Origin: Methanoculleus bourgensis MS2
GTDB taxonomy: Archaea > Halobacteriota > Methanomicrobia > Methanomicrobiales > Methanoculleaceae
Assembly: GCF_000304355.2 (NCBI RefSeq)
Contig: NC_018227.2
Coordinates: forward strand, 1,674,001-1,738,000
DNA: 64,000 bases
Direction of reading: 5' to 3'
Part shown: in pieces, positions 1 through 64,000 of the stretch
Layout of the letters: each line of letters opens with the position of its first letter
Numbering within the stretch: the stretch's first letter is position 1
The notes under the pieces: generated by a model
The model's database searches: none
What the model was told of the DNA's origin: nothing
What the model saw: the letters and a program-made list of their open reading frames with translations, nothing else
Translations under genes and position numbers: made by a program

Positions 1-82
1 AGAGGGCGGGGCTAAAAAAGGGTAGTTATTCCCTGTAGATCCTTGAGGAGATAGAGGTTTTCTGGTCCTCTCTTTTGCAGGG

Positions 83-355
83 TCAGTACTTCCGGTAGAT
101 TTTGCTTCGATTTCCGACCTCTATTACGGTGATAACCATCGTATTACCCTCGATTACGAGAATTACCCGATACTGTCCCACACGAAGAGAGTACACCGGA
201 GTGCTCTGGTGTCCTTTCAGTTTCTTAACGTGAGATTGAGGATGCGGCTCGTCTGCCAGAGCATAGAGCTCATCTTTAATCCGTTGGGCGTCAGGATCCG
301 GGATCTTGTTGAAATCTCGCTCGGCACCCGGTAGAATGATCAGTCGCCAGATCAT
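83..355 (-). CDS. RelE/ParE-family toxin
   Basis: This 90-residue basic protein has the RelE-fold signature: an N-terminal strand and helix with 'AERDFNKIPD', a central 'VKKLKG', then 'YSLRVGQYRVI' and the C-terminal 'VIEVGNRSKIYRKY'. Family members cleave mRNA, usually on the ribosome, and are neutralised by the protein encoded just upstream. The start overlaps the antitoxin stop by 4 nt (ATGA), the usual arrangement of such operons. No frameshift is seen and the length is normal for the family. The family call is firm; the cleavage specificity cannot be read from the sequence. Confidence 0.85.
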   Translation of the reverse strand: MIWRLIILPGAERDFNKIPDPDAQRIKDELYALADEPHPQSHVKKLKGHQSTPVYSLRVGQYRVILVIEGNTMVITVIEVGNRSKIYRKY

Positions 356-582
356 TCAAGGCCCCGTTCCCGAACAACCTCCTCGAAGGGGCGACCCCGA
401 CCAGCTCGTATGTCTGCAATCCCCTCCTCGATCTTTTTCAAGGTCTCTTCGCTTAATGGTTCTGGGTCATATGCCATGTCCAGAAGGCGGTTCAGTGCCT
501 CGTCATAACTCTCCCGGGGGTGGATTTTCATGTCATCCAGGCGGGACTTTGTCTCTGGCCGAAGTTGGATTGTCGTAACCAT
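352..582 (-). CDS. antitoxin of the relBE-like pair
   Basis: This 76-residue acidic protein begins 'MVTTIQLRPETKSRLDDMK', a ribbon-helix-helix-like N-terminus, and has an acidic C-terminal half expected to wrap the toxin. It is followed directly by the RelE-like toxin with a 4-nt overlap, so the two form a two-gene operon. A 7-bp inverted repeat overlaps the start codon, which fits autoregulation. It resembles the product at 12561-12818 in layout (basic head, then '..IKAGR/IRAGR..' near the end), so the two antitoxins may be distant paralogs. Confidence 0.8.
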   Translation of the reverse strand: MVTTIQLRPETKSRLDDMKIHPRESYDEALNRLLDMAYDPEPLSEETLKKIEEGIADIRAGRGRPFEEVVRERGLE

Positions 583-612
583 AGTTACCCATAGGTGACT
601 ATGGAGTATAAG
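579..612 (-). promoter_or_regulatory. promoter and palindromic operator of the toxin-antitoxin pair
   Basis: Perfect arms CCATAGT (579-585) and ACTATGG (598-604) flank a 12-nt spacer and include the antitoxin ATG (580-582). On the minus strand a TATA-like CTTATACTC lies about 25 nt upstream of that ATG, so the transcript is probably leaderless. The palindrome would sit between the TATA box and the transcription start. Autorepression is inferred. Confidence 0.55.
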
Positions 613-791
613 GATTTCCGTGGATGAAATGTACCTTCTCGAATCCCTGAACGGTCCTCATTCGCTCAAGTGCATGCCGGACAAAATGATTCACCTACTC
701 ATCACCCCGGGGCGTGCCCGGTTTTAGATGGGATCGCTCCCGCATCAACATATTCCCGCGGCGGGGGCGGGACCGGGCTTCCCGGAGAATC

Positions 792-1616
792 CTATCTCCG
801 GTAGATCGCATCAAAGACCGCGACCTGCGAAGCGTAGAACCCGGCGGGTTTGCGGTACTCGAGGCTCACCGGGACTTCGGGGCGAGCCCGGATGCACCGC
901 ACGACCTCGTGGAACGGGAGCCCGCCGCCGGGGTGGTCGAGCGGGAGGTGGCGGTCGGCAATGGAGCCATCTTCAGTGTTTGAGAGGTGGAAGTGGCGGA
1001 TGTTGAGCGCCCGGAAGGGTTCGAGGGCCTCGGGGTAGGGGATTTTGAGGTAGTTTGCAGCACAGTAGAGGTGCGCAAAGTCGAGGCAGAACCGCGTTAT
1101 CTTCCCGCCGGCGAGGGTTGTGAGTTCCTCGGCCGTGGTCCCAAGCATTGGGCGGCCCCGGAAGACCGCCGGGAGGTTTTCGAGGGTGAAGCGGGGGTCG
1201 AAGTGGCGGTCGAGGAACCGGGAGAACTCATCCAGAGCAGCGGAGCGTCCTCCCGGTTCGTACCACCCCGCGTGGATGATGATCGTCTCTGCACCGAGGG
1301 CGTCTGCGGCCTCGAGGGTCTGGTTCATGGCCTGCTCGATATGCTTCTTGATCTCGGTGAGCGGCCGGTCGTTATAGGCCGCCGGGGCGCAGGGGTTCAC
1401 CCCGTGGCCGTGGTGGGGTGCGTGGACGGTCGCCGGGATGCCGGACGCAGCGATTGCCGCGAGGTCCCGGCTGAAGGTCTTTCCCGGGATGACCCTGACC
1501 TGGATGTGGTCGATACACCCGCGGGCATAGAGGGCTGCAAACCCCCTGAGGAGTGCGGTGTCTGTCGTCCTCAGGGTGGCCCCGATGCGATACGGCCGGG
1601 GTTTACTCTCCGGCAT
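792..1616 (-). CDS. TIM-barrel sugar-phosphate isomerase/endonuclease IV-like protein (second copy)
   Basis: This protein of about 274 residues looks like the xylose isomerase-like/AP endonuclease 2 TIM-barrel superfamily. Visible metal-site-type motifs are 'VHAPHHGHGVNPCAP', 'ETIIIHAGWYEPGG', 'TLENLPAVFRG', 'FCLDFAHLYCA' and 'RHFHLSN'. The longer open frame is rejected because its first 41 codons lie inside the upstream paralog and look like shadow sequence. An ATG at 1616 gives an N-terminus that aligns with the paralog and a 14-nt overlap with it. The substrate is unknown. It could be a sugar isomerase/epimerase or a DNA-repair-like enzyme; tandem duplication is clear. Confidence 0.75.
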   Translation of the reverse strand: MPESKPRPYRIGATLRTTDTALLRGFAALYARGCIDHIQVRVIPGKTFSRDLAAIAASGIPATVHAPHHGHGVNPCAPAAYNDRPLTEIKKHIEQAMNQTLEAADALGAETIIIHAGWYEPGGRSAALDEFSRFLDRHFDPRFTLENLPAVFRGRPMLGTTAEELTTLAGGKITRFCLDFAHLYCAANYLKIPYPEALEPFRALNIRHFHLSNTEDGSIADRHLPLDHPGGGLPFHEVVRCIRARPEVPVSLEYRKPAGFYASQVAVFDAIYRR

Positions 1617-2433
1617 GGTCCTCCCAGAGCCCGGCAAAGACCCGCACCTGCCGGGCGTAGACCGCTGGCGAGTCCTGCTTGTACTCGAGCGTCGTCGGAA
1701 TAGTCTTGTGCTGCCGGAGCCGGGCAAAGACCGCCACAAGATCGAGCCCGCCGTTGGGGTGGTCGAGTTCGAGGTGCTCGTCGGTGATGGAGCCGCGTCG
1801 TATGTTTGAGAGGTGGTGGAGGGTCACGTCGAGGGACTCGAACCGTTCCAGTTCCTCAGCGAACGAGAGGCCGCGGTGGTTTGTGGTGCAGGCGAGGTGG
1901 GGGAAGTCGAGGCAGAATCGGGTGATCCTCCCGCCGGCGACTGCCGCGAGTTCGCGGGCGTCGTTGCCGAGCAGGGGGTAGCCGGCGTAGACTGCCGGGA
2001 GGTTTTCGAGGGTGAGCCTGGGGTCAAAGTAGCGGTCGAGGAACCGGGGGAACTCATTCAGGGCAGCGGCGTGCTCCCCAGGAAGGTACCTCCCGGCGTG
2101 GAGGACGATCGTCTCCGCGCCGAGGGTGTCTGCGGCCTCGAAGGTCTGGGTCATGGCCTGTTCGATATGCTTCCTGATCTCGGTGAGCGGCCGGTCGTCG
2201 TAGGCCGCCGGGGCGCAGGGGTTCACCCCGTGGCTGTGGTGGGGTGCGTGGATGATCGAAGGGATGCCGGCCGCGGCGACTGCCGCGAGATGGTCTTTGA
2301 AGGCGGGCCGGGGCAGGGGGATGGCCTGGACCTGGATGTGGTCGATTGCGCGCTCTTCGTAGAGCCCTGCGAGCAGCGCGAGTGTTGTTTCGTCATCGAG
2401 CCGCACGGTGCAGCCGAGGTTATAGTCAGCCAA
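1603..2433 (-). CDS. TIM-barrel sugar-phosphate isomerase/endonuclease IV-like protein (first copy)
   Basis: This is the upstream partner of the gene ending at 792 and shares long near-identical blocks with it, for example 'HGVNPCAPAAYDDRPLTEI' against 'HGVNPCAPAAYNDRPLTEI'. The same metal-ligand-type His, Glu and Asp positions are present ('IIHAPHHSHG', 'VLHAGRYLPG', 'TLENLPAVYAG', 'FCLDFPHLAC', 'LHHLSN'). I chose a TTG start at 2433 because TGAGAGGTGA at 2441-2450 sits at normal ribosome-binding distance. The frame remains open upstream to 2469. The two genes form an overlapping operon. Function beyond the superfamily is not resolved. Confidence 0.72.
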   Translation of the reverse strand: MADYNLGCTVRLDDETTLALLAGLYEERAIDHIQVQAIPLPRPAFKDHLAAVAAAGIPSIIHAPHHSHGVNPCAPAAYDDRPLTEIRKHIEQAMTQTFEAADTLGAETIVLHAGRYLPGEHAAALNEFPRFLDRYFDPRLTLENLPAVYAGYPLLGNDARELAAVAGGRITRFCLDFPHLACTTNHRGLSFAEELERFESLDVTLHHLSNIRRGSITDEHLELDHPNGGLDLVAVFARLRQHKTIPTTLEYKQDSPAVYARQVRVFAGLWEDHAGE

Positions 2434-2539
2434 TAGTATGTCACCTCTCAATGGTGTGTGGTGCCGCAATCACCATCAGGATACCGGGGGAAGCGGGGTT
2501 CCAGGGAGCCCGGGTCGCCTTGCGCGAGGTCGGATCTTC

Positions 2540-3395
2540 GTCCACACTCCCGGGTTACCTCTCGCGTCCTTCGCGGTTTCGCGTGATTTTTTAGTATTGG
2601 GGGAACAATGTCTCACGCGAAGGGCGCGAAGCCGCGAAGGTTGTAGCGTTCCCTCCCGTTCCCTCTTCGCGCTCTTCGCGGCTTCGCGTGAGCCTTCGGT
2701 ACAGGGAGGGGATAACATCTCACGCGAAGAGCGCGAAGCCGCGAAGGATGCAGCGTTCCCTTCCTTTCCCTCTTCGCGTCCTCACGCGTGCTTCCGCGTG
2801 AGTCTTCGGTACAGGGAGGGGATATAATCTCACGCGAAGAGCGCGAAGCCGCGAAGGATGTGTCGTTCCACCGCCGTCCCCCTCCCGCGTGCTTCCGCGT
2901 GCGCCCGTTCATCACCGTCTGCACTCATGTTACCTCTCGCGAAGCCGCGAAGGTTGTAGCGTTCCCTTCTTTTCCCCCTTCGCGTCCTTCGCGGCTTCGC
3001 GTGAGCCTTCGGTACAGGGAGGGGATAACATCTCACGCGAAGAGCACGAAGCCGCGAAGGATGCAGCGTTCCCTCCCGTTCCCTCTTCGCGCTCTTCGCG
3101 GCTTCGCGTGAGCCTTCGGTACAGGGAGGGGATAACATCTCACGAGAAGATGCGACGGCCGCAAAGTTTGTAGCATTCCCTTCTTTTCCCTCTTCGCGTC
3201 CTCACGCGTGATTCCGCGTGATTTTTTAGTATTGGGGGAACAATGTCTCACGCGAAGAGCGCGAAGCCGCGAAGGATGTGCCTCCTCCTCCCAATTGGAA
3301 CCCTTCGCGCCTCCCGCTTGATTTTTCGGTACAGGGAGAGAACAATGTCTCACGCGAAACCGCGAAAGAACGAGGGGATACTGGTGATCGCACCG
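2540..3395. repeat. tandem array of ~107 bp palindromic repeat units
   Basis: About seven to eight units begin near 2612, 2720, 2830, 2930, 3033, 3140, 3247 and 3350, roughly 103-110 bp apart. Each unit has a left arm like TCACGCGAAG.GCGCGAAG and a complementary right arm like TTCGCGGCTTCGCGTGA, separated by 20-30 variable bases. Units are joined by a conserved spacer containing TTCGGTACAGGGAGGGG. The arms would fold into long GC-rich hairpins. No gene is supported here: the open frames are artefacts of the repeat. The array fills the interval between the TIM-barrel operon and tRNA-Gln. Confidence 0.85.
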
Positions 3396-3446
3396 AAAAA
3401 AAAGGCTCGCACACCCTCAGGCGAGGGCGGCCTGCTGCATTGGTAG

Positions 3447-3519
3447 TAGCCCGGAGCAGATTCGAACTGCTGTCGCAAGGTCCAGAGCCTTGCATGATTG
3501 ACCGCTACACTACCGGGCT
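3447..3519 (-). tRNA. tRNA-Gln (CTG anticodon)
   Basis: Read on the minus strand, the acceptor arms AGCCCGG and CCGGGCT pair fully with discriminator A. The anticodon stem CAAGG/CCTTG closes the loop CTCTGGA, giving anticodon CTG. The T arm contains GTTCGAATC. There is no intron and CCA is not encoded. The gene lies between the repeat array and thymidylate synthase, both of which end towards it. Confidence 0.95.
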
Positions 3520-3571
3520 ATTCGGCTCTAAAATGTTGTTTGTGGGTCCTAATTAAAGTGACGCCCCGGGG

Positions 3572-4297
3572 TCATACCCGGGATGCCCGGGGGCACTTCC
3601 TGCAGGCCCGGCAGACCTCGGGAATGGGCTGGATCGCGGTGCCCAATTTGCAGAAAGGCTCGATATCGTCGAGATCCCGGAGGTAGTAGACGTGGGGGAC
3701 GAGCGCGATGTGGGTGTAGCGCCCGAGGGCTGCGCCGACCCGGTCGGCGATCGCCTTCTGGAGGTGCACCAGTGCGTACATGTTTGAACCTGCGGCGGAG
3801 AGGATGTCGTTGCTCCGGAAGACGACCTTCATCTCGACCTTCCCGTCCCGCAACAGGCACTGGACGAGCTGCAGGCAGGGGCAGTCATCGAGGTTCTCGT
3901 CGACGACCGGGTTCCAGGTGATCGCGACCGCCCGCCGGGTGGTCGGGGCCTCGGTGAGTTTCCTTGCGATGTAGTCGACCTGGTCGACGTGGACGTCTTT
4001 GCCTTCGGCGCTGAGCCGCTCGCCCCAGTCGAAGAGCCTTCGATGGTAGTCGTACTCGAACTTTGCGTCTGAGCCCCGCAGGAGGTTTTCGGCGTAGGCG
4101 TCCAGGAACCGCTGCTGGAACCGGGAGGCGGGGCTCACCATCGGAGCGCTCTCCGGCGCGGCCACCTCGAGCGCGAGTTCGTCGCACTCGATCGTCGCCT
4201 CCTCGTTCTCGGTCTCCAGCACCCACCCCTTCTCAAGGACGGTCCTGACCGCCAGTTCGTGTGCCCGTGCGAGCGTTGGTGCCCGAATGATCCGCAT
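3572..4297 (-). CDS. thyA: archaeal thymidylate synthase
   Basis: This 241-residue protein carries the thymidylate synthase core: a Cys-containing catalytic segment 'DCPCLQLVQ' followed by 'VVFRSNDILSAAGSNMYAL', corresponding to the canonical QRSxD...N..YA region that binds phosphate and dUMP. It should methylate dUMP to dTMP. In methanogens the C1 donor is probably a tetrahydromethanopterin derivative (family knowledge, not visible here). The start at 4297 ('MRIIRAPTLARAHEL') is preferred because the extra upstream 18 codons have no family-like character. Its length is typical of the short archaeal form. Confidence 0.85.
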   Translation of the reverse strand: MRIIRAPTLARAHELAVRTVLEKGWVLETENEEATIECDELALEVAAPESAPMVSPASRFQQRFLDAYAENLLRGSDAKFEYDYHRRLFDWGERLSAEGKDVHVDQVDYIARKLTEAPTTRRAVAITWNPVVDENLDDCPCLQLVQCLLRDGKVEMKVVFRSNDILSAAGSNMYALVHLQKAIADRVGAALGRYTHIALVPHVYYLRDLDDIEPFCKLGTAIQPIPEVCRACRKCPRASRV

Positions 4298-4728
4298 AGA
4301 AAGTGGTTGGCGTGCAGTGGTAGAAAACCCTCCGGAACGCATCGGGGGCATGCGGCACCAGGTGTGGTGGCCGGGGGTGCCGGGGCGGGCGCACGGCGCC
4401 GGCCTGCCGGCCCGGTACGCACCCGGGGCGCCTTCCTCCCCTCACACTCGCCGGTTTTCGCTGAGTAAGATTTTTATCCTCGGAGATGTATGAACCGCGA
4501 TGATCCGGGAATGAAGCTGAATCCTGGCGTATTCGGGGCGTTTTGCAGCATTGTGGTGCCTTTTGGAGACGTCAGACACCCGGTCGACCACAAAGGATAT
4601 ATTAAGTGTTCCACAAATATTGTGACATATTCCGTGATTCGGAGTATAGAGCGTGGTGAACCCGTATTCGACGTCTGTCGAGTACCTCGCGTTCACATTC
4701 CCTCATGTCATCACAATGGAGGTATAGT
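4298..4728 (+). promoter_or_regulatory. intergenic region with S-layer gene promoter and inverted repeat
   Basis: About 430 bp separate thyA from the divergent S-layer gene. A TATA element GATATATTAA lies at 4596-4605, followed at 4612-4624 by the inverted repeat CACAA-ATA-TTGTG. The ATG at 4729 is preceded by a good GGAGGT at 4718-4723, so the transcript would have a leader of about 100 nt, as expected for a highly translated surface protein. A second AT-rich patch (GATTTTTATCC, about 4470) could be another promoter. No coding region is supported in the interval. Confidence 0.5.
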
Positions 4729-7008
4729 ATGAAGAGTATGACAAAATTGATGATTGTTGCCATGCTTCTCGTGGCTGCACTGGTGGTTGCACCGGCTGCT
4801 GCGCGGAATATTATGACGAATGGCACCAACGTCTTTGTAGGTGAAGAGAATCTTAACTTCGCCGCCGCTGGTAGTAACTTTAGCACTACCACCCAGTTAG
4901 TCCACTACACTGGTGAGGTTGGTAAGAGTTCAACCGACAAGACCATCACAGTGACTGGTGGCGTTGTTAGCGAACTTCTCAAAGGCATACCGGTTGGGAA
5001 TTACTATGATCCCGCCAACACTCTGCATTACGTCAACGTCCAGAATCCTGAATCAACGCTTGACATAATGCTGAACTCGTCCCCGAAGGATTCCGTAAAC
5101 GGTAAGTCCATCACCCGGGGTACGGGGCTGGACTTCAAGTTCTATAGCAACGTTGACTTTGGTGGCACTGGCGCCACGGCAAACGTAGAGATCACTCTGC
5201 CCGGTGGCGGTGTGGTGACGACTTACGACGGCACCCCCCTGACGTTTGGTGCCAATGGGCAGACCCAGTACATACCCAATGTCGTCTTTGGGCAGGCTGC
5301 CGAGGCTGGAACCTACACTGCCGTAGCAAAGTGGGCCCGGAGCACTGACTTCTTCGGCAAGGACTTCGACTCCAAGCCTGTGACCTTTGAGGTCCTCACA
5401 AAGCCGCTTGCCCTCTCGGCTAACAAGGACAGCGTCGTCCGCGGGAACAGTTTCACCGTGACGGTCACCGCCGAGTCGAGGACGGAATACATCCTGTCCG
5501 TCAAGAGCGGAGGTAACGACAGTCCGCTGATCACACCTGGCCAGACCGCGGTCAACTATACAGTTGCTGGTGAGACTGACTGGAACAGGACTGTTAAGAC
5601 CAACGCCGGCGGCACCGCGACTATCCAGTTCAACACCACCGCCACCGGCGCCTTGAAGACCGACGATAAGACGTTCACTATCCGTGTAGATAACCTCAAA
5701 GGAGACAAAAACGATGAGGTCAAGGTGAAGGTCGAGGGAGGTAGCGTCACCATCACGGCGTCCGGAACCGGTACCTACTACATCGGCGAGGAGATCACTC
5801 TATCCGGCACCTGCACCGAGGGTAAAACGGTCTACCTCTTCATGACGGGTCCGAACCTCGCGAGCAACGGCGTCGACATCGAAGATCCCAATGAGCAGGT
5901 TGTAACCGGTCAAGGTAACTCAACCACGGTGGATGTCGAGGCTGACGACACTTGGTCCAAGAAGTGGGACACCGCCAACCTGCCTCTCGATGCCGGCAGT
6001 TACACGATCTACGCTGTCTCAGCGGACGTGGACAAGAGCAAACTCTCTGATGCCAAGTACAGCACGGCCTCCATCTCGCTCCGGTCCGGATACATCTCCG
6101 CGACCACGAGTGGCGCTACCGTCGCGAAGGGTGACAAACTGATAATCTCCGGAACTGCACAGGGCAACCCGGACGAGGTGTACATCTGGATATTTGGCAA
6201 GAACTACTACGGTACGCCTAACAGCAGAACTCTGAATGCAGAGAAAGTCTCCGTTGAGTCCGACGGCAGCTTCGAGCATGAACTCAAGTCCGCGGACACG
6301 AAAGATCTCGCTGGAGGTCAGTACTTTGTCATCGTCCAGCACCCGATGACTGGTGATTCTGGAATCGAGTGGAACGATACTTCGATTTGGGGATCGGGTA
6401 TAAACACGGTGCGGCTCACTGGTCTGCAGGCACCCGCAGCGGCGACCGCATTGATTGACGCACTCGACTCTCCGAACATTCCGGACACCTACGTGAAGCT
6501 CACGTTCGTCGTCGAGGAGCCCCAGCTCTTCATCGATCCGATCGGTGACAAGGCTGCGGGCAGCAAGTTCACGATCTCCGGCACCACGAACCTCGCGGTC
6601 GGCAACACGCTGAACATCGACGTGACATCCGCCGCGTTCCAGCCGGGCCAGAAGACTGAGGCTTCTGCCTTCTCCGGGTTTGGCGGCTCTGCAGTCGTCC
6701 AGAAGGGTGACGGCATGAACACGTGGTCTTTCGAGGTTGACGGAACTAGTTTCAAGGTCGACCAGTACATCGTTACGGTTGAGTCTATCGAAGCTAGCAA
6801 GACCGCGACTGCGCTCTTCAACGTAGTTGAGAAGGAAGAGGCCACCCCGACCGCAGAGGTTACGACCACCGCACCCGCCGGTGAGGTAACCACCACCGCA
6901 CCCGCCGGTGAGGCAACCACCGAAGCTACTCCGACCCCCGGGTTTGGAGCGCTTGTTGCCCTGGCTGGTCTTGGTGCAGTTGCCTTCCTGGTCCTGCGCC
7001 GGAAGTAA
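4729..7008 (+). CDS. S-layer-type surface protein with PGF-type C-terminal anchor
   Basis: The 759-residue product has an N-terminal signal peptide ('MTKLMIVAMLLVAALVVAP'), a mature start resembling methanogen S-layer proteins ('NIMTNGTNVFVGEENLNF'), and repeated beta-sandwich segments with 'G..YYIGEEITLSGTCTEG' and 'KGDKLIISGTAQGNPDEVY' spacing. A Thr/Pro/Glu-rich stalk follows ('EVTTTAPAGEVTTTAPAGE'), then 'TPGFGALVALAGLGAVAFL' and a basic tail. The last part matches the PGF-CTERM sorting signal, which archaeosortase replaces with a lipid anchor. The start was set by GGAGGT nine bases upstream. T-rich ATTTTTTATTT just after the stop probably terminates transcription. Confidence 0.88.
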   Translation: MKSMTKLMIVAMLLVAALVVAPAAARNIMTNGTNVFVGEENLNFAAAGSNFSTTTQLVHYTGEVGKSSTDKTITVTGGVVSELLKGIPVGNYYDPANTLHYVNVQNPESTLDIMLNSSPKDSVNGKSITRGTGLDFKFYSNVDFGGTGATANVEITLPGGGVVTTYDGTPLTFGANGQTQYIPNVVFGQAAEAGTYTAVAKWARSTDFFGKDFDSKPVTFEVLTKPLALSANKDSVVRGNSFTVTVTAESRTEYILSVKSGGNDSPLITPGQTAVNYTVAGETDWNRTVKTNAGGTATIQFNTTATGALKTDDKTFTIRVDNLKGDKNDEVKVKVEGGSVTITASGTGTYYIGEEITLSGTCTEGKTVYLFMTGPNLASNGVDIEDPNEQVVTGQGNSTTVDVEADDTWSKKWDTANLPLDAGSYTIYAVSADVDKSKLSDAKYSTASISLRSGYISATTSGATVAKGDKLIISGTAQGNPDEVYIWIFGKNYYGTPNSRTLNAEKVSVESDGSFEHELKSADTKDLAGGQYFVIVQHPMTGDSGIEWNDTSIWGSGINTVRLTGLQAPAAATALIDALDSPNIPDTYVKLTFVVEEPQLFIDPIGDKAAGSKFTISGTTNLAVGNTLNIDVTSAAFQPGQKTEASAFSGFGGSAVVQKGDGMNTWSFEVDGTSFKVDQYIVTVESIEASKTATALFNVVEKEEATPTAEVTTTAPAGEVTTTAPAGEATTEATPTPGFGALVALAGLGAVAFLVLRRK

Positions 7009-7021
7009 CCCTGACTAACTA

Positions 7022-7037
7022 ACCCTATTTTTTATTT
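7022..7037 (+). terminator. T-rich terminator after the S-layer gene
   Basis: The sequence CCTATTTTTTATTTC begins about 14 nt after the S-layer stop codon. Archaeal RNA polymerase terminates at such T tracts. No stable hairpin precedes it. Confidence 0.45.
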
Positions 7038-7124
7038 CGCGCTGTTTTGGTGAGCGGTTTTTCGGGTACGGGACGGTGCCGCTACCGGTGGTTATTCTGC
7101 GCACTCCGGGGTTTTACCGGTCGC

Positions 7125-7545
7125 ACGCGTGAGACCCTCGTGCCCCCACGCACCGAAAGACTCACGCGAAGCCGCGAAGGACGCGAAGAGTGAAAGGAAG
7201 GGAACGTTACATCCTTCGCGGCTTCGCGCTCTTCGCGTGAGACTCTCTTGCCCCCACGTACCGAAAGACTCACGCGAAGACGCGAAGGGCGCGAAGAGGA
7301 GATGCTAACGGTGATGAACGGCCTTCACGCGGAAGCACGCGGGAGGCGCGAAGAGGGAAAGGAAGGGGACGCTACATCCTTCGCGGCTTCGCGCTCTTCG
7401 CGTGAGACTCTCTTGCCCCCACGCACCGAAAAACTCACGCGAAGACGCGAAGGACGCGAAGAGGAGATGCTAACGGTGATGAACGGCCTCACGCGAAGGG
7501 CGCGAAGAACAAGGCTGGAGGCGGGCGAACTTCCGCGTGAGGCAG
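7125..7545. repeat. second cluster of the palindromic repeat family
   Basis: Three to four units carry the arms TCACGCGAAG..GCGAAG and CTTCGCGGCTTCGCGCTCTT, joined by a spacer GACTCTCTTGCCCCCACG.ACCGAAAGAC. That spacer is the reverse complement of a variant of the 2540-3395 spacer (core TTTCGGTACGTGGGGGC). This cluster therefore belongs to the same family in the opposite orientation. The open frames across it are composed of repeat sequence and are not supported as genes. Confidence 0.8.
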
Positions 7546-7737
7546 CCAGGGATATCCGGGAGTATCAGATACCTCGCTCAACTACGCCAGGAGTGCCGCG
7601 ATGGTGTGACCGTCCTCGTGTACAGCCATCCGGCGGGGAATTTTATCCCGACGCTGAAAGAAGCACCCGTTGTCTATGCACCTATCGGGCTTGTCGTCGT
7701 GGGGCTGCTTGCCTTCGCGCTCAGGCGTCGGGAGTGA
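7537..7737 (+). pseudogene. fragment of a membrane-anchored protein C-terminus
   Basis: The last ~40 codons read '..VTVLVYSHPAGNFIPTLK' and then a hydrophobic segment 'VVYAPIGLVVVGLLAFALR' with a basic end, like the C-terminal anchor of a secreted archaeal protein. The 5' part runs into palindromic repeat sequence and lacks a signal peptide or credible start. I read it as the surviving 3' end of a surface-protein gene truncated by the repeat cluster. It could instead be a small one-helix membrane protein. Confidence 0.35.
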
Positions 7738-7913
7738 TCGTGGTGGGTGTATACTGATGACCTCTCCCGGTCACAACGACAAACCCCATTTTTCGCAGCC
7801 CGTCTCCCGGTAAACCGGATCGTTATTCACGCAGTTGGGACCCGGGCCGTATCGAGCCGGAGATCGATAGCCACCTTTACTTTTTGTTCCGCACGACCTC
7901 TCTTTGTGATAGA

Positions 7914-8129
7914 ATGAAACCTGCAGGCACACAACGCGCCGGTGGGCCCGTGGACTATCTCCATCAGGAGGATGCCGGTATACAGTTGTACACCGCCGGA
8001 AATGCACAAAGTTACACTGCCATTGACATCAGAGGCAGGATATCAGAGCAGTATCTTCCGTTAGAGAGCGTCCGGAGACCTGAACTGCTCAGTGCTCGCT
8101 CTGCAGGCGAGTGGGAGGTGTGTCAGTAA
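7914..8129 (+). CDS. small hypothetical protein (weak)
   Basis: An open frame of 71 codons starts at an ATG preceded by an AT-rich stretch (CTTTACTTTTTG) that could act as a promoter. The predicted product begins 'MKPAGTQRAGGPVDYLHQ'. I recognise no family. Its last codons enter the 22-bp tandem repeat, which supplies the stop, so it may be a truncated remnant. The rest of 7740-8108 holds nothing else I can support. Confidence 0.2.
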   Translation: MKPAGTQRAGGPVDYLHQEDAGIQLYTAGNAQSYTAIDIRGRISEQYLPLESVRRPELLSARSAGEWEVCQ

Positions 8130-8350
8130 GGTGGATGAGGTGTGTCAGTAAGGTGGATGAGGTGTGTCAGTAAGGTGGATGAGGTGTGTCAGTAAGGTGG
8201 GGGAGGTGGATCAGTAAGGTGGATGAGGTGTGTCAGTAAGGTGGATGAGGTGTGTCAGTAAGGTGGATGAGGTGTGTCAGTAAGGTGGATGAGGTGTGTC
8301 AGTAAGGTGGATGAGGTGTGTCAGTAAGGTGGGGGAGGTGGATCAGTAAG
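8109..8350. repeat. 22-bp tandem repeat (about 11 units)
   Basis: Eleven consecutive copies of GGTGGATGAGGTGTGTCAGT+AA can be counted by their CAGTAA ends. Units 5 and 11 share a variant, GGTGGGGGAGGTGGATCAGT. The variants are exactly six units apart, which points to duplication of a six-unit block. There is no unique spacer between units, so this is a minisatellite and not a CRISPR. It abuts the dispersed inverted repeat that begins at 8346. Confidence 0.92.
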
Positions 8351-8428
8351 CAGCGTTCAAATCCCTTACATCCCTGTGGAAAAGAGCACTATTGCCCATA
8401 TCCTACGTCGGCAGTCCTCCGGTATCCG
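8346..8428 (+). repeat. left copy of a ~70 bp sequence repeated in inverted orientation at 13751-13818
   Basis: The segment starts GTAAGCAGCGTTCAAATCCC, continues through GGAAAAGAGCACTATT and ends near CGTCGGCAGTCCTCCGG. The reverse complement of 13751-13818 matches it almost throughout, apart from a ~12-nt insertion here after CACTATT. It lies just beyond the 3' end of the AlbA_2 gene. It could be a small element or a recombination scar. Confidence 0.75.
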
Positions 8429-8458
8429 GAGTGCGAGAAGAACCTGCAGTGTTTGCAT

Positions 8459-10282
8459 TCAGACTTCCAGTTCACTTCTTCCCACCGTATATTTCTGCTC
8501 CGGATGGTTTGGCTCTCCAGGGATTGCGTATTCCAATTGGCCGTCACGTATCATCGGCTTCAGATAACTGTTGAGTACCCACCTTTTGGTTCTCCCAACC
8601 AATCGGGCAATCTCCCCGGCAGAGAAGGGACGCACGCTGCAAACCTGAACGATAACTCGCCTGACTTCCTGTGGCGAATTCCTTTTGCCCAGCATTCTTA
8701 TTGATCTGGCAATATCCGGTGGGATTGCTCCAGAATCCACACTCAGAGTCTCCCCTGCATCCAACGAAACCTCCACCTCCCGGAGGTGCGTTGTGCACAC
8801 AGGTGTCACCCCAAGCCGCCCGGTGGGGGTATAGAAGGTCATCGCGCCATGAGGATGCTGGATAAGGAAGCCCAGATCCCGGAGTTTCCCGAGCAATTTG
8901 CTTGCACCGATCACATCGAGTCCGGTCAGATCGCGACACTGCTCATTCGAGATAGACCCGTTCCGCCTGACAAAGACGAGAGCCATCGCCTCTTCATCAG
9001 ATACGTCGGCAGCGCTGAAGCCGCGGAGCCATTCGAGTTCTTCCTCAGAGAAGAAATGGTGAAGGGAAAATGCGGCGCGGAAATAATCGGCCTGACGATT
9101 CGACTCAAAGACCGGCGGAGACAGGCGGGCTTCCCGGGTTAACTGTACCATCATCCGGATTCCACTACCTTTGTTCTCAGCCAGGTTTGTATCGTGCAGA
9201 ACCGCTGCAATGACCGGATTTCTGGTAACAGAGGTAATACTTCCCTCATCGCCGATCTCAACAAGTGAGTGTCCAGGATTCGTTATCTCCAGCCTTCCCG
9301 GATAACGGATGATCCTTATCGACCCGCAAGATCGATAGTTTCGGTGCATCAGCGCGTTCACAACCGCTTCACGGACGACTCGCTCAGGGATAAGGGGTCT
9401 TTCGTGCCGCTGGACGGACCCCTCATGGAACGCCACGCACCTTGGAATATCGTCCATAATACCTGCAATGACCCGTGGAATCATACGTAACAGCGGTTCG
9501 CGGAACTCAAGCGAGTACGAGATCTCTCCGTCCCATTTGTGGCCTGGAACGCGTAGGTAATCGACACGCATCAGCGGGAGGTACTTCCGGATCGCCATAT
9601 CCTTTCCGAAGAGGAGAATCCCGGCCAACGTGGGGATTAGCTCATCGTCTTGCTTATCCGCACACTTCAGGGCAAGGAGAATGTCTCCATCATCCCAGTT
9701 CAACTCCGGTGCATGCGGGTTGGCGGCTCGGCGTGCTCGCCGGTATTCATCGATTGCATGCGGATCGATATCATCCAACGACGCACCGGGAATAACCGAC
9801 TCGTCATACGTCCTCCGTCCTGCACTCGTATGGAACATCCGGATATCCTCGTCGGTACAATGCTGAGCCGTCGAGCCGATGCGGCGGTAGGCGCCCCGCG
9901 GCAGACCTTGCGCTTTAATGTAAATGGGCTTATTATGGGGCTCTTCTTCAGGGATGTACACCACGATCACCGGTTTTTCATCGACCATGCAGACCTGCAC
10001 ATTCGGCCTCAGGGGCCGGTTGAACGCGGAGGCACAGAGTGAAGCGACTTCTCTCTGTAATTTATCGGGATCGTGGACGCCGGTAACTCTATAGTTCCCG
10101 GAAGCCGGGTTGCGGGAAACACCGAGCAGGAGATACCCTCCCTCGATCCCGGGCTCGTTTGAGAACGCCGAGATCGTCTGAGAGGCGGTTTTCCCCAGAG
10201 TTCTGGATGTTTCTTTCGCTTCGATGCGCCAGTGTTCGTCAAATGTATTAAGTTCTAAGAGAAGTTCCGCACAACCCCGCAT
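8459..10282 (-). CDS. AlbA_2 / GHKL-ATPase-fold regulator (COG2865 type)
   Basis: The 607-residue protein has an N-terminal AlbA_2 (Schlafen-like DNA-binding) domain around residues 15-130 ('EAKETSRTLGKTASQTISAF', 'GGYLLLGVS', 'YRRIGSTAQHCTDEDI'). A divergent HATPase-like segment follows in the middle ('REAVVNALMHRNYRSCG', 'RLEITNPG', 'NKGSGIRMM'). The C-terminal third carries winged-helix-like segments ('FVRRNGSISNEQCRDLTGL', 'ARLVGRTKRWVLNSYL'). Such proteins are annotated as predicted transcriptional regulators and are common in accessory regions; a defence role is possible but not shown. It stands alone between two repeat features. Confidence 0.75.
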   Translation of the reverse strand: MRGCAELLLELNTFDEHWRIEAKETSRTLGKTASQTISAFSNEPGIEGGYLLLGVSRNPASGNYRVTGVHDPDKLQREVASLCASAFNRPLRPNVQVCMVDEKPVIVVYIPEEEPHNKPIYIKAQGLPRGAYRRIGSTAQHCTDEDIRMFHTSAGRRTYDESVIPGASLDDIDPHAIDEYRRARRAANPHAPELNWDDGDILLALKCADKQDDELIPTLAGILLFGKDMAIRKYLPLMRVDYLRVPGHKWDGEISYSLEFREPLLRMIPRVIAGIMDDIPRCVAFHEGSVQRHERPLIPERVVREAVVNALMHRNYRSCGSIRIIRYPGRLEITNPGHSLVEIGDEGSITSVTRNPVIAAVLHDTNLAENKGSGIRMMVQLTREARLSPPVFESNRQADYFRAAFSLHHFFSEEELEWLRGFSAADVSDEEAMALVFVRRNGSISNEQCRDLTGLDVIGASKLLGKLRDLGFLIQHPHGAMTFYTPTGRLGVTPVCTTHLREVEVSLDAGETLSVDSGAIPPDIARSIRMLGKRNSPQEVRRVIVQVCSVRPFSAGEIARLVGRTKRWVLNSYLKPMIRDGQLEYAIPGEPNHPEQKYTVGRSELEV

Positions 10283-10358
10283 TCCACGACTCCTGCAGAT
10301 GATATCGGGCTTATATCAGATCAGTCTTCGCCGATAGCCATAAACTGTTCGCATACCG

Positions 10359-10468
10359 GGTGAAGGGTGCTTCCGGGTTGCCCTTAAAAGGTTGCGGGGC
10401 TTCTCGCGCAGCAAAACCCTGAATAATCTTCCTTGCAGGTATCATCTTCGCGACGCTCTCTACGTGGT
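10359..10468 (-). pseudogene. fragment of an AbiEii-like nucleotidyltransferase gene
   Basis: This stretch matches 14899-15004, inside the intact AbiEii-like gene, at nearly every position. On the minus strand it reads 'SVAKMIPARKIIQGFAAREA' against 'SVAKMTPAGKIIQDFATQEA' in the intact gene. Reading continues only briefly beyond the match, and neither the N-terminal nucleotide-binding motif nor the C-terminal domain is present. It is a decayed duplicate fragment and shows that a second copy of this module once existed here. Confidence 0.65.
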
Positions 10469-10508
10469 ATCCCAATCACTCCGTTCATCACACCGGACGT
10501 GCGGGACC

Positions 10509-10697
10509 TCACCCGATCGCCTGGGTGTAGAGTTCGATACAGTCCAACGCCCATCCAAATAGCTCCTCAAAATTCGCGGCAGTCTTCATCTGATGCCGAA
10601 GCGGTGCGTTCCATGATGCTGAAAACTGGTTACGCCCCTTCACAAGCACGGAGTTGTCCGGGACGACCTCTTTTGCATTCGCAGATCGAAATACTAA
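10509..10697 (-). pseudogene. start-less open frame, possible gene remnant
   Basis: The minus-strand frame encodes '..SANAKEVVPDNSVLVKGR' followed by 'NQFSASWNAPLRHQMKTAA' and ends '..DCIELYTQAIG'. Composition and codon use look genuine, but there is no ATG, GTG or TTG at the 5' end and an in-frame TGA precedes it. It lies divergently from the truncated gene at 10743, across a shared AT-rich repeat promoter. I do not recognise the family. A sequencing error near 10690 could restore a start. Confidence 0.3.
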
Positions 10698-10728
10698 TCA
10701 AATACTAATATCTACTAAATTAGTATTT
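10689..10728. promoter_or_regulatory. divergent promoter with three copies of AAATACTAAT
   Basis: AAATACTAAT occurs at 10689-10698 and 10700-10709 as direct repeats, and inverted as ATTAGTATTT at 10719-10728. The cluster lies between two divergent open frames and is far more AT-rich than its surroundings. It looks like a combined promoter and operator for a small autoregulated locus; the binding protein is unknown. Confidence 0.45.
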
Positions 10729-10742
10729 GCGAGACCGGACCC

Positions 10743-10811
10743 ATGACCAGATTCCCTGAACGACCGCCCCAAACACGGGATGGGAAAATCCTCAAGGTGC
10801 TCAGCGACATC
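10743..10811 (+). pseudogene. 5' end of a gene interrupted by the TnpB element
   Basis: An ATG follows the AT-rich promoter repeats and encodes 'MTRFPERPPQTRDGKILKVL' plus 'SDI', which has the look of a real N-terminus leading into a helix. The frame then enters the palindromic 3' end of the TnpB element, whose terminal GTGAA (10812-10816) immediately follows. I infer that the element inserted here and cut off the gene. I could not find a convincing continuation beyond 12.0 kb, so the remainder may be lost. Confidence 0.45.
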
Positions 10812-10960
10812 GTGAACTACCCCCCGCTTGCGCAGGGGGCTTCCTGCTTCATCCCCCTCCCCATCGGGAGCGAGTCCACAGGCTCTTCGGCGCGTTCCGC
10901 GCCTGCTAGTGCGAAGTTCTTGATATTGATCGCGGCGTTCAGGTCCCGGTCGTGGGTCGT
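10812..10960 (-). ncRNA. candidate TnpB guide (omega/reRNA) 3' scaffold
   Basis: In characterised TnpB systems the guide RNA overlaps the end of tnpB and continues past the element's right end into flanking DNA, which supplies the guide. Here the tnpB 3' region ends in a strong hairpin that includes the stop codon, then TTCAC. The flank downstream reads GATGTCGCTGAGCACCTTGA, which would be the guide. The 5' limit is arbitrary, and the placement rests on family knowledge plus the visible hairpin. Confidence 0.4.
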
Positions 10961-11992
10961 CCCGCAGTCTGGGCACGTCCACGCCCGGTCCTTCAGCGTC
11001 AGGTCGGCCTTCCGGTAGCCGCAGACCGAGCAGGTCTTCGAGGACGGCTCGAACATCCCCACGCGGAGCAGGGGTTTCCCGGCCTCCTGACACTTGTACG
11101 CCAGCATCGCAAGGAACGTCCCCCACCCGGCATCGCTGATCGCCCGGGCCAGAGAGGGGTTCTTCACCATGCCGTCCACGTTCAGGGACTCCACAGCCAG
11201 TGCTTGGTTTTCGCGGACCAGTCGAGAAGAGAGCTGGTGCTGGAAGTCCTGTCGTTGGTCGGCAATCGTCTGGTGACACCGGGCAACCTTGAGCCGGGCC
11301 TTGTTCCGGTTCTTCGACCCCTTCTGCTTGCGGGCGAGCCGCCGCTGCAAGACGGCCAACCGTTGCTGGGCGTTCCGGAGATACTTGGGATTCTCCACCG
11401 CATCGCCGGTCGAGAGGATGGCGTAGTGCGCCAGCCCCAGGTCGATCCCAACCGTCTGATCTGGAACCGGATCGGCGGGCGGCGGCGGCGTCCGGCCGTC
11501 CTCGACCACGATGCTGAGGAAGTACCGGCCGGTCGAAGTTCGGATCACCGTCGCGGACTTCGTCGTGCCCACGAAGGTGCGGTGGTACTTGACCTTGACC
11601 GCACCGATCTTCGGGAGCTTCACGGTACCCCGCTCGAAGTCCACGGCATATGCCTGCGGGACCGTGAACGCCTGCTCGGGGGCACGCTTCTTCTCGAAGG
11701 TCGGTGCTTCGGCCCGCCCCTCGAAGAAGTTCGTGAACGCACGGAAAAGGTGGTGGATCGATTGCTGCAGCGACTGGGCGTTGACCTCTTTCAGCCACGG
11801 CAACTCCGCTTTGAGCGCCGGAAGCTGCTTCATGAGGTCATACTTGGAGAGGCTGATGCCCTCGTCGTGATACGCCTGATTCTTGCGGTTGAGCGCCCAG
11901 TTGTACACAAACCGGCAGCACCCAAGGTGCTGGGCGATCAGGGTCTTCTGATCCTCGGTCGGATACAGCCGGTACCGGTACCTCCGTAGCAT
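10817..11992 (-). CDS. tnpB: RNA-guided endonuclease TnpB
   Basis: The 391-residue protein looks complete. It has the N-terminal helix-turn-helix-like region ('YRYRLYPTEDQKTLIAQHLG'), a beta-barrel region, and the split RuvC nuclease: Asp in 'TVGIDLGLAHYA', Glu in 'ALAVESLNVDGM' and Asp in 'THDRDLNAAINI'. A zinc ribbon 'CSVCGYRKAD..CPDCG' separates the last two. All catalytic residues are present, so nuclease activity is plausible. Family members cut DNA matching a short guide next to a transposon-associated motif and help retain the element. No TnpA is nearby. Confidence 0.93.
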   Translation of the reverse strand: MLRRYRYRLYPTEDQKTLIAQHLGCCRFVYNWALNRKNQAYHDEGISLSKYDLMKQLPALKAELPWLKEVNAQSLQQSIHHLFRAFTNFFEGRAEAPTFEKKRAPEQAFTVPQAYAVDFERGTVKLPKIGAVKVKYHRTFVGTTKSATVIRTSTGRYFLSIVVEDGRTPPPPADPVPDQTVGIDLGLAHYAILSTGDAVENPKYLRNAQQRLAVLQRRLARKQKGSKNRNKARLKVARCHQTIADQRQDFQHQLSSRLVRENQALAVESLNVDGMVKNPSLARAISDAGWGTFLAMLAYKCQEAGKPLLRVGMFEPSSKTCSVCGYRKADLTLKDRAWTCPDCGTTHDRDLNAAINIKNFALAGAERAEEPVDSLPMGRGMKQEAPCASGG

Positions 11993-12143
11993 ACGATAGG
12001 ACCATGTTGATCCTCCGCTGGCATTAAGGTGAGCCGTGCGGTGTGAAAGTGAAGAAGGGGCTCCGCTTTCACCTCCCCCCTTGCAGAGGGAGCCCTCCCG
12101 CTCATGCCCCGCGAGCCCCGCAGAGGTAGAGCCGCCGGTCTGC

Positions 12144-12434
12144 TCACAGTGGCACGGCCTCCCGGCAGACGCGGTCCCTGATATACCAGTGCAGTCCCTT
12201 CTCGGTCACCACATCAACCTTACGGCCGAGCAGATCTTCCAGGTCCTGAGCAAGGGCGATGTGGTCAAGGAGGCTCCTTCCCGGCTCGAACTCGACGAGG
12301 AGGTCGAGGTCGCTTGCCGGAGTCTCCTCGCCCCGTGCCACCGAGCCGAAGACCCTGACCGTGCGGGCACCGTGCCTGGTCGCGATCATAAGGATCTCGT
12401 CTCTTCGTTCGAGCAGTTCAGTATGCAGACTCAT
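12144..12434 (-). CDS. MNT-type minimal nucleotidyltransferase (orphan antitoxin-like)
   Basis: This 96-residue protein has the nucleotidyltransferase signature 'VRVFGSVARGEETPASDLDL' with the GS...DxD core and 'GRKVDVVTEKGL' downstream. MntA-like proteins are usually paired with a HEPN/DUF86 RNase toxin, which they inactivate by AMPylation. No HEPN gene follows. The expected position downstream is occupied by the left end of the TnpB element, so the partner may have been displaced. Another possibility is a solitary member of the family. Confidence 0.8.
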   Translation of the reverse strand: MSLHTELLERRDEILMIATRHGARTVRVFGSVARGEETPASDLDLLVEFEPGRSLLDHIALAQDLEDLLGRKVDVVTEKGLHWYIRDRVCREAVPL

Positions 12435-12560
12435 TCAACCAGTTTCCTGCATCGATCTTATGGGGCAGGGAAATATAAGGGTTCGCCCGAGATGCGGTGA
12501 GATGGGGTTGGGGTATGATAGGGCTTCAATTCCTGCTGGAGATTTTGATATTCCCCTGCC

Positions 12561-12818
12561 ATGTATTACAGTGTATGCCGGTGCGAAGCAACGATCAAGG
12601 TGGCCCTGGAGGTGAAGGGGAGGCTGGATAAGCTGAAGAAGTACCCCCGGGAAACATGCAACGAAGTGATCGATCGCCTCACCCGGGATGCGCTGGAGGA
12701 AGCCGCCGAAGAACTGGCGGATGAAGATATCCGCGATATTGAGGGGGCAATTGTGGGTATCAAGGCAGGGAGGGTTTACACGGTGGGAGAATTGATGAGG
12801 GAGCTGGAAATCGATTGA
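12561..12818 (+). CDS. orphan antitoxin-like protein
   Basis: The 85-residue acidic protein has a ribbon-helix-helix-like core ('TIKVALEVKGRLDKLKKYPR', then 'NEVIDRLTRDALEEAAEELA') and a C-terminal tail 'IKAGRVYTVGELMRELEID' typical of RelB/VapB-like antitoxins from methanogens. The first ~10 residues are unusual, so the true start may be degenerate. An ATG follows its stop directly at 12819, but the frame there ('MAIRRSGRKKTRKGLNLHSR') is not a recognisable toxin. The toxin partner is therefore probably lost or decayed. Confidence 0.6.
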   Translation: MYYSVCRCEATIKVALEVKGRLDKLKKYPRETCNEVIDRLTRDALEEAAEELADEDIRDIEGAIVGIKAGRVYTVGELMRELEID

Positions 12819-13035
12819 ATGGCTATACGGCGATCAGGACGGAAAAAGACCCGTAAAGGCCTGAACCTGCACTCACGTTGGCAGGCATGGGAGCCGTTCG
12901 GTTTTCCCGGGGTTCGGTTGATCGATCGCCCCAGCCAGGAACAGGAACGGGGAGAAGGCGGGCTGGAACACTACCCGCCAGGCGATGAGCAGGTCAGAAG
13001 AAACTATTTATGTCCACCACTCACATTGAAATTTA

Positions 13036-13722
13036 ATGAAACGATTTTCTGCCGTTGCAGCAGGGCGGGTTCAGAGAGTCGGATTCCGGGAGCACGTCTA
13101 CAGAGAGACGTTTGACAAGGATATCTCTGGATACGTAAAGAACCTCGACAACGGCGAGGTCGAGATCGTCGCAGAGGGAAGTGAAGAGGATCTTCGCGCC
13201 CTCGTCGACAGGATCAATATCATCCGCTATCCGATCGCGGTCAAATCATTTGCTATCAAATGGCAGGAAGCAACCGGGGAGTTCACAAGTTTTGAGATCA
13301 TTCGCGGAGATCTCCAGGAGGAACTGTTTGAGAGGGTTGATTTCGCCGGCACAATCATGTATCAGACGCTGGAGAATTCTGAACTGAGTTTGAAGAAACA
13401 GGATCAGATGCTGGAGAAGCAGGACCAGGGCCTCCAGTTACAGCATACGATGCTGGATAAGCAGGATCAAATGTTGGAGAAGCAGGACCGGATGCTTGAT
13501 AAACAGGACCAGATGCTTGATAAACAGGACCAGATGCTTGATAAACAGGACCAGATGCTTGATAAACAGGACCAGATGCTTCAGATCGGGGTTGAGACAA
13601 AAGAAGAGATCGTCGGGCTCCGAAAGGATACCAGGAAGTACCTTGACGACGAATTTGCAGAGATCAAGAAGGAGCTTGCCGCCATCAAGGGTGCCCTTGC
13701 GAGAGCTGGCATCCAGGTGTGA
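13036..13722 (+). CDS. acylphosphatase-domain protein with heptad-repeat coiled coil
   Basis: Residues 1-85 form an acylphosphatase domain ('AAGRVQRVGFREHVYRETF', 'ISGYVKNLDNGEVEIVAEGS'). The catalytic Arg of GFR and Asn of KNL are kept, but the usual VQGVGF glycine is Arg. After a linker, about nine seven-residue repeats of the DKQDQML type follow, ending in a charged helix ('LDDEFAEIKKELAAIKGALA'). The last four repeats are encoded by identical 21-nt units. It has no signal peptide, so it is probably a cytoplasmic oligomer. A TATA-like CTATTTATG lies about 30 nt upstream, suggesting a short leader. Confidence 0.8.
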   Translation: MKRFSAVAAGRVQRVGFREHVYRETFDKDISGYVKNLDNGEVEIVAEGSEEDLRALVDRINIIRYPIAVKSFAIKWQEATGEFTSFEIIRGDLQEELFERVDFAGTIMYQTLENSELSLKKQDQMLEKQDQGLQLQHTMLDKQDQMLEKQDRMLDKQDQMLDKQDQMLDKQDQMLDKQDQMLQIGVETKEEIVGLRKDTRKYLDDEFAEIKKELAAIKGALARAGIQV

Positions 13723-13750
13723 CTGATCCCCCTTCTCTCGCCGGGGGCAT

Positions 13751-13818
13751 CCGGAGAACTGCCGACGTGGAATAGTGCTCTTTTCCAGTGGATTGCAAGG
13801 GATTTGAACACTGCTTAC
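13751..13818 (-). repeat. right copy of the inverted ~70 bp repeat
   Basis: The reverse complement begins GTAAGCAGTGTTCAAATCCC and matches 8346-8428 apart from substitutions and a short deletion. It lies about 30 bp after the acylphosphatase stop and just beyond the 3' end of the decayed toxin gene. Together the two copies bracket 5.4 kb of accessory genes. Confidence 0.75.
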
Positions 13819-13871
13819 CTATCCCTGCCGCCTGCAGAGGGAATACTGCGCCATTCTGGTCTCTGCCCCCT

Positions 13872-14095
13872 CTAGCGGTAGATACTGCTATGGTCTCCTG
13901 CCTCCAGCACGAGGATGAGGAGGTGCTCATCCTCGAACGGCGAACTCGGTTCGGTACTCGCCCACCCGGCGCCCCGGAGAAGCCAGCCGGTTCCCTGATA
14001 TGCCGATTTGGATCCCGGTGATGGCCCGGACGATCCGGCGGGAGCTTGCGGAGGTCCTGCCGGGCCCGGGTGGTTTGGGTGACCGTGGAGGTCAT
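13872..14095 (-). pseudogene. frameshifted RelE-type toxin
   Basis: The minus strand starts with an ATG that overlaps the stop of the antitoxin remnant (ATGA). It reads 'MTSTVTQTTRARQDLRKLPP' in one frame, 'IVRAITGIQIGISGNRL' and 'RRVGEYRTEFAVRG' in a second, and 'FEDEHLLILVLEAGD.SSIYR' in a third before TAG. Joined, these segments give a normal RelE layout ('VGEYR' core and 'SIYR' end). At least two frame changes are needed, so the gene is inactive. Confidence 0.7.
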
Positions 14096-14290
14096 TCCTC
14101 TGCACCGAACTCCTTCCAGATCTCATCATCCCCTGAATAGACTCGCCCGCCCCGGATGTCCTCCCCACTCAGGGGCCCGTCATCGATGGCCATATCAAAT
14201 ATCATTGCAGGAGTCCTCTGGATGCCGTTTCAGGGCCTCCGGGCGTTCTTTTTTTGCCGCCGGCGTGATCCAGACAGTGGTGGCTGGCAT
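14092..14290 (-). pseudogene. frameshifted antitoxin of the decayed relBE pair
   Basis: From an ATG at 14290 the minus strand encodes 'MPATTVWITPAAKKERPEAL' and 'KRHPEDSCNDI', then stops. One base later 'MAIDDGPLSGEDIRGG' and 'RVYSGDDEIWKEFGAEE' continue in another frame and stop in an ATGA overlap with the toxin remnant. Together they form a RelB-like antitoxin with one frameshift. The stretch from 14291 to 14511 holds no gene I can support. Confidence 0.65.
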
Positions 14291-14511
14291 GTTAACGGCT
14301 ATAGGTTAGAATTATGCGGTCAGACGGCTGCCACGGAGGTCGGCAGGTTTGTTGCGCCGTGCCGTCCGGCTATCACGGGGGTCCCGGGCTGCATTCCCGG
14401 GCGCCTCTGCCGTCACAGGCATATCTGCCGGGAGCGGGGGATATACCTGCCTTCCCGGGCAGGTTCACCATTACAGATATCTTCGTTCCGCCCGCTCCAT
14501 GTGGCCCGGTT

Positions 14512-15264
14512 TCAGAGGATGGAGAGCAAATCCCCGCACACGCGCTGGACGTCTGCCCTGTCCATCCCTGCATAACGTTCGTGTGCCGCATTCACCCGGG
14601 GAAGGTGTTCAATACAGTTTTTCAGGAAGTTGTATCGGTTGAGGTGCTCACCAAGGCACTCAATATCAAGTTCGTGTCCCCCATGTGCCGGATCGATGAG
14701 TGCAAGGATATCCGCATAATCCTTGACCAGTTTCCCCTCCTCCCAGACTTCATCGTGCGACAGACCATGTTCGAGCCGGTAAGAACGATCCCATGCGGCC
14801 TTCATCTTGAGTACTACAAGCATGGCGCGCGTCGGGATAGATATTTCTACCCCGCCTCGTATCCGTCTCCTTGTCGTGTTTCCGGAAAGGATCTCGAAGG
14901 TGAAGGGCACTTCCGGTTTGCCTTCAAAAGGTTGCGGAGCTTCCTGCGTAGCAAAATCCTGGATTATCTTCCCTGCAGGCGTCATCTTCGCGACGCTCTT
15001 TACGACGTTCATCTGACGCTCTGGCATAAAGTTGTGATCTGAACGGAGATAATGCATCAGGGTATGTCTGATGCGGCCGGTCGTTACCAGATCGATGTCA
15101 ACCGAACCAAGATAGGGATTGTATGCATCCACTGCCCAGCCGCCGATGAGGATGACCTCAGGATTGTCCGGGTCTTCTCCCCGTGCATGGATCCACTCTG
15201 CAATTACCCTGAGTTCTGCAAGCGACCGTTCGATGATCTCCTGGCTTGGGCTATAGGGCGACAT
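14512..15264 (-). CDS. AbiEii-like nucleotidyltransferase (toxin of a type IV-like pair)
   Basis: The 250-residue protein has the nucleotidyltransferase core 'ILIGGWAVDAYNPYLGSVDI' followed by 'DLVTTG', giving the G-G...DxD pattern of AbiEii toxins, and a helical C-terminal region. In AbiE-type systems this protein is a GTP-binding nucleotidyltransferase that slows growth and protects against phage; the AbiEi partner represses the operon. Here the start overlaps the stop of the upstream AbiEi-like gene by 14 nt, so the two are translationally coupled. A decayed fragment of a second copy sits at 10359-10468. Confidence 0.7.
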   Translation of the reverse strand: MSPYSPSQEIIERSLAELRVIAEWIHARGEDPDNPEVILIGGWAVDAYNPYLGSVDIDLVTTGRIRHTLMHYLRSDHNFMPERQMNVVKSVAKMTPAGKIIQDFATQEAPQPFEGKPEVPFTFEILSGNTTRRRIRGGVEISIPTRAMLVVLKMKAAWDRSYRLEHGLSHDEVWEEGKLVKDYADILALIDPAHGGHELDIECLGEHLNRYNFLKNCIEHLPRVNAAHERYAGMDRADVQRVCGDLLSIL

Positions 15265-16270
15265 AGATGTCCACCATTGCTTTCGTCAGGTCCATCGCAC
15301 TGTAACCCAGTCCCGCGAGGTCAAGCAGGGTCTGGGCAGGGGATGCGACGGTGATACCCTCTATCTCTCGGGTATCGGTAAATACATCCCTGTCCGGCGC
15401 ATAAACCCAGGCCTGGATCCCGCCTCCGGACGGCTCACCGAAGAACTCCTCGAAGAGATCAAGATGTTTCTCTTCAAGGTAGAGACAGACTGCATCCTGG
15501 CGCACGGCATACCTGGTGTAAAGCCCGCCGGAGGTGTAGCCGGTAAAGGCAAACGGGATCTTCTGCCTCTCCAGCGTATATGAAATATCCCTTGCTGCCG
15601 GTATCGATTCGCTGAAGTCTATCGGCACTTCCGCAATCTTCAGGTTCTTCATCGGCCGCTCCCAGGCGATGCCATTGAGGAGTCTTTTTACATCGACGAT
15701 CCGGACGTAACTGTCGTTTCTCTCCACGATCTTCTGCTCGATGAGCGTCCCGATGGTTTTGTGTGCCCAGCCGTAGGAGACACCCTCCCGTAGTGCCAGC
15801 TGCCGGATGGACGTGCTCTTCTCTTTGAGCAGGCGGGATACAACTTTCCAGGACTTCTCGGTGGTGATCCTGCTCTTCGATGGCCTGTACTCATGTTTGA
15901 GAGGCAGACCTGGGGTCCACGGGAGGTGAATCACCCGAATATTGAGTTCTTCGGCTAACTGCTCTTCCCGGGGGCGGATAGTTCTGGCGGCGATGACCAA
16001 TACCATCTCCGGCAACCCCGGCCCCTTGTGGCGCCAGAGTTCCCGCAGGAGTTGCATCCTTGCGATCGTGTCAAGCGACGCGACTTTTGATACCACTTCG
16101 ATGAGGTAGAACTGCTCACCTGCTTTGAGTATGATATCCGGCTGGAACGGGAGATCCTGGCTGAGCATCTCATGCAGGTTGGCGGCTTCGAGGATTTCTG
16201 ACCCGGTCGGCAGGTCGAGCGCATCACGGATGAACTCGATGACCTCGGGAGATCGTTCTGTCAGAACCAT
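15251..16270 (-). CDS. AbiEi-like regulator/antitoxin with winged helix
   Basis: This 339-residue product reads from an ATG at 16270 ('MVLTERSPEVIEFIRD'). Its N-terminal third has a possible nuclease-fold-like strand pattern ('PDIILKAGEQFYLIEVVSKV'). A winged-helix region follows ('LRLALREGVSYGWAHKTI'-like, residues ~160-200), and the C-terminal half matches AbiEi-type domains ('GGLYTRYAVRQDAVCLYLEE', 'TVASPAQTLLDLAGLG'). AbiEi proteins bind inverted repeats in their own promoter. Perfect palindromes lie just upstream. The N-terminal extension is longer than a minimal AbiEi antitoxin and deserves attention. Confidence 0.65.
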   Translation of the reverse strand: MVLTERSPEVIEFIRDALDLPTGSEILEAANLHEMLSQDLPFQPDIILKAGEQFYLIEVVSKVASLDTIARMQLLRELWRHKGPGLPEMVLVIAARTIRPREEQLAEELNIRVIHLPWTPGLPLKHEYRPSKSRITTEKSWKVVSRLLKEKSTSIRQLALREGVSYGWAHKTIGTLIEQKIVERNDSYVRIVDVKRLLNGIAWERPMKNLKIAEVPIDFSESIPAARDISYTLERQKIPFAFTGYTSGGLYTRYAVRQDAVCLYLEEKHLDLFEEFFGEPSGGGIQAWVYAPDRDVFTDTREIEGITVASPAQTLLDLAGLGYSAMDLTKAMVDIYVAL

Positions 16271-16273
16271 GTG

Positions 16274-16357
16274 TATCACTTTAAAGTGATATGTATTTAA
16301 GGTTATCACTGATATGTATTCCTAAATTGTGATAGATTTATCTCCATATCAGTGATA
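16274..16357 (-). promoter_or_regulatory. palindromic operators upstream of the AbiE-like operon
   Basis: TATCACTTTAAAGTGATA is a perfect 18-bp palindrome at 16274-16291, three bases ahead of the ATG. A second inverted pair, TATCACTGATATG and CATATCAGTGATA, spans about 16304-16357, with an isolated GTGATAG half-site between its arms. A TATA-like TTAAATAC lies between the two. All sites share the half-site TATCAC. The layout suggests cooperative autorepression by the AbiEi-like product. Confidence 0.65.
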
Positions 16358-16557
16358 GGATTCATCCATGATGCGCAGCTCATGGCCCAATGACCAGGAC
16401 GATACGGGAGGGGCGCAGACAGGCAGGGCGCCGGTACAATAGGTCCTCCCCGCCCGGGCAACAGCGGACCCGATCGACACCCGTCCGCAGACCTCGCTGG
16501 AACAGCCGTCCTTAAGTAGTACAAAACCTCATTTTCAACCAGGATGGGATTACTCAC

Positions 16558-18081
16558 ATGAAACTGACAGTGAAACTGCTCGACATCGCGAACCGGGGGG
16601 TCCTCCTCCACAGCACCGACGCGCAAAACATCCGGGTCCGCGACGGCGACCGTGTCCAGATCGCCGACGAGACAGCCGGAATAAGCGTCCAGGCCCACGT
16701 CGACACCACCAGTTCTCTCATCGAGCCCGGTGTCATCGGCGTTTACCGGCCGCTGAACGCCACGCTCGCCGCAAGCGAGGGAACACCCGTCGAGGTGCGG
16801 AGCGCCGAGCGGCCGCTATCCCTCTCGTATATCAAGAAGAAGATGGACGGCGGCCGGTTTACCAAGGACGAGACCCTGGAGATCGTCAAGGATATTGTCG
16901 ACGACACCCTCTCGCCCGGCGAGATCACTGCCTACGTCACCGCATCCTACATCAACGGCCTCGACATGGACGAGGTAGAGTACCTGACGAGAGCCATGGT
17001 CGAGACCGGGGAGCGCCTCCAGTTCACCCGGCACCCGGTCGTCGACAAGCACTCCATCGGGGGCGTGCCCGGGAACAAGATCACCCTCCTGATCGTGCCG
17101 ATCATCGCCGCGAGCGGTCTCCGGATCCCAAAGACCAGCTCCCGCGCCATCACCGGCGCCGGCGGGACCGCGGACCTCATGGAGGTTCTTGCGCCCGTCT
17201 CGTTCCCGGCGGCCGAGGTCCAGAAGATGACCGAGAAGGTCGGCGGCGCCATCGTCTGGGGCGGGGCCACGAACATCGCCCCTGCCGACGACAAGATCAT
17301 CACCTACGAGTACCCGTTCCGGATCGACGCCCGGGGGCAGATGATCGCAAGCGTCATGGCCAAGAAGTTCGCCGTCGGCGCCGATATCGTGGTCATCGAT
17401 ATACCGGTCGGCCGGAACACAAAGATTGCGACACCCCAGGAGGGCCGCAAACTCGCCCGCGAGTTCATCGAACTCGGTGAGAGGCTCGGCATGCGGGTCG
17501 AGTGCGCGCTCAGTTACGGGGAGTCGCTCGTCGGTCACACCATCGGCCCGAACCTCGAGGTGCACGAGGCGCTCGCCGTCCTCGAGGGGGCGCCTGAGCC
17601 GAACTCCCTGATCCAGAAGAGCCTCTCGATTGCCGGGATTGCGCTCGAGATGGCAGGGAAGGCTGCATACGGCCAGGGGTTCGACATGGCGGCCGACCTC
17701 CTCCGGAGCGGGAAGGCGCTTGAGAAGATGCGGCAGATCATCGAGGTTCAGGGCGGCGACCCGACGGTGAAGGCCGAGGATATCGTTCCCGGAGAGTACC
17801 GGTTCGATGTCCGGGCCCCGCAGGACGGCTACGTCATCGAACTCAACAACAGCGCGCTCGTGACCCTCGCCCGGCTTGCGGGCTCCCCCTATGATCACGG
17901 CGCGGGGCTTGATATCCACGCAAAGAAGGGAACCCGGGTCAGGAAGGGCGATCCTATCTTCACTATCTACGCTGACCGGGAGTGGCGACTTGAGCGCGCG
18001 ATAGAGGTCGGCAGGGTGCTGATGCCGGTGGTCGTGGAGGGGATGGTCCTTGAGCGTATCCCGCCTGAGCGCTGGGTATAA
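16558..18081 (+). CDS. deoA: AMP phosphorylase
   Basis: The 507-residue protein belongs to the thymidine/AMP phosphorylase family. An archaeal N-terminal domain (residues 1-85) precedes the nucleoside phosphorylase fold with '[20 protein letters not shown]' (phosphate loop), '[20 protein letters not shown]' and '[15 protein letters not shown]'. It converts AMP and phosphate to adenine and ribose-1,5-bisphosphate, the first step of the archaeal AMP route ending in type III RuBisCO; those partner genes are not in the window. The length equals that of characterised archaeal enzymes. CCTTAAGTAG upstream is a plausible TATA element. Confidence 0.93.
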
Positions 18082-18120
18082 ACCGATGCACTCAAATTTT
18101 AGGCCGCAGTACACTCCAGC

Positions 18121-19518
18121 ATGATTCAACGTCGTCTCATCATAGGCCTCCTCATAGCATGCGTCCTTATATGCGGGACGGTGCAGGCGGTCACCCTGCA
18201 GGTCAGCGTGGCTGACGAGAAGAACGGCGACTCCCTTGCTGACGCATCCGTGTACGTCGACGGCGAGTACGTGGGCACGACCGCGTCGGACGGCACCTAC
18301 TCCTATGTCCACTCGGGGAAGAAAGATCTGCGCCTGAAGGTGGTGCGGAAGGGTTACCGGGACTGGACAGACTGGGTCGACGCCGACAGGACCAGGATCC
18401 AGGTCGATATGTTCCGCAAAGACGAGACCCTCACGGTCGAGGTCTATGATGCGACGACCCTGAAACCGGTTGTCGGGGCGCTGGTGCGCGTCGAGGGCGA
18501 CGGGATCTCCCGCTCGGAGACTACCAGGAGCGACGGGGGCACGGACTTCTCGGTGCGGTCGGGTGCGCTCTACAACGTCGATATCCGCGCATCGAACTAC
18601 TACGATGTCTCAAAGACCGTGCAGATGGAGAACAGTGGCAAGGTCGTCCAGTACTGGCTCTTCAGGAACGATCTCCTGGCGGTCCAGGTCCGCGACGCCG
18701 AGACCTCGGCCCCGCTCGAGGCTGCGGAGGTCTTCGTCGACGGTGCGCGCGTAGGCGCGACCGATGCCGACGGCAACCTCCCGGTCCACCTGCAGCGTGA
18801 GAGGCGGTACTCCCTCAAGGTCACGGCGCCCGATTACCAGCCATATCAGGAGGAGCGCTACATCGAGGTAGACAATGTCCTCTTCCTTGTGCACCTCTCG
18901 AAGTCGGCATACCCGGTCTCGCTGACGGCGTTTAGCGAGACGATGAAGCCGATAGCGGGGGCGGAGGTCTACCTCAACGGGACGTTCCAGGGCAAGACCA
19001 ACCAGTACGGCCGGTTCATGCTCTCCGATGTCAACGCCGGCACCTACGAGATTACGGTGAAGGCGCCCGGCTACGGGGAATGGATGGAGGTCCGCCAGGT
19101 CTCCGGGAAGGGGGAGGATATCGTCGCTGAGCTCGACTACGACCAGGCGAGCGTGACCATCCGTGCGGAGGACACCGACCGGAAGGCGGTTGCCAACGCG
19201 GCCATCCAGGTCGACGGCCGGGTTGTCGGGGTGACTGACGGCCTTGGCTACCTCAGGACAGCGCTCACCACGAATAAGGTGTATGCCGTCACCGCCACCC
19301 GCGACGGCTTCGAGCCGATATCGATCGATGTAGAGATCCCGCTTGGGACAACCGAGTTTACGGTCCCGCTCATGATGGAGCGGACCTTCAACATCGGGAT
19401 GCTCGTGGTCGGTGTCGGGGTTGTTGCCGCGGTCCTCCTCGGTGCCGTTCTTGTGGTGCGGCGCAGGCGGGCTGGGGCGGGCCGGGGCAGGCCGCCGCGC
19501 GGCCGGGGCCGGTTGTAG
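18121..19518 (+). CDS. secreted, membrane-anchored protein with repeated carboxypeptidase-regulatory-like domains
   Basis: The 465-residue protein has a signal peptide ('RRLIIGLLIACVLICGTVQA') and about five ~80-residue beta-sandwich repeats, each with the pattern 'A.V.VDG..VG.TDADG' followed by 'Y.L.V....Y' (for example 'SVYVDGEYVGTTASDGTYSY', 'EVYLNGTFQGKTNQYGRFML'). These resemble carboxypeptidase-regulatory-like or PEGA domains. A C-terminal helix ('GMLVVGVGVVAAVLLGAVLV') and an Arg/Gly-rich cytoplasmic tail finish it. It should be displayed outside the cell. It starts 40 bp after deoA but is probably functionally linked to the surface-protein genes that follow. Confidence 0.8.
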   Translation: MIQRRLIIGLLIACVLICGTVQAVTLQVSVADEKNGDSLADASVYVDGEYVGTTASDGTYSYVHSGKKDLRLKVVRKGYRDWTDWVDADRTRIQVDMFRKDETLTVEVYDATTLKPVVGALVRVEGDGISRSETTRSDGGTDFSVRSGALYNVDIRASNYYDVSKTVQMENSGKVVQYWLFRNDLLAVQVRDAETSAPLEAAEVFVDGARVGATDADGNLPVHLQRERRYSLKVTAPDYQPYQEERYIEVDNVLFLVHLSKSAYPVSLTAFSETMKPIAGAEVYLNGTFQGKTNQYGRFMLSDVNAGTYEITVKAPGYGEWMEVRQVSGKGEDIVAELDYDQASVTIRAEDTDRKAVANAAIQVDGRVVGVTDGLGYLRTALTTNKVYAVTATRDGFEPISIDVEIPLGTTEFTVPLMMERTFNIGMLVVGVGVVAAVLLGAVLVVRRRRAGAGRGRPPRGRGRL

Positions 19519-19781
19519 GCCCTATCTTATATTTTTTCCCAGGTTCCCCCGGGAGCACGACTTCCCCAGGAGTCCGCCGGCAGACTATACTCCTGGTGGA
19601 AAGGATATTTTTGAATGGGGGTGTGGATAATATCTTTTGTTCCTCACAATGACGCCCTGCTGAACATTTATTCAATCCCGTGGGATATCGTTTCCCGATT
19701 TGGAAAAGGGGCCTTTTGACTTGCAGATATCATTAACAATCTTTATATGTCATGGTGTAGCAAGAGCACATACGGTGGAGT

Positions 19782-22700
19782 ATGAACGTATGGACGTATG
19801 CGTGCCTGGTCGTGGGGCTGCTCCTGGTTGTGGCGCCGGTTGGGGCGCTGGTGCCTGACACTATCGCGATCAGCACTGATCCTGAGTGGGTGACGGCGGG
19901 GAGTGGGGAGTCCGCGACCGTCACGGTGCAGGTCAGTAACAGTACCTCTGGCAACACCTCGTTTGAGGGTGTCGCTATCGATTTTGAGGTGGATGGTGAG
20001 TATGGGAGCATCTCGCCTGCGCGCGTGGGGATTGATAGTGCCGGAAGGGCGGCGGCGGTCTTCAAGCCCGGGACGCGGAGCGGGACCGCGACGATCACGG
20101 CGACGGTGTCAGGTGAGGGGCTGGATGAGCCCCTGATGGGGAGCGTCGACCTGTATATCGATCACGCGGCGCCGTATGGGGTTGCTGATATTTTGTATAC
20201 GCCAAGGGTGACCGCCGGGGGGACGACGGATATTACTGTCCTGATGGTGGACCGCTACGGGAACTTGGTGGATAGCAAGCGGGAGGATTTCCTGAATATC
20301 ACCCCCGAGACCGTGAGTTTCACGGTGGGCTCGCCCGGGGGGGGTGCGACGTTTGTCGGCGGTACGGATGAGATCACGGTACCGGTGGACGATACCGGGA
20401 ACGCTACTGTGACACTCGAGGTCAGTACGTTGGCCGGGGAGAACATCGTCTATATCCAGCCGCCGAAGCCGATCAGGGGTCAATATATCACCGTTCGTGG
20501 TGTGGCGGACGGTGTGCCGGCTGGCATCACCTGCACGGTCAACCCATCCATTGCCTCGGTCCAGGCAAATGGAAAGGATACGATAACGTTGATGTACGAG
20601 TTGACCGACGAGTACGGGAACCCTGCAGCGGGTCAGGGCCTCTGGGTGAACGCCTCGGGGCTACAGGGGCAGTCGAAATGCTTCAACTCGAGCTCCCGTG
20701 GGGAAGTATGGGTTACGTATGGGCCTGAGGAGTCCGTTGGCGTCGTGACCATCACCGCAACGGCTGTGGCGAACGCGAGCGTGACTGACACCACCCAGGT
20801 GGAGTTCACCAGCACCGAGCCGGTGAAGATGGTCATCTCCGCGAGCCCGCAGACGATGGCGAGCCGGGATTGCAACCCCAATGTCGTCTCGGAACTCCGG
20901 GCAAAGGTGATGGATATTAAGGGGAACCCGGTCGATGGTGAGGAGGTGACGTTCACCATCGATACCGGATCGATCAACCTTGGCGGGTCTGACTCGACCG
21001 GGGACCCCTATCTTGGGGAGGTAGAGGGGCAGAACGTGACCACAGCCGTTACCATCAATGGATCTGCTATCGTCAAGTTCCACCCCGGATCGTTTGCCAA
21101 GCCTGAGATGGGAAAGAAGGCCTCCGCGAAGGGCAATGTGACCGTCTGGGCGACATGGGATGATGTCAGTAAGCCTATCGAGCTGACCTGGGTGAACTAC
21201 CCGTACCTCTCCGTCGAGACGGAGGTTTCCAACGCGAAGGTCTCTGTGAACAGTACGGATGAACATATGACGAATACAACCTATGTCACCATCCGGCTGA
21301 AGGGGGATGGGTATGCGATGCAACCGGACCCGATCGATGTGGTGCTCTGTACGGATCGTTCGGGGAGCATGCTTTACGATAATCCCGACCGGATGCACTC
21401 GGTGCGAGAGGCGGCAAAGCTGTTTGTCGACAACATGTCTGAGAGAGATAGTGTGGGGCTTGTCACCTTCGGGAGAAATACCGGTTCAAGAAATCAGATC
21501 AATGTTCCAGGGGAAAAATCGTTTGGCAGAAATGCCAGGGACTATATCAATAATAACTACATCACACCAAAAAAATATCTCGATTATGCGACGGTAGATC
21601 AGCCGCTCACCAATGTCCTCTCCTCGGTGAAAGTCGAACTTGATAATATCGTCCCTGACTATGGAACACCAATGCGTGGTGGCATCTACAAGACGATCAA
21701 CGAGTTGAGCGTTAACGGCAGTTCTGATGCTGTGAAAGCGGTCATTTTACTCTCCGATGGAGATTATAACTGGTATGGGGATCCCCTGGCCAGAGGGAAT
21801 GGTTATTCCTCCTCCGATTACGGTCCTACTGCTTATGGAGATCTCTCTCAGAGTTATTATAAATTCAGCGGTCTATCGAATGCCGAACAGAACCTTTCGG
21901 TTTATGCCCGGCATAAAAACGTCACGATCTACTCGATCGGATATGCGGATAGCATCTCTTCAGGCGGCAGAGCCACCCTGAAGAAACTTGCCGAGTCCAC
22001 AGGCGGGAAATATTACAACGGCAGTGCGGCTAATATCGGCGCTGTCTACACCGCCATCGCCGGCGAACTCAAGACCGAGGCCGGCGTCGACACCAATATG
22101 ACCGTCTTCGAGAACGTCGAGATAAACGGGACACCCATAGCTGCGTTCGAGGTGTTTGACTACAAGCACGAGCCCGGGAAATCTACTACCATCAAAGGCT
22201 GGGTCAACAACGAGACGGGAGACTTTCCGGACATCCCTCCCTTTACGACCATTGACCAGACCGATGCCTGGAAGCAGGATAAACAACTCCACTTCGATAT
22301 CGGCACCATCCGCCTTGGCCAGACCTGGGAGACGACCTTTTGTCTTGCAGTAAATGCGTCCTACCGGGCCGGCGAAGAGAACAACATCAACATCTTCGGC
22401 CCGGGTTCGACGATCTCGTTCAACGGTACTGAGGACGGTACTGAGGAACTGGATCTCCCTGACACCTACATCACGGTCTTCCCCGATCTGACCAACACCG
22501 GGATCACGTCCTCATCCCTTGCTGTAAGATTTACCGGGCCCGGAACCGGCTCCGGGCCGTACACCGACCTCGTCCCGTTGAACTGGACTACCGCCTACAA
22601 AGGCACAGAAGAGGTCGATATATCCCTCGCCTACTCCCGGTACGAGGATATGCGGTCGCCGACTACATTCTTCACAAAGACCCTACCCCCTGGGAGCTTT

Positions 22701-22877
22701 GTGACCGCGGATAATACGACAACAGACTCGACCATGATGCCTGTCAAGGACCTCTCGCCGGGGCAATACTGGATAACAGTAACCGCCTCGGCACGCGACG
22801 CGGAAACAGACGAGGATACGATCAACGTGTGGGCCCATACCAAGGGCGCGCCGCGAGCCTACATCAAGATTGGCTAA
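19782..22877 (+). CDS. secreted Ig-like/von Willebrand A domain protein, paralog 1
   Basis: The 1031-residue protein starts with a signal peptide ('MNVWTYACLVVGLLLVVAPV'). Four invasin-like Ig domains cover roughly residues 30-475 (each with 'D.YGN' turns). A conserved bridge 'TWVNYPYLSVET' leads into a von Willebrand A domain with an intact MIDAS motif DRSGSM at residues 525-530. A C-terminal beta-rich region ends 'GAPRAYIKIG'. There is no PGF-type anchor or hydrophobic tail, so it may be released or held by other surface proteins. CTTTATATG upstream serves as TATA and GGTGG precedes the ATG. Adhesion through metal-dependent ligand binding is inferred. Confidence 0.8.
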   Translation: MNVWTYACLVVGLLLVVAPVGALVPDTIAISTDPEWVTAGSGESATVTVQVSNSTSGNTSFEGVAIDFEVDGEYGSISPARVGIDSAGRAAAVFKPGTRSGTATITATVSGEGLDEPLMGSVDLYIDHAAPYGVADILYTPRVTAGGTTDITVLMVDRYGNLVDSKREDFLNITPETVSFTVGSPGGGATFVGGTDEITVPVDDTGNATVTLEVSTLAGENIVYIQPPKPIRGQYITVRGVADGVPAGITCTVNPSIASVQANGKDTITLMYELTDEYGNPAAGQGLWVNASGLQGQSKCFNSSSRGEVWVTYGPEESVGVVTITATAVANASVTDTTQVEFTSTEPVKMVISASPQTMASRDCNPNVVSELRAKVMDIKGNPVDGEEVTFTIDTGSINLGGSDSTGDPYLGEVEGQNVTTAVTINGSAIVKFHPGSFAKPEMGKKASAKGNVTVWATWDDVSKPIELTWVNYPYLSVETEVSNAKVSVNSTDEHMTNTTYVTIRLKGDGYAMQPDPIDVVLCTDRSGSMLYDNPDRMHSVREAAKLFVDNMSERDSVGLVTFGRNTGSRNQINVPGEKSFGRNARDYINNNYITPKKYLDYATVDQPLTNVLSSVKVELDNIVPDYGTPMRGGIYKTINELSVNGSSDAVKAVILLSDGDYNWYGDPLARGNGYSSSDYGPTAYGDLSQSYYKFSGLSNAEQNLSVYARHKNVTIYSIGYADSISSGGRATLKKLAESTGGKYYNGSAANIGAVYTAIAGELKTEAGVDTNMTVFENVEINGTPIAAFEVFDYKHEPGKSTTIKGWVNNETGDFPDIPPFTTIDQTDAWKQDKQLHFDIGTIRLGQTWETTFCLAVNASYRAGEENNINIFGPGSTISFNGTEDGTEELDLPDTYITVFPDLTNTGITSSSLAVRFTGPGTGSGPYTDLVPLNWTTAYKGTEEVDISLAYSRYEDMRSPTTFFTKTLPPGSFVTADNTTTDSTMMPVKDLSPGQYWITVTASARDAETDEDTINVWAHTKGAPRAYIKIG

Positions 22878-23195
22878 ATCTTCTTCTCTTTTTAGAATCC
22901 GGCATATCATCTGTTTTTGCCCCAGAACCGGGCAGCGGTTCGTCCTCCCCTCGGGGTAATCAGGTTAACTTCTCCCCCAAATCCCCGCGAACGGTCCTTT
23001 CCTTCCTGGGAAATGAACCCATTCCAGTTTGGGATCTCCCGGCCGGATCTATTCGGAGGAGTGGTCAAATCTTCGAACGTTATTCAAAAAATAGTTGATT
23101 TTTAGCGCTAAAATCCAAAACCCGGGGTTAAGTGAAATTATTTTATGTGCTGAATTTATATGCCGACTCACTCTAACTTTCCCACACGAAGGCAT
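22878..23195. other. intergenic region between vWA paralogs 1 and 2
   Basis: It starts with a T-rich stretch (TCTTCTCTTTTTAG) just after the stop, a likely terminator. It ends with an AT-rich segment (AAATTATTTTATGTGC) that probably holds the promoter of the next gene. I see no gene, RNA or repeat in between. Confidence 0.4.
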
Positions 23196-25826
23196 ATGGG
23201 AAGATGGATACACGCATACCAGATCGTCGCCGGGCTGCTCCTCCTGGTGACCCCTGCCGCTGCCCTGATACCCGATACGGTTGAGATCAGCACAGATACC
23301 GAATGGCTGACGGTGGGGAGCAGCGACACCGCGACCATCACGGTGCAGGTCGAAAACAGCACCTCAGGGAGCACCCTGATCGGGAGAACCACGATTGAAT
23401 TTGCGGTGGATAGCACCTTTGGGAGCATAACGCCCGCCGTCGCCACGACCGACGCCACCGGCATGGCGACGGCGGTCTTCACCCCCGCAACCGCCAGCGG
23501 GACCGCCCCGATCACGGTGACCGTCTCGTACAGGGACGAGGAGGGAGCGCTGGTGCAGACAAAGACGGTCATGCAGCAGATCGACCACGCGGCCCCATAC
23601 AAGATTGAAAACATCTGGTACGAGCCCGAGGTGACCGTCGGGGGGACGACGGATATCGCCGTCCGGATGGTCGACCGGTATGGAAACCCGGTTGACAACC
23701 GGAAGATAGCCGAGACCGTGGGCTTCATGGTGGGCTCGCCCTCCGGGAACGCGGCGTTCGGCGGTGCCGATGTCGATGTGGACGCTGCCGGGAACGCCAC
23801 CATAACACTCCGGGTCGACACGCTGCCGGGCGAGAACATCGTCCTGGTAAGCCCGCCCGAACCGCTGCCTGACCGCTACCTGACGATACACGGCGTGGCA
23901 AACGGAGAGCCCTGTGCGATGGAGATCGACGTCCAGCCCGGGGGAGACCTGCCCTGCGTCATCGCCGACGGTTCAAGCCGGTTCCTCATCACCAGCACGC
24001 TCCTCGACGAGTTTGGGAACCCGTCATGCGGGAGGGAGCTTGCGATAACCACGAATGCGAGCGGCGAAGAGGAGACGCTGGTGGCGACGAATGCCTACGG
24101 CCAGGCGAAGGTCAGTTACGGTCCACAGGAGATGACCGGCGGCGTCACCATCACGGCGACCGCAGTCGACAACGCCTCAGTCACCCGGTCCCGGGAGATC
24201 GCGTTCGTCAGCAGCGACCCGACAAACCTCCTCATCTCCACCTGCCCCGAGACGATGCCGAGCAGTGACGTGCCTGGTTCTGCCCCGACAGTCATACGGG
24301 CGAAGGTCGTCGACCGGTTTGGTAACCCGGTCGCAGGAGAAACTGTCGGGTTCTCGATACAAAATATCGTGGTGGATGACTGCTATAACCAGACCTCGGC
24401 CCCGTCGCTCTCCGGGGCGAGTGCCATCACCAATACATACGGCATCGCGTCCGTAGAGTTTACCCCGGGCGCGTTCACCACCGAGTACCGGGCTCCCGGC
24501 TACAGTCCGGCCGCAACCGGCACCTGCAAAGTCGTCGCGGCGTGGAATGGTATCGAGCGCCCCATCACCCTGACCTGGGTGAACTACCCCTATCTCTCCA
24601 TCACGACAAACGTCACCCCTGATGTGGTCACGGTGAACGATACGGTCGATGTCACCATCCAGCTGAAGGGGGACGGCTGGGCAATCCCCCGGTATGCGCC
24701 CATCGATGTGGTCATCCTCCTTGACCGGGGAGAGGGGATGCTCCTGAACGATGAGGACAATAAAACCGCTGGTGAAAAAAAGAAAGATATGCACGACCGG
24801 ATGGTCTATGCCCGTGCCGCAGCTGGAGAGTTCGCCCGGTACATCGACACTGATATCGGCCTCTGGCAGAATAACCGTGTCGGCCTCATGCTGTACGGCG
24901 ACAAGCCCATGCCGTCGCTGTATCCAGGCGGCAAGATCGATATCCTGAATCTGCCTAACGACTACAACTGGGTCAATGACGTGGGGGAGGACGGGAATCC
25001 CGGTGATGATGAGGAATACGTGAAGGTTCACTATCCTGGTAACGGCGAGGTCAGGTATGAGGATTATGCCGATCTCAAGAACGGCCTGACCCCGGGCAAC
25101 TCTCCAGCCATCCATGACTCCCTCTGGAACGTAGTGCCGATGAAGAACAGTAAGGAGGGTAATCCGAGTGCCCCGCTCCGTTATGGGCTGTATAAGGCGA
25201 TAAAAACGCTTGAGGATACTCCCCCGACCAGCGAGGACTCCGTGCAGGCGGTCGTCGTCCTGATGCAGAGCCGGTACAGTTATTATGGCAGCCCGTTTGG
25301 GCCGGATGCCGACGGAGTTGCGGTTTCTAACCCGGAGGATTGCGGGCCTGATTCGATTAACTACGTCCGGTTCGACGACCTCGGGGATCAGCAGAATCTG
25401 GCAAAGTATGCAAAGAGTAGGGGGATCCAGATCTTCCCGATCTACTATACGGGGAGCGGATCCCAGGCACAGGAGGATATCCCCCGCCGCCTGGCAGAGG
25501 AGTCCGGCGGTGAGTACTTCTTTGCCAACAATCATGCTGTGCTCGAGCAGGCATTTGAAGCGATCGCCAAGAGACTCATGACCGAGGCCGGCGTCAACAC
25601 CACAATGGACGTCGCCTTCGAGAACGTTGAGGTGAACAGCGCCCCGGTCCCCGGCAACCAGGTCTTCAAATACGTCCCCGAGGTAGGGATCTCGACCGCC
25701 ATCAAGAGTTGGGTCGAGAACGAGACGGGACGTCATACGATCATCTCGAACACCACCGACCAGAGCGACGAATGGGAGAAGAACCAGAGCCTGCACTTCG
25801 ATATCGGCACCATCCGTCTCAACTAG
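23196..25826 (+). CDS. secreted Ig-like/von Willebrand A domain protein, paralog 2, ended by an amber codon
   Basis: The paralog begins with a signal peptide ('MGRWIHAYQIVAGLLLLVTP'); the frame is open 12 codons further upstream but those add no signal sequence. Ig-like domains and the 'TWVNYPYLSITT' bridge match the sisters. The metal-site motif has become DRGEGM (residues 510-515), losing both MIDAS serines. The von Willebrand region is also longer, with an acidic insert ('VNDVGEDGNPGDDEEYVKV'). Reading stops at TAG (25824-25826), exactly where both sisters have CAG (Gln) in 'LGQTWE'. The downstream frame remains intact to 26306. The gene is either a recent nonsense allele or translated by readthrough. 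Confidence 0.75.
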   Translation: MGRWIHAYQIVAGLLLLVTPAAALIPDTVEISTDTEWLTVGSSDTATITVQVENSTSGSTLIGRTTIEFAVDSTFGSITPAVATTDATGMATAVFTPATASGTAPITVTVSYRDEEGALVQTKTVMQQIDHAAPYKIENIWYEPEVTVGGTTDIAVRMVDRYGNPVDNRKIAETVGFMVGSPSGNAAFGGADVDVDAAGNATITLRVDTLPGENIVLVSPPEPLPDRYLTIHGVANGEPCAMEIDVQPGGDLPCVIADGSSRFLITSTLLDEFGNPSCGRELAITTNASGEEETLVATNAYGQAKVSYGPQEMTGGVTITATAVDNASVTRSREIAFVSSDPTNLLISTCPETMPSSDVPGSAPTVIRAKVVDRFGNPVAGETVGFSIQNIVVDDCYNQTSAPSLSGASAITNTYGIASVEFTPGAFTTEYRAPGYSPAATGTCKVVAAWNGIERPITLTWVNYPYLSITTNVTPDVVTVNDTVDVTIQLKGDGWAIPRYAPIDVVILLDRGEGMLLNDEDNKTAGEKKKDMHDRMVYARAAAGEFARYIDTDIGLWQNNRVGLMLYGDKPMPSLYPGGKIDILNLPNDYNWVNDVGEDGNPGDDEEYVKVHYPGNGEVRYEDYADLKNGLTPGNSPAIHDSLWNVVPMKNSKEGNPSAPLRYGLYKAIKTLEDTPPTSEDSVQAVVVLMQSRYSYYGSPFGPDADGVAVSNPEDCGPDSINYVRFDDLGDQQNLAKYAKSRGIQIFPIYYTGSGSQAQEDIPRRLAEESGGEYFFANNHAVLEQAFEAIAKRLMTEAGVNTTMDVAFENVEVNSAPVPGNQVFKYVPEVGISTAIKSWVENETGRHTIISNTTDQSDEWEKNQSLHFDIGTIRLN

Positions 25827-26306
25827 ACCTGGGAGGCAACCTTCAGGCTCAAGGTCCTCGATGAAGGGACGATCAGCCTCTTCGGGGACGGTGCGACCAT
25901 TACCTTCAACGAACGCGACCGGGTGCCGATCCCCCGGGTCTACATCACGGCGTTTGGTGAGGAGAACACCACCATGGATACCTGGTCGCTCAACGTCACC
26001 AACCTCAACTGTGCTTCCCAGGCCACTGAGTTCCTCTCCATGACCTGGGACCTCAACTACACCGGGGAGAAGGAGGCCATGCAGGAGATATCCTGCACGG
26101 GCGACGACGGATACATACGGGCGCTTGGCACCCGACCATCCTCGCAGGGTGCACACAAGATGGAGGCCTGCTTCGACGTCCGGGACCTCCCCCCGGGAGA
26201 TTATACCATCCGTGTCCGGGCCACTGCCCCTGATGCCCCGGTATCGCAGGATACCTGTTTAGTCCGTATCGGAGACGGGCAGAAGGCTTACATCCGGATC
26301 CAGTGA
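25827..26306 (+). pseudogene. in-frame continuation of paralog 2 beyond the amber codon
   Basis: Without any frame change the sequence continues 'TWEATFRLKVLDEGTISLF', then 'NLTNLNCASQ'-like and 'DVRDLPPGDYTIRVRA' segments, and ends 'GQKAYIRIQ' before TGA. This matches the C-terminal ~155 residues of the two sisters, including their shared 'K.YI.I' ending. No additional stop or indel is present, so decay is very recent or selection is still acting. The in-frame ATG at 25923 is internal and not a credible start. Confidence 0.75.
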
Positions 26307-26719
26307 TCACCCTGCGGCAGGGTATCCCCGGGCCGCTCATTTTCCGGCTGCCGAGCAGGTGGCGGGCATCCGCCCGGTTACCTGCACGACCTCGTATTTA
26401 ATAATCGTGGCATGCTCTTCTCATAGGTTATGGGAAATTTCATCAAAATCCGGTAATATTCATTCTTTGAGCGTATTGATATATTTCACCGCTTATTTAC
26501 AGATACTAAATGTGCGAAAAATAGAGCAGGCAATTAGTATATGAACATTGTGCCCCCCGAGTGGTAATTTTTACCGAAACTTCATTTGAAATAAACTCTT
26601 AATTGCCGGGATAACCAGAATTGGCGTGACAAAAGGGGCCTGAAATTTCCCCGCCATCCATAGGGCCAAATAAAAATGATTATATATATGATCCGGGATC
26701 AGGGCTCTCTGATCTCGCT
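26307..26719. other. intergenic region ahead of vWA paralog 3
   Basis: About 410 bp hold no gene I can support. The segment is more AT-rich than its neighbours. AAAAGGGGCCTGAAATTT lies near 26633 and TGATTATATATATGATCC near 26678-26695, the latter a strong TATA-type promoter about 30 nt before the coding start region. The AAAGGGGCCT motif also occurs near 19705 and 37793. Confidence 0.4.
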
Positions 26720-29626
26720 ATGAATTTCTCAAAATTAATCCCTCTCACGATCCTTCTCTGCCTGATCATGCCTGGGGTGGGCGCGACAGGCGCAGACCTG
26801 ATCAACCTCACAAGCGGCGCCAACTGGCTGGTGGCGAACGGGGCCGATTCAACCCAGATAACCGTGCAGGTGCTCGACGGGAACGGGACGCCCCTCATGG
26901 ACTGCGCTGTGGCGCTCCACGTTGACCCGGTCTTCGGCCGCCTGACCCCGGCAACCGTCACCACCGGGGCGTCCGGGGCCGCCGTCACCACGTTCACCAC
27001 CAATAAGACGAGCGGTGTTGCCATGATAACCGCTCGCGCCAGGGCGGTGGAGACAACGTTTGCGCAGAAGATCGACCATGATCTCCCCCCCTACCAGATA
27101 TCGCGCCTCATATACGCTCCAGAGGTGCCCGCGGGCAACACCACCACCATCACCCTGGGGCTTGCCGACCGGCACGGGAATCCGGTGGATAACCGAAAGG
27201 TTGCCGAGACCGTGCGCTTCAGCGTCGGTTCGGTGAACGATGATGCGGTCTTCATCGACGGGGGGACGCCGGTGCGTGACCTCGAACAGGCAGTCGACGC
27301 CACAGGTAACGTCTCAGTCCCGCTCAGGACCGGCCGCACCGCCGGTGAAAACATCGTCCGGATAACCGTCAACCCGGGCGGCATCGAACGCTACATCTCT
27401 ATCCGCGGGATGCCCACCGGGCATCCCGCTGCGATCACCGCATCTGTCAGGCCAGATGCCAACCCGGTCCCCTACCAGCCCGCTGACGGCAAGAGCACCT
27501 TCACCCTCTCCTTCACGCTCTTTGACTCCTGGGGCAACCCGGCAGCCGGCCGCGACATCCGGGTCGGCACATCACTCGGAGAAGACGCGGTCCTGATGAC
27601 GAACGGCCGGGGTGGGGTTGCATTCACCTACGGTCCAAAGGGTACCACAGGCAGGGTCACCATCACCGCGACGGCCATCGACAACCAGAGCGTAACCACA
27701 TCAAAGACCGTTGAGTTCATTCATACTGACCCGGTGGAGATGCTTCTTTCGGCAAGCCCACAGTCCATGCCGAGCCGGGATGTTAACGGGAATTCTGTCT
27801 CGGAACTCCGGGCCAAGGTGATGGATATCAAGGGAAACCCGGCTGCGGGCGAGACAGTGGAGTTTAAGATTGTAGCAAACAGTTCCGCACCCTATAACCA
27901 GACCGTGGACCAGAAGCTGGAGAAGGTGTCCGCGACCACCGATAGAGACGGGTATGCCGTCGTTAAGTTCTATCCTGGTGCCTTTACGGCAGACCGGAAG
28001 GCGCCGGGCTGGGACGCCGCTGCGAAGGGCACGGCGACTGTCCGGGCGACGTGGGAGAACAAAGCCCTGGGCCGCAACGCCACCCAGGATATCACCCTGA
28101 CCTGGATGAACTACCCCTACCTCTCCGTGGAGACGAACGTCTCCTCTCCGAGGGTTGAGGTGAACGAGACGGTCGATGTCACCATCAGGCTGAAAGGCGA
28201 TGGCTGGGCGCTCCAGCCTGACCCGATCGATGTGATGCTGGTGATCGATCGGTCGGGGAGTATGGAAGGCCAGAGGCTTGCTGATGCTAAATCTGCTGCA
28301 AAGACCTTTGTAGGAAAGATGGATTCCAGCCGGGACAGGATTGGCCTGATATCCTACAGCACTAACGCTTCACGCAATCAGCCTCTGACCAATAGTTATT
28401 CGACCGTGAACAATTCGATTGATAGCCTCAAGGCCAATGGATGGACTGCCACGAGAAAAGCGCTGTATGTCGCCATCAAGGAGGTGGCTACTAATCCGAG
28501 ACCCAACGCCATCCCGGCCGTGATCCTGATGACCGATGGCGAGTACAACTACTACGGCGACCCGCTTGCACGAGGTACGGGAAGTAATAGCTATAACTGG
28601 GGTAGCACCCAGACAAGTGGGTATTACTACTTCTCGGATCTTGGGGGTTCCATAGATGATGGCAAAGGCCTCTCTACCAATCAGAATATGTCTGTCTATG
28701 CGAATAACAATGACACCCGGCTGTACACAATATCGTTCTCGAACGGTATTAAGCCGGGCAGCACAACACAGACGACACTGGATACCCTCGCAAAGGCTAC
28801 CGGTGGCAAACACTACCATGCAGTCACCGGTGACAACCTTACCCGGATCTACACCGAGATCGCCGGAGAACTCAAGACCGAGGCCGGCGTCAACACCGCC
28901 ATGAACCTCGACTTTGGCACGATCCAGGTCAACGATGAAGAACGGGCGGGATCTGAGGTCTTCACCTACGTCCACGAAGACGAGATCTCGACCGCCATCG
29001 AGAGCTGGATCAACAACGAGGCCGGGCACCGCCGCGAGATCATCCCCCGCCACACCCGCGACGACACATTAAACTGGACAGCGTCCTCCCCGCACCTCCC
29101 CTTCGATATCGGCACGGTCCAGCTCGGCCAGACCTGGGAGGCGACGTTCCGTCTTGCGGTGCTCGCTGACGGCAACATCAACATCTTCGGGCCCGGCTCG
29201 GTGATCACGTTCAATGGCGCGGCAGAGCTCGGCCTCCCTGCGACCTTCATCACGGCCGTGCCTGACCTCAACAACACGGGCATCGAGCATGGGACGCTAC
29301 ACCTCACAAACCCGCGCTACACCAGCGTAGAGGTGCCTGACTTCCTCACCGCCGCCTGGGACCTCGTGTACACCGGGTCGGGAACCGTGACTGAAACCGT
29401 CGAATACTCAAACGACGGCGGCTTCTCCTGGGTGCGGTTCGATACCCTGACCGCAGACAACGCCACGACCGGGGGCGTCACCACCCTTGACGTCAGGAAC
29501 CTTCCGCCTGGAGAGTACCGGGTCCGGGTGCACGCTGATGCGGACGATGCACCCTACACCCCGCCGCTTGCGTTTCCGCCTATCCAGATCGGGGACCGGC
29601 AAAAGCCGTATATCCGGCTCACATAA
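26720..29626 (+). CDS. secreted Ig-like/von Willebrand A domain protein, paralog 3
   Basis: The 968-residue product has a signal peptide ('MNFSKLIPLTILLCLIMPGV'), Ig-like domains with repeated 'D.WGNP/D.HGNP' turns, the 'TWMNYPYLSVETNVSSP' bridge, and a von Willebrand A domain with intact MIDAS DRSGSM at residues 510-515. It ends 'IQIGDRQKPYIRLT', like its sisters, without a membrane anchor. The segment 'EIAGELKTEAGVNTAMNLDF' after the vWA domain is nearly identical in all three proteins. Of the three, paralogs 1 and 3 look functional. A separate promoter upstream suggests independent transcription. Confidence 0.8.
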   Translation: MNFSKLIPLTILLCLIMPGVGATGADLINLTSGANWLVANGADSTQITVQVLDGNGTPLMDCAVALHVDPVFGRLTPATVTTGASGAAVTTFTTNKTSGVAMITARARAVETTFAQKIDHDLPPYQISRLIYAPEVPAGNTTTITLGLADRHGNPVDNRKVAETVRFSVGSVNDDAVFIDGGTPVRDLEQAVDATGNVSVPLRTGRTAGENIVRITVNPGGIERYISIRGMPTGHPAAITASVRPDANPVPYQPADGKSTFTLSFTLFDSWGNPAAGRDIRVGTSLGEDAVLMTNGRGGVAFTYGPKGTTGRVTITATAIDNQSVTTSKTVEFIHTDPVEMLLSASPQSMPSRDVNGNSVSELRAKVMDIKGNPAAGETVEFKIVANSSAPYNQTVDQKLEKVSATTDRDGYAVVKFYPGAFTADRKAPGWDAAAKGTATVRATWENKALGRNATQDITLTWMNYPYLSVETNVSSPRVEVNETVDVTIRLKGDGWALQPDPIDVMLVIDRSGSMEGQRLADAKSAAKTFVGKMDSSRDRIGLISYSTNASRNQPLTNSYSTVNNSIDSLKANGWTATRKALYVAIKEVATNPRPNAIPAVILMTDGEYNYYGDPLARGTGSNSYNWGSTQTSGYYYFSDLGGSIDDGKGLSTNQNMSVYANNNDTRLYTISFSNGIKPGSTTQTTLDTLAKATGGKHYHAVTGDNLTRIYTEIAGELKTEAGVNTAMNLDFGTIQVNDEERAGSEVFTYVHEDEISTAIESWINNEAGHRREIIPRHTRDDTLNWTASSPHLPFDIGTVQLGQTWEATFRLAVLADGNINIFGPGSVITFNGAAELGLPATFITAVPDLNNTGIEHGTLHLTNPRYTSVEVPDFLTAAWDLVYTGSGTVTETVEYSNDGGFSWVRFDTLTADNATTGGVTTLDVRNLPPGEYRVRVHADADDAPYTPPLAFPPIQIGDRQKPYIRLT

Positions 29627-29665
29627 CAATTTTTCCGGGCACGCATCGCGCACCCGAAGAACTGA

Positions 29666-29737
29666 CGGACCCAGCGGGAATTGAACCCGCGTCCTTGGGT
29701 TCGAAGCCCAAAAGGATGTCCTCTACCCCATGGGTCC
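29666..29737 (-). tRNA. tRNA-Arg (TCG anticodon)
   Basis: On the minus strand the acceptor arms GGACCCA and TGGGTCC pair fully with discriminator G. The anticodon stem TTGGG/CCCAA encloses CTTCGAA, giving anticodon TCG. The T loop contains GTTCAATTC. It has no intron and CCA is not encoded. It is convergent with the vWA paralog 3 gene. Confidence 0.95.
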
Positions 29738-29792
29738 CCTCATGGTTTTCTATCATAAGATATTAAGCGTTTTTGTGCCGGTACAGTACACA

Positions 29793-30218
29793 ATGATTCT
29801 ATCATCCAGCGAAATCGGTCGCCGGCGCGAAGCCGGCGATCTCGTCATTGAGCCATACCACAGCGCATCCCAGCAGCCCGCATCCTACGACCTCCGGGTG
29901 GCCGAAGCAACCACGCTCCGGTGCGGCGCCTGCACCCTCGTCCCCTCGATCGAGTGGGTGGAACTCCCCGCCGACCTTGCGGCAACCCTCCGGTGCCGCT
30001 CCTCGCTCGCCCGCCGCGGCATCCTCCTCGGCGGTGGGTTCGTGGATCCCGGGTTCCGCGGCCAGCTGACGCTCTGCCTGACCAACATGGGTGCTGAGCC
30101 CGTCACCCTCGCGGAAGGAGACCGGGTCGTGCAGATGGTCATCCAGGAAGTCAGGAACGGCGACCGGCTCTACCAGGGCAGGTATCAGGACAGCAGAGGT
30201 GCGGTGGAGACGCGATGA
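29793..30218 (+). CDS. dut: archaeal dUTPase of the dCTP deaminase superfamily
   Basis: The 141-residue protein has the family core 'LRCRSSLARRGILLGGGFVD' followed by 'PGFRGQLTLCLTN'. In dCTP deaminases a catalytic Glu sits in the 'TLE' position; here it is Cys ('TLCLTN'). That argues for dUTP hydrolysis without deamination, as in the archaeal dUTPase subfamily. The enzyme would make dUMP, substrate of the thymidylate synthase at 3.6-4.3 kb. The ATG at 29793 gives the family's N-terminus 'MILSSSEIGRRREAGDLVI'. GATATTAAGC about 35 nt upstream is a likely TATA element. Confidence 0.8.
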   Translation: MILSSSEIGRRREAGDLVIEPYHSASQQPASYDLRVAEATTLRCGACTLVPSIEWVELPADLAATLRCRSSLARRGILLGGGFVDPGFRGQLTLCLTNMGAEPVTLAEGDRVVQMVIQEVRNGDRLYQGRYQDSRGAVETR

Positions 30219-31183
30219 GCCCGGAGATACGTTCGGAACGAAAATACCTCGAGATTCTCCGGATCCTCGCGGAGTCGCACGAACCCCTGGGTGCCAAACG
30301 GTTGAGCGAGAAGATGGCCGAGCGGGGTTTCGTCCTGAGCGACCGCGCGGTCCAGTATTACCTCCAGTACCTCGACGAGACCGGGTTCACGAAGAAGGTC
30401 GGGAACCGGGGGCGCATCCTCACCGAGGCGGGAACCGCCGAGAGCGAACGCGCGCTCGTCGACGAGAGGATCGGGTTCATCATATCAAGGCTCGAGCAGC
30501 TTGCGTTCCAGAGCACCTTCGACCCCGCAACCGGCACGGGGAGCGTTGCCTACAACCTCTCCTTCGTGCGGGAGGAGGACCTCGGGGGCGTCACGGCAGC
30601 CTTCGACGAGGTGGCAGCCGCAGGTTATGGGTTCCTGAACACCTACCTGATAATCGATTCCGACCCCCGCATACCGGAAGGGCACACCGGGATCATAACC
30701 GCCTGCAGCGTCACGCTGGACGGCGTCCTCCAGAAGACGGGCATCCCGGCAAGGCTCGAGTACGCCGGGAGGTTCGCCGTCGACAATGACGGCCCGGCTC
30801 GGTTCCTCGACCTCATCGGCTACCGGGGAACATCGGTCGACCCGCTCCATCTCTTCATATCGGCCGGGCTCACGTCGATCAACCGGCTTGTGACGACCCG
30901 GTCCGGCGTCGCGCTTGCAAACGTCCGCGAGGTGCCTGCGGCCGCGCATGACCGGGTGGAGGAGGCCGTCAGGCTGATGGCAAAATGTGGGTTTGTCTTC
31001 CCTGCCGGGGGCGGCACCGGGGGGTTCAACCTCCCGGAGCACCCCTACCGGCTCGCCATCGTCGCGTTTTCCGGCATGAATATGGTGGGAAATGCCATCG
31101 AGAAGGGCTACGCCATCAGAACCGAGATCGGCGCTGGAAGCATACCGTTTGAGAAAATAGGGGACGCTACAGGATCCAGGTGA
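30215..31183 (+). CDS. nrpR: NrpR-type transcriptional repressor of nitrogen assimilation
   Basis: The 322-residue protein has an N-terminal winged helix (residues ~8-75, 'LEILRILAESHEPLGAKRLS', 'LSDRAVQYYLQYLDETGF') and a single DUF128/NRD domain behind it ('GFIISRLEQLAF', 'GIITACSVTLDGVLQKTGIP', 'AGLTSINRLVTTRSGVALAN', 'VGNAIEKGYA'). NrpR binds operators of nif and glnK genes and is released by 2-oxoglutarate. One NRD domain matches the NrpRI layout; a second subunit could exist elsewhere. Its start overlaps the dut stop by 4 nt, and its 3' end overlaps the convergent tubulin-like gene by 17 nt. Confidence 0.82.
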   Translation: MSPEIRSERKYLEILRILAESHEPLGAKRLSEKMAERGFVLSDRAVQYYLQYLDETGFTKKVGNRGRILTEAGTAESERALVDERIGFIISRLEQLAFQSTFDPATGTGSVAYNLSFVREEDLGGVTAAFDEVAAAGYGFLNTYLIIDSDPRIPEGHTGIITACSVTLDGVLQKTGIPARLEYAGRFAVDNDGPARFLDLIGYRGTSVDPLHLFISAGLTSINRLVTTRSGVALANVREVPAAAHDRVEEAVRLMAKCGFVFPAGGGTGGFNLPEHPYRLAIVAFSGMNMVGNAIEKGYAIRTEIGAGSIPFEKIGDATGSR

Positions 31184-33029
31184 TCCCACCGTCGCCCGGA
31201 TCGTCTCCCCCTCTCTCCTTCTTCTCTTCCGGCGGCTTTTCGGCGGCATCGATTACCCGGAGTTTGCCGCGCGAGGGGTCAACCTCCTTTGGCCGGGGAC
31301 TCCCGCGGTCAAACCTGCGTCCGCCCCCTGGCAGGTTATCCTTCGGCTCGGGGAGCACCTCTCTCATGCGGATGCCGGGCTCATCAAGGACGCTGTCGAT
31401 CGGCCGCTGCATCCCGGGGTCGAGCGAGACCTTATCGCCGGCGAGCACCCCGTCCTTCGGGCGCTGCACCGGTTGTACGGACGCGGAATAGACTATTGCA
31501 TCATCCTTCGGTGCTGTCTTCTCGATACTGATCCCTTTCGGGCTGAAGACGGAGTTCTTCGGCGCAGGCATAGACGAGGTAACCGAGGCTGATCCGGCGA
31601 GGTCGACTTCCCTCCCGCCCTGTTTCGGGGGCAGGATGATGGCGCCGTCATCCTCTTTCTTCTCAGGTCGCGGGAGCATATCGATGGTCTCATCCCTGTC
31701 CTTCCGGTTGCCCCGACCGATGCCGGCCAGTTCGATCATCTCATCCTTTCCTTCTGTAGGTTCTGCCATATCACTCTCCTCCAGGAACGCCGTCTCAAGC
31801 GGGGAGGCAAAGTACGGAATATCCTCTTCTTCGGGCTCCGAAGATGCCTTGGTCGCCTCCTCTTCGGCCCTCAATCGTTCTTCTTCGCGCTCAAGCCGGT
31901 ACTCGGTTCGGATCTCCCGGAGCTCTTCGACGCGGGGGACGTTGGAGAGTCCTGAGAGCACGATGATGATCCCGACGAACGAGGTGTTCTTCACCGGGTA
32001 GTCGCCGGACCGCATCTCAAGCCCCGCGATACTCCGGTCGATCCACTTCCTGACTGTCTGGAACCCCTTCATCGAGAGTTCGGCCGACGGCCCGGCGATC
32101 AGCACCAGCGCCTTATCGGCGCTGGTGAGGTCGCAGGGAACCGAGACCTCTTCATAGACCGCCTTCTTGGCAAGCGAGACAATCCGCGCGGCCTTCTCGT
32201 GCGACCCCTCTATGAAGTACTTCAGCGACCGCCGCCGGTAGAAGAAGTCCAGCCACCCGGTCGGCAGGCGTTCGGCCGCGTAGCCGACCGCGACGAAACC
32301 CATCCCTTTCAGGGTATTGAGGACCTCGCCGGCATCCAGGACGACCTCGGCAACCTCGATCCCGAACTCGTTGAACTCACCGGCCCGGAGAAGGAGGCCG
32401 ATCTGGCGCGCGATCCGCTCGTTGAGCATATCGTAGTGGTCTCTCGGGTTCAGCGCTCCGGAGAGCGGGTTCCGGCGTATCTGACCCATGAGGCCGATCT
32501 CTTCCTTCCCGGCCGCTGCGGCGGCGGCCCTGATCTTCTGCGACCAGGTCTCGTTATCGAAGAGGATGACGGCATCTGTGATCTCCCGGAGCAGCTCGAG
32601 GTCGTCGGCAGCCTTTGCCGAGACCCGCTTTCCTTCGTCCAGGCACGGCAGGACGGCAAGCGCGAAGATCGGCTCCAGGTAGGACTTCCGGAGTTCCTCG
32701 ATGACGGGCGGCGCGATATCGATGATGCTCCCTCCAAGCCCGCAACAGAGCAGGATAGCATCGATCTCCATCGTGTCCATGCCCTGGATCCGGGTCATGA
32801 CCTCCTCGATATCGATAATGCTCGTGATATCGTCGGGATTGAGAGCATCAATCGGGGGGAAGAAGATCCTTGCCGATTCCGGGAGGTGACGGAGCTGCAC
32901 AAGGGAGTTTGGATCGATATCGATCGCTACCGCACTCATGCAGCAGACTTTGCTTCGCCGGTCATGGTCGTAGAGGTTATCCACGATCCGTGACCCGGCG
33001 CCACCCAACCCGATCGCCAGCACCCGCAT
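31167..33029 (-). CDS. tubulin/FtsZ-superfamily protein with long disordered tail
   Basis: The 620-residue protein begins with a Rossmann-type GTP-binding region ('MRVLAIGLGGAGSRIVDNLY'). The modified glycine-rich loop 'LLCCGLGGSIIDIAPPV' corresponds to the tubulin signature GGGTGTG of FtsZ. A helix-strand core reaches about residue 380. The remaining ~240 residues are charged, low-complexity and rich in Pro, Glu and Lys, ending 'GDDPGDGGITWIL', like a flexible tail with a terminal interaction peptide. It is not canonical FtsZ. It resembles divergent archaeal FtsZ-like/tubulin-like proteins of unknown function, possibly acting at the membrane or on cell shape. Confidence 0.7.
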   Translation of the reverse strand: MRVLAIGLGGAGSRIVDNLYDHDRRSKVCCMSAVAIDIDPNSLVQLRHLPESARIFFPPIDALNPDDITSIIDIEEVMTRIQGMDTMEIDAILLCCGLGGSIIDIAPPVIEELRKSYLEPIFALAVLPCLDEGKRVSAKAADDLELLREITDAVILFDNETWSQKIRAAAAAAGKEEIGLMGQIRRNPLSGALNPRDHYDMLNERIARQIGLLLRAGEFNEFGIEVAEVVLDAGEVLNTLKGMGFVAVGYAAERLPTGWLDFFYRRRSLKYFIEGSHEKAARIVSLAKKAVYEEVSVPCDLTSADKALVLIAGPSAELSMKGFQTVRKWIDRSIAGLEMRSGDYPVKNTSFVGIIIVLSGLSNVPRVEELREIRTEYRLEREEERLRAEEEATKASSEPEEEDIPYFASPLETAFLEESDMAEPTEGKDEMIELAGIGRGNRKDRDETIDMLPRPEKKEDDGAIILPPKQGGREVDLAGSASVTSSMPAPKNSVFSPKGISIEKTAPKDDAIVYSASVQPVQRPKDGVLAGDKVSLDPGMQRPIDSVLDEPGIRMREVLPEPKDNLPGGGRRFDRGSPRPKEVDPSRGKLRVIDAAEKPPEEKKERGGDDPGDGGITWIL

Positions 33030-33380
33030 AAATCGACTTCCTGCCTGACACCCTCGCGTGACCTTTTGCCGCGAAATGGAGCGTGCACATCACCCGAAAC
33101 TGTTGAAGAATATATGGGCAGACAAGCATATATATTTCTGCAGATCTGGGGCGGGGGGGGATGTGCCGGTTCATGGAAATCGCGTATTTCAAACTTCCGG
33201 TTCGATCCCCGCACAAAAAGGCCTTCTGCCGGGTAACCGGAATGATTTGCCTGCTGCCCTGGATAACACGTTACATCGCTCCGTTTTGCGGTACATGTGC
33301 GGTACATGTCGCTTGGCGAACACAAAATGATAATATATATATCTCCCGGCACGTAACTACTCAAGTGAGGTGTATTAGCC
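33030..33380 (+). promoter_or_regulatory. intergenic region with mer promoter
   Basis: About 350 bp separate the divergent tubulin-like and mer genes. A strong TATA-type tract GATAATATATATATCTC lies at about 33328-33344. AAGTGAGGTG near 33364-33373 is the ribosome-binding site for the TTG start. A short direct repeat TGCGGTACATG occurs twice at about 33288-33309. No gene is supported. Confidence 0.5.
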
Positions 33381-34373
33381 TTGACAACATATGGAATCGA
33401 ATTTGTGCCTGGATCAGTCAATGTCAAGCAGGTGGTAACCTACACCAAGCTTGCAGAGTCGAAGGATATCGACTTTGCGTGGATTACCAACCACTACAAC
33501 AACCGTCACGCCTATCCGACTCTCGCCATGATCGCGGCGAACACCGACACGATCAAGATGGGACCGGGTATCATGAATACGTTCACCGACACCCCGGCAG
33601 CCATTGCATCCTTTATGGCTACCTTAAACGAGATCTCCGACGGACGTGCCGTCCTCGGTATTGGGCCCGGTGACCTCTCGACGCTCCCGAAACTCGCGAT
33701 CGACCCCGCAAAGCCTGTCAGCCGCCTGAGGGAAGGTGTCGTCCAGATCAAGAAGCTTCTTGCCGGTGAGGAAGTCAAGAAGACCGGTGAGATGGAGTTC
33801 TTCGACTACGACGGCGCCAAGCTGACCGGCGTCACCCTGCCCGGCAAGAAGGGCATCCCGGTCTACATCGGTGCCCAGGGTCCCAAGATGCTCGAGCTCG
33901 CCGGTGAGATCGGTGAGGGTGCCCTGATCAACGCGTCCAACCCCAAGGACTTCCAGATCGCCATCCCGATCATCAAGAAGGCGATGGAGGCAGTGGGCAA
34001 GAAGAAGTTCGACGTCGGTGCCTACACCGCCATGTCCATCGACAGGGACGAGAAGAAGGCCCGGAACGCTGCAAAGATCGTGGCCGCATTCATCGCCGCA
34101 GGCTCTCCGCCCCCGGTACTCAAGCGCCACGGACTTGATCTGGGCAACGTCGAGAAGATCAAGGAAGCGCTCGGACGCTTTGACTTCAAGACCGTCGGCG
34201 GCCTCGTCGGCGATGCGGAGATCGACGCCTTCACCATTGCCGGAACCCCCGACATGGTCAAGCAGAAGTGTGACGATCTCACAAAGGCTGGAGTTACCCA
34301 GATCATCTTCGGTTCGCCCCTCGGCCCCGACATGACCAACTCCATCCGCCTGCTCGGTAAGTACATCGTGTAA
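33381..34373 (+). CDS. mer: F420-dependent 5,10-methylenetetrahydromethanopterin reductase
   Basis: The 330-residue protein is a member of the bacterial-luciferase-like TIM-barrel family and matches Mer over its whole length: 'GIEFVPGSVNVKQVVTYTKL', 'NTDTIKMGPGIMNTFTDTPA', 'LGIGPGDLSTLPKLAIDP', 'KGIPVYIGAQGPKMLELAGE'. It reduces methylene-H4MPT to methyl-H4MPT with F420H2 in methanogenesis from CO2. The start is TTG: it fits the family N-terminus and lies behind AGTGAGGTG, and the nearby ATG is out of frame. The strong promoter and T-rich end (near 34390) fit a highly expressed single gene. Confidence 0.96.
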   Translation: MTTYGIEFVPGSVNVKQVVTYTKLAESKDIDFAWITNHYNNRHAYPTLAMIAANTDTIKMGPGIMNTFTDTPAAIASFMATLNEISDGRAVLGIGPGDLSTLPKLAIDPAKPVSRLREGVVQIKKLLAGEEVKKTGEMEFFDYDGAKLTGVTLPGKKGIPVYIGAQGPKMLELAGEIGEGALINASNPKDFQIAIPIIKKAMEAVGKKKFDVGAYTAMSIDRDEKKARNAAKIVAAFIAAGSPPPVLKRHGLDLGNVEKIKEALGRFDFKTVGGLVGDAEIDAFTIAGTPDMVKQKCDDLTKAGVTQIIFGSPLGPDMTNSIRLLGKYIV

Positions 34374-34378
34374 GGCAG

Positions 34379-34403
34379 AAAAACACTCACCACTTTTTTA
34401 TTC
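34379..34403 (+). terminator. T-rich terminator after mer
   Basis: AAAAACACTCACCACTTTTTTA follows the mer stop within 30 nt. A run of six T residues is a typical archaeal terminator. No hairpin is evident. Confidence 0.45.
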
Positions 34404-34504
34404 AGGAACGTTTCATCACCCCACCTTCCGCAGTAAGACGATCCCGTCCTGGAATACTGAACGAGTGGACCGATTCCCCATATGGTGCGGGTGCGTGGGC
34501 GTGA

Positions 34505-34795
34505 TCGCCAGCCGCACGCGAAGGCGCGAAGCGCGCGAAGGGTGACGGGGGGAGCTACACATCCTCCGCGGGCAACGCGAACTTCCGCGTGAGGCCTTGT
34601 CAGCTTGCCGTGGTACTCTGATTTCGCGAGGGGAATGTGGGACAAATGCCGGGCCAGAACACTTACTGCGGAAAGTCGGATCACGATGGATCACTCCCTG
34701 GAGAAGCAAAGCCCTAGATCGGTGACGGAGTCTCGCGCAAGGTCGCGAAGGGTGGAGGGGAGTAACCAGACGGTCTTCCGCGTTTCCGCGTGAAG
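34505..34795. repeat. degenerate copies of the palindromic repeat family
   Basis: Fragments such as CCGCACGCGAAGGCGCGAAG, CGAACTTCCGCGTGAGGC, GAGTCTCGCGCAAGGTCGCG and TTCCGCGTTTCCGCGTGA recur between mer and the GalT-like gene. They are more diverged than the arrays at 2.5 and 7.1 kb and the arm pairing is incomplete. No gene is supported in 34404-34807. Confidence 0.6.
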
Positions 34796-34807
34796 CAACC
34801 TCCTGCC

Positions 34808-35746
34808 TCACGGTGCGCGCGGCCCGCCCCGGAAGAGGGGGCCCAGGTCTTCGGGGAGCGTCAGGATGACCGGTTCCTGGTGCAGCCGCTCCATGAACGC
34901 TGAATCACACATTGAGAGGCTGTTCGGATTCAGTCTTGAGATCAGGGAGCAGAAAGCCCGGTGGCCCTGCCCCGCCATCCCGGGAGCGTCAAAAAAGATT
35001 GAGATGTTGAAAGCATGCGTCCCGAGGTGCCGGTAGAAGGCGATGACCTTGAGGAGCCCGTCGACCAGCGGCTCGATGTAGGGCCCGAGATCGGCGAGTG
35101 TCGATACCGGCAGGATACCGCGCACCTCCCGCTCGCCGAGAGGGACCGGACTTGCTGACCAGAAGATCTCATCCTCGAAGAGAAACCGGTCTGAATAGCG
35201 CTCGTGCTCCACTAGGTCGTCCCAGTAGAGTCGGCCGTTCCCGGCGAGGTAGCGGCGGCCGCCGGAGATGTAGAGGTCGGCAAGCCGGGTGGGATACGGG
35301 TCGGCCATGCCCTGCAGGTGCGGGTGGACGATGCTCGCGCCCGCTGAAGGGAGATAGTTCCAGTTGATGCTCGCGTAGCCCGAAGACCGGGCAAGCGCCT
35401 CTGCCGTGCCCGATATGGCATCGGCGAGAGACCGGCGGTCGAACTGGTCGGTTGAATGATCAGGCGTGATCACCGTGACCACGTGGTCTTCGGCAAACGG
35501 ATAGAGGTTCGGGAATGTCACGCTCTCTCCGCACCGGAGACGGCTGCCGTCCTCGAAGGTCGGTGTGGCGGTATCGATGGTTTCGGGGCAGAACGGGCAG
35601 CCTTCACGGGAGTACGGCATGACCGGGGCGGTGTTGATCTGCCGTTCGACCCGGACGGGACTGATCCGGCACCTGATGCCGGTGAGGGACTCCCTGCGGT
35701 ACTGGAGGATCCCCCGGTTCGTCCGGATCTCATGGATGGTGAACAT
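34808..35746 (-). CDS. galT: galactose-1-phosphate uridylyltransferase-like protein
   Basis: This 312-residue HIT-superfamily protein carries the GalT signature: a zinc-type 'GCPFCPETIDT' near residue 50, 'FPNLYPFAEDHVVTVIT' in the middle, and the active-site block 'NYLPSAGASIVHPHLQGMAD' with the HPH triad that forms a uridylyl-His intermediate. GalT exchanges UMP between UDP-glucose and galactose-1-phosphate, supplying UDP-sugars for surface glycans. No Leloir-pathway partner is adjacent. Related nucleotidyltransferases such as ADP-glucose phosphorylase-like enzymes share these motifs, so the exact substrate is uncertain. Confidence 0.72.
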   Translation of the reverse strand: MFTIHEIRTNRGILQYRRESLTGIRCRISPVRVERQINTAPVMPYSREGCPFCPETIDTATPTFEDGSRLRCGESVTFPNLYPFAEDHVVTVITPDHSTDQFDRRSLADAISGTAEALARSSGYASINWNYLPSAGASIVHPHLQGMADPYPTRLADLYISGGRRYLAGNGRLYWDDLVEHERYSDRFLFEDEIFWSASPVPLGEREVRGILPVSTLADLGPYIEPLVDGLLKVIAFYRHLGTHAFNISIFFDAPGMAGQGHRAFCSLISRLNPNSLSMCDSAFMERLHQEPVILTLPEDLGPLFRGGPRAP

Positions 35747-36163
35747 GGCCCTTCATACTCCGATTGGGTCGACAACCCTATAAAACCCTCATGAGGCGGT
35801 GCCCCTGGCAGCTATCGCCACGGGACGCGGGGGCAGTGCGTGGCGATACCCGGGGCCTGTAAACGAACTCCCCGAAACTTCCCACTCGCAGACCGGGGAG
35901 ATATTCATGGAAAACGCCTATGAGGCCGCGTTCGGCCACAGGCTCAACTGATGGAAATCCCCAAAGGGTGGTAACCGCGGATATGTCGCGGTTGAGAGCG
36001 CGACAAAATGGGCTCCATTTCCAATTTTGATGGGATTTCTATGCGAAACCTCGACGGTTTGGGCAATGGGAGAACCCCGGCCCGGCCGCTGCTCCGGGTG
36101 GTACTGTGGCAGCAGAATCTAGTTCAACAAAACGCGTGCAAAAAAAGGAGAAGTGTTATCGGC
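35747..36163. other. intergenic region with two mutually exclusive hairpins
   Basis: No gene is supported in these ~415 bp between mtd (ending at 36164) and the start of the GalT-like gene. At 35973-35993 AACCGCG pairs with CGCGGTT, and at 35984-36005 TGTCGCG pairs with CGCGACA. The two share the central CGCG, so only one can form at a time. They lie about 230 nt upstream of the GalT-like start on its strand. Confidence 0.35.
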
Positions 36164-37006
36164 TCACTCGGGCTTGCTGATGAGTTTCGTCTTCGAGACG
36201 ATCTCGCCGGTCTTCTTGTGGGGCTTCCGGATGACCGCGTCCATACCCTTCTCGAGGTCGCGGGCCTCCTCGCAGAGGATCATGGCCTGGCGCATCATCT
36301 CGTGGGCGCTCGCGACGATCGGGATGTACTTCTCCCACTCCTTCGTCATGAAGCAGCCCTTGACGTTGACCGCGGCAACCTGCTGCGCAATCTCGTAGGC
36401 GGCACGAGCCTTCGCGAGCGCGTAGGGGTTGCTGAACTCGCCGTCGACCGCCTTGTCGGAGGTCATGACGACCTTCGGAAGCACGAGGTCCTTGCCCTTC
36501 TTGCCTGCCTTCACCTGGTCGATCACCTTGTCGAGCTCCAGCTGCATCTTGCGGTACGCGCCGGTGATGGCGAGCACCTTGACGAGGTTCCCGTTGTAGT
36601 CCGCCATCTCGATGGGGTCCAGGAACTCACGGCGGGCGCCGATCATGGCGTCGGCCTTCATGATGATGTAGCCGAAGTCGCTCTCCTTGAGCGCTGCAAA
36701 CTGATCCTTCTTGGTGGTGACATCGTCGGTGATGACGATGCAGGGGATCCCGGCCGCTGCAAGGTCTTCGCGGGCCTGGGTAGGTCCGGGGAGGACGCCG
36801 TTCGGGGATACGACGATACAGAAGTCCGGAGCCCATGCCTTCATATTGCTGACTACACGGTCAATGTCCTCAGGCTGCAGTTTCGTCCCGGAGGTCGCCA
36901 TGAAGGTGATCATATCCTCACGGTCGGCGCGCTCATCGAGGAGAAGTTCAGCCATTACACCACTGGCGATATTTCCCAGTTTCGCAATTCCTACTTTAAC
37001 TACCAC
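36164..37006 (-). CDS. mtd: F420-dependent methylenetetrahydromethanopterin dehydrogenase
   Basis: The 280-residue enzyme matches Mtd throughout: '[20 protein letters not shown]', '[20 protein letters not shown]', '[20 protein letters not shown]', '[20 protein letters not shown]'. It reduces methenyl-H4MPT to methylene-H4MPT with F420H2, one step before Mer, which lies 2 kb away on the other strand. I place the start at the GTG of 37006, giving 'VVKVGIAK', because GAGAGGTG lies seven bases upstream. A GTG at 37015 is an in-frame alternative but overlaps that site. It is a single gene with its own promoter. Confidence 0.95.
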
Positions 37007-37017
37007 TTTAAACACCT

Positions 37018-37064
37018 CTCAAAATTTGAGAACACGATAGTATTGCCGAGTTCTCATATAAACG
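37018..37064 (-). promoter_or_regulatory. mtd promoter with inverted repeats
   Basis: A TATA element GTTTATATG occupies 37056-37064 (minus strand). Directly downstream, TGAGAAC (37050-37056) pairs with GTTCTCA (37027-37033) as a perfect inverted repeat with 7-bp arms. CTCAAAATTTGAG at 37018-37030 is a second, overlapping palindrome. Both would overlap the transcription start and leader of mtd and could be a repressor site or a leader hairpin. Confidence 0.5.
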
Positions 37065-37069
37065 TTTTG

Positions 37070-37765
37070 AAATGGCCGCCAACTACCCCTGCTTCAGTCG
37101 GAAGCACGGTACCGCGGGGAGTGGACCATTTCATCGTATCTTGTTGGTGTAGGGGCGGATCACCAGCCTCTCGTGGAAGCATCCGGGAGAATTCATGGGG
37201 CAGAGAGAGAGGCTCTACGCATGAAAGCGACCTATTCCCCCTCCCCGCACAGGCCGGACCCTGGGTACGATGGAACAGAGCAGGGGAGCCTCCCCGTCGC
37301 CAAACCGGGGATCTCTTCATGGAACATTTAGGTGAAATGGTCCAGTAGTGGACCATGATATCTAAATAATCCCCTGCAACACGAGGTCCCTCACGCGGAA
37401 GCACGCGGGGACGTGAAAAGGACCAATCCTACCTATCCACCGAAAATCGCTTCCTTCTGCATATGGCCGGCGGTCCCCCACACCCGCAAAATAAGATGAA
37501 ATAGTAGTCCTGTGGCATCATGCTCTCTGCAGGTTTGCGGAAGGGTGGACAAACCGCAAACAGGCTCGCGGACGCGGACCCCGGCGGTGATCATTAACCT
37601 CAGTCTTCAGGCCGGCGCCTTCAGCATAGCCACACGCCCGGCAGAGGAGCCCGGCCCGGCTCCTCTGCGGTTCTTCCGGTTGACGCAGCCGCAGACGCGG
37701 CACCTGCCGGCCCGTATAGGCTCTGTCGATCACTTCCCCCTCCTCCCTCGGAAGTTTTCTGACCA
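37070..37765 (-). pseudogene. decayed TnpB-type element, C-terminal part
   Basis: On the minus strand a frameshifted zinc-ribbon-like segment appears near 37680 ('GRCRVCGCVNRKNRR' in one frame, then 'LLCRACGYAEGAG' in another). Further on comes a tail 'VEPLSLPHEFSRMLPREAGD' near 37200. The end, GACTGAAGCAGGGGTAGTTG, resembles the hairpin plus GTAGTTCAC end of the intact element at 10.8 kb. The order matches a TnpB gene running to its right end. The palindrome ATGGTCCA-GTAG-TGGACCAT at 37337-37356 lies inside. A short degenerate copy of the palindromic repeat is near 37390. The assignment is tentative. Confidence 0.4.
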
Positions 37766-37895
37766 TCTCAAGGGTCGATTTCCCCTTTAACGAAAGGGGC
37801 CTGACTTTTCGGCCTAGCAGTCCTGGTAAAAAACGGGGTCGAAAAGGGGTGTTAAGGAGAAGTGTTTAAATTTAATGTGTTCGTATATATATTTG

Positions 37896-38300
37896 ATGAA
37901 ACAAGGTCTGCTTACCGACCGCCAGAAAGAAGTACTGCGGTATCGGAAAAAAGGGTTGACGCAGCAACAGATTGCAGATATCATCAAGACATCAAAAGCT
38001 AACGTCTGCACCATCGAGAAGGCTGCTCTCGAGAACATCGCACGGGCACGTGACACCCTCGAGTTCCTCTACACACTTGACGCTGCACACCTCTGCACGC
38101 TCAAAGGCGGCCTCGACCTGCTCAAGGCTCCCGAGATCATCTACACCGAAGCCGAGAAGATGGGGGTGAAGGTCAAGTATGACACGATCTCGCTCATCAA
38201 CAGGCTCAGGGACGCCAACCCCGACCGGTTCAGGGGCAGGCAGGTCCGCGAGGATGTGGAGGTCTACATCAACGAAGACGGCGACCTGTACTTCGGATGA
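37896..38300 (+). CDS. Tfx-family transcriptional regulator
   Basis: This 134-residue protein has an N-terminal sigma-70 region-4/LuxR-like helix-turn-helix ('MKQGLLTDRQKEVLRYRKKG', 'LTQQQIADIIKTSKANVCTI') and a conserved acidic C-terminal domain ('LKAPEIIYTEAEKMGVKVKY', 'VREDVEVYINEDGDLYFG'). This matches Tfx, described in Methanothermobacter as a DNA-binding protein acting at the fmdECB (molybdenum formylmethanofuran dehydrogenase) promoter. The ATG at 37896 gives the family N-terminus. AT-rich GTTTAAATTTAATG about 30 nt upstream is the likely promoter, so the transcript may be nearly leaderless. Confidence 0.85.
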   Translation: MKQGLLTDRQKEVLRYRKKGLTQQQIADIIKTSKANVCTIEKAALENIARARDTLEFLYTLDAAHLCTLKGGLDLLKAPEIIYTEAEKMGVKVKYDTISLINRLRDANPDRFRGRQVREDVEVYINEDGDLYFG

Positions 38301-38505
38301 CGTGGCTATCGGAGCGCGCACCAGCGCAGGTATCTGCCGGGGCGGGCAAGCCAGCGGTAGCCCTGCATGAGACTTACCACCCGGCGTGCGCCTGCAACAG
38401 GACAGCCGCAGCCCTTCGTTCATCAGCCCGGAGGTTCGGTTCGGGGAATCAGGGTATTTCTGCAACAGATATCCGTTTCCCCAAATTCCCGGGAAATCCT
38501 ATAGT

Positions 38506-38520
38506 AAGGTTTATATCTCA
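38506..38520 (+). promoter_or_regulatory. TATA-type promoter upstream of the structured region and ribosomal operon
   Basis: AAGGTTTATATCTCA contains a good archaeal TATA element. A start site near 38540 would place about 540 nt ahead of the rpl3 ATG. The region from 38301 to 38505 holds no gene I can support. Confidence 0.45.
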
Positions 38521-38589
38521 TTTTAAGTAATGATTAAGAAACCGGTCTGCTCTATCTCGCCGTGATTCCGGGGATAATGGGCGCTTTAT

Positions 38590-39060
38590 GTGCCTCTGAT
38601 TCCCGGTATGTCCCTGGTATCGCAGTATATGCGGATCAGAGACCCGCGGCGGGACGGCGCAGAAGGTACCAAGACAACGCAAAGGTCGAACCCTCCACAT
38701 GGAGGGCCGATGTCGATAGGAGTTGTGCTCGTCACAACGGGATGACAGGAGCTGGATCTGATCGAGACGTTGGGCCAACGCCGGTGCAGCGAGCCCGTTT
38801 CCGGGAACAAGTTTCCCGAAAGCGTCGAAGAGTCAGGATCTATTAGCGACGACTGGACGTACCCGGTGCACACCGGGCTGGTGGCGGGAGCGATAGGAGA
38901 CGATCGTCTCCCCCGTGCCTGCCGCCTCCATCCAACTGTTTCCCTTCACGCCGCGCCGTTCTGGCGCGTCGTTCGATGTCATGCCCGATACGGGTTCGCC
39001 GTAATGCCCGACCGTGCCGGCCCGTCCGGCAGAGGATTCGGTGCATCACACTACAGTTGC
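38590..39060 (+). ncRNA. candidate structured RNA or long structured leader upstream of rpl3
   Basis: Perfect short-loop hairpins follow each other: CCCTCC/GGAGGG (38691-38706), GTTGTG/CACAAC (38722-38738), CGTTG/CAACG (38768-38780), CGGGAA/TTCCCG (38802-38818), CCCGGTG/CACCGGG (38862-38877), GGAGAC/GTCTCC (38896-38911), GCGCC/GGCGC (38953-38967) and CCCG/CGGG (38984-38994). A longer stem, CTGAT/ATCAG, closes 38596-38639. This exceeds chance expectation for ~470 nt. The open frames here have no recognisable product. I did not find conserved RNase P RNA or SRP RNA core motifs. It may be an independent RNA or the operon leader. Confidence 0.45.
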
Positions 39061-39079
39061 ACGAAGGGTTGATTGAAAC

Positions 39080-40093
39080 ATGCCGAAGTATAACAGGCCA
39101 CGCAGGGGATCCCTCGCATACAGCCCGAGAAAACGGGCAAAGAGCCCTGTTCCCGGGTACGGCTCATGGCCGGAGTACACGGGAGTCCCGACAGTGCAGG
39201 GATTCGCAGGGTACAAGGTGGGGATGACCCACGTCGTCATGGTGGACGACCACAAGAGCAGCCCCACCGAAGGCAAGGACGTGATGGTGCCGGTGACCGT
39301 GGTTGAGGTTCCACCCATGCGGGTGGCGGGTGTGCGCGCATACTGCGAGGATACTTACGGAAAGCACGCGCTGACCGAGGCCTGGACAACCGACCTCGAT
39401 GAGGAGTTGTCCCGCCGCATCACCATCCCGAAGAACCACGATACCGTTGCCGCCCTCGATGCCATCAGGAAGGCGATCGGCGAAGGCAGGGTCACGGAAC
39501 TCTACGCCATCACCTACACACAGCCTGATGCCCTCACCGGCGTCCCGAAGAAGGTCCCTGACCTGATGGAGATGCGGATCGCCGGCGGAAGCCTTGACGA
39601 CCAGATCGAGTACGCCGCCGGGATCCTCGGGAAGGAGATTGAGATCACCGGGAACTTCGAGGCCGGTGAGTATATCGACGTGACCGCCGTCACCACCGGT
39701 AAGGGCACAGAGGGTCCCGTCAAGCGTTGGGGCGTCCAGGTCCGGAAGCGGAAACACTCCCGCGGCGGCAAGAAGCGCCACATCGGTAACCTTGGTCCCT
39801 GGCACCCGCACCACGTCAGGTGGCAGGTCCCCCAGATCGGCCAGATGGGCTACCAGCAGCGTACCGAGTTCAACAAGCGTATCTTAAAGATCGGCACCAA
39901 TGGCGACGACATAACACCCGCGGGCGGATTCCTCCACTACGGTGTTGTGCGCGGCCCCTATGTGCTGATCAAGGGTTCAGTCCCCGGGCCGAACAAGCGG
40001 CTGGTCCGGATACGGCCCGCGATACGGCAGGGAGAACACATTCTTCGCACGCCGGCGATCAGTTTCGTCAGCACGGAGAGCAAGCAGGGGTGA
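39080..40093 (+). CDS. rpl3: 50S ribosomal protein uL3
   Basis: This is a 337-residue archaeal/eukaryotic-type L3 ('[20 protein letters not shown]', '[20 protein letters not shown]', '[20 protein letters not shown]', '[11 protein letters not shown]'-like end). L3 binds 23S rRNA near the peptidyl-transferase centre and is an early assembly protein. It is the first gene of the long ribosomal operon, which continues without a convincing internal terminator to secY. rpl4 follows after 6 nt. Confidence 0.97.
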
Positions 40094-40099
40094 GCAGCG

Positions 40100-40849
40100 A
40101 TGAAGGCACAGGTTCGAACACTGACAGGTGAGATCGCCCACGAAGTCGATCTCCCGGAAATCTTTAATGAAGAGTACAGGCCCGATCTGATTAAGCGGGC
40201 TGTCCTCGCGCTCCAGAGCACCCGGTTCCAGCCGCATGGGACCGACCCCTACGCCGGCATGCGCACCTCGGCAGAGTCCTGGGGCAGCGGCCGGGGCGTC
40301 GCCCAGGTCCCCCGCATCAAGAACAGCAGCAAGGTGGCCAGGGTTCCGCAGGCAACCGGCGGGCGTGCAGCGCACCCCCCGAAGGTCGCAAAGGTCCTCG
40401 TCAAGGAGATCAACCGGAAAGAGAAGCAGAAAGCGCTCCGGTCCGCAATCGCAGCCAGCACTTCCCCGGACCTTGTCCGGGAACGCGGACACCTCTTCGA
40501 GGGCGACCTCCCGCTGGTCCTTGAGGACCGGTTCGAGGAGATCACCCGGACGGGCGATGTCATTGCGGCGCTCTCCGCTCTCGGTATCTATGCTGACGTC
40601 GAGCGGGCGAAGGCCAGCAGGAAGGTCAGGGCAGGACGCGGCACCATGCGCGGCCGCCGTTACAAGCAGCGCAAGAGCGTCCTCATCGTCACCGGGAACG
40701 AACCGCTCCGGGCGGCCCGGAACCTCGCCGGCGTCGACGCCGTGACGGTCAACCAGCTCAACACCGAGCTGCTGGCCCCCGGTACGCACGCAGGACGCCT
40801 GACAGTCTGGACGGAGTCTGCGATCAGGAGACTGGAGGAGTTCTCATGA
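40100..40849 (+). CDS. rpl4: 50S ribosomal protein uL4
   Basis: The 249-residue protein matches archaeal L4, with the exit-tunnel loop region '[20 protein letters not shown]' and '..[12 protein letters not shown]' and the C-terminal '[20 protein letters not shown]'. L4 lines the peptide exit tunnel and in bacteria also autoregulates its operon. Its stop overlaps the rpl23 start (ATGA), consistent with translational coupling. Confidence 0.97.
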
Positions 40850-41094
40850 TACTGAAATACCCCTTCGTTACAGAAAAAGCAACGATGATGCTCGAAGGCG
40901 AGAACAAACTCCAGTTTATCGTGCAGAGAGACGCTACCAAGCAGGATATCAGGCGTGAACTGGAGTCGGTCTTCGAGCAGGAAGTGAGCGAAGTCCGCAC
41001 AATGATGACCATGAAAGGTGAAAAAAAGGCCATCGTCAGGTTTGCGGACGAGAAAGCGGCTGAAGAGATCCTCAGCCGGCTTGGAATCATGTAA
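40846..41094 (+). CDS. rpl23: 50S ribosomal protein uL23
   Basis: The 82-residue L23 starts '[20 protein letters not shown]' and has the typical '[20 protein letters not shown]' strand. L23 lies at the tunnel exit, where it docks signal recognition particle and the SecY translocon, both relevant to secY in this operon. The start overlaps the rpl4 stop by 4 nt. Confidence 0.97.
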
Positions 41095-41106
41095 GGTGAG
41101 TGACGA

Positions 41107-41826
41107 ATGGCACATCGAATTACATCACAGAACCGCGGCCGGGGTGGCCCGACCTACCGTGCCCCCTCGCACCGGTATAAGGCCGAACTGCGACATGCCG
41201 GAACGAACGTCGCCCCGGTCTCGGGGCACGTCGTCGATATTGAGCACGACCCGGCCCGTCATGCGCCGATCGCTCTCGCCAGGCTCGAGGACGGCCGGAA
41301 GGTCTACATGCTCGCCACCGAAGGACTCGGTGTTGGGGATGCGGTCACCTGGGGTCCGGGAGCCGAGGTGAAGAACGGAAACACCCTGCCTCTCCGGGAG
41401 ATCCCGGTCGGGGCATACGTCTGTAACATCGAAGCCCGCCCGAACGACGGCGGCAGGTTCGTCCGCTCAGGCGGCGTCCAGGCTCTCGTCATCGGCAAGG
41501 CAGAGGACGGCAGGGTCGGTGTCCGGATGCCGAGCGGCAAGAATAAGTGGTTCAGCGGTGCCTGTTTGGCAACCGTCGGTATCGTTGCCGGCGGCGGACG
41601 GAGCGAAAAGCCGTTCGCCAGGGCAGGAAAGAAGTATCTCCACGTCAGGTCCTCCGCCGAGAAATGGCCTCGCGTCAAGGGTGTCTGCATGAACGTCATC
41701 GACCACCCGTTCGGCGGCGGCGGCCACCAGCACTGCGGACGGCCGAAGACCGTATCCCGCGGAACATCCCCCGGCAGGAAGGTAGGGCATATTGCCGCCC
41801 GGAGAACCGGCAAGTGGAAGAAGTGA
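41107..41826 (+). CDS. rpl2: 50S ribosomal protein uL2
   Basis: The 239-residue L2 shows 'SQNRGRGGPTYRAPSHRYKA' at the N-terminus, the central 'CNIEARPNDGGRFVRSGGVQ', and the C-terminal 'GVCMNVIDHPFGGGGHQHCG', where the conserved His near the peptidyl-transferase centre is retained. GGTGAGTGACGAATGG contains the ribosome-binding site. Length and order match other archaeal operons. Confidence 0.97.
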   Translation: MAHRITSQNRGRGGPTYRAPSHRYKAELRHAGTNVAPVSGHVVDIEHDPARHAPIALARLEDGRKVYMLATEGLGVGDAVTWGPGAEVKNGNTLPLREIPVGAYVCNIEARPNDGGRFVRSGGVQALVIGKAEDGRVGVRMPSGKNKWFSGACLATVGIVAGGGRSEKPFARAGKKYLHVRSSAEKWPRVKGVCMNVIDHPFGGGGHQHCGRPKTVSRGTSPGRKVGHIAARRTGKWKK

Positions 41827-41836
41827 GGGGTGAAGC

Positions 41837-42250
41837 ATGGCAAAGAAGACACAGAAGCGAATGCCGCGGCGGCGTGAGGAGTTCACCTACCGCGGTTACT
41901 CCATTGACGACCTGCAGCAGATGGCTCTCTCCGAGCTCCTGCCGCTCATGCCGTCCCGTGCACGCAGGAAGTTCGAGCGCGGTCTCTCCCGGGAACACGA
42001 GAAACTCCTCTCAGATATCAGGTCAGGAGACCCAAACGTCCGCACCCACCTGCGTGACATGGTCGTCATGCCCGAGATGGTCGGAAAGACGATCGAGATC
42101 CACAACGGAAAGGAGTTCCAGAGGGTGGAGATCCATCCTGAGGCGGTCTTCCATTACCTTGGAGAGTTTGCACTGACCCGCAGGAGGGTCTCCCACGGCA
42201 GCGCCGGTATCGGTGCGACCCGGTCGAGTAAGTACGTACCGCTGAAGTGA
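41837..42250 (+). CDS. rps19: 30S ribosomal protein uS19
   Basis: The 137-residue archaeal S19 has the extended N-terminal helix ('RRREEFTYRGYSIDDLQQMA') and the core 'DMVVMPEMVGKTIEIHNGKE', 'HYLGEFALTRRRVSHGSAGI'. S19 sits in the head of the small subunit near the A-site finger. It begins 10 nt after rpl2. Confidence 0.97.
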   Translation: MAKKTQKRMPRRREEFTYRGYSIDDLQQMALSELLPLMPSRARRKFERGLSREHEKLLSDIRSGDPNVRTHLRDMVVMPEMVGKTIEIHNGKEFQRVEIHPEAVFHYLGEFALTRRRVSHGSAGIGATRSSKYVPLK

Positions 42251-42256
42251 TGGCTC

Positions 42257-42718
42257 ATGGCAAGAACAGGTTATTCAGCAATGATTGAGGGCGAGAATGC
42301 CGCTCGCGCAAAAGCGAACGAGATTCCCGTCTCCCCCAAACACTCGATCGAGATTGCCCGGTTCATCAGGAACATGACCACCGCTGAGGCAAAGGCGTAC
42401 CTCGCCGATGTGGTTGAGCTGAAGAAGGCCATACCCTTCAAGCGGTTCAACCGCAACGTCGCCCACAAGCGGGGCCTTGAAGGGTGGGCGGCAGGCCGGT
42501 ATCCGGTCAAGGCCGCGAAGGCCTACATCAGGCTGCTCGACTCTGTCGAGAAGAACGCCGAGTATATCGGCCTTGATACAGAAAACCTCCGGATCGATCA
42601 TGTCTCCGCCAACAGGGGCCGTGGTCTCCGGGCGTTCTTCCCGCGTGCGATGGGCCGCGCCACCCCGAAACGCAGGGAGACCGTGAACATCGAGATCATC
42701 GTGACCGAGGTGGCGTAA
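42257..42718 (+). CDS. rpl22: 50S ribosomal protein uL22
   Basis: The 153-residue L22 starts '[20 protein letters not shown]' and contains '[20 protein letters not shown]', '[20 protein letters not shown]' and the beta-hairpin region that reaches into the exit tunnel ('[20 protein letters not shown]'). Its stop overlaps the rps3 start by one base. Confidence 0.97.
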
Positions 42719-43422
42719 TGGCAATCGAGAAGAAATTCATCAGTGAAGGCGTGCGCAACGTCCGTGTCGAGAAGTTCCTCACGAAAGAACTTAAGCGGGC
42801 CGGATACGGTGGCATGGATATCACCAGGACGCCGCTTGGCACCCAGATAACCATCTTTGCGGAGAAACCCGGCATTGTGATCGGGAAAGGCGGTAAACAG
42901 GTCCGCCAGCTGACACAGGACCTTGCCACTCACTTTGGGATCGAGTCCCCGCAGGTGGAGGTTCAGCAGGTCCAGAACCCGAACTTCAGCGCCCAGATCA
43001 TGGCCGAACGGCTGGCGAACGCGCTTGAGCGCGGTTGGTACTTCAGGAAAGCCGGGCAGAGCACGATCCGCCGGGTGATGGAGTCGGGTGCGCTCGGTTG
43101 CGAGGTCATCGTCGCCGGGAAACTGACTGGCGCGAGGTCGCGGACCCAGAAGTTCACCGAGGGCTACGTGAAGCACTCGGGTGAACCGAGCGAAACGATC
43201 GTCGAGAAGGGTTACGCGCTTGCGGTCAAGAAACTGGGAACCATCGGTGTCCAGGTCAAGATCGTCCCGCCGGGCGCGAAGTTGCCTGATACCTTTGAGG
43301 TCCTTGAGCCCGAGCCGAAGAAGGCTCCGGTGCCGGTTCCCGAACCCGAAGAGGTCGGTGAAGACGAACTCGAGGAAGAGTTTGAGGAGTTCTCAGGTGA
43401 GGAGTACCCGGAGGAGAGATAA
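42718..43422 (+). CDS. rps3: 30S ribosomal protein uS3
   Basis: This 234-residue S3 has the KH domain 'AEKPGIVIGKGGKQVRQLTQ' with the GKGG loop, and 'RVMESGALGCEVIVAGKLTG' with 'ARSRTQKFTEGYVKHSGEPS' in the C-terminal domain. A long acidic, Pro-rich tail ('EPEPKKAPVPVPEPEEVGED') follows, ending in Glu-rich sequence, as in several euryarchaea. S3 lines the mRNA entry channel. rpl29 starts directly after its stop. Confidence 0.97.
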   Translation: MAIEKKFISEGVRNVRVEKFLTKELKRAGYGGMDITRTPLGTQITIFAEKPGIVIGKGGKQVRQLTQDLATHFGIESPQVEVQQVQNPNFSAQIMAERLANALERGWYFRKAGQSTIRRVMESGALGCEVIVAGKLTGARSRTQKFTEGYVKHSGEPSETIVEKGYALAVKKLGTIGVQVKIVPPGAKLPDTFEVLEPEPKKAPVPVPEPEEVGEDELEEEFEEFSGEEYPEER

Positions 43423-43626
43423 ATGGCTATCTTTCGCGCACATGAGGTGAAACAGCTCTCCGACGTTGAGCTCCTCGAACAGGAGCAGAAACTCAGTCTT
43501 GAACTGATCCAGGAGCGAGGGAAAGTCAGCGCCGGCGGTGCCACGGAAAACCCCGGGAGGATCCGCGAGATCCGCAGGACCATCGCGCGCATCCGGACCG
43601 AGCAGAACGCACGGAGGAACGCATGA
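43423..43626 (+). CDS. rpl29: 50S ribosomal protein uL29
   Basis: The 67-residue, mostly helical L29 ('RAHEVKQLSDVELLEQEQKL', 'NPGRIREIRRTIARIRTEQN') is located near the tunnel exit next to L23. Its stop overlaps the start of the RNase P protein gene by 4 nt (ATGA). Confidence 0.96.
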   Translation: MAIFRAHEVKQLSDVELLEQEQKLSLELIQERGKVSAGGATENPGRIREIRRTIARIRTEQNARRNA

Positions 43627-43895
43627 TCTCTCCCCGGAACGTCCTGCGGCACGAGTTGATCGGCCTGGACGTTCTGGTGGCTCGCGCAAGCAATCCCGGG
43701 CATGTCGGGGTATCTGGCCGCATCATCGATGAGACCAGAAATACCCTGGTCATCCGGACGGAGCGGGGAGAGAAGCGAATACCAAAGCGGTTCAGTGTAT
43801 TCCGCTTCCGGCTCCCGGACGGCACGACTGTCGATGTGGACGGTTCAAGCCTGGAGATGCAGCCGGAACGACGGATCACGATGCGCATCAGATAA
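43623..43895 (+). CDS. rnp1: ribonuclease P protein component 1 (Rpp29/Pop4)
   Basis: The 90-residue protein matches archaeal Rpp29: '[20 protein letters not shown]', '[20 protein letters not shown]', '[20 protein letters not shown]'. It binds the RNase P RNA with Rpp21 and helps mature tRNA 5' ends. Its position between rpl29 and rps17 is conserved across archaea, which supports the call beyond the sequence match. Confidence 0.95.
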
Positions 43896-43908
43896 GAGAG
43901 GATACATA

Positions 43909-44235
43909 ATGGCACGAAATATTGGGTTAAATGTCCCCATTCCTGAGACGGAATGCGAGGACGTAAATTGTCCGTTTCACGGCACTTTGCCGGTACGCGG
44001 CCAGGTGATTACCGGCAAAGTCGTGAGCGACCGTATGAACGGTACTGTCGTCGTGGAGCGTGAGTTCATCCACTACGTCAAGAAGTACAAGCGATACGAG
44101 AAACGCCGGTCCCGGTACCATGCCCACAGCACGCCCTGCATCAACGCGAGGATCGGCGATGTGGTCAGGATTGCCGAGTGCAGGCCGCTTGCGAAGACGA
44201 AGAACTTCGTGGTTGTCGAGGTGGTGAAGGAATGA
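43909..44235 (+). CDS. rps17: 30S ribosomal protein uS17
   Basis: The 108-residue S17 starts at the ATG of 43909 ('[20 protein letters not shown]'), behind AGAGAGGA. Diagnostic segments are '[20 protein letters not shown]', '[20 protein letters not shown]' and '[20 protein letters not shown]'. The frame is open further upstream, but that part overlaps rnp1 in another frame and is not coding. The stop overlaps the rpl14 start by 4 nt. Confidence 0.96.
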
Positions 44236-44630
44236 AGGCGATGCAATCTACCATTCCGCGTGCGCTCGCCACTGGTTCCCGCATGGTCTGTGCCGACAAC
44301 ACCGGCGCACGGCTCGTGGAGATTGTCTCTGTCGACGGCTACCATGGTGTCAGGCGCCGGCAGCCCAAGATGGGTCTTGGCGATATGGCGACCGTGAGCG
44401 TCAAGAAGGGCACCCCCGACATGCGGAGGAAACTTGAGAAAGCGGTGGTCATCCGGCAGAAGAAGGAGATCCGTCGCCCGAACGGTATCCGGCTCTCGTT
44501 CGAGGATAACGCCATGGTGCTCGTTAACGAGCGCGGCGAGCCGAAAGGAACCGAGATCAAGGGTCCGGTCCCCCGCGAGGTCGCGGAACGGTTCCCGAAG
44601 ATCACCTCCATGGCGACAATAATCGTGTAG
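44232..44630 (+). CDS. rpl14: 50S ribosomal protein uL14
   Basis: The 132-residue L14 begins at the overlapping ATGA (44232) with '[20 protein letters not shown]' and carries '[20 protein letters not shown]', '[20 protein letters not shown]' and '[20 protein letters not shown]'. L14 sits at the subunit interface. The longer upstream frame is inside rps17 and was rejected. Confidence 0.97.
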
Positions 44631-44645
44631 GGTGTGGTGAAGGAA

Positions 44646-45011
44646 ATGGTACGCATAGTAAGCAAACAACCGAGAAAACAGCGCAAGGCGCGCTTCAACG
44701 CACCGAACCACACCCGGGGCCGGTTCCTCTCCGCGTCGCTCTCGCCCGAGCTCCGCGGGAAGTACAACTCCCGGAGAACTCGTGTGGTGAAGGGCGACAC
44801 CGTAAAAGTGCTCCGTGGCGATTATGCCGGTGAAGAAGGCGTTGTCGACTCTGTAGACATGAAGACGTGCCGGTTGATTGTGCACGGCGTGATGGTGACT
44901 AAGGCGGACGGGACCGAGGTCCCCCGGCCGATCGACCCCTCGAACGTGCAGGTCACGAAGCTCAACCTGAAAGACAAACTCCGTGAGGAGAGACTCGGAG
45001 GCGGAGAATAA
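44646..45011 (+). CDS. rpl24: 50S ribosomal protein uL24
   Basis: The 121-residue archaeal L24 starts 'MVRIVSKQPRKQRKARFNAP' and includes a KOW motif ('KGDTVKVLRGDYAGEEGVVD') that contacts 23S rRNA at the start of assembly. I chose the ATG at 44646, with GGTGAAGG just upstream, over the GTG at 44634. Its stop overlaps the rps4e start by one base. Confidence 0.96.
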   Translation: MVRIVSKQPRKQRKARFNAPNHTRGRFLSASLSPELRGKYNSRRTRVVKGDTVKVLRGDYAGEEGVVDSVDMKTCRLIVHGVMVTKADGTEVPRPIDPSNVQVTKLNLKDKLREERLGGGE

Positions 45012-45745
45012 TGTCCAACCATCTCAAGCGGCTGGTAGCGCCGGAATCCTGGCGTATCCCGAAGAAAGTACAGAAATTCGTCATGAAGACCGCCCCGGGC
45101 CCCCACAACGCCGGCGGCCTGCCGGTCGGTGTCTGGCTCCGCGAGCATATCGGCATCGCACAGAATGCAAGTGAGGTTCGAAAGATCCTGCACCAGCGGG
45201 ATGTTCTCGTCAACGGACGGCCCTGCAGGAACCCGCAGATCGGGCTTGGCGTCTTTGACATCGTCTCGATCCCGAAACTCGGGAAACACTACCGTATCCA
45301 GCTGGACAAGCTGGGCAACCTGATCTCTGTTGAGATCCCGGAAGAGTCTGCCAAGACCCGGCTCTGTAAGATCCGGAACAAGACCGTCATCAAGGGCGGC
45401 AGGGTGCAGCTGAACCTTGCATTCGGTGCAAACATCCTTGCCGACAACACCTACAAGGCTAAAGACTCAGTCGTTGTGACCCTTGGCGACCCGAAGAGCG
45501 GTGAAGACCGGTTCCGGATCATCGACCACTTCCCCTTCGCGGAAGGCAATGTGGCCATGATCGTCGGCGGAAAGCACTCCGGCAAGGTCGGCAGGATCGT
45601 CGAGATCACCAGGACCGCGAGTTCCGTCCCGAACCGTGTTGTCCTCGTGGACGACTCGGCAGATGAGCGGTTCGAGACCATCGAGGAGTATATCTTCATG
45701 GTCGGCCGTTCCGGGATTGCACCTGAACTGGAGGCCTCCGTATGA
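45011..45745 (+). CDS. rps4e: 30S ribosomal protein eS4
   Basis: The 244-residue S4e has an S4-like RNA-binding region ('[20 protein letters not shown]'), a central domain ('[20 protein letters not shown]') and a KOW-like C-terminal part ('[20 protein letters not shown]'). This protein is found only in archaea and eukaryotes, where it binds the small-subunit body. The stop overlaps the rpl5 start by 4 nt. Confidence 0.97.
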
Positions 45746-46245
45746 GCGCAATGAGGGAGATCTACATCGACAAGGTCATTGTGCACATGGGCGTCGGTGA
45801 GAGCGGTGAGCGGCTGGTCAAGGCCGAGGATCTCGTCACAAAGATCACCGGCCAGAAGCCCGTACGCACCATCGCGAAGCGGACCCAGCCGGCGTTCGGG
45901 ATCAGAAAAGGCGCACCCATTGGGTGCAAGGTCACCCTGCGCCGGGCGAACGCCGAGAAGTTCATCGAGACTGCGCTTACCATCATTGAGCGGCATCTTG
46001 CAATCTCTCAGTTCGACCAGACCGGCAACGTCTCATTCGGCATCGAGGAGCATACCGATTTCCCGGGCATGGCCTACGACCCTGCGATCGGCATCTACGG
46101 TATGGACGTCAACGTTGTGCTCGAGCGCAAGGGTGTGCGGGTCGCACGCCGGGGCATCGCGCGCAGAAAACTGCCGGCTGACCAGAAAGTGAAGAAAGAA
46201 GAAGCCATCGCGTTCATGCGTGAGCGCTACCAGGTGGAGGTGTAA
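45742..46245 (+). CDS. rpl5: 50S ribosomal protein uL5
   Basis: The 167-residue L5 reads '[20 protein letters not shown]', '[20 protein letters not shown]', '[20 protein letters not shown]', '[20 protein letters not shown]'. L5 binds 5S rRNA in the central protuberance with L18, encoded further down the operon. rps14 follows after 3 nt. Confidence 0.97.
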
Positions 46246-46248
46246 GGA

Positions 46249-46428
46249 ATGGCAGGAGAACCAGGAGCGCCTTCTTCGGCTGAGAGCGCGAAGAAGTTCG
46301 GCCGGGGCGCGAATGAGTGCCGCATATGCGGTCGGAAACAGGGCCTCGTACGCAAATACGGCATCTACTTCTGCCGCCAGTGCTTCCGCGAGTGGGCGGG
46401 CAAGATGGGCTTTAAGAAGATGAACTGA
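46249..46428 (+). CDS. rps14: 30S ribosomal protein uS14 (zinc type)
   Basis: A 59-residue protein begins with an ATG after TAAGGA. It contains two CxxC pairs, '[10 protein letters not shown]' and '[11 protein letters not shown]', which hold a zinc ion in S14 of archaea. It ends 'KMGFKKMN'. The position between rpl5 and rps8 is the conserved one. The N-terminal extension ('[20 protein letters not shown]') is slightly longer than in many archaea. Confidence 0.93.
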
Positions 46429-46439
46429 GGGTGAGAGAT

Positions 46440-46832
46440 ATGGCACGACAGAATCCAATCGCTGACGCGATGAGCACGATCAAGAATGCCGGCGACGCTG
46501 GACGGAGCGAAGTTATTGTTGAGCCCGCCAGCAAGGTGTTAGGTGCGATGCTCCGTGTTATGCAGGAAAACAGCTTTATCGGCGGCTTCGAGTTCATCGA
46601 CGACGGCCGGGGCGGCCAGTTCCGGGTCCAGCTCTCCGGGACGATCAATAAGTGTGGCGCCATCACCCCCCGGTTTGCGGTGGCGATGGCTGATATGGAA
46701 TACTGGGAGTCGCAGTACCTCCCCGCAAAGAACTTTGGTATCCTGATTGTCTCTACCTCGAAGGGGGTCATCTCCCACGAGCAGGCCCGGGATGAGGGTA
46801 TCGGCGGGCAGCTGCTGGGATACGTCTACTAA
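46440..46832 (+). CDS. rps8: 30S ribosomal protein uS8
   Basis: The 130-residue S8 starts '[20 protein letters not shown]' and ends '[19 protein letters not shown]', typical of the archaeal form; '[20 protein letters not shown]' lies in the middle. GGGTGAG precedes the ATG. A GTG nine bases earlier is in frame but badly spaced. S8 binds helix 21 of 16S rRNA. Confidence 0.96.
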
Positions 46833-46845
46833 GGAGGGAGAGGCT

Positions 46846-47370
46846 ATGGGTATAACACGACGAGTCGAGATCCCTCCGGGTGTGGACGTCACGCTCGAAG
46901 AGAGCGTGCTCACGGTATCGGGGCCGAAGGGCACGCTGACGCGGAGCATGCGCTTCCCGCAGATCGATGTCACGCTTGAGGACGGCGAGCTTGTCGTCTC
47001 CACGACATCAGACAAGAAGCGGTTCCTCGCCATGAGCGGCACGCTTGAAGCGCTTGCGAAGAGCATGATCCAGGGCGTCGCCGAAGGCTACGAGTACCGC
47101 ATGAAGGTGGTCTACAGCCACTTCCCGATCCAGCTGAAACTGCAGGGCAACCGTCTCGAGATCAACAACTTCCTGGGTGAGAAACAGCCCCGGATAGCAA
47201 AGATCCTCGAGGGTGTCACCGTCAAGCTCGGGAACGATGAGGTGGTTCTCACCGGTATCGATAGGGAGAAGGTGGGCAATACGGCCGCAAACATCGAGCA
47301 CGCGACCAGGATCACGAAGCGTGATCCCCGGGTGTTCCAGGACGGCATCTATATCACCGAGAGGGCGTGA
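46846..47370 (+). CDS. rpl6: 50S ribosomal protein uL6
   Basis: The 174-residue L6 starts at 46846 behind AAGGAGGGAG. It has two homologous halves ('EIPPGVDVTLEESVLTVSGP', 'LEINNFLGEKQPRIAKILEG') and the C-terminal 'NIEHATRITKRDPRVFQDGI'. The longer frame upstream overlaps rps8 out of frame and was discarded. L6 is placed near the sarcin-ricin loop. Confidence 0.97.
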   Translation: MGITRRVEIPPGVDVTLEESVLTVSGPKGTLTRSMRFPQIDVTLEDGELVVSTTSDKKRFLAMSGTLEALAKSMIQGVAEGYEYRMKVVYSHFPIQLKLQGNRLEINNFLGEKQPRIAKILEGVTVKLGNDEVVLTGIDREKVGNTAANIEHATRITKRDPRVFQDGIYITERA

Positions 47371-47816
47371 AGAGAATGGATGAGAGAAGAAGATTGATCC
47401 GCGTCCGCACCCGGCACAATAAGCCTGCCTTCAAGAGACGCGGGCTCCACCGCAAGGTGAAACTGGCTGATGTCTGGAGGCGTCCGCGCGGCCTGCAGAG
47501 CAAACAGAGGCGGCAATTCCGCGCAAAGGGCGCGCTTCCCCGGCCGGGGTACGGGAGCCCTGCTGCGGTCCGCGGCATGCACCCGAGCGGCTATGAGGAG
47601 GTGCGGGTCTTCTCACCGGCAGACCTTGCCGGGCTGAACCCTGACTTCCAGGCTGTCCGGATCGGCGGATCGGTGGGCAACAGGAAACGCGGAGATATCC
47701 AGACGCGGGCTATGGAACTGGGGCTCAAAGTACTGAACGCAAAAGACCTTACCCGCGCGGCCCCAGAGCCTGCCGAGGTCGAAGAGGAAGAAGAAGAGGT
47801 GAATGAAGATGAGTGA
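47367..47816 (+). CDS. rpl32e: 50S ribosomal protein eL32
   Basis: The 149-residue protein matches L32e of archaea and eukaryotes ('RVRTRHNKPAFKRRGLHRKV', 'WRRPRGLQSKQRRQFRAKGA', 'VRGMHPSGYEEVRVFSPADL'), with an acidic C-terminal tail. It starts at GTG in a 4-nt overlap with the rpl6 stop. An ATG at 47376 is an equally possible start and would remove three residues. Confidence 0.94.
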   Translation: MKRMDERRRLIRVRTRHNKPAFKRRGLHRKVKLADVWRRPRGLQSKQRRQFRAKGALPRPGYGSPAAVRGMHPSGYEEVRVFSPADLAGLNPDFQAVRIGGSVGNRKRGDIQTRAMELGLKVLNAKDLTRAAPEPAEVEEEEEEVNEDE

Positions 47817-48261
47817 TCTCGCCAACCAGAAACGAATGGCAGCCGCTGTTCTCAAATGCGGGATCAACCGTGTCTGGTTTGATCCCGAGCGGCAGGCCGA
47901 TATCGAGGCAGCTATCTCCCGGGACGACCTGCGCGAACTCATCGAGGACGGTGCGATCAAAGCACGCGTCGTGAAAGGGAACAGTCGCGGCAGGGCACGC
48001 GAGCGGATGGCAAAACGCGCCTACGGTCACCAGAGGGGGCCGGGCCGAAGAAAGGGTGCCGCGGGAGCTCGTGCTTCGAGCAAACGCATGTGGATCGGCA
48101 AGATCCGGGCACAGCGCCGGGCCCTGCGCGAGATGCGTGACGACGGCACAATCGACCGGAGTCTCTACCGCCTGATGTACCGGCGGGCCTCCGGCGGCCA
48201 GTTCCGGAGCGTGGCGCACCTTACAGCGCATGTTGAGACGATGGCAGGGAGGATGAAATAA
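47809..48261 (+). CDS. rpl19e: 50S ribosomal protein eL19
   Basis: The 150-residue L19e shows 'MSDLANQKRMAAAVLKCGIN', 'AKRAYGHQRGPGRRKGAAGA' and 'WIGKIRAQRRALREMRDDGT', the arginine-rich body and long helix of this archaeal/eukaryotic protein. The ATG at 47809 is favoured because GAGGTG lies six bases upstream; an in-frame ATG two codons earlier is the alternative. It overlaps the rpl32e end by 8 nt. Confidence 0.95.
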   Translation: MSDLANQKRMAAAVLKCGINRVWFDPERQADIEAAISRDDLRELIEDGAIKARVVKGNSRGRARERMAKRAYGHQRGPGRRKGAAGARASSKRMWIGKIRAQRRALREMRDDGTIDRSLYRLMYRRASGGQFRSVAHLTAHVETMAGRMK

Positions 48262-48788
48262 TGGCAACCGGCCCAAGATACTTCGTGCCCTTCCGGAGAA
48301 GGCACGAGGGTAAGACTGACTACTACAAGCGGATGTCGCTCCTGTCATCGGGGATGCCCCGGATGGTTGTCCGGAAGACAAACCGGCAGATCATCGCGCA
48401 ACTGGTCGTTCCCGGGGATGAGGGAGACCGCACCCTGGTGGCCGCGTACTCGACTGAACTTGCAGGGTACGGCTACGAGGGGTCGACCGCGAGCACCCCG
48501 GCCGCTTACCTGACCGGGATGCTGTTTGCGGTCAAAGCGCTGAACGCAGGGTATGATGAAGGTATCCTGGATATCGGGCTTGCCCGGGCAAAACCTGGGG
48601 CCCGTGTCTTTGCTGCCCTGAAGGGGGCGGTGGACGGGGGTCTCGAGATACCCTACGGCGAGTCGATTCTCCCTGATGAGGAGCGGCTCAAAGGTGCCCA
48701 TATCGCCGGGTATACCCCTGAACGGGCAGGGAACCTGGTGGCGAATGTAGAGGCTGTGGCTCTGGCCATCAAGAAGGAGCTGGTGTGA
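48261..48788 (+). CDS. rpl18: 50S ribosomal protein uL18
   Basis: The 175-residue L18 begins '[20 protein letters not shown]' and has '[20 protein letters not shown]' and '[20 protein letters not shown]'. It binds 5S rRNA together with L5. The start overlaps the rpl19e stop by one base. Confidence 0.97.
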
Positions 48789-48790
48789 CA

Positions 48791-49408
48791 ATGGCATACG
48801 TACAGGAAGAATGGATTCCGCTCACCGGTCTCGGGCGCATGGTTGCCGCAGGCGAGATCACCAGTATCGATGAGGTGCTCGCGAGCGGCAAACCGATCAA
48901 GGAGCCCCAGATCGTCGATCTCCTTCTGCCCGACCTGGAGGACGAGGTGCTGGATATCAACATGGTCCAGCGGATGACGGACTCGGGTCGCCGTGTGAAG
49001 TTCCGCACCGTTGTGGTGGTCGGCAACCGGAACGGCTACGTCGGGTTCGGTCAGGCGAAGGATGCCCAGGTCGGCAACGCGATCCAGAAAGCAATAGCAG
49101 ACGCAAAAGTGAATATCATCAAGGTCCGCCGGGGATGCGGGAGCTGGGAATGCGGTTGTGATACCGGCCACTCGATCCCGATCGAGGTGACCGGCAAGGC
49201 AGGCAGTGTCCGGGTGACGCTGAAACCCGCACCGCAGGGGATCGGCCTTGTGACCGGGGATATCCCGAAGAAACTCCTGCAGCTTGCAGGCATCAAGGAT
49301 GTCTGGGCCTTCAACCGGGGGCAGACCCGGACGACCATCAACTACGCCAAGGCGACGTTCGAGGCGCTCCGGCAGACGAATATCATCCGGATCGGAGGGG
49401 CAGAGTGA
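48791..49408 (+). CDS. rps5: 30S ribosomal protein uS5
   Basis: The 205-residue S5 starts '[20 protein letters not shown]' and contains the family motifs '[20 protein letters not shown]', '[20 protein letters not shown]' and '[20 protein letters not shown]'. S5 lies at the mRNA entry and affects decoding accuracy. The GTG six bases upstream is out of good spacing. Confidence 0.96.
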
Positions 49409-49869
49409 TGTACGCGGTAGTGCAGGTGCGCGGCGTGGTCAACACCAACCGCGAGATCAAGGACACCTTGAAGATGCTCCGTCTGCACCACATCAACCAC
49501 TGCGTCCTCGTGCCCGATACCCCGGCGTACCTGGGCATGATCCGCAAGGTGAAGGACTATGTGGCGTATGGTGAGGTGGATCCGGAGATCCTGGCCACCC
49601 TCCTGCGCACCCGGGGCAGACTGACCGGGGACGAGCGGCTGACCGACGATTACGTCCATGCGCATACCCCGTATGCCGGCATTGACGAGTTTGCGGCTGC
49701 GCTCTGCAGCGGGGAGGCAAGTCTCCGCGATCTGGCGGAGATCAAGCCAGTTCTCCGGCTGCACCCCCCGCGAAAGGGCTATAAAACCATCAAGCGAACC
49801 TTTCAGCAGGGTGGGGCTCTCGGCTACTATGGCCCCCAGATCAATGATCTCCTCTACAAGATGAGGTGA
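49408..49869 (+). CDS. rpl30: 50S ribosomal protein uL30
   Basis: The 153-residue archaeal-length L30 reads '[20 protein letters not shown]', 'LKMLRLHHINHCVLVPDTPA', 'IKPVLRLHPPRKGYKTIKRT'. The bacterial protein is much shorter. Its start shares the last base of the rps5 stop. Confidence 0.96.
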   Translation: MYAVVQVRGVVNTNREIKDTLKMLRLHHINHCVLVPDTPAYLGMIRKVKDYVAYGEVDPEILATLLRTRGRLTGDERLTDDYVHAHTPYAGIDEFAAALCSGEASLRDLAEIKPVLRLHPPRKGYKTIKRTFQQGGALGYYGPQINDLLYKMR

Positions 49870-49874
49870 GACGG

Positions 49875-50300
49875 ATGCCCGTAAACAAGAGATCTAAATA
49901 CAGGGGTTCACGGACCTGTGGCGGCGGTACGCACAAGAACCGGCGTGGCGCCGGCAACAGGGGTGGACGGGGTAGAGCCGGGCAGCGGGACCACCGCTTC
50001 TCCCACTTCTACCTGAAGGGTGAGATATCCAACGGTAAGCACGGTTTCGTCAGCAAGGTGTCCGCGCCGGTGTCCGCCCTTGATGTCGGTGCGATCGATC
50101 AGATGGCCGAGGCACTGCTCCAGGAGGGGCTTGCTGCCCAGGAGGGCGACCTTATCGTTCTCGACACCACTGAACTTGGTATTGACAAAGTGCTCGGTAG
50201 CGGGAAAGTTACCCACAAACTGAGTATCTCAGCCCGGGCGTTTTCAGAACGGGCCCGGGCAAAGATTGAGGAGATGGGCGGTCAGGTAAAGACCGTCTAA
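49875..50300 (+). CDS. rpl15: 50S ribosomal protein uL15
   Basis: The 141-residue L15 starts 'MPVNKRSKYRGSRTCGGGTH', with the Gly/Arg-rich loop 'KNRRGAGNRGGRGRAGQRDH'. The ATG at 49875 follows GAGGTGAGACGG; an upstream GTG gives an atypical N-terminus. L15 is a late-assembly protein of the large subunit and traditionally precedes secY, as here. Confidence 0.96.
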   Translation: MPVNKRSKYRGSRTCGGGTHKNRRGAGNRGGRGRAGQRDHRFSHFYLKGEISNGKHGFVSKVSAPVSALDVGAIDQMAEALLQEGLAAQEGDLIVLDTTELGIDKVLGSGKVTHKLSISARAFSERARAKIEEMGGQVKTV

Positions 50301-50322
50301 AATCCTCTTTTTGGGTGAAAAC

Positions 50323-51756
50323 ATGGGAGATCTGCTGGATAGATTTGAACCCATCCTTGCAGCGATGCCTGCAGTCAGAAGTCCTGAGGGGCACGTCCAC
50401 TTCAAGAACAAGCTGATGTGGACGCTTGCGATCCTGCTCCTCTACTTCACGTTGACAAATATTGATATCTTTGGACTCTCTCCGCAGTCACAGGATATAT
50501 TCGGACTATGGCGTGCCCTGCTTGCTGGTGCGAGCGGTTCGCTCCTGCATCTCGGTATCGGGCCGATCGTCACCGCGTCGATCGTGCTGCAGCTGCTCAA
50601 GGGTGCCGAAATCCTGCAGATCGATACCAGTGAAGCACGCGGCCAGGTCATGTACATGGGCCTGCAGAAGATGCTCATCTTCGTGATGATCATCGTCGAG
50701 GCGCTCCCCATGGTCGCGAGCGGGCTGATGTTGCCCGATCCATCGGTAGCGGCACAGTTGTTCGGTGGAAACACGTTCGTGGTCTCGCTCCTGATCTTCC
50801 TCCAGCTCTGCATCGGCGGGCTTTTGGTGGTGCTGATGGACGAGGTCGTCACCAAGTGGGGTGTCGGTTCAGGTGTGGGGCTCTTCATCGTTGCGGGAGT
50901 CTCCCAGGGTCTGGTGAACGGTTTCCTGAACTGGCAGACGGGCACCGATCCCTTCCCGATCGGGTTCTTCCCGCGGCTGTTCGCCATCGGGACCTCGGGG
51001 GCAAGTTTCCTCGAGTATTTCGGGACCGACATGCTGGCCCTCGTCACGACGATCATCATCTTCCTGGTCATCGTCTACGTGGAATCGACCCGTATCGAGA
51101 TCCCGCTTGCGCATACCGCTGTCCGTGGCGCCCGGGCACGCTTCCCGGTGAAGCTCATCTACGCGAGTGTTCTGCCGATGATCCTGGTCCGTGTCCTGCA
51201 GGCAAACATCCAGATGATCGGGATGCTCCTCTCGAACGCCGGGATCACGATCCTCGGTGAGTTCCAGGAACAGCAACCGATCAACGGCCTCATGTGGTAC
51301 ATTGCGCCGATCAACCAGCCACAGGACTGGATGTGGTGGCTCGTCGATCTCGGGCATGCCCCCTGGGAGGTCATGCTGCGGATGGGCATCGATATAACGG
51401 TCATGGTGCTCGGGGGCGCGATCTTCGCGCTCTTCTGGGTCAAGACCGCGGGTCTCGACTCGAAGGATGTGGCCCGGCAGATCCAGAGGAGTGGTATGCA
51501 CATCCCCGGTTACCGCCGGAACGTTCAGGTGCTCGAGAAGTATCTCGACCGCTACATACCAAGGATCACCATCATCGGCGGTGCGTTCATCGGGATCCTC
51601 TCGGTCGTCGCGAACCTCTTCGGTGTGATCGGTGCGGTCGGCGGAACGGGTCTGCTGCTGGCGGTGAGTATCACGTACCGGCTCTACGAGGAGATCGCAA
51701 GCCAGCAGATCATGGAGATGTACCCGTTCATGCGGTCGTTCTTCGGGAAGGAGTGA
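50323..51756 (+). CDS. secY: preprotein translocase subunit SecY
   Basis: The 477-residue integral membrane protein has the archaeal SecY pattern: N-terminal 'MGDLLDRFEPILAAMPAVRS', about ten hydrophobic helices, the plug-proximal 'LWRALLAGASGSLLHLGIGP', and cytoplasmic loops 'ESTRIEIPLAHTAVRGARAR' and 'KTAGLDSKDVARQIQRSGMH'. It forms the Sec61-type channel with SecE and Sec-beta and should export the S-layer and vWA proteins of this window. The ATG at 50323 follows GGGTGAAAA. A T-rich stretch after the stop may reduce transcription into adkA. Confidence 0.97.
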   Translation: MGDLLDRFEPILAAMPAVRSPEGHVHFKNKLMWTLAILLLYFTLTNIDIFGLSPQSQDIFGLWRALLAGASGSLLHLGIGPIVTASIVLQLLKGAEILQIDTSEARGQVMYMGLQKMLIFVMIIVEALPMVASGLMLPDPSVAAQLFGGNTFVVSLLIFLQLCIGGLLVVLMDEVVTKWGVGSGVGLFIVAGVSQGLVNGFLNWQTGTDPFPIGFFPRLFAIGTSGASFLEYFGTDMLALVTTIIIFLVIVYVESTRIEIPLAHTAVRGARARFPVKLIYASVLPMILVRVLQANIQMIGMLLSNAGITILGEFQEQQPINGLMWYIAPINQPQDWMWWLVDLGHAPWEVMLRMGIDITVMVLGGAIFALFWVKTAGLDSKDVARQIQRSGMHIPGYRRNVQVLEKYLDRYIPRITIIGGAFIGILSVVANLFGVIGAVGGTGLLLAVSITYRLYEEIASQQIMEMYPFMRSFFGKE

Positions 51757-51925
51757 GCCCAAAGGGCCTCCTTTTCATTTTTGGTCCTGCTCTTCCCAAC
51801 ATGATACCACGTTCCCGGGCGATCCGGTCACCCGGACCGCCCGGCCAGGTTGATTCCGAAAAGAATTATTCTTCTGGGCAGGGATTTATTTTATAGCGAA
51901 CTATATTCTAAACAGAGTGATAGAG

Positions 51926-52501
51926 ATGGGGAAGAAAGTCGTCGTGACGGGGGTTCCCGGTGTCGGGAAGACCACCGTCATCAACGGTGCGATGGAGAGA
52001 CTTGCGGCCGAGGGCATCGCCTACAAGGCCGTCAACTTCGGCACGTGCATGTTTGATGTGGCCTGTAAGGAGAACCTGGTCTCGGATCGCGATGAGATGC
52101 GCAAACTCGGAAAAGATGACCAGAAACGCCTCCAGCAGGCGGCCGCCTCGGAGATCGCTGCCATGAGCGCTGATGCAAACATTATCATCGATACCCACAG
52201 CAGTGTCAGCACCCCGGCCGGGTTCCTGGCAGGGTTGCCTGAATGGGTGCTCCGGAAACTGATGCCCGATGTTGTCGTGCTAGTGGAGACCGACCCCGAC
52301 CAGATCCTGATGCGCCGGCTTGGTGACGAATCCAGAGTCCGCGACATGGAAGGAGCCCGTGCGATCGCCGGACACCAGGAGTTCAACCGCGCCATCGCCG
52401 CGGCGTATGCGATGTACACCGGCTGCACCGTCAAGATCGTCGGGAACGAAAACTTCCTGCTTGAACGAGCCATTGATGACCTGGTGAATGTCCTGAGGTA
52501 A
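51926..52501 (+). CDS. adkA: archaeal adenylate kinase
   Basis: The 191-residue protein has the P-loop 'VVVTGVPGVGKTTVINGAME', followed by 'IIIDTHSSVSTPAGFLAGLP' and 'DPDQILMRRLGDESRVRDME', matching the archaeal AdkA family, which differs from bacterial Adk. It interconverts AMP+ATP and 2 ADP. A 170-bp gap with an AT-rich TTTTATAGCGAACTATATT suggests its own promoter in addition to readthrough from secY. Confidence 0.93.
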   Translation: MGKKVVVTGVPGVGKTTVINGAMERLAAEGIAYKAVNFGTCMFDVACKENLVSDRDEMRKLGKDDQKRLQQAAASEIAAMSADANIIIDTHSSVSTPAGFLAGLPEWVLRKLMPDVVVLVETDPDQILMRRLGDESRVRDMEGARAIAGHQEFNRAIAAAYAMYTGCTVKIVGNENFLLERAIDDLVNVLR

Positions 52502-52507
52502 CCTGAC

Positions 52508-53128
52508 ATGGTGGACCTGAAGAAGCACGGCCCGACGATCGCGCTCCTCTTTACCATGCTGGTGATGCTCTCCTACGGTATCGAGTGGGTGCGGGTGACG
52601 GTCGGTTCGGTGATGGATATGATGCTCGGGCCGTTCATTGATGTCCTCGGCGTGCCGTTCTTTGTCATGATCCTGATCCTCTCCAGCATGACGGGCCTGT
52701 ACTCCTCGCTTGTCCAGAAGTACACCATCGATTACGAGAAGATGCAGGAGGTGCAGGCGAAGGCGCGGGTCTTCCAGAAGGAGTTCCGGGAGGCCCAGCT
52801 CTCCGGGGATGAAAAGCGGATCAAGAAACTCCAGGGGAAGCAGGAGCGGATGATGCAGGACCAGCTCGATATCTCAAAGCAACAGTTTACCCCGATGGCG
52901 ATCATCCTCGTGCTGACGGTGCCGATCTTCTTCTGGCTCCTCTTCCGGCTCCCGCCGGTCGGGGCTGAGATGACTGCCGCAAGCGGTATCGTGCTGCCCT
53001 TCGTTGGGGCTGTCAGCCTCTCGGGGGTTGCATTCTGGATCGTGCCGGCCTGGATTCTCTGGTACATGATCTGTTCGCTTGCCATCAGCCAGGTGATCAG
53101 GAAGTCGCTCAATATCGGGGGGATCTGA
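52508..53128 (+). CDS. DUF106 (archaeal YidC/EMC3-like) membrane insertase
   Basis: The 206-residue protein has three or four membrane segments ('IALLFTMLVMLSYGIEWVRV', 'VPFFVMILILSSMTGLYSSL', 'MAIILVLTVPIFFWLLFRLP', C-terminal 'WIVPAWILWYMICSLAISQV') and a charged coiled-coil loop ('MQEVQAKARVFQKEFREAQL'). This is the layout of archaeal DUF106 proteins of the Oxa1/YidC/EMC3 superfamily, which insert small membrane proteins. Its place downstream of secY fits that role. The stop overlaps the cmk start by one base. Confidence 0.88.
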   Translation: MVDLKKHGPTIALLFTMLVMLSYGIEWVRVTVGSVMDMMLGPFIDVLGVPFFVMILILSSMTGLYSSLVQKYTIDYEKMQEVQAKARVFQKEFREAQLSGDEKRIKKLQGKQERMMQDQLDISKQQFTPMAIILVLTVPIFFWLLFRLPPVGAEMTAASGIVLPFVGAVSLSGVAFWIVPAWILWYMICSLAISQVIRKSLNIGGI

Positions 53129-53670
53129 TGCGGATAACCGTCAGCGGCCCGCCGGGGAGCGGCACCACGTCGCTTGCCCGCTACCTCGCCGGGAAGTACG
53201 GGCTTGAGTTTATCTCTGCGGGAGAGGTCTTCCGCAGGCTCGCCCGGGAGCACGATATGGACCTTGCCGAGTTCGGAAGGCTCGCGGAGAGCGATCCCTC
53301 AGTTGACCGGATGATCGATGCCAGGCAGAAGGAGATCGGGGAGGCCTCAGAGAAGATCGTCGTCGAGGGGAGGCTCTCGGGCCGGATGATCGAGAACGCT
53401 GATCTCAGGATCTGGCTTGCGGCATCGCTTGAGTGCCGGGCAAAACGGATCGCAGGAAGGGATGGGATGGATGAAGAGGGGGCGCTTGCCTACACGAGGA
53501 ACCGGCAGCACTCGGAGGCCACCCGTTACCAGACCTACTACGATATTGATATCAGCGACCTCTCGTCGTATGACCTTGTTCTTTCGTCAGAGACCTTCGG
53601 CGTGGACGCCCTCGGCGCGATCGTGGATACGGCGATCGCGTGTCTCCGGCGGCAGAAGGGCAGGCTCTAG
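53128..53670 (+). CDS. cmk: cytidylate kinase
   Basis: The 180-residue kinase has the P-loop 'ITVSGPPGSGTTSLARYLAG' (with Thr-Thr rather than Lys-Thr after Gly-Ser-Gly), 'VVEGRLSGRMIENADLRIWL' and 'RYQTYYDIDISDLSSYDLVL', typical of archaeal CMP kinases. It phosphorylates CMP and dCMP. It is the last gene of the ribosomal-secY series; the cbf5 and L14e genes found next in some archaea are absent, and repeat sequence follows. Confidence 0.93.
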   Translation: MRITVSGPPGSGTTSLARYLAGKYGLEFISAGEVFRRLAREHDMDLAEFGRLAESDPSVDRMIDARQKEIGEASEKIVVEGRLSGRMIENADLRIWLAASLECRAKRIAGRDGMDEEGALAYTRNRQHSEATRYQTYYDIDISDLSSYDLVLSSETFGVDALGAIVDTAIACLRRQKGRL

Positions 53671-53704
53671 CGGGCCATTGCATCTAATATTTTCATGCGA
53701 TTGG

Positions 53705-53870
53705 TGCGTCACGCGAGGGGTCCTGGTTGGGAGGAGATACACGGACTTCGCGTCTTCGCGATCTTCGCGTGAGGCATTATTTCCTCCCTGTACTGAAGAC
53801 TCACGCGAAGCCGCGAAGGGCGCGAAGGGTGGCGGGGAGGAGATACATGGACTTCGCGCGAGGTGGTGAT
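53705..53870. repeat. palindromic repeat family copy downstream of cmk
   Basis: The arms CTTCGCGTCTTCGCGATCTT and TCACGCGAAGCCGCGAAGGG flank the linker GGCATTATTTCCTCCCTGTACTGAAGAC, whose 3' half is the reverse complement of the family spacer. A partial second copy follows (GGGCGCGAAGGGTGG). It sits between convergent cmk and atpD, where it could act as a bidirectional transcription end. Confidence 0.75.
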
Positions 53871-53912
53871 CGCTCACCACGCATCAGGACCCGCAAGATA
53901 AGATGAAATGCT

Positions 53913-54551
53913 TTACCACCGTCTCTTTGCCTTTATCTTTTTGATCCGCCGGAGCCGCACCGCATCCTGCCGCTCCATCTCGTCGCGCTGGTACTCGATT
54001 AACCGGCGCAGGTCGGTGAGCTCCGGGATGACCTTGAACTCCAGCGCGTTCACGCGCCGCCTGGTCCGTTCGATATCGTCGAGCAGCCGCGTAATCCCTC
54101 CTTCGAGTTCGGCGCTCGCGATGATCGCGGAGATGAGGTCCTCGTAGGCGTCGGCGGCATCGTCGATGACCGATGAGGTCCCGAGGATTCCGTAACCCCG
54201 CTGGATGAGCGTCTTCTTCACCATAACCGGTTCCAGGTCGGGGAGGTGCACCCCGAAGACGTTCTTGTGACCTGTCGTGTAGGTCGGGACGGCCTCTACG
54301 GAGAGCGCTGCAAGGAGCACCCCGGTCGCCCCCTCCATCATGGTGGCGACCGCCGCCATCTCCCGAGCATGGGCATATTTCTCTTCGAGTTCCTTGCGCT
54401 CGCGTGCGGCCTGGTCGGTGAGCCTGACGAGTTCCAGCATCATGCCGTCGAGCTTCATTTTAAGAAGGCGGTGTATCCGCTCCGCGAGCGCCATCCGCCG
54501 CCGGACGATCAGCAGGCCGGACCGGGTGGGTTTGATCTCGTCAACAGGCAT
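53913..54551 (-). CDS. atpD: A/V-type ATP synthase subunit D
   Basis: The 212-residue, largely coiled-coil protein matches subunit D, the central rotor shaft: 'IKPTRSGLLIVRRRMALAER', 'GGITRLLDDIERTRRRVNAL', 'EFKVIPELTDLRRLIEYQRD', ending in a basic tail. It couples the A3B3 head to the membrane rotor via subunits C and F. It is preceded by the subunit C gene (12-bp gap) and no other ATPase gene is nearby, although C and D normally belong to a nine-gene operon. Confidence 0.92.
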   Translation of the reverse strand: MPVDEIKPTRSGLLIVRRRMALAERIHRLLKMKLDGMMLELVRLTDQAARERKELEEKYAHAREMAAVATMMEGATGVLLAALSVEAVPTYTTGHKNVFGVHLPDLEPVMVKKTLIQRGYGILGTSSVIDDAADAYEDLISAIIASAELEGGITRLLDDIERTRRRVNALEFKVIPELTDLRRLIEYQRDEMERQDAVRLRRIKKIKAKRRW

Positions 54552-54563
54552 GGTATCTCTCTC

Positions 54564-55688
54564 CTACAGGACGATATACTGCCATATCCGCCCGGGTGGA
54601 AGGCCGAATGCTTTTCCCCGGGCGATTGCCCGCAGGTTTGCGACCTCGTACCGCTTCCGCTCCAGGTAGGCGATCATCGTCAGGACCGAGAACGGGTGGC
54701 GGCGGGAGAGGGCTTCAAGCTCCCTGAGCCTGGTGCGGGTGATCGCCATCTCGATCTCGTGAACGGGCCGCAGGTGCTGGTGCCACCGCTGCCAGACCAG
54801 TTCCGCGGCGTCCTCGCTGGAGAAGCCGGGGTCCTGCCTGAGTTCGCGCACCGCCCGGGCCAGGACAGGGGCGATATCGGTCTGCAGGAAGGTGCTCGTG
54901 AATTCTTCCTCTGTCCCGGTGCTGTAGAGCCGTCGGAAGAGGTCGATGGGGATGCGGCCGCCGGAGATCATGGTCTGGTCGATGGTTGTGATGTCGCATG
55001 CCTCCTCGCCACAGCGGAGTCGGAGGAGGTTCTTCATGTTGGTGATATCGATCTCGAACCTGAGGTATGCGATCAACTCCCGGCACCCGCTGCACCCGGA
55101 CGCGACAAGACCGAGCAGCCCGGCATAGTAACTCATGTAGAGTTCGTTCTCGATCCTGGCAAATACGCCACGCTCTCCACATATCCGGTAGTACTCTTCA
55201 AGGACCGGGTAGAGGCGCCAGTCCTGGAGGGCTTCCAGCGCCTCGCCGCAGGTCGTAAGGCCCAGGAGGTGGTCGAGGAGTGTGGTGTCGAGCTCACCCG
55301 CAGGGACCAGAAGGTCGCGGACCTGCTGCCGGGGAACGTCAAAGACTGTGCCCCTGAGTATCGCCATGACGTTTGTGATGTCCCACCGGGTGAGGTACTC
55401 CCGGGCTAGAGTGTGCATATCCCCCGGGGCGATCATCATGGCATGCCGGAACGACCGTGCCAGGTTACGGTTTACCGTCTCCTCGATGAGCCGGGCGCCG
55501 GAAAAACTGGCTGCCAGGTCCATGATGTCCCGGTAATCCTCCTGCCGCCCGAGGTAGGCGACGACCCCCGGTATGCTCATCTGCATGATGCGGCGGTAGT
55601 CTTCACGGGAGAGGAGCTTCGTCCTGCGGACCCGGTACCGGGTGCAGGCATAGACGCATGACGGAGCTATCAGACCGGGCAGGGTCAT
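54564..55688 (-). CDS. atpC: A/V-type ATP synthase subunit C
   Basis: The 374-residue product is helical and matches subunit C (the funnel between rotor ring and shaft): 'YACTRYRVRRTKLLSREDYR', 'TLAREYLTRWDITNVMAILR', 'IDITNMKNLLRLRCGEEACD', 'RKRYEVANLRAIARGKAFGL'. The last block is the most conserved part of the family. It is cotranscribed with atpD. As the neighbouring A, B, E, F, I and K genes are missing, this pair is either relocated from the main operon or a second copy. Confidence 0.85.
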   Translation of the reverse strand: MTLPGLIAPSCVYACTRYRVRRTKLLSREDYRRIMQMSIPGVVAYLGRQEDYRDIMDLAASFSGARLIEETVNRNLARSFRHAMMIAPGDMHTLAREYLTRWDITNVMAILRGTVFDVPRQQVRDLLVPAGELDTTLLDHLLGLTTCGEALEALQDWRLYPVLEEYYRICGERGVFARIENELYMSYYAGLLGLVASGCSGCRELIAYLRFEIDITNMKNLLRLRCGEEACDITTIDQTMISGGRIPIDLFRRLYSTGTEEEFTSTFLQTDIAPVLARAVRELRQDPGFSSEDAAELVWQRWHQHLRPVHEIEMAITRTRLRELEALSRRHPFSVLTMIAYLERKRYEVANLRAIARGKAFGLPPGRIWQYIVL

Positions 55689-56683
55689 GTACTATTCACA
55701 TTGACGTAGCCTCCATAAAATGCATGGTTTCAGAGGGGGGTGAGCGGCGGGGCGTGCGCGACAACAGGCTGAACCCCAAACGACGATGAGGCAGCGAGAG
55801 GCCGAACTGACGAACAATCTGGGTGTTCAATGCAGGTGGAATGCAGGAGATCAGGGCCACGCACTGCCTTCGCTCCCATCGGGAGGAGGAGCGCACGCTC
55901 GGCGCGGGGAGACCCCCTTCCCGGTCCCCACCCCTTGAGGTGATTCCCACCACGGTCCACTGCCCGGGTGAGGCGGGGTCCAGTCCCGGTACTTCGCACA
56001 TTTAGGCACCCGATAATGAGCGATTTGGCTCGTGCGGCGCTGTAAAGAGGAGTCGTAGCACCCGAACTTCGCGCTCTTCGCGCCTTCGCGTGAGCTTTCA
56101 GCACAGGGGGTGAGCGGGCCTCACGCGAAGGCCGCGAAGCCGCGAAGGGGCGTTGCAGGTACCCGGACAGCTCTTCGCGCCCTTTGCGCCTTCGCGTGAG
56201 ATACTGTACAAGGGTAATAAACAAGGCCTCACGCGAAGACGCAAAGGGAACTGCCTACACCCATTACCAAACTTCGCGTCCTCCCGCGTGCTTCGCGAGA
56301 GGTAATGTACAAGGGTAACGAACAAGGCCTCACGCGAAAGACGCGAAGGCGCGAAAGGGACTGCCTACACCCGTTATCAAACTTCGCGTCCTTCGCGGCT
56401 TCGCGTGAGTTTTCGGCGTGTGATAACGATACAACCTCACGCGAAGGTCGCGAAGCCTTGACGGGAAGTCGATGGTTTGACTTCCGGTTGGCTTCCTCAA
56501 AAATGTTAGCGAAGTACTGAGTCCGGTCCCGGCATCCGGCATCGGGCTTCGTCGGGGGGGAGCCACCGGTATTAACAGGGCGGACACCGTGCCCAGGACG
56601 TGGTGGAAGAGAGTCAGCCCTCGCTCCCGTAAGATCGTCCCGACCAAACCCTCATCACCTACCGCCTCCCAACCATATACCCA
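55689..56683. other. ~1 kb intergenic region, half of it palindromic repeats
   Basis: From 55689 to about 56050 I see no gene, RNA or repeat I can name; open frames there have no recognisable product. From 56060 to 56460 the palindromic repeat family appears in three to four units. From 56460 to 56683 there is nothing but the probable hisF promoter region. The interval separates the atpC start from hisF. Confidence 0.4.
56060..56460. repeat. palindromic repeat family cluster upstream of hisF
   Basis: Units carry CTTCGCGCTCTTCGCGCCTT and TCACGCGAAGGCCGCGAAGC style arms. The linkers are variants (AGCACAGGGGGTGAGCGGGC, TGTACAAGGGTAATAAACAA twice, TTCGGCGTGTGATAACGATA) of the spacer seen at 2.5 kb. 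The unit spacing is again close to 100-110 bp. The arms are less perfect than in the first array, which suggests an older cluster. Confidence 0.75.
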
Positions 56684-57490
56684 ATGGTTTTGACGAAGCG
56701 GATCATCCCCTGCCTGGACCTCAAGGACGGGCGGGTAGTCAAAGGCACGCACTTCGTCGGCCTGCGCGACGCGGGCGATCCCGTCGAGCTGGCCCGGCGC
56801 TACAACGAGCAGGGTGCGGATGAGGTGGTCTTCCTCGATATCGCGGCATCGAAGGAACGCCGGGGCACCATCATCGACGTGATCCAGCGGGCGGCAGACG
56901 AACTCTTCCTCCCGCTCACCGTCGGCGGCGGCATCAGGACGATCGACGACATGCAGCAGATCCTCCGGGCCGGCGCTGATAAGGTGAGCATCAACTCTAG
57001 CGCCGTCAAGGACCCGGACCTGATATCCCGGGGCTCCGAGCGGTTCGGCACCCAGTGTATCGTCGTTGCCGTGGATGTCCGGCGAAACTACCGGATGGAG
57101 CCCGGGAGGACCCCTATCACCCTCGCCGACGGGCGGGAGTGCTGGTATGAGGTTGTGACTCACGGGGGGAGCAGGTCCACAGGGCTTGATGCGGTCGCCT
57201 GGGCTCGCGAGGTCGAGGAGCGCGGGGCCGGCGAGATCCTCCTCACCAGCATGGAGACCGACGGGACGAAGGAGGGGTTCGATATCCCCATCACCGCGGC
57301 GGTCTCAGGTGCGGTCGGTATCCCGGTCGTCGCGAGCGGTGGTGTGGGCACGCTCGAACACTTCTACCTAGGATTTACAAAAGGGAAGGCCGACGCCTGC
57401 CTTGCGGCAAGCGTCTTCCACTACGGTGAGTTCACCGTCCGTCAGGTGAAGGAGTACCTGGCGGGACGGGGTATCCCGGTACGGCTCTAA
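56684..57490 (+). CDS. hisF: imidazole glycerol phosphate synthase subunit HisF
   Basis: The 268-residue TIM barrel shows '[20 protein letters not shown]' with the catalytic Asp of CLD, '[20 protein letters not shown]', and '[20 protein letters not shown]' with the second catalytic Asp, then '[20 protein letters not shown]'. With HisH it converts PRFAR and ammonia to imidazole glycerol phosphate and AICAR in histidine synthesis. Other his genes are not adjacent. Its last 59 bases overlap the 3' end of pheT on the opposite strand. Confidence 0.96.
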
Positions 57491-59087
57491 GGTCGAGCGC
57501 GAACGCCGCCACCGGGTGTTCGAGGTCGAACGCGTTCAGGACTGCGGGGTGAATCTCTCCAAACACCCCGACTATTCTTTCGTCGATGATGATATCACCG
57601 CGGCGGCCGTCGATGAATGCCGGGTCTGCTGATTCTGTGACCGTATAGGGGAGCGAGAGCTCCCGGCAGAAGACGTCCGCCGCCGCATACGCTTCCGAAA
57701 AGTCTGCGGCCGGGTGGATGCTGACCGCGGCGACCTTCTTGTAGGTGGCGCAGTCCTCGACCACGTCCCCCACCGCGAAGAGGCGTTGCGGGAGTTCGCG
57801 GTGCTTGTTCGCCTGGAGCATCTCCATGAGCAGCGCAAGAAGGTCGGTTCGGACCACGGTCTGTTCCTCGCTGATCGGGTGGAGCACCCGCAGGGTCCCG
57901 GGCAGGGGTTTGCGCTGCATGTTCTCGTAGAGCACCCGGTCGTTTGTGAGGGTGAACGGCATCATCTCGAGGTAGCCAAGGCCGACCATCACCGATCTCG
58001 CCGCCCCCGCGATCGCGGTGGTCGGGTGCTCCTCTGCTATGGTCGAAGTGGCCGGGAGGACGGCATCGAAGTTCTCGACGCCGTAAGCGATCGCCACATC
58101 CTCAAAGATGTCCCAGTCATGGAGGATATCGGCCCGGTAGCAGGGGACGAGGACCCTGACCCGGGAGTCCCCGTCCGGTTCGGCGCCAAACCGCATCCGT
58201 GCGAGGAGCCGCGCCATATCTGCGGGGGAGAGGGAGACCCCGAGGAGAGAGGCGCACTCCTCAACCGAGACGACCCGCTCTGCCGGCGCAAGCGTGGGCA
58301 TCTCCTCTCCATCGACGGCGACCGTCTCAATCGTCGCCCCGGCCTCGGCAAGCGCGGTGCAGATGATGTTTGTCGCCGTCATCACCGCTTTTTTGTCGGT
58401 GCCGGTGCAGTCGAGCAGGATGTTCTTTGTCGCCGTCGTGACCCTCGTCAGTTCGCCGTTGATGATGGGCGGGAAGGAGAGCACCTGGTCGTCGGCATCG
58501 ACGATCAGCGGGAACCGGGGGAACCCCTCCACCAGGTGAGCGTAGTCCCGGCCCTTCGGGTGGTCGGTGAGGATCTCCTCAAGCGTCATCTCACGGTCAA
58601 ATTCCAGCGGGACGAACGAGCGATTCCGTGGAGAGGCGATGTAGCGGAAGGGCGGCGTGACCGCGTCGAGGTCGTGGACCCCGATCGCCACCTTGCCCCG
58701 CCCGCGGCCGACCGCCCAGTGGAGGGCCTCCTGGAGGCTCATCAGGCTCTCGATCGCTTCTTCGTCGAAGTCGACGTTCCGGATCACCGCTGAACCGAGG
58801 CAGGGCCGGATCCTGGCAAGCCCCGGGTCGACCGAGAAGGTGATGCCCGAGGGGCGGACATTGTAGACCGGGAGCCCCTCCTCGATCCCGAGGAACCCGC
58901 GCATCGCCCGGGCGACGCCCTCGGGCGAGTAGAGGTCGGGCCGGTCCGGGAAGAACTCAATGTCTATGTGGTCTTCCTCGATCCGCTCGATGTCCGCCCC
59001 GATCATCGGAATACGCTCGATGATCGTCTTTCTGTCGGTCCCGGTCAGCCGTTCCAGGTACCGGTAGGGTAACGTGATTATCGCCAT
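57432..59087 (-). CDS. pheT: phenylalanine-tRNA ligase beta subunit
   Basis: The 551-residue archaeal-type PheT starts '[20 protein letters not shown]' (ATG at 59087), just after the pheS stop. Recognisable parts are '[20 protein letters not shown]', the B3/B4 editing region ('[20 protein letters not shown]'), the B5 domain ('[20 protein letters not shown]') and the catalytic-like core. The C-terminus ends '[20 protein letters not shown]' plus 'PDGR'; the last ~20 residues lie inside hisF on the other strand and are poorly family-like, as if the stop was lost and the frame extended. Confidence 0.95.
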
Positions 59088-59088
59088 C

Positions 59089-60534
59089 TCAGCGCCTCCT
59101 GCCGTAGGTGGGCGTATCGCGGATCCACTCGACATCGCTCCGGTAGAGATGCCGGAGGTCGCGGAGTCCGAGCCGGAGCATCGCCACCCGGCTGATCCCG
59201 AGCCCCCACGCGAGCACCGGGTGCTCAATCCCGAAGGGTGCGGTCACCTCCTGCCTGAAGATGCCTGCTCCCCCGAGTTCCACCCAACCGAGGCCGTCGA
59301 CGTAGACCTCAGGCTCCACGGAGGGCTCGGTGTAGGGGAAGTAGCCGGGGCGGAACCTGACCTTCTCAAAGCCCATCTTCCGATAAAACTCCTTTAAGAA
59401 CCCGAGAAGATGGCGGAAGTTGACCTCGTCGTCCATAACGACCCCCTCGAGCTGCTCGAACTCAGCAAGGTGGGTAGGGTCGGTGGCCTCCCGCCGGTAG
59501 ACCCTGCCGATGCAGAACGCCTTCACCGGGGGTTTTGGGTGCTCTGCCAGGTACTGGATGGAGAGGCTCGTCGTATGGGTCCGGAGCACGCACTGTTCAG
59601 CCTTTGCGGCGTTCCAGGTCCCTCCCCAGCCGGTGGACGAGGTCTCCCCGCCGTACTCGTGCATATCGCGGACACGCTCATACCCTGCTGGCAGCGGCCA
59701 GCGCTCGCCGAGGAAGAAGGTATCCTGCATCTCCCGCGCCGGGTGGTCCTGCGGCTGGAAGAGGGCGTCAAAGTTCCAGAACGAACTCTGCACGATCCCG
59801 CCCGCGATCTCGGTAAATCCCATATCGAGGAGGACGCGGCGCATCTCGTCGAGGAGGCGCTGATAGGGGTGGGTCTTTCCCGGGTAGGCGCGTTTCGGGA
59901 GTTTCCCGACATCGTAGCGCCGGAGCGGAAGGTCTTTCCACGCGCCTGAGAGGATCTGGTCGCGGGTGAGCGTGCCCACCTCCTCCTGCAGGTCAAGCCC
60001 CCCGGCGAGGAGTTCTCGCCCCCCGGGGGTTATCGAGACGGTGTAGGTGACCGCCTCCTCCTCCTGCACAAGCCCGCGCCGGAGGAGGTCGGCGACACCC
60101 TCCCCGTCGGTGATCGCACCATTCTCGCTTGCCCGGGCAAATGCGGCCTCGTCAGGTCCGGGAGCAGCGTTGCCGGTCTTCTGCACGACACCGTTCCTGA
60201 CGACGACCCAGCCCTTCTTCCGCATCCAGCCGATCGCGATCTTTGCAAGCGGGTGCGCCTGCAGGTCCCGCATCGGGATCTCGTTCTCAAAACTCTCAAG
60301 CACCTGCCGTTCGGGGAGGCCTTTACCGGCGTAGCCCCTCCCCTCCCCGGTCAGGGTATACCGCCGGGAGACGTGTTTCTCCACGTCCACGAGCCCCCGC
60401 TCACCGGCGAGGTTTGCGTACTGCACAACGGCCTCCCGGCGGGTATCCATCAGGTCGGCAAGGGTGGCCGCATCGGCCGAGCCCACCGGTCCTAAAGCGA
60501 CCAGGAGTCTCTTCTCATTCAGCGTCAGTTCCAC
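59089..60534 (-). CDS. pheS: phenylalanine-tRNA ligase alpha subunit
   Basis: The 481-residue class II synthetase has an N-terminal winged-helix tRNA-binding region ('[20 protein letters not shown]', residues 1-80) and the catalytic domain: motif 2 region '[20 protein letters not shown]' with '[20 protein letters not shown]', and motif 3 '[20 protein letters not shown]'. It activates phenylalanine and forms the alpha2beta2 enzyme with PheT, whose ATG follows by one base. The trpS stop is just upstream (3 bp), so both belong to one transcript. Confidence 0.96.
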
Positions 60535-60537
60535 TTA

Positions 60538-61794
60538 TTACACCTCATCTGCAAGGTGTTCAACTGCATCCATCTTATCCCTCAAGTCTGTGAGAAACGC
60601 CTGCACACGCTCCAGTGTCTCTTTCTTGCACTGCCCGCAGGTTATCTCACCGCTCTCGCACCGGCGGCGGAGTTCGGCGAGTTCCCCGTCGTCCTCGAGC
60701 ATATGGAAGAGGTTTAAGAGGTAGACCGAGCAGCGGTCGGGCTCTCCGCCGAGACGTTTCTGTTCCTCAAGCGTCATCCGCCCCCCGGTCAGCGCCGCCA
60801 TAACCTTCTTCCTGACCGATTTTTCGGGTTCATAGAACCCAAACAGGCTCTCGGGAACACTGCTTGACATCTTCCCGCCCTGGAGCCCGGGCATGAAGAT
60901 GTGGTAGGTCGATGAAGGGAGGTAGAACCCGAACCCCCCATGCGCGATCTCGATCTCCCGGACGGTGTCATCCACCCGGGCATGCGGCTGGCCCGTGATG
61001 TCCACGTGGCCTGCGTACTTCTTTGAGCCCGCAAACGCGCGGTGGACGGCTTCGAGAGCCTCCTCAGGAGCGTTCTTCGAGCGGACGCTGACATAATCGT
61101 CGCGGTCCTCGACCGTGAACATCCGGAGTTTGTGGGCCACATCCCTGGTGAGCCTGATGTGCGGGTCCTGGTCGAGGCCGACCGGGACGACCGTGGGGGC
61201 GGGTCCGGCGTCGAGCTGCGGGAAGAGGATGTCGCCTACCTGGGTGGCAACGCTCATGGCGTGGCCAAGCGAGGTCTCGGGGCCGAACCCGTATATCGCC
61301 GAGAGTTCAGAGAAGTTCACCTTCGTGGAGGCCTCAAACGCAAGGTCTTTCAAGGGCTCGTTCCTGCTCTGGTAGTAGGTCGTCCCACGAAATCCGAGGG
61401 CGTAGAGGGCCTTGAGGTACTCCCTGCCGTACTCGCGGCATTTCTCCCACGACATGCCGCGGACCGCGTGGGCCTCCCGGTCGGCGATGGCTACGTAGCC
61501 GTTCCCGCCCTGCTGGACGTGCCAGACGACCTCTTTCATGACCATCAGGTGCCCGAGGTGAGGGAGGCCTGAGGGCATGAACCCGGTCAGGACGTGGAAC
61601 GGGGTGCGGTTCCTGATGGCGTCGACGACCACCTGGTAGTCCCGGTGTCCGACGACAACACCCCTGCGGATAAACGGCGGTACTTCGGGAAGCCTTCGTG
61701 CGACCTCACCGATAGGCTCGATGCCGAACTCGGTAAAGAGTCGATCCACATCGACGGTCTGGTTACTTGACCAGGGATTCATTCCTGATTGCAT
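60538..61794 (-). CDS. trpS: tryptophan-tRNA ligase
   Basis: This class I synthetase of 418 residues has the HIGH-type motif 'TGFMPSGLPHLGHLMVMKEV', the archaeal/eukaryotic 'VPVGLDQDPHIRLTRDVAHK' and the KMSKS-type loop 'GLQGGKMSSSVPESLFGFYE'. I used the ATG at 61794, 8 nt after the endA stop; a second ATG four codons later is possible, while the longer frame overlaps endA. The genes endA, trpS, pheS and pheT form a tRNA-processing and charging cluster. Confidence 0.95.
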   Translation of the reverse strand: MQSGMNPWSSNQTVDVDRLFTEFGIEPIGEVARRLPEVPPFIRRGVVVGHRDYQVVVDAIRNRTPFHVLTGFMPSGLPHLGHLMVMKEVVWHVQQGGNGYVAIADREAHAVRGMSWEKCREYGREYLKALYALGFRGTTYYQSRNEPLKDLAFEASTKVNFSELSAIYGFGPETSLGHAMSVATQVGDILFPQLDAGPAPTVVPVGLDQDPHIRLTRDVAHKLRMFTVEDRDDYVSVRSKNAPEEALEAVHRAFAGSKKYAGHVDITGQPHARVDDTVREIEIAHGGFGFYLPSSTYHIFMPGLQGGKMSSSVPESLFGFYEPEKSVRKKVMAALTGGRMTLEEQKRLGGEPDRCSVYLLNLFHMLEDDGELAELRRRCESGEITCGQCKKETLERVQAFLTDLRDKMDAVEHLADEV

Positions 61795-61804
61795 GGACTG
61801 ACGC

Positions 61805-62815
61805 TCACAGTTTAATTCTCGCGAACTCGACGTATCTGATATCGGTATTGTATATGCAAGCAAACAACATCTTCTTTTTGACGCTGTGAGCAAGCCTGAC
61901 CGAGCGGGAGACGGCGCTCATCGGTATGGAGGTCCCGGACGCAACGGCGTGGACGAGCATCTCGGAGTGCGTCTTCTTCCCGGAGTAGACACGGTAGTGG
62001 TGACCGAACTTGTAGCCGGTCCGGGGGATGTAGCCCTTCTCCCTGAGGTCTGAGAAGACCCGCTCTTTCTCCCGGATCTCGACGTCCTTTTCTGCCGCCA
62101 CATCGAGGAACTGCTCTGTGGTCATCGGTTCGCCGTCCCGCGTGATCGTGAGGCACTGCCTGCGCAAAAGATAGATCGACTCGATTGGGCGGAGGAGCAG
62201 CCTTTCCGGGTCAAGCCGTTTGCCGTACCAGTCCTCCTCGAGCGGGGTTCCCGGCGGCAGGTGGGCCAGTGCGTAGGTCCCGAAGAGGGTGGCCTGCACC
62301 GGCGTGCTGCATTCGGCCGGCTCCCCGATGGGGGCGAGGTCCTGCACCCGCACCTCGTAGTAGGTCAGTTCGTCCTCGTCGTCCACGACCGCGAGGAGGT
62401 ACTGTTTGCGCATGTTGACCGCGGTGAGCACGTCCCGGCTCAGCCGGTCGAATTCGATGAGGTCCCTCTCAGAGAGGACCCGGATCAGGTACCGGGACTT
62501 CCCGGCCCCGGGCTTATGGCCGCGGCGGAAGACGCGGAAGTCGTGCGGCCCAGGCTGGATCACGTAGCCCCGCTCGCGGATGTCGCGGTAGACGAGGTAC
62601 CTCCTGATGAAGTTCGGCTGGCCTGCAAAGAGACCGAGCAGGGTATCGTAGCCGAAATCCTTCACCTCGATCTTGCCCCGCTCCATGAGGTGGAGTGCCT
62701 CTTCAGGAGCGAGCCGGAGACCGGTTCTTTCCACCCTGCCGTACCCCCCCTGCTCATAGAGCGTGCGCCCTTCATTGCCGAGGCGCACCCAGGTTCCGTC
62801 GAATGTCGCCAACAC
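61805..62815 (-). CDS. endA: tRNA-splicing endonuclease, fused two-domain form
   Basis: The 336-residue protein contains two tandem endonuclease domains, as in the homodimeric (alpha-prime) EndA of some euryarchaea. The C-terminal domain has the catalytic Tyr/His/Lys set: Tyr and His in 'GYKFGHHYRVYSGKKTHSEM' and the Lys in 'RLAHSVKKKMLFACI'. The N-terminal domain ('FRVFRRGHKPGAGKSRYLIR') is the structural copy. It cuts pre-tRNA introns at bulge-helix-bulge motifs. It is the first gene of the trpS-pheS-pheT series. Confidence 0.93.
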   Translation of the reverse strand: MLATFDGTWVRLGNEGRTLYEQGGYGRVERTGLRLAPEEALHLMERGKIEVKDFGYDTLLGLFAGQPNFIRRYLVYRDIRERGYVIQPGPHDFRVFRRGHKPGAGKSRYLIRVLSERDLIEFDRLSRDVLTAVNMRKQYLLAVVDDEDELTYYEVRVQDLAPIGEPAECSTPVQATLFGTYALAHLPPGTPLEEDWYGKRLDPERLLLRPIESIYLLRRQCLTITRDGEPMTTEQFLDVAAEKDVEIREKERVFSDLREKGYIPRTGYKFGHHYRVYSGKKTHSEMLVHAVASGTSIPMSAVSRSVRLAHSVKKKMLFACIYNTDIRYVEFARIKL

Positions 62816-62928
62816 GTGCTAGAACTATAGGGAGTTTGTCTTCATTAAGGGATTGCCGCCTGCTGGTCCACCGGGATGCAGGACCATTATGTTTTTTGCG
62901 TGTCGCACCACACCAATTATCGATTCCA

Positions 62929-64000
62929 TGACGGGAAGAAACCGATACTTCCGGAGTTCACCGATCCGGGTGATCATAGCGGCGCTGCTCATCGTGGCGC
63001 TGCTGCCGGCCGCGGCCGTCTCTGCGGCGGAGAACGCCCCGACGGTCACCTGGAACGTGACGTTCTCGCCGGAGGAGAACAGTAAGTTCGATGCCGTCGC
63101 GAACACGGCGGACGGTGGCTACATCGCTCTTGGCTCTACGCTCACAGAAGTCTACGGTGGCAATGAAGACCTGCTGCTCGTAAAGACCGACGCCCGGGGG
63201 AACGAGACCTGGACGGTAAGGATACCTGGTATGGTGCCGGCCTCTGTTGCGGAGATCGCTGACGGCGGCTACATCATCGGCGGCTACAACGTCTCCACAA
63301 CCGTGGAGGACCAGAACTTCGTCTACCAGGGCACCTCCTTCCTGATCAGGACCGACGCCGACGGAAAGGAGATCTGGCGGCAGGTCCTGCCCGGGGAGAA
63401 GGTCTCGGCAGTCCGGCCGACCGCCGACGGTGGGTACGCCGTCATCGGGTGGCTCTGGAGCCGATCCGGGTCGGCCGACGATACGACGGCGGTCATCACA
63501 AAGACCGATGCCGACGGCACGCCTGCCTGGAACCGGACGTTCCCCGGCATCTCCGCGAACGCAGGAGTCGTGACCACCGACGGCGGGTACATCATCGGGG
63601 GCACGACGTCGCCCTTCAACAATGACATCGGGGATGCGTTCCTCATCCGCCTCGATGCAGACGGAAACACGATCTGGCATAAGAACTATCAGGCTCCGGT
63701 CGTCTATGATGTCGAGGAGACCGCCGACGGCGGGTTTGTCTACTCAGGGAACTTCTGGTACGGTCTTGTCGACGCGAAAGGCGATGAGGTCTGGCTCAGG
63801 AACATGGAGGGCCTCGCCGGCCATGCTGTCCTCCTGCGACCTGCCGGAGGTTACGTGATCGCGGGCAAGGATATCAGGAGCGGGGAGGGGTTCGCCCTCG
63901 GGACCGATGCGGATGGGGCTGTCCAGTGGAGGACGACGCTTCCTGACACCGGTGTCTACGCTGCAGCCGGCGCTCCTGACGGCGGCTACACCCTTGCGGG
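62929..64000 (+). CDS. secreted beta-propeller-like repeat protein (partial, runs off the window)
   Basis: From the ATG at 62929 the frame stays open to the last base of the window. A signal peptide comes first ('RVIIAALLIVALLPAAAVSA'), then at least six ~45-50-residue repeats with the pattern 'TADGGYI..G' ... 'LL.KTDA.GNE.W', for example 'VANTADGGYIALGSTL', 'IADGGYIIGGYNV', 'TTDGGYIIGGTTS'. This layout is that of secreted beta-propeller proteins common in methanogen surfaces and related to PQQ-like repeats. The C-terminus, and any anchor, lie beyond the window. It is divergent from endA. Confidence 0.8.

Follow-up and report, generated by a model that had tools for sequence, protein, structure and literature searches.

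In this work we ask what occupies the DNA between a TATA element and the first gene of the main ribosomal operon in Methanoculleus bourgensis MS2. An initial annotation of the window (the whole analysed stretch of 64,000 nucleotides) had described positions 38590-39060 as an unexplained, hairpin-dense region that could be either a stable non-coding RNA or a long leader regulating the operon. The density of hairpins was borne out: the region contains eight perfect hairpins, none overlapping another, whose stems measure 6-7 bp and whose loops measure 1-5 nt (38691-38706, 38722-38738, 38768-38780, 38802-38818, 38862-38877, 38896-38911, 38952-38968 and 39015-39031), and ten when 5-bp stems are included. 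Dinucleotide shuffles average 0.66 hairpins of at least 6 bp and 2.26 of at least 5 bp, which makes the earlier figure of roughly one chance 6-bp hairpin in such a length a fair one, and none of 300 shuffles equalled the counts seen. The region is also the densest in hairpins among 135 equal tiles of the window, and the only one that dense.

Both landmarks that had been used to frame the region are present. The TATA element (~38510-38517) lies in a promoter (38500-38549, + strand) with a mean pairwise identity of 93% in the genus, compared with 56% in the intergenic DNA upstream of it, and the rpl3 ATG is found at 39080. At the distance from the TATA element that is usual in archaea, transcription would begin at ~38535-38545 and yield a leader of ~545 nt, and the predicted fold of this stretch (38535-39079) is 4.6 standard deviations below that of its own shuffles. 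The open frames that follow on the same strand were named by sequence and known gene order as rpl3 (39080-40093), rpl4 (40100-40849), rpl23 (40846-41094) and rpl2 (41107-41826), with the operon continuing beyond. The start region of rpl3 (AAGGGUUGAUUGAAAC-AUG, 39065-39082, +) is 94% identical in the genus; AAGGGUUGAUUGAAAC is the probable ribosome-binding site, and a similar AAGGAUUGAUUG precedes rpl3 in other families. The lack of a convincing open frame within the region was likewise upheld, since no forward frame of the leader stays open throughout the genus genomes compared and the open frames tested in it gave no Pfam match. On its upstream side the leader is adjoined, in nearly all Methanomicrobiales loci examined, by a gene for a Tfx-family DNA-binding protein (tfx, 37875-38300, +; PF14601 TFX_C, E 2e-31), which may share regulation with the leader or provide a useful synteny marker.

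For the centre of the region, the description "unexplained" proved wrong. A scan of the window against all Rfam models returned RF03135 (L4-Archaeoglobi ribosomal protein leader) and two tRNAs elsewhere, nothing more, and a search of 38300-39100 at E values up to 1 gave RF03135 only, in agreement with the initial failure to match RNase P, SRP or tRNA-like RNAs. The match covers 38758-38836 and the full length of the model (1-85), and its 49.7 bits exceed the curated gathering score of 34.5. Within the core element (38754-38840, +) the RF03135 structure comprises helices P1 (38758-38761/38833-38836), P1' (38766-38770/38822-38826), P2 (38772-38775/38793-38796, with an inner stem 38779-38781/38789-38791) and P3 (38802-38818). 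One of the perfect hairpins, 38768-38780 (CGTTGGGCCAACG), is left unsupported by this structure, its halves falling in two different covarying helices, P1' and P2. The element lies either directly before rpl3 or within the gene preceding rpl3, and rpl3 is the next gene after it in all element-bearing loci but one, a truncated locus; in the window it stands upstream of rplC, rplD, rplW and rplB (rpl3, rpl4, rpl23 and rpl2, 39080-41826), as expected of the family. Weak, sub-threshold second matches in two genomes, at L121 (G030) and L122 (G021), were discarded as false positives, having no rpl3 nearby and apparently lying inside an unrelated conserved coding gene. RF03135 goes back to a 2020 prediction by Eckert and Weinberg, who rated it as borderline, listed it for Archaeoglobi and proposed L4 as its ligand since L4 binds an established bacterial leader; the main text of their paper makes no mention of an overlap with a PF02598 gene (PMC7247131). 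Rfam 15 includes it among the families with a structure improved by R-scape (PMC11701678). The core helices P1, P1', P2 and P3 and the operon are the same here as in the published family; unlike the published element, however, this one is found in a gene-free leader of ~545 nt and is accompanied by additional hairpins (A, B and C, below).

In most relatives the element is embedded in a protein-coding gene. Outside Methanomicrobiales, the RF03135 match falls within a long open frame ending just before rpl3 in 30 of 30 haloarchaeal-type loci and in 18 of 18 others. Four of the element-bearing frames, including one from Methanomicrobiales, were scanned, and all belong to PF02598, a putative RNA methyltransferase (E 1e-49 to 5e-64). 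When 139 genomes of the phylum were scanned separately, PF02598 was found in 75, with three of these (G177, G226 and G255) showing no RF03135 match; in those genomes with listed coordinates that were compared by eye (e.g. G180, G172, G205 and G201), the RF03135 match falls inside the PF02598 match. Outside the order, no sampled genome was found to have the element but lack PF02598. Intact copies of the gene show constraint on synonymous codons at the element: the fraction of identical codons in haloarchaea is 0.80 within the motif and 0.90 immediately 5' of it versus 0.66 in the rest of the gene, and in other lineages it is 0.52 in the motif and 0.62 just 3' of it versus 0.36. Purely protein-coding conservation was rejected on this ground, as well as on that of the broken frame in the window. 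In the GC-rich haloarchaeal genes (loci L043-L072), the codons AAT and CAA are invariant at the P2 inner stem (AATTGC..GCAACAC), as expected if the RNA, and not codon usage, sets the codons. A second stretch of synonymous constraint was observed in the same loci at codon columns ~372-390 of the PF02598 alignment (0.84-0.91 versus 0.66); situated close to the gene's 3' end, it may reflect a further RNA element or an overlap before rpl3.

The core helices covary strongly both in genomes without the gene and inside the gene, so that compensatory base changes in relatives, on whose absence the initial annotation had been prepared to abandon its proposal, were indeed found. A covariance model, R1, was trained on just 13 sequences, all from families f5 and f6; it detects the element of the window at 56.1 bits, and recovers all 59 gene-less loci offered and all 44 gene-bearing loci. 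In alignments fitted to R1, which favours the structure somewhat, 92.0% of cells are paired across the 59 gene-less loci and 15 of 24 pairs have changed on both sides; the corresponding values for the 44 gene-bearing loci are 90.9% and 16 of 24. The covariation score of the gene-less loci is 0.378 versus 0.151 in shuffles (0 of 500 as high), and that of the gene-bearing loci 0.356 versus 0.153; these shuffles ignore phylogenetic relatedness, while control structures slid along the gene-less alignment, which retain it, score far lower (0.02-0.10). An alignment-free test in which the partners of P1' were swapped points the same way, with z values of -8.0 without the gene and -5.6 within it.

The conserved RNA is larger than the Rfam model, comprising two further hairpins on the 5' side (A and B) and one on the 3' side (C) across Methanomicrobiales, all on the + strand. 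Hairpin A (CCCUCC-ACAU-GGAGGG, 38691-38706) occurs with at least 6 bp in 33 of 37 gene-less Methanomicrobiales representatives, versus 16.2 expected, with 28 different arms; hairpin B (GUUGUG-CUCGU-CACAAC, 38722-38738) in 35 of 37 versus 6.7 expected; and hairpin C (CCCGGU-GCAC-ACCGGG, 38862-38877) in 31 of 37 versus 5.2 expected, with 23 different arms. Hairpin C was not found in gene-bearing loci outside Methanomicrobiales. Between the core and hairpin C, a highly conserved linker (GAUCUAUUAGCGACGAC, 38837-38853, +) is kept across the order and shows no covariation for a local stem, and is probably single-stranded; in intact copies of the methyltransferase gene, this stretch is translated into the protein motif R-I-Y/F-S-R. 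A hairpin just 3' of the core (P4, e.g. GGGUC/GACCC in Archaeoglobi-type sequences) had looked convincing by eye and was dismissed for want of covariation (z +1.6 and +0.3). A long-range helix is a candidate for closing the whole domain: GGGAUGACAG (38739-38748) is complementary to CUGUUUCCC (~38938-38946), both sides are nearly invariant in the genus, and family f5 has a different but likewise complementary pair, GGCUGACA/UGUUGGCUU, although the energy of the GGGAUGACAG/CUGUUUCCC helix is no better than in shuffles.

Conservation across the leader is uneven. In the genus (28 genomes), sequences are 90-96% identical over 38681-38880 and 65-76% identical in the leader outside this block, the promoter and the rpl3 start, compared with 74% at fourfold sites of rpl3 and 64% at those of the upstream tfx gene. 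The more variable parts contain further + strand hairpins, including a small one in the 5' part of the leader (GGCGC/GUGCC, 38580-38594; compensatory changes in the inner pairs, alignment A3 columns 18-32), one recognised by sequence and the chance test (GGAGACGAUCGUCUCC, 38896-38911), one that belongs to a longer genus-specific stem with many compensatory changes, several of its pairs having changed on both sides (CGCGCC-GUUCU-GGCGCG, 38952-38968; A3 columns 441-466), and one with mostly one-sided changes that keep the pair (UGCCGG-CCCGU-CCGGCA, 39015-39031; A3 columns 519-534). The way in which the block 38681-38880 stands apart from its flanks could be taken to indicate a separate stable RNA, cut from the leader or started within it and acting elsewhere. 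This we regard as improbable, given that the element is always ahead of rpl3 and on the same strand, that its family is a predicted r-protein leader, and that the rpl3 start is conserved along with it; nor can the RNA be a wholly new one, its core having been named by Rfam. Position, promoter, synteny in ~80 loci, the match to a predicted leader and compensatory changes thus support the leader alternative of the initial annotation, with no need to invoke a stable non-coding RNA that stands by itself.

How a gene-free leader came to contain a sequence that relatives hold within a gene is clarified by the distribution of the two across Methanomicrobiales. All 40 genomes examined from the family of the window, and 146 of 150 in the order, lack PF02598 even when stops are read through; neither at the locus nor anywhere else in the genome of the window is there an intact PF02598 frame, and the frames are broken in the genus. 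R1 nonetheless detects the element in 115 of the 150 genomes and in 26 of 35 genera; these include weak matches in family f4, among which L200 was confirmed ahead of rpl3. Four genomes retain the gene (L032-L035, in families f2 and f3), and inside its frame lie the element, hairpins B and C and, in L032 and L033, hairpin A as well. A profile of the genus leader matches these four loci at the nucleotide level (E ~1e-19) over the element only (profile positions ~180-380), and weakly at the promoter in two of them. On a tree of rpl3 proteins, parsimony requires four or more switches between presence and absence of the gene, three of them forced by well-supported branches, and 11 losses are counted on the topology if the gene was never regained. 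The element in the frames of gene-keeping relatives and this tree together imply that it pre-dates the losses and was afterwards kept by selection; had the gene been regained by transfer, fewer losses would be counted, but the conclusion that the RNA persists without the gene would stand.

A decaying methyltransferase pseudogene devoid of RNA function would also account for a sequence homologous to the gene with a broken frame. It is a most unlikely explanation, however, because the gene-less genomes show compensatory changes, identity is above that of fourfold sites, the element persists in 26 genera, and only the segment around the element has been preserved. We consider it quite probable that in most Halobacteriota the coding sequence of the upstream RNA-methyltransferase gene also contains a cis-regulatory RNA that belongs to the main ribosomal operon, and that in Methanomicrobiales this gene was lost repeatedly, with the RNA kept in place and freed from coding constraint in a ~545-nt leader. 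In the remaining 35 of the 150 genomes the element was undetected by R1, so that it is either not essential everywhere or has diverged. Several well-assembled genomes (G040, G045, G050, G060 and G065 of f2, genera g6, g11 and g14, and several of f4, genus g8) have neither a listed PF02598 nor a detectable element, and may have lost this control or replaced it altogether. A control site within a gene has an archaeal parallel in Methanococcus vannielii, where the site of L1 autoregulation reportedly lies within the regulated gene itself; as here, an r-protein control site overlaps a reading frame, but the protein, site and gene are others, and the homologous site in our case resides in an upstream gene for an enzyme, which was lost at a later stage. 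Literature searches turned up nothing relevant on PF02598, on the L1 site of archaea or on RNA elements whose genes were lost.

These observations bear directly on what the RNA does. Its location within the mRNA of the enzyme in most of the phylum might suggest that the PF02598 methyltransferase takes it as a substrate or regulates its own expression through it, yet the RNA persists and covaries in genomes without any PF02598, which contradicts this as a sole role and makes the idea very doubtful. Because the RNA was kept where the enzyme was lost, it does not serve the enzyme, and the partner that was retained is the ribosomal operon, which favours autoregulation of that operon. We accordingly judge it probable that ~38535-39079 forms a long 5' leader of the rpl3 mRNA with a structured cis-regulatory centre, most likely that of an autogenous r-protein leader. 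The centre (~38690-38880) would consist of the RF03135 three-way junction and the Methanomicrobiales hairpins A, B and C; when an operon-encoded r-protein (most likely L4, possibly L3) is in excess over rRNA, it would bind the leader and lower expression of the operon, probably through the rpl3 translation start or the stability of the mRNA. A scan of the leader found no intrinsic-terminator-like site and no sigma-70 promoter, and the lack of a terminator-like site favours translation or mRNA stability over early termination. A weakly supported pairing proposed by RNAalifold, which joins ~38597-38604 (columns 35-42) to the ribosome-binding region of rpl3 (columns 631-640), would provide a switch. 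Mimicry of 23S rRNA through a shared CGAUGUCG was rejected (local alignment score 18 versus 21.6 in shuffles).

The bacterial L4 leader of the S10 operon acts at both transcription and translation. The archaeal element is likened to this bacterial leader, which PMC7247131 cites, by proposed ligand and corresponding operon. The same leader RNA may instead respond to another sensor, be it L3 as product of the first gene, L23, L2, an assembly factor or a non-protein signal; this is a tenable though less probable alternative, as rpl3 is the nearest gene in every locus and L4 was proposed only for being the known ligand of a bacterial leader, set against the standing of L4 as the established ligand in the leader of the corresponding bacterial operon (PMC7247131). 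An autogenous leader sensed by an operon-encoded r-protein appears to us the simplest and likeliest account, with L4 the favourite by precedent and L3 the main alternative.

Few cis-regulatory RNAs are, to our knowledge, known in Archaea. What was known already is the RF03135 core, a borderline prediction named for Archaeoglobi alone; the larger RNA, the overlap with a gene and the loss of that gene go beyond Rfam. RF03135 gains strong covariation support both from loci with the gene and from loci lacking it, and its range now extends over the phylum Halobacteriota. This range takes in the genetic model Haloferax volcanii, which served as a control genome and matches both RF03135 and PF02598, so that the balancing of ribosomal-protein synthesis in archaea becomes directly testable. 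The double-coding arrangement comes with its own natural experiment, in which the gene goes and the RNA stays, and it illustrates how annotation confined to intergenic regions misses elements lying in genes. If the history presented here is true, a regulatory RNA has survived the loss of its host gene on many occasions.
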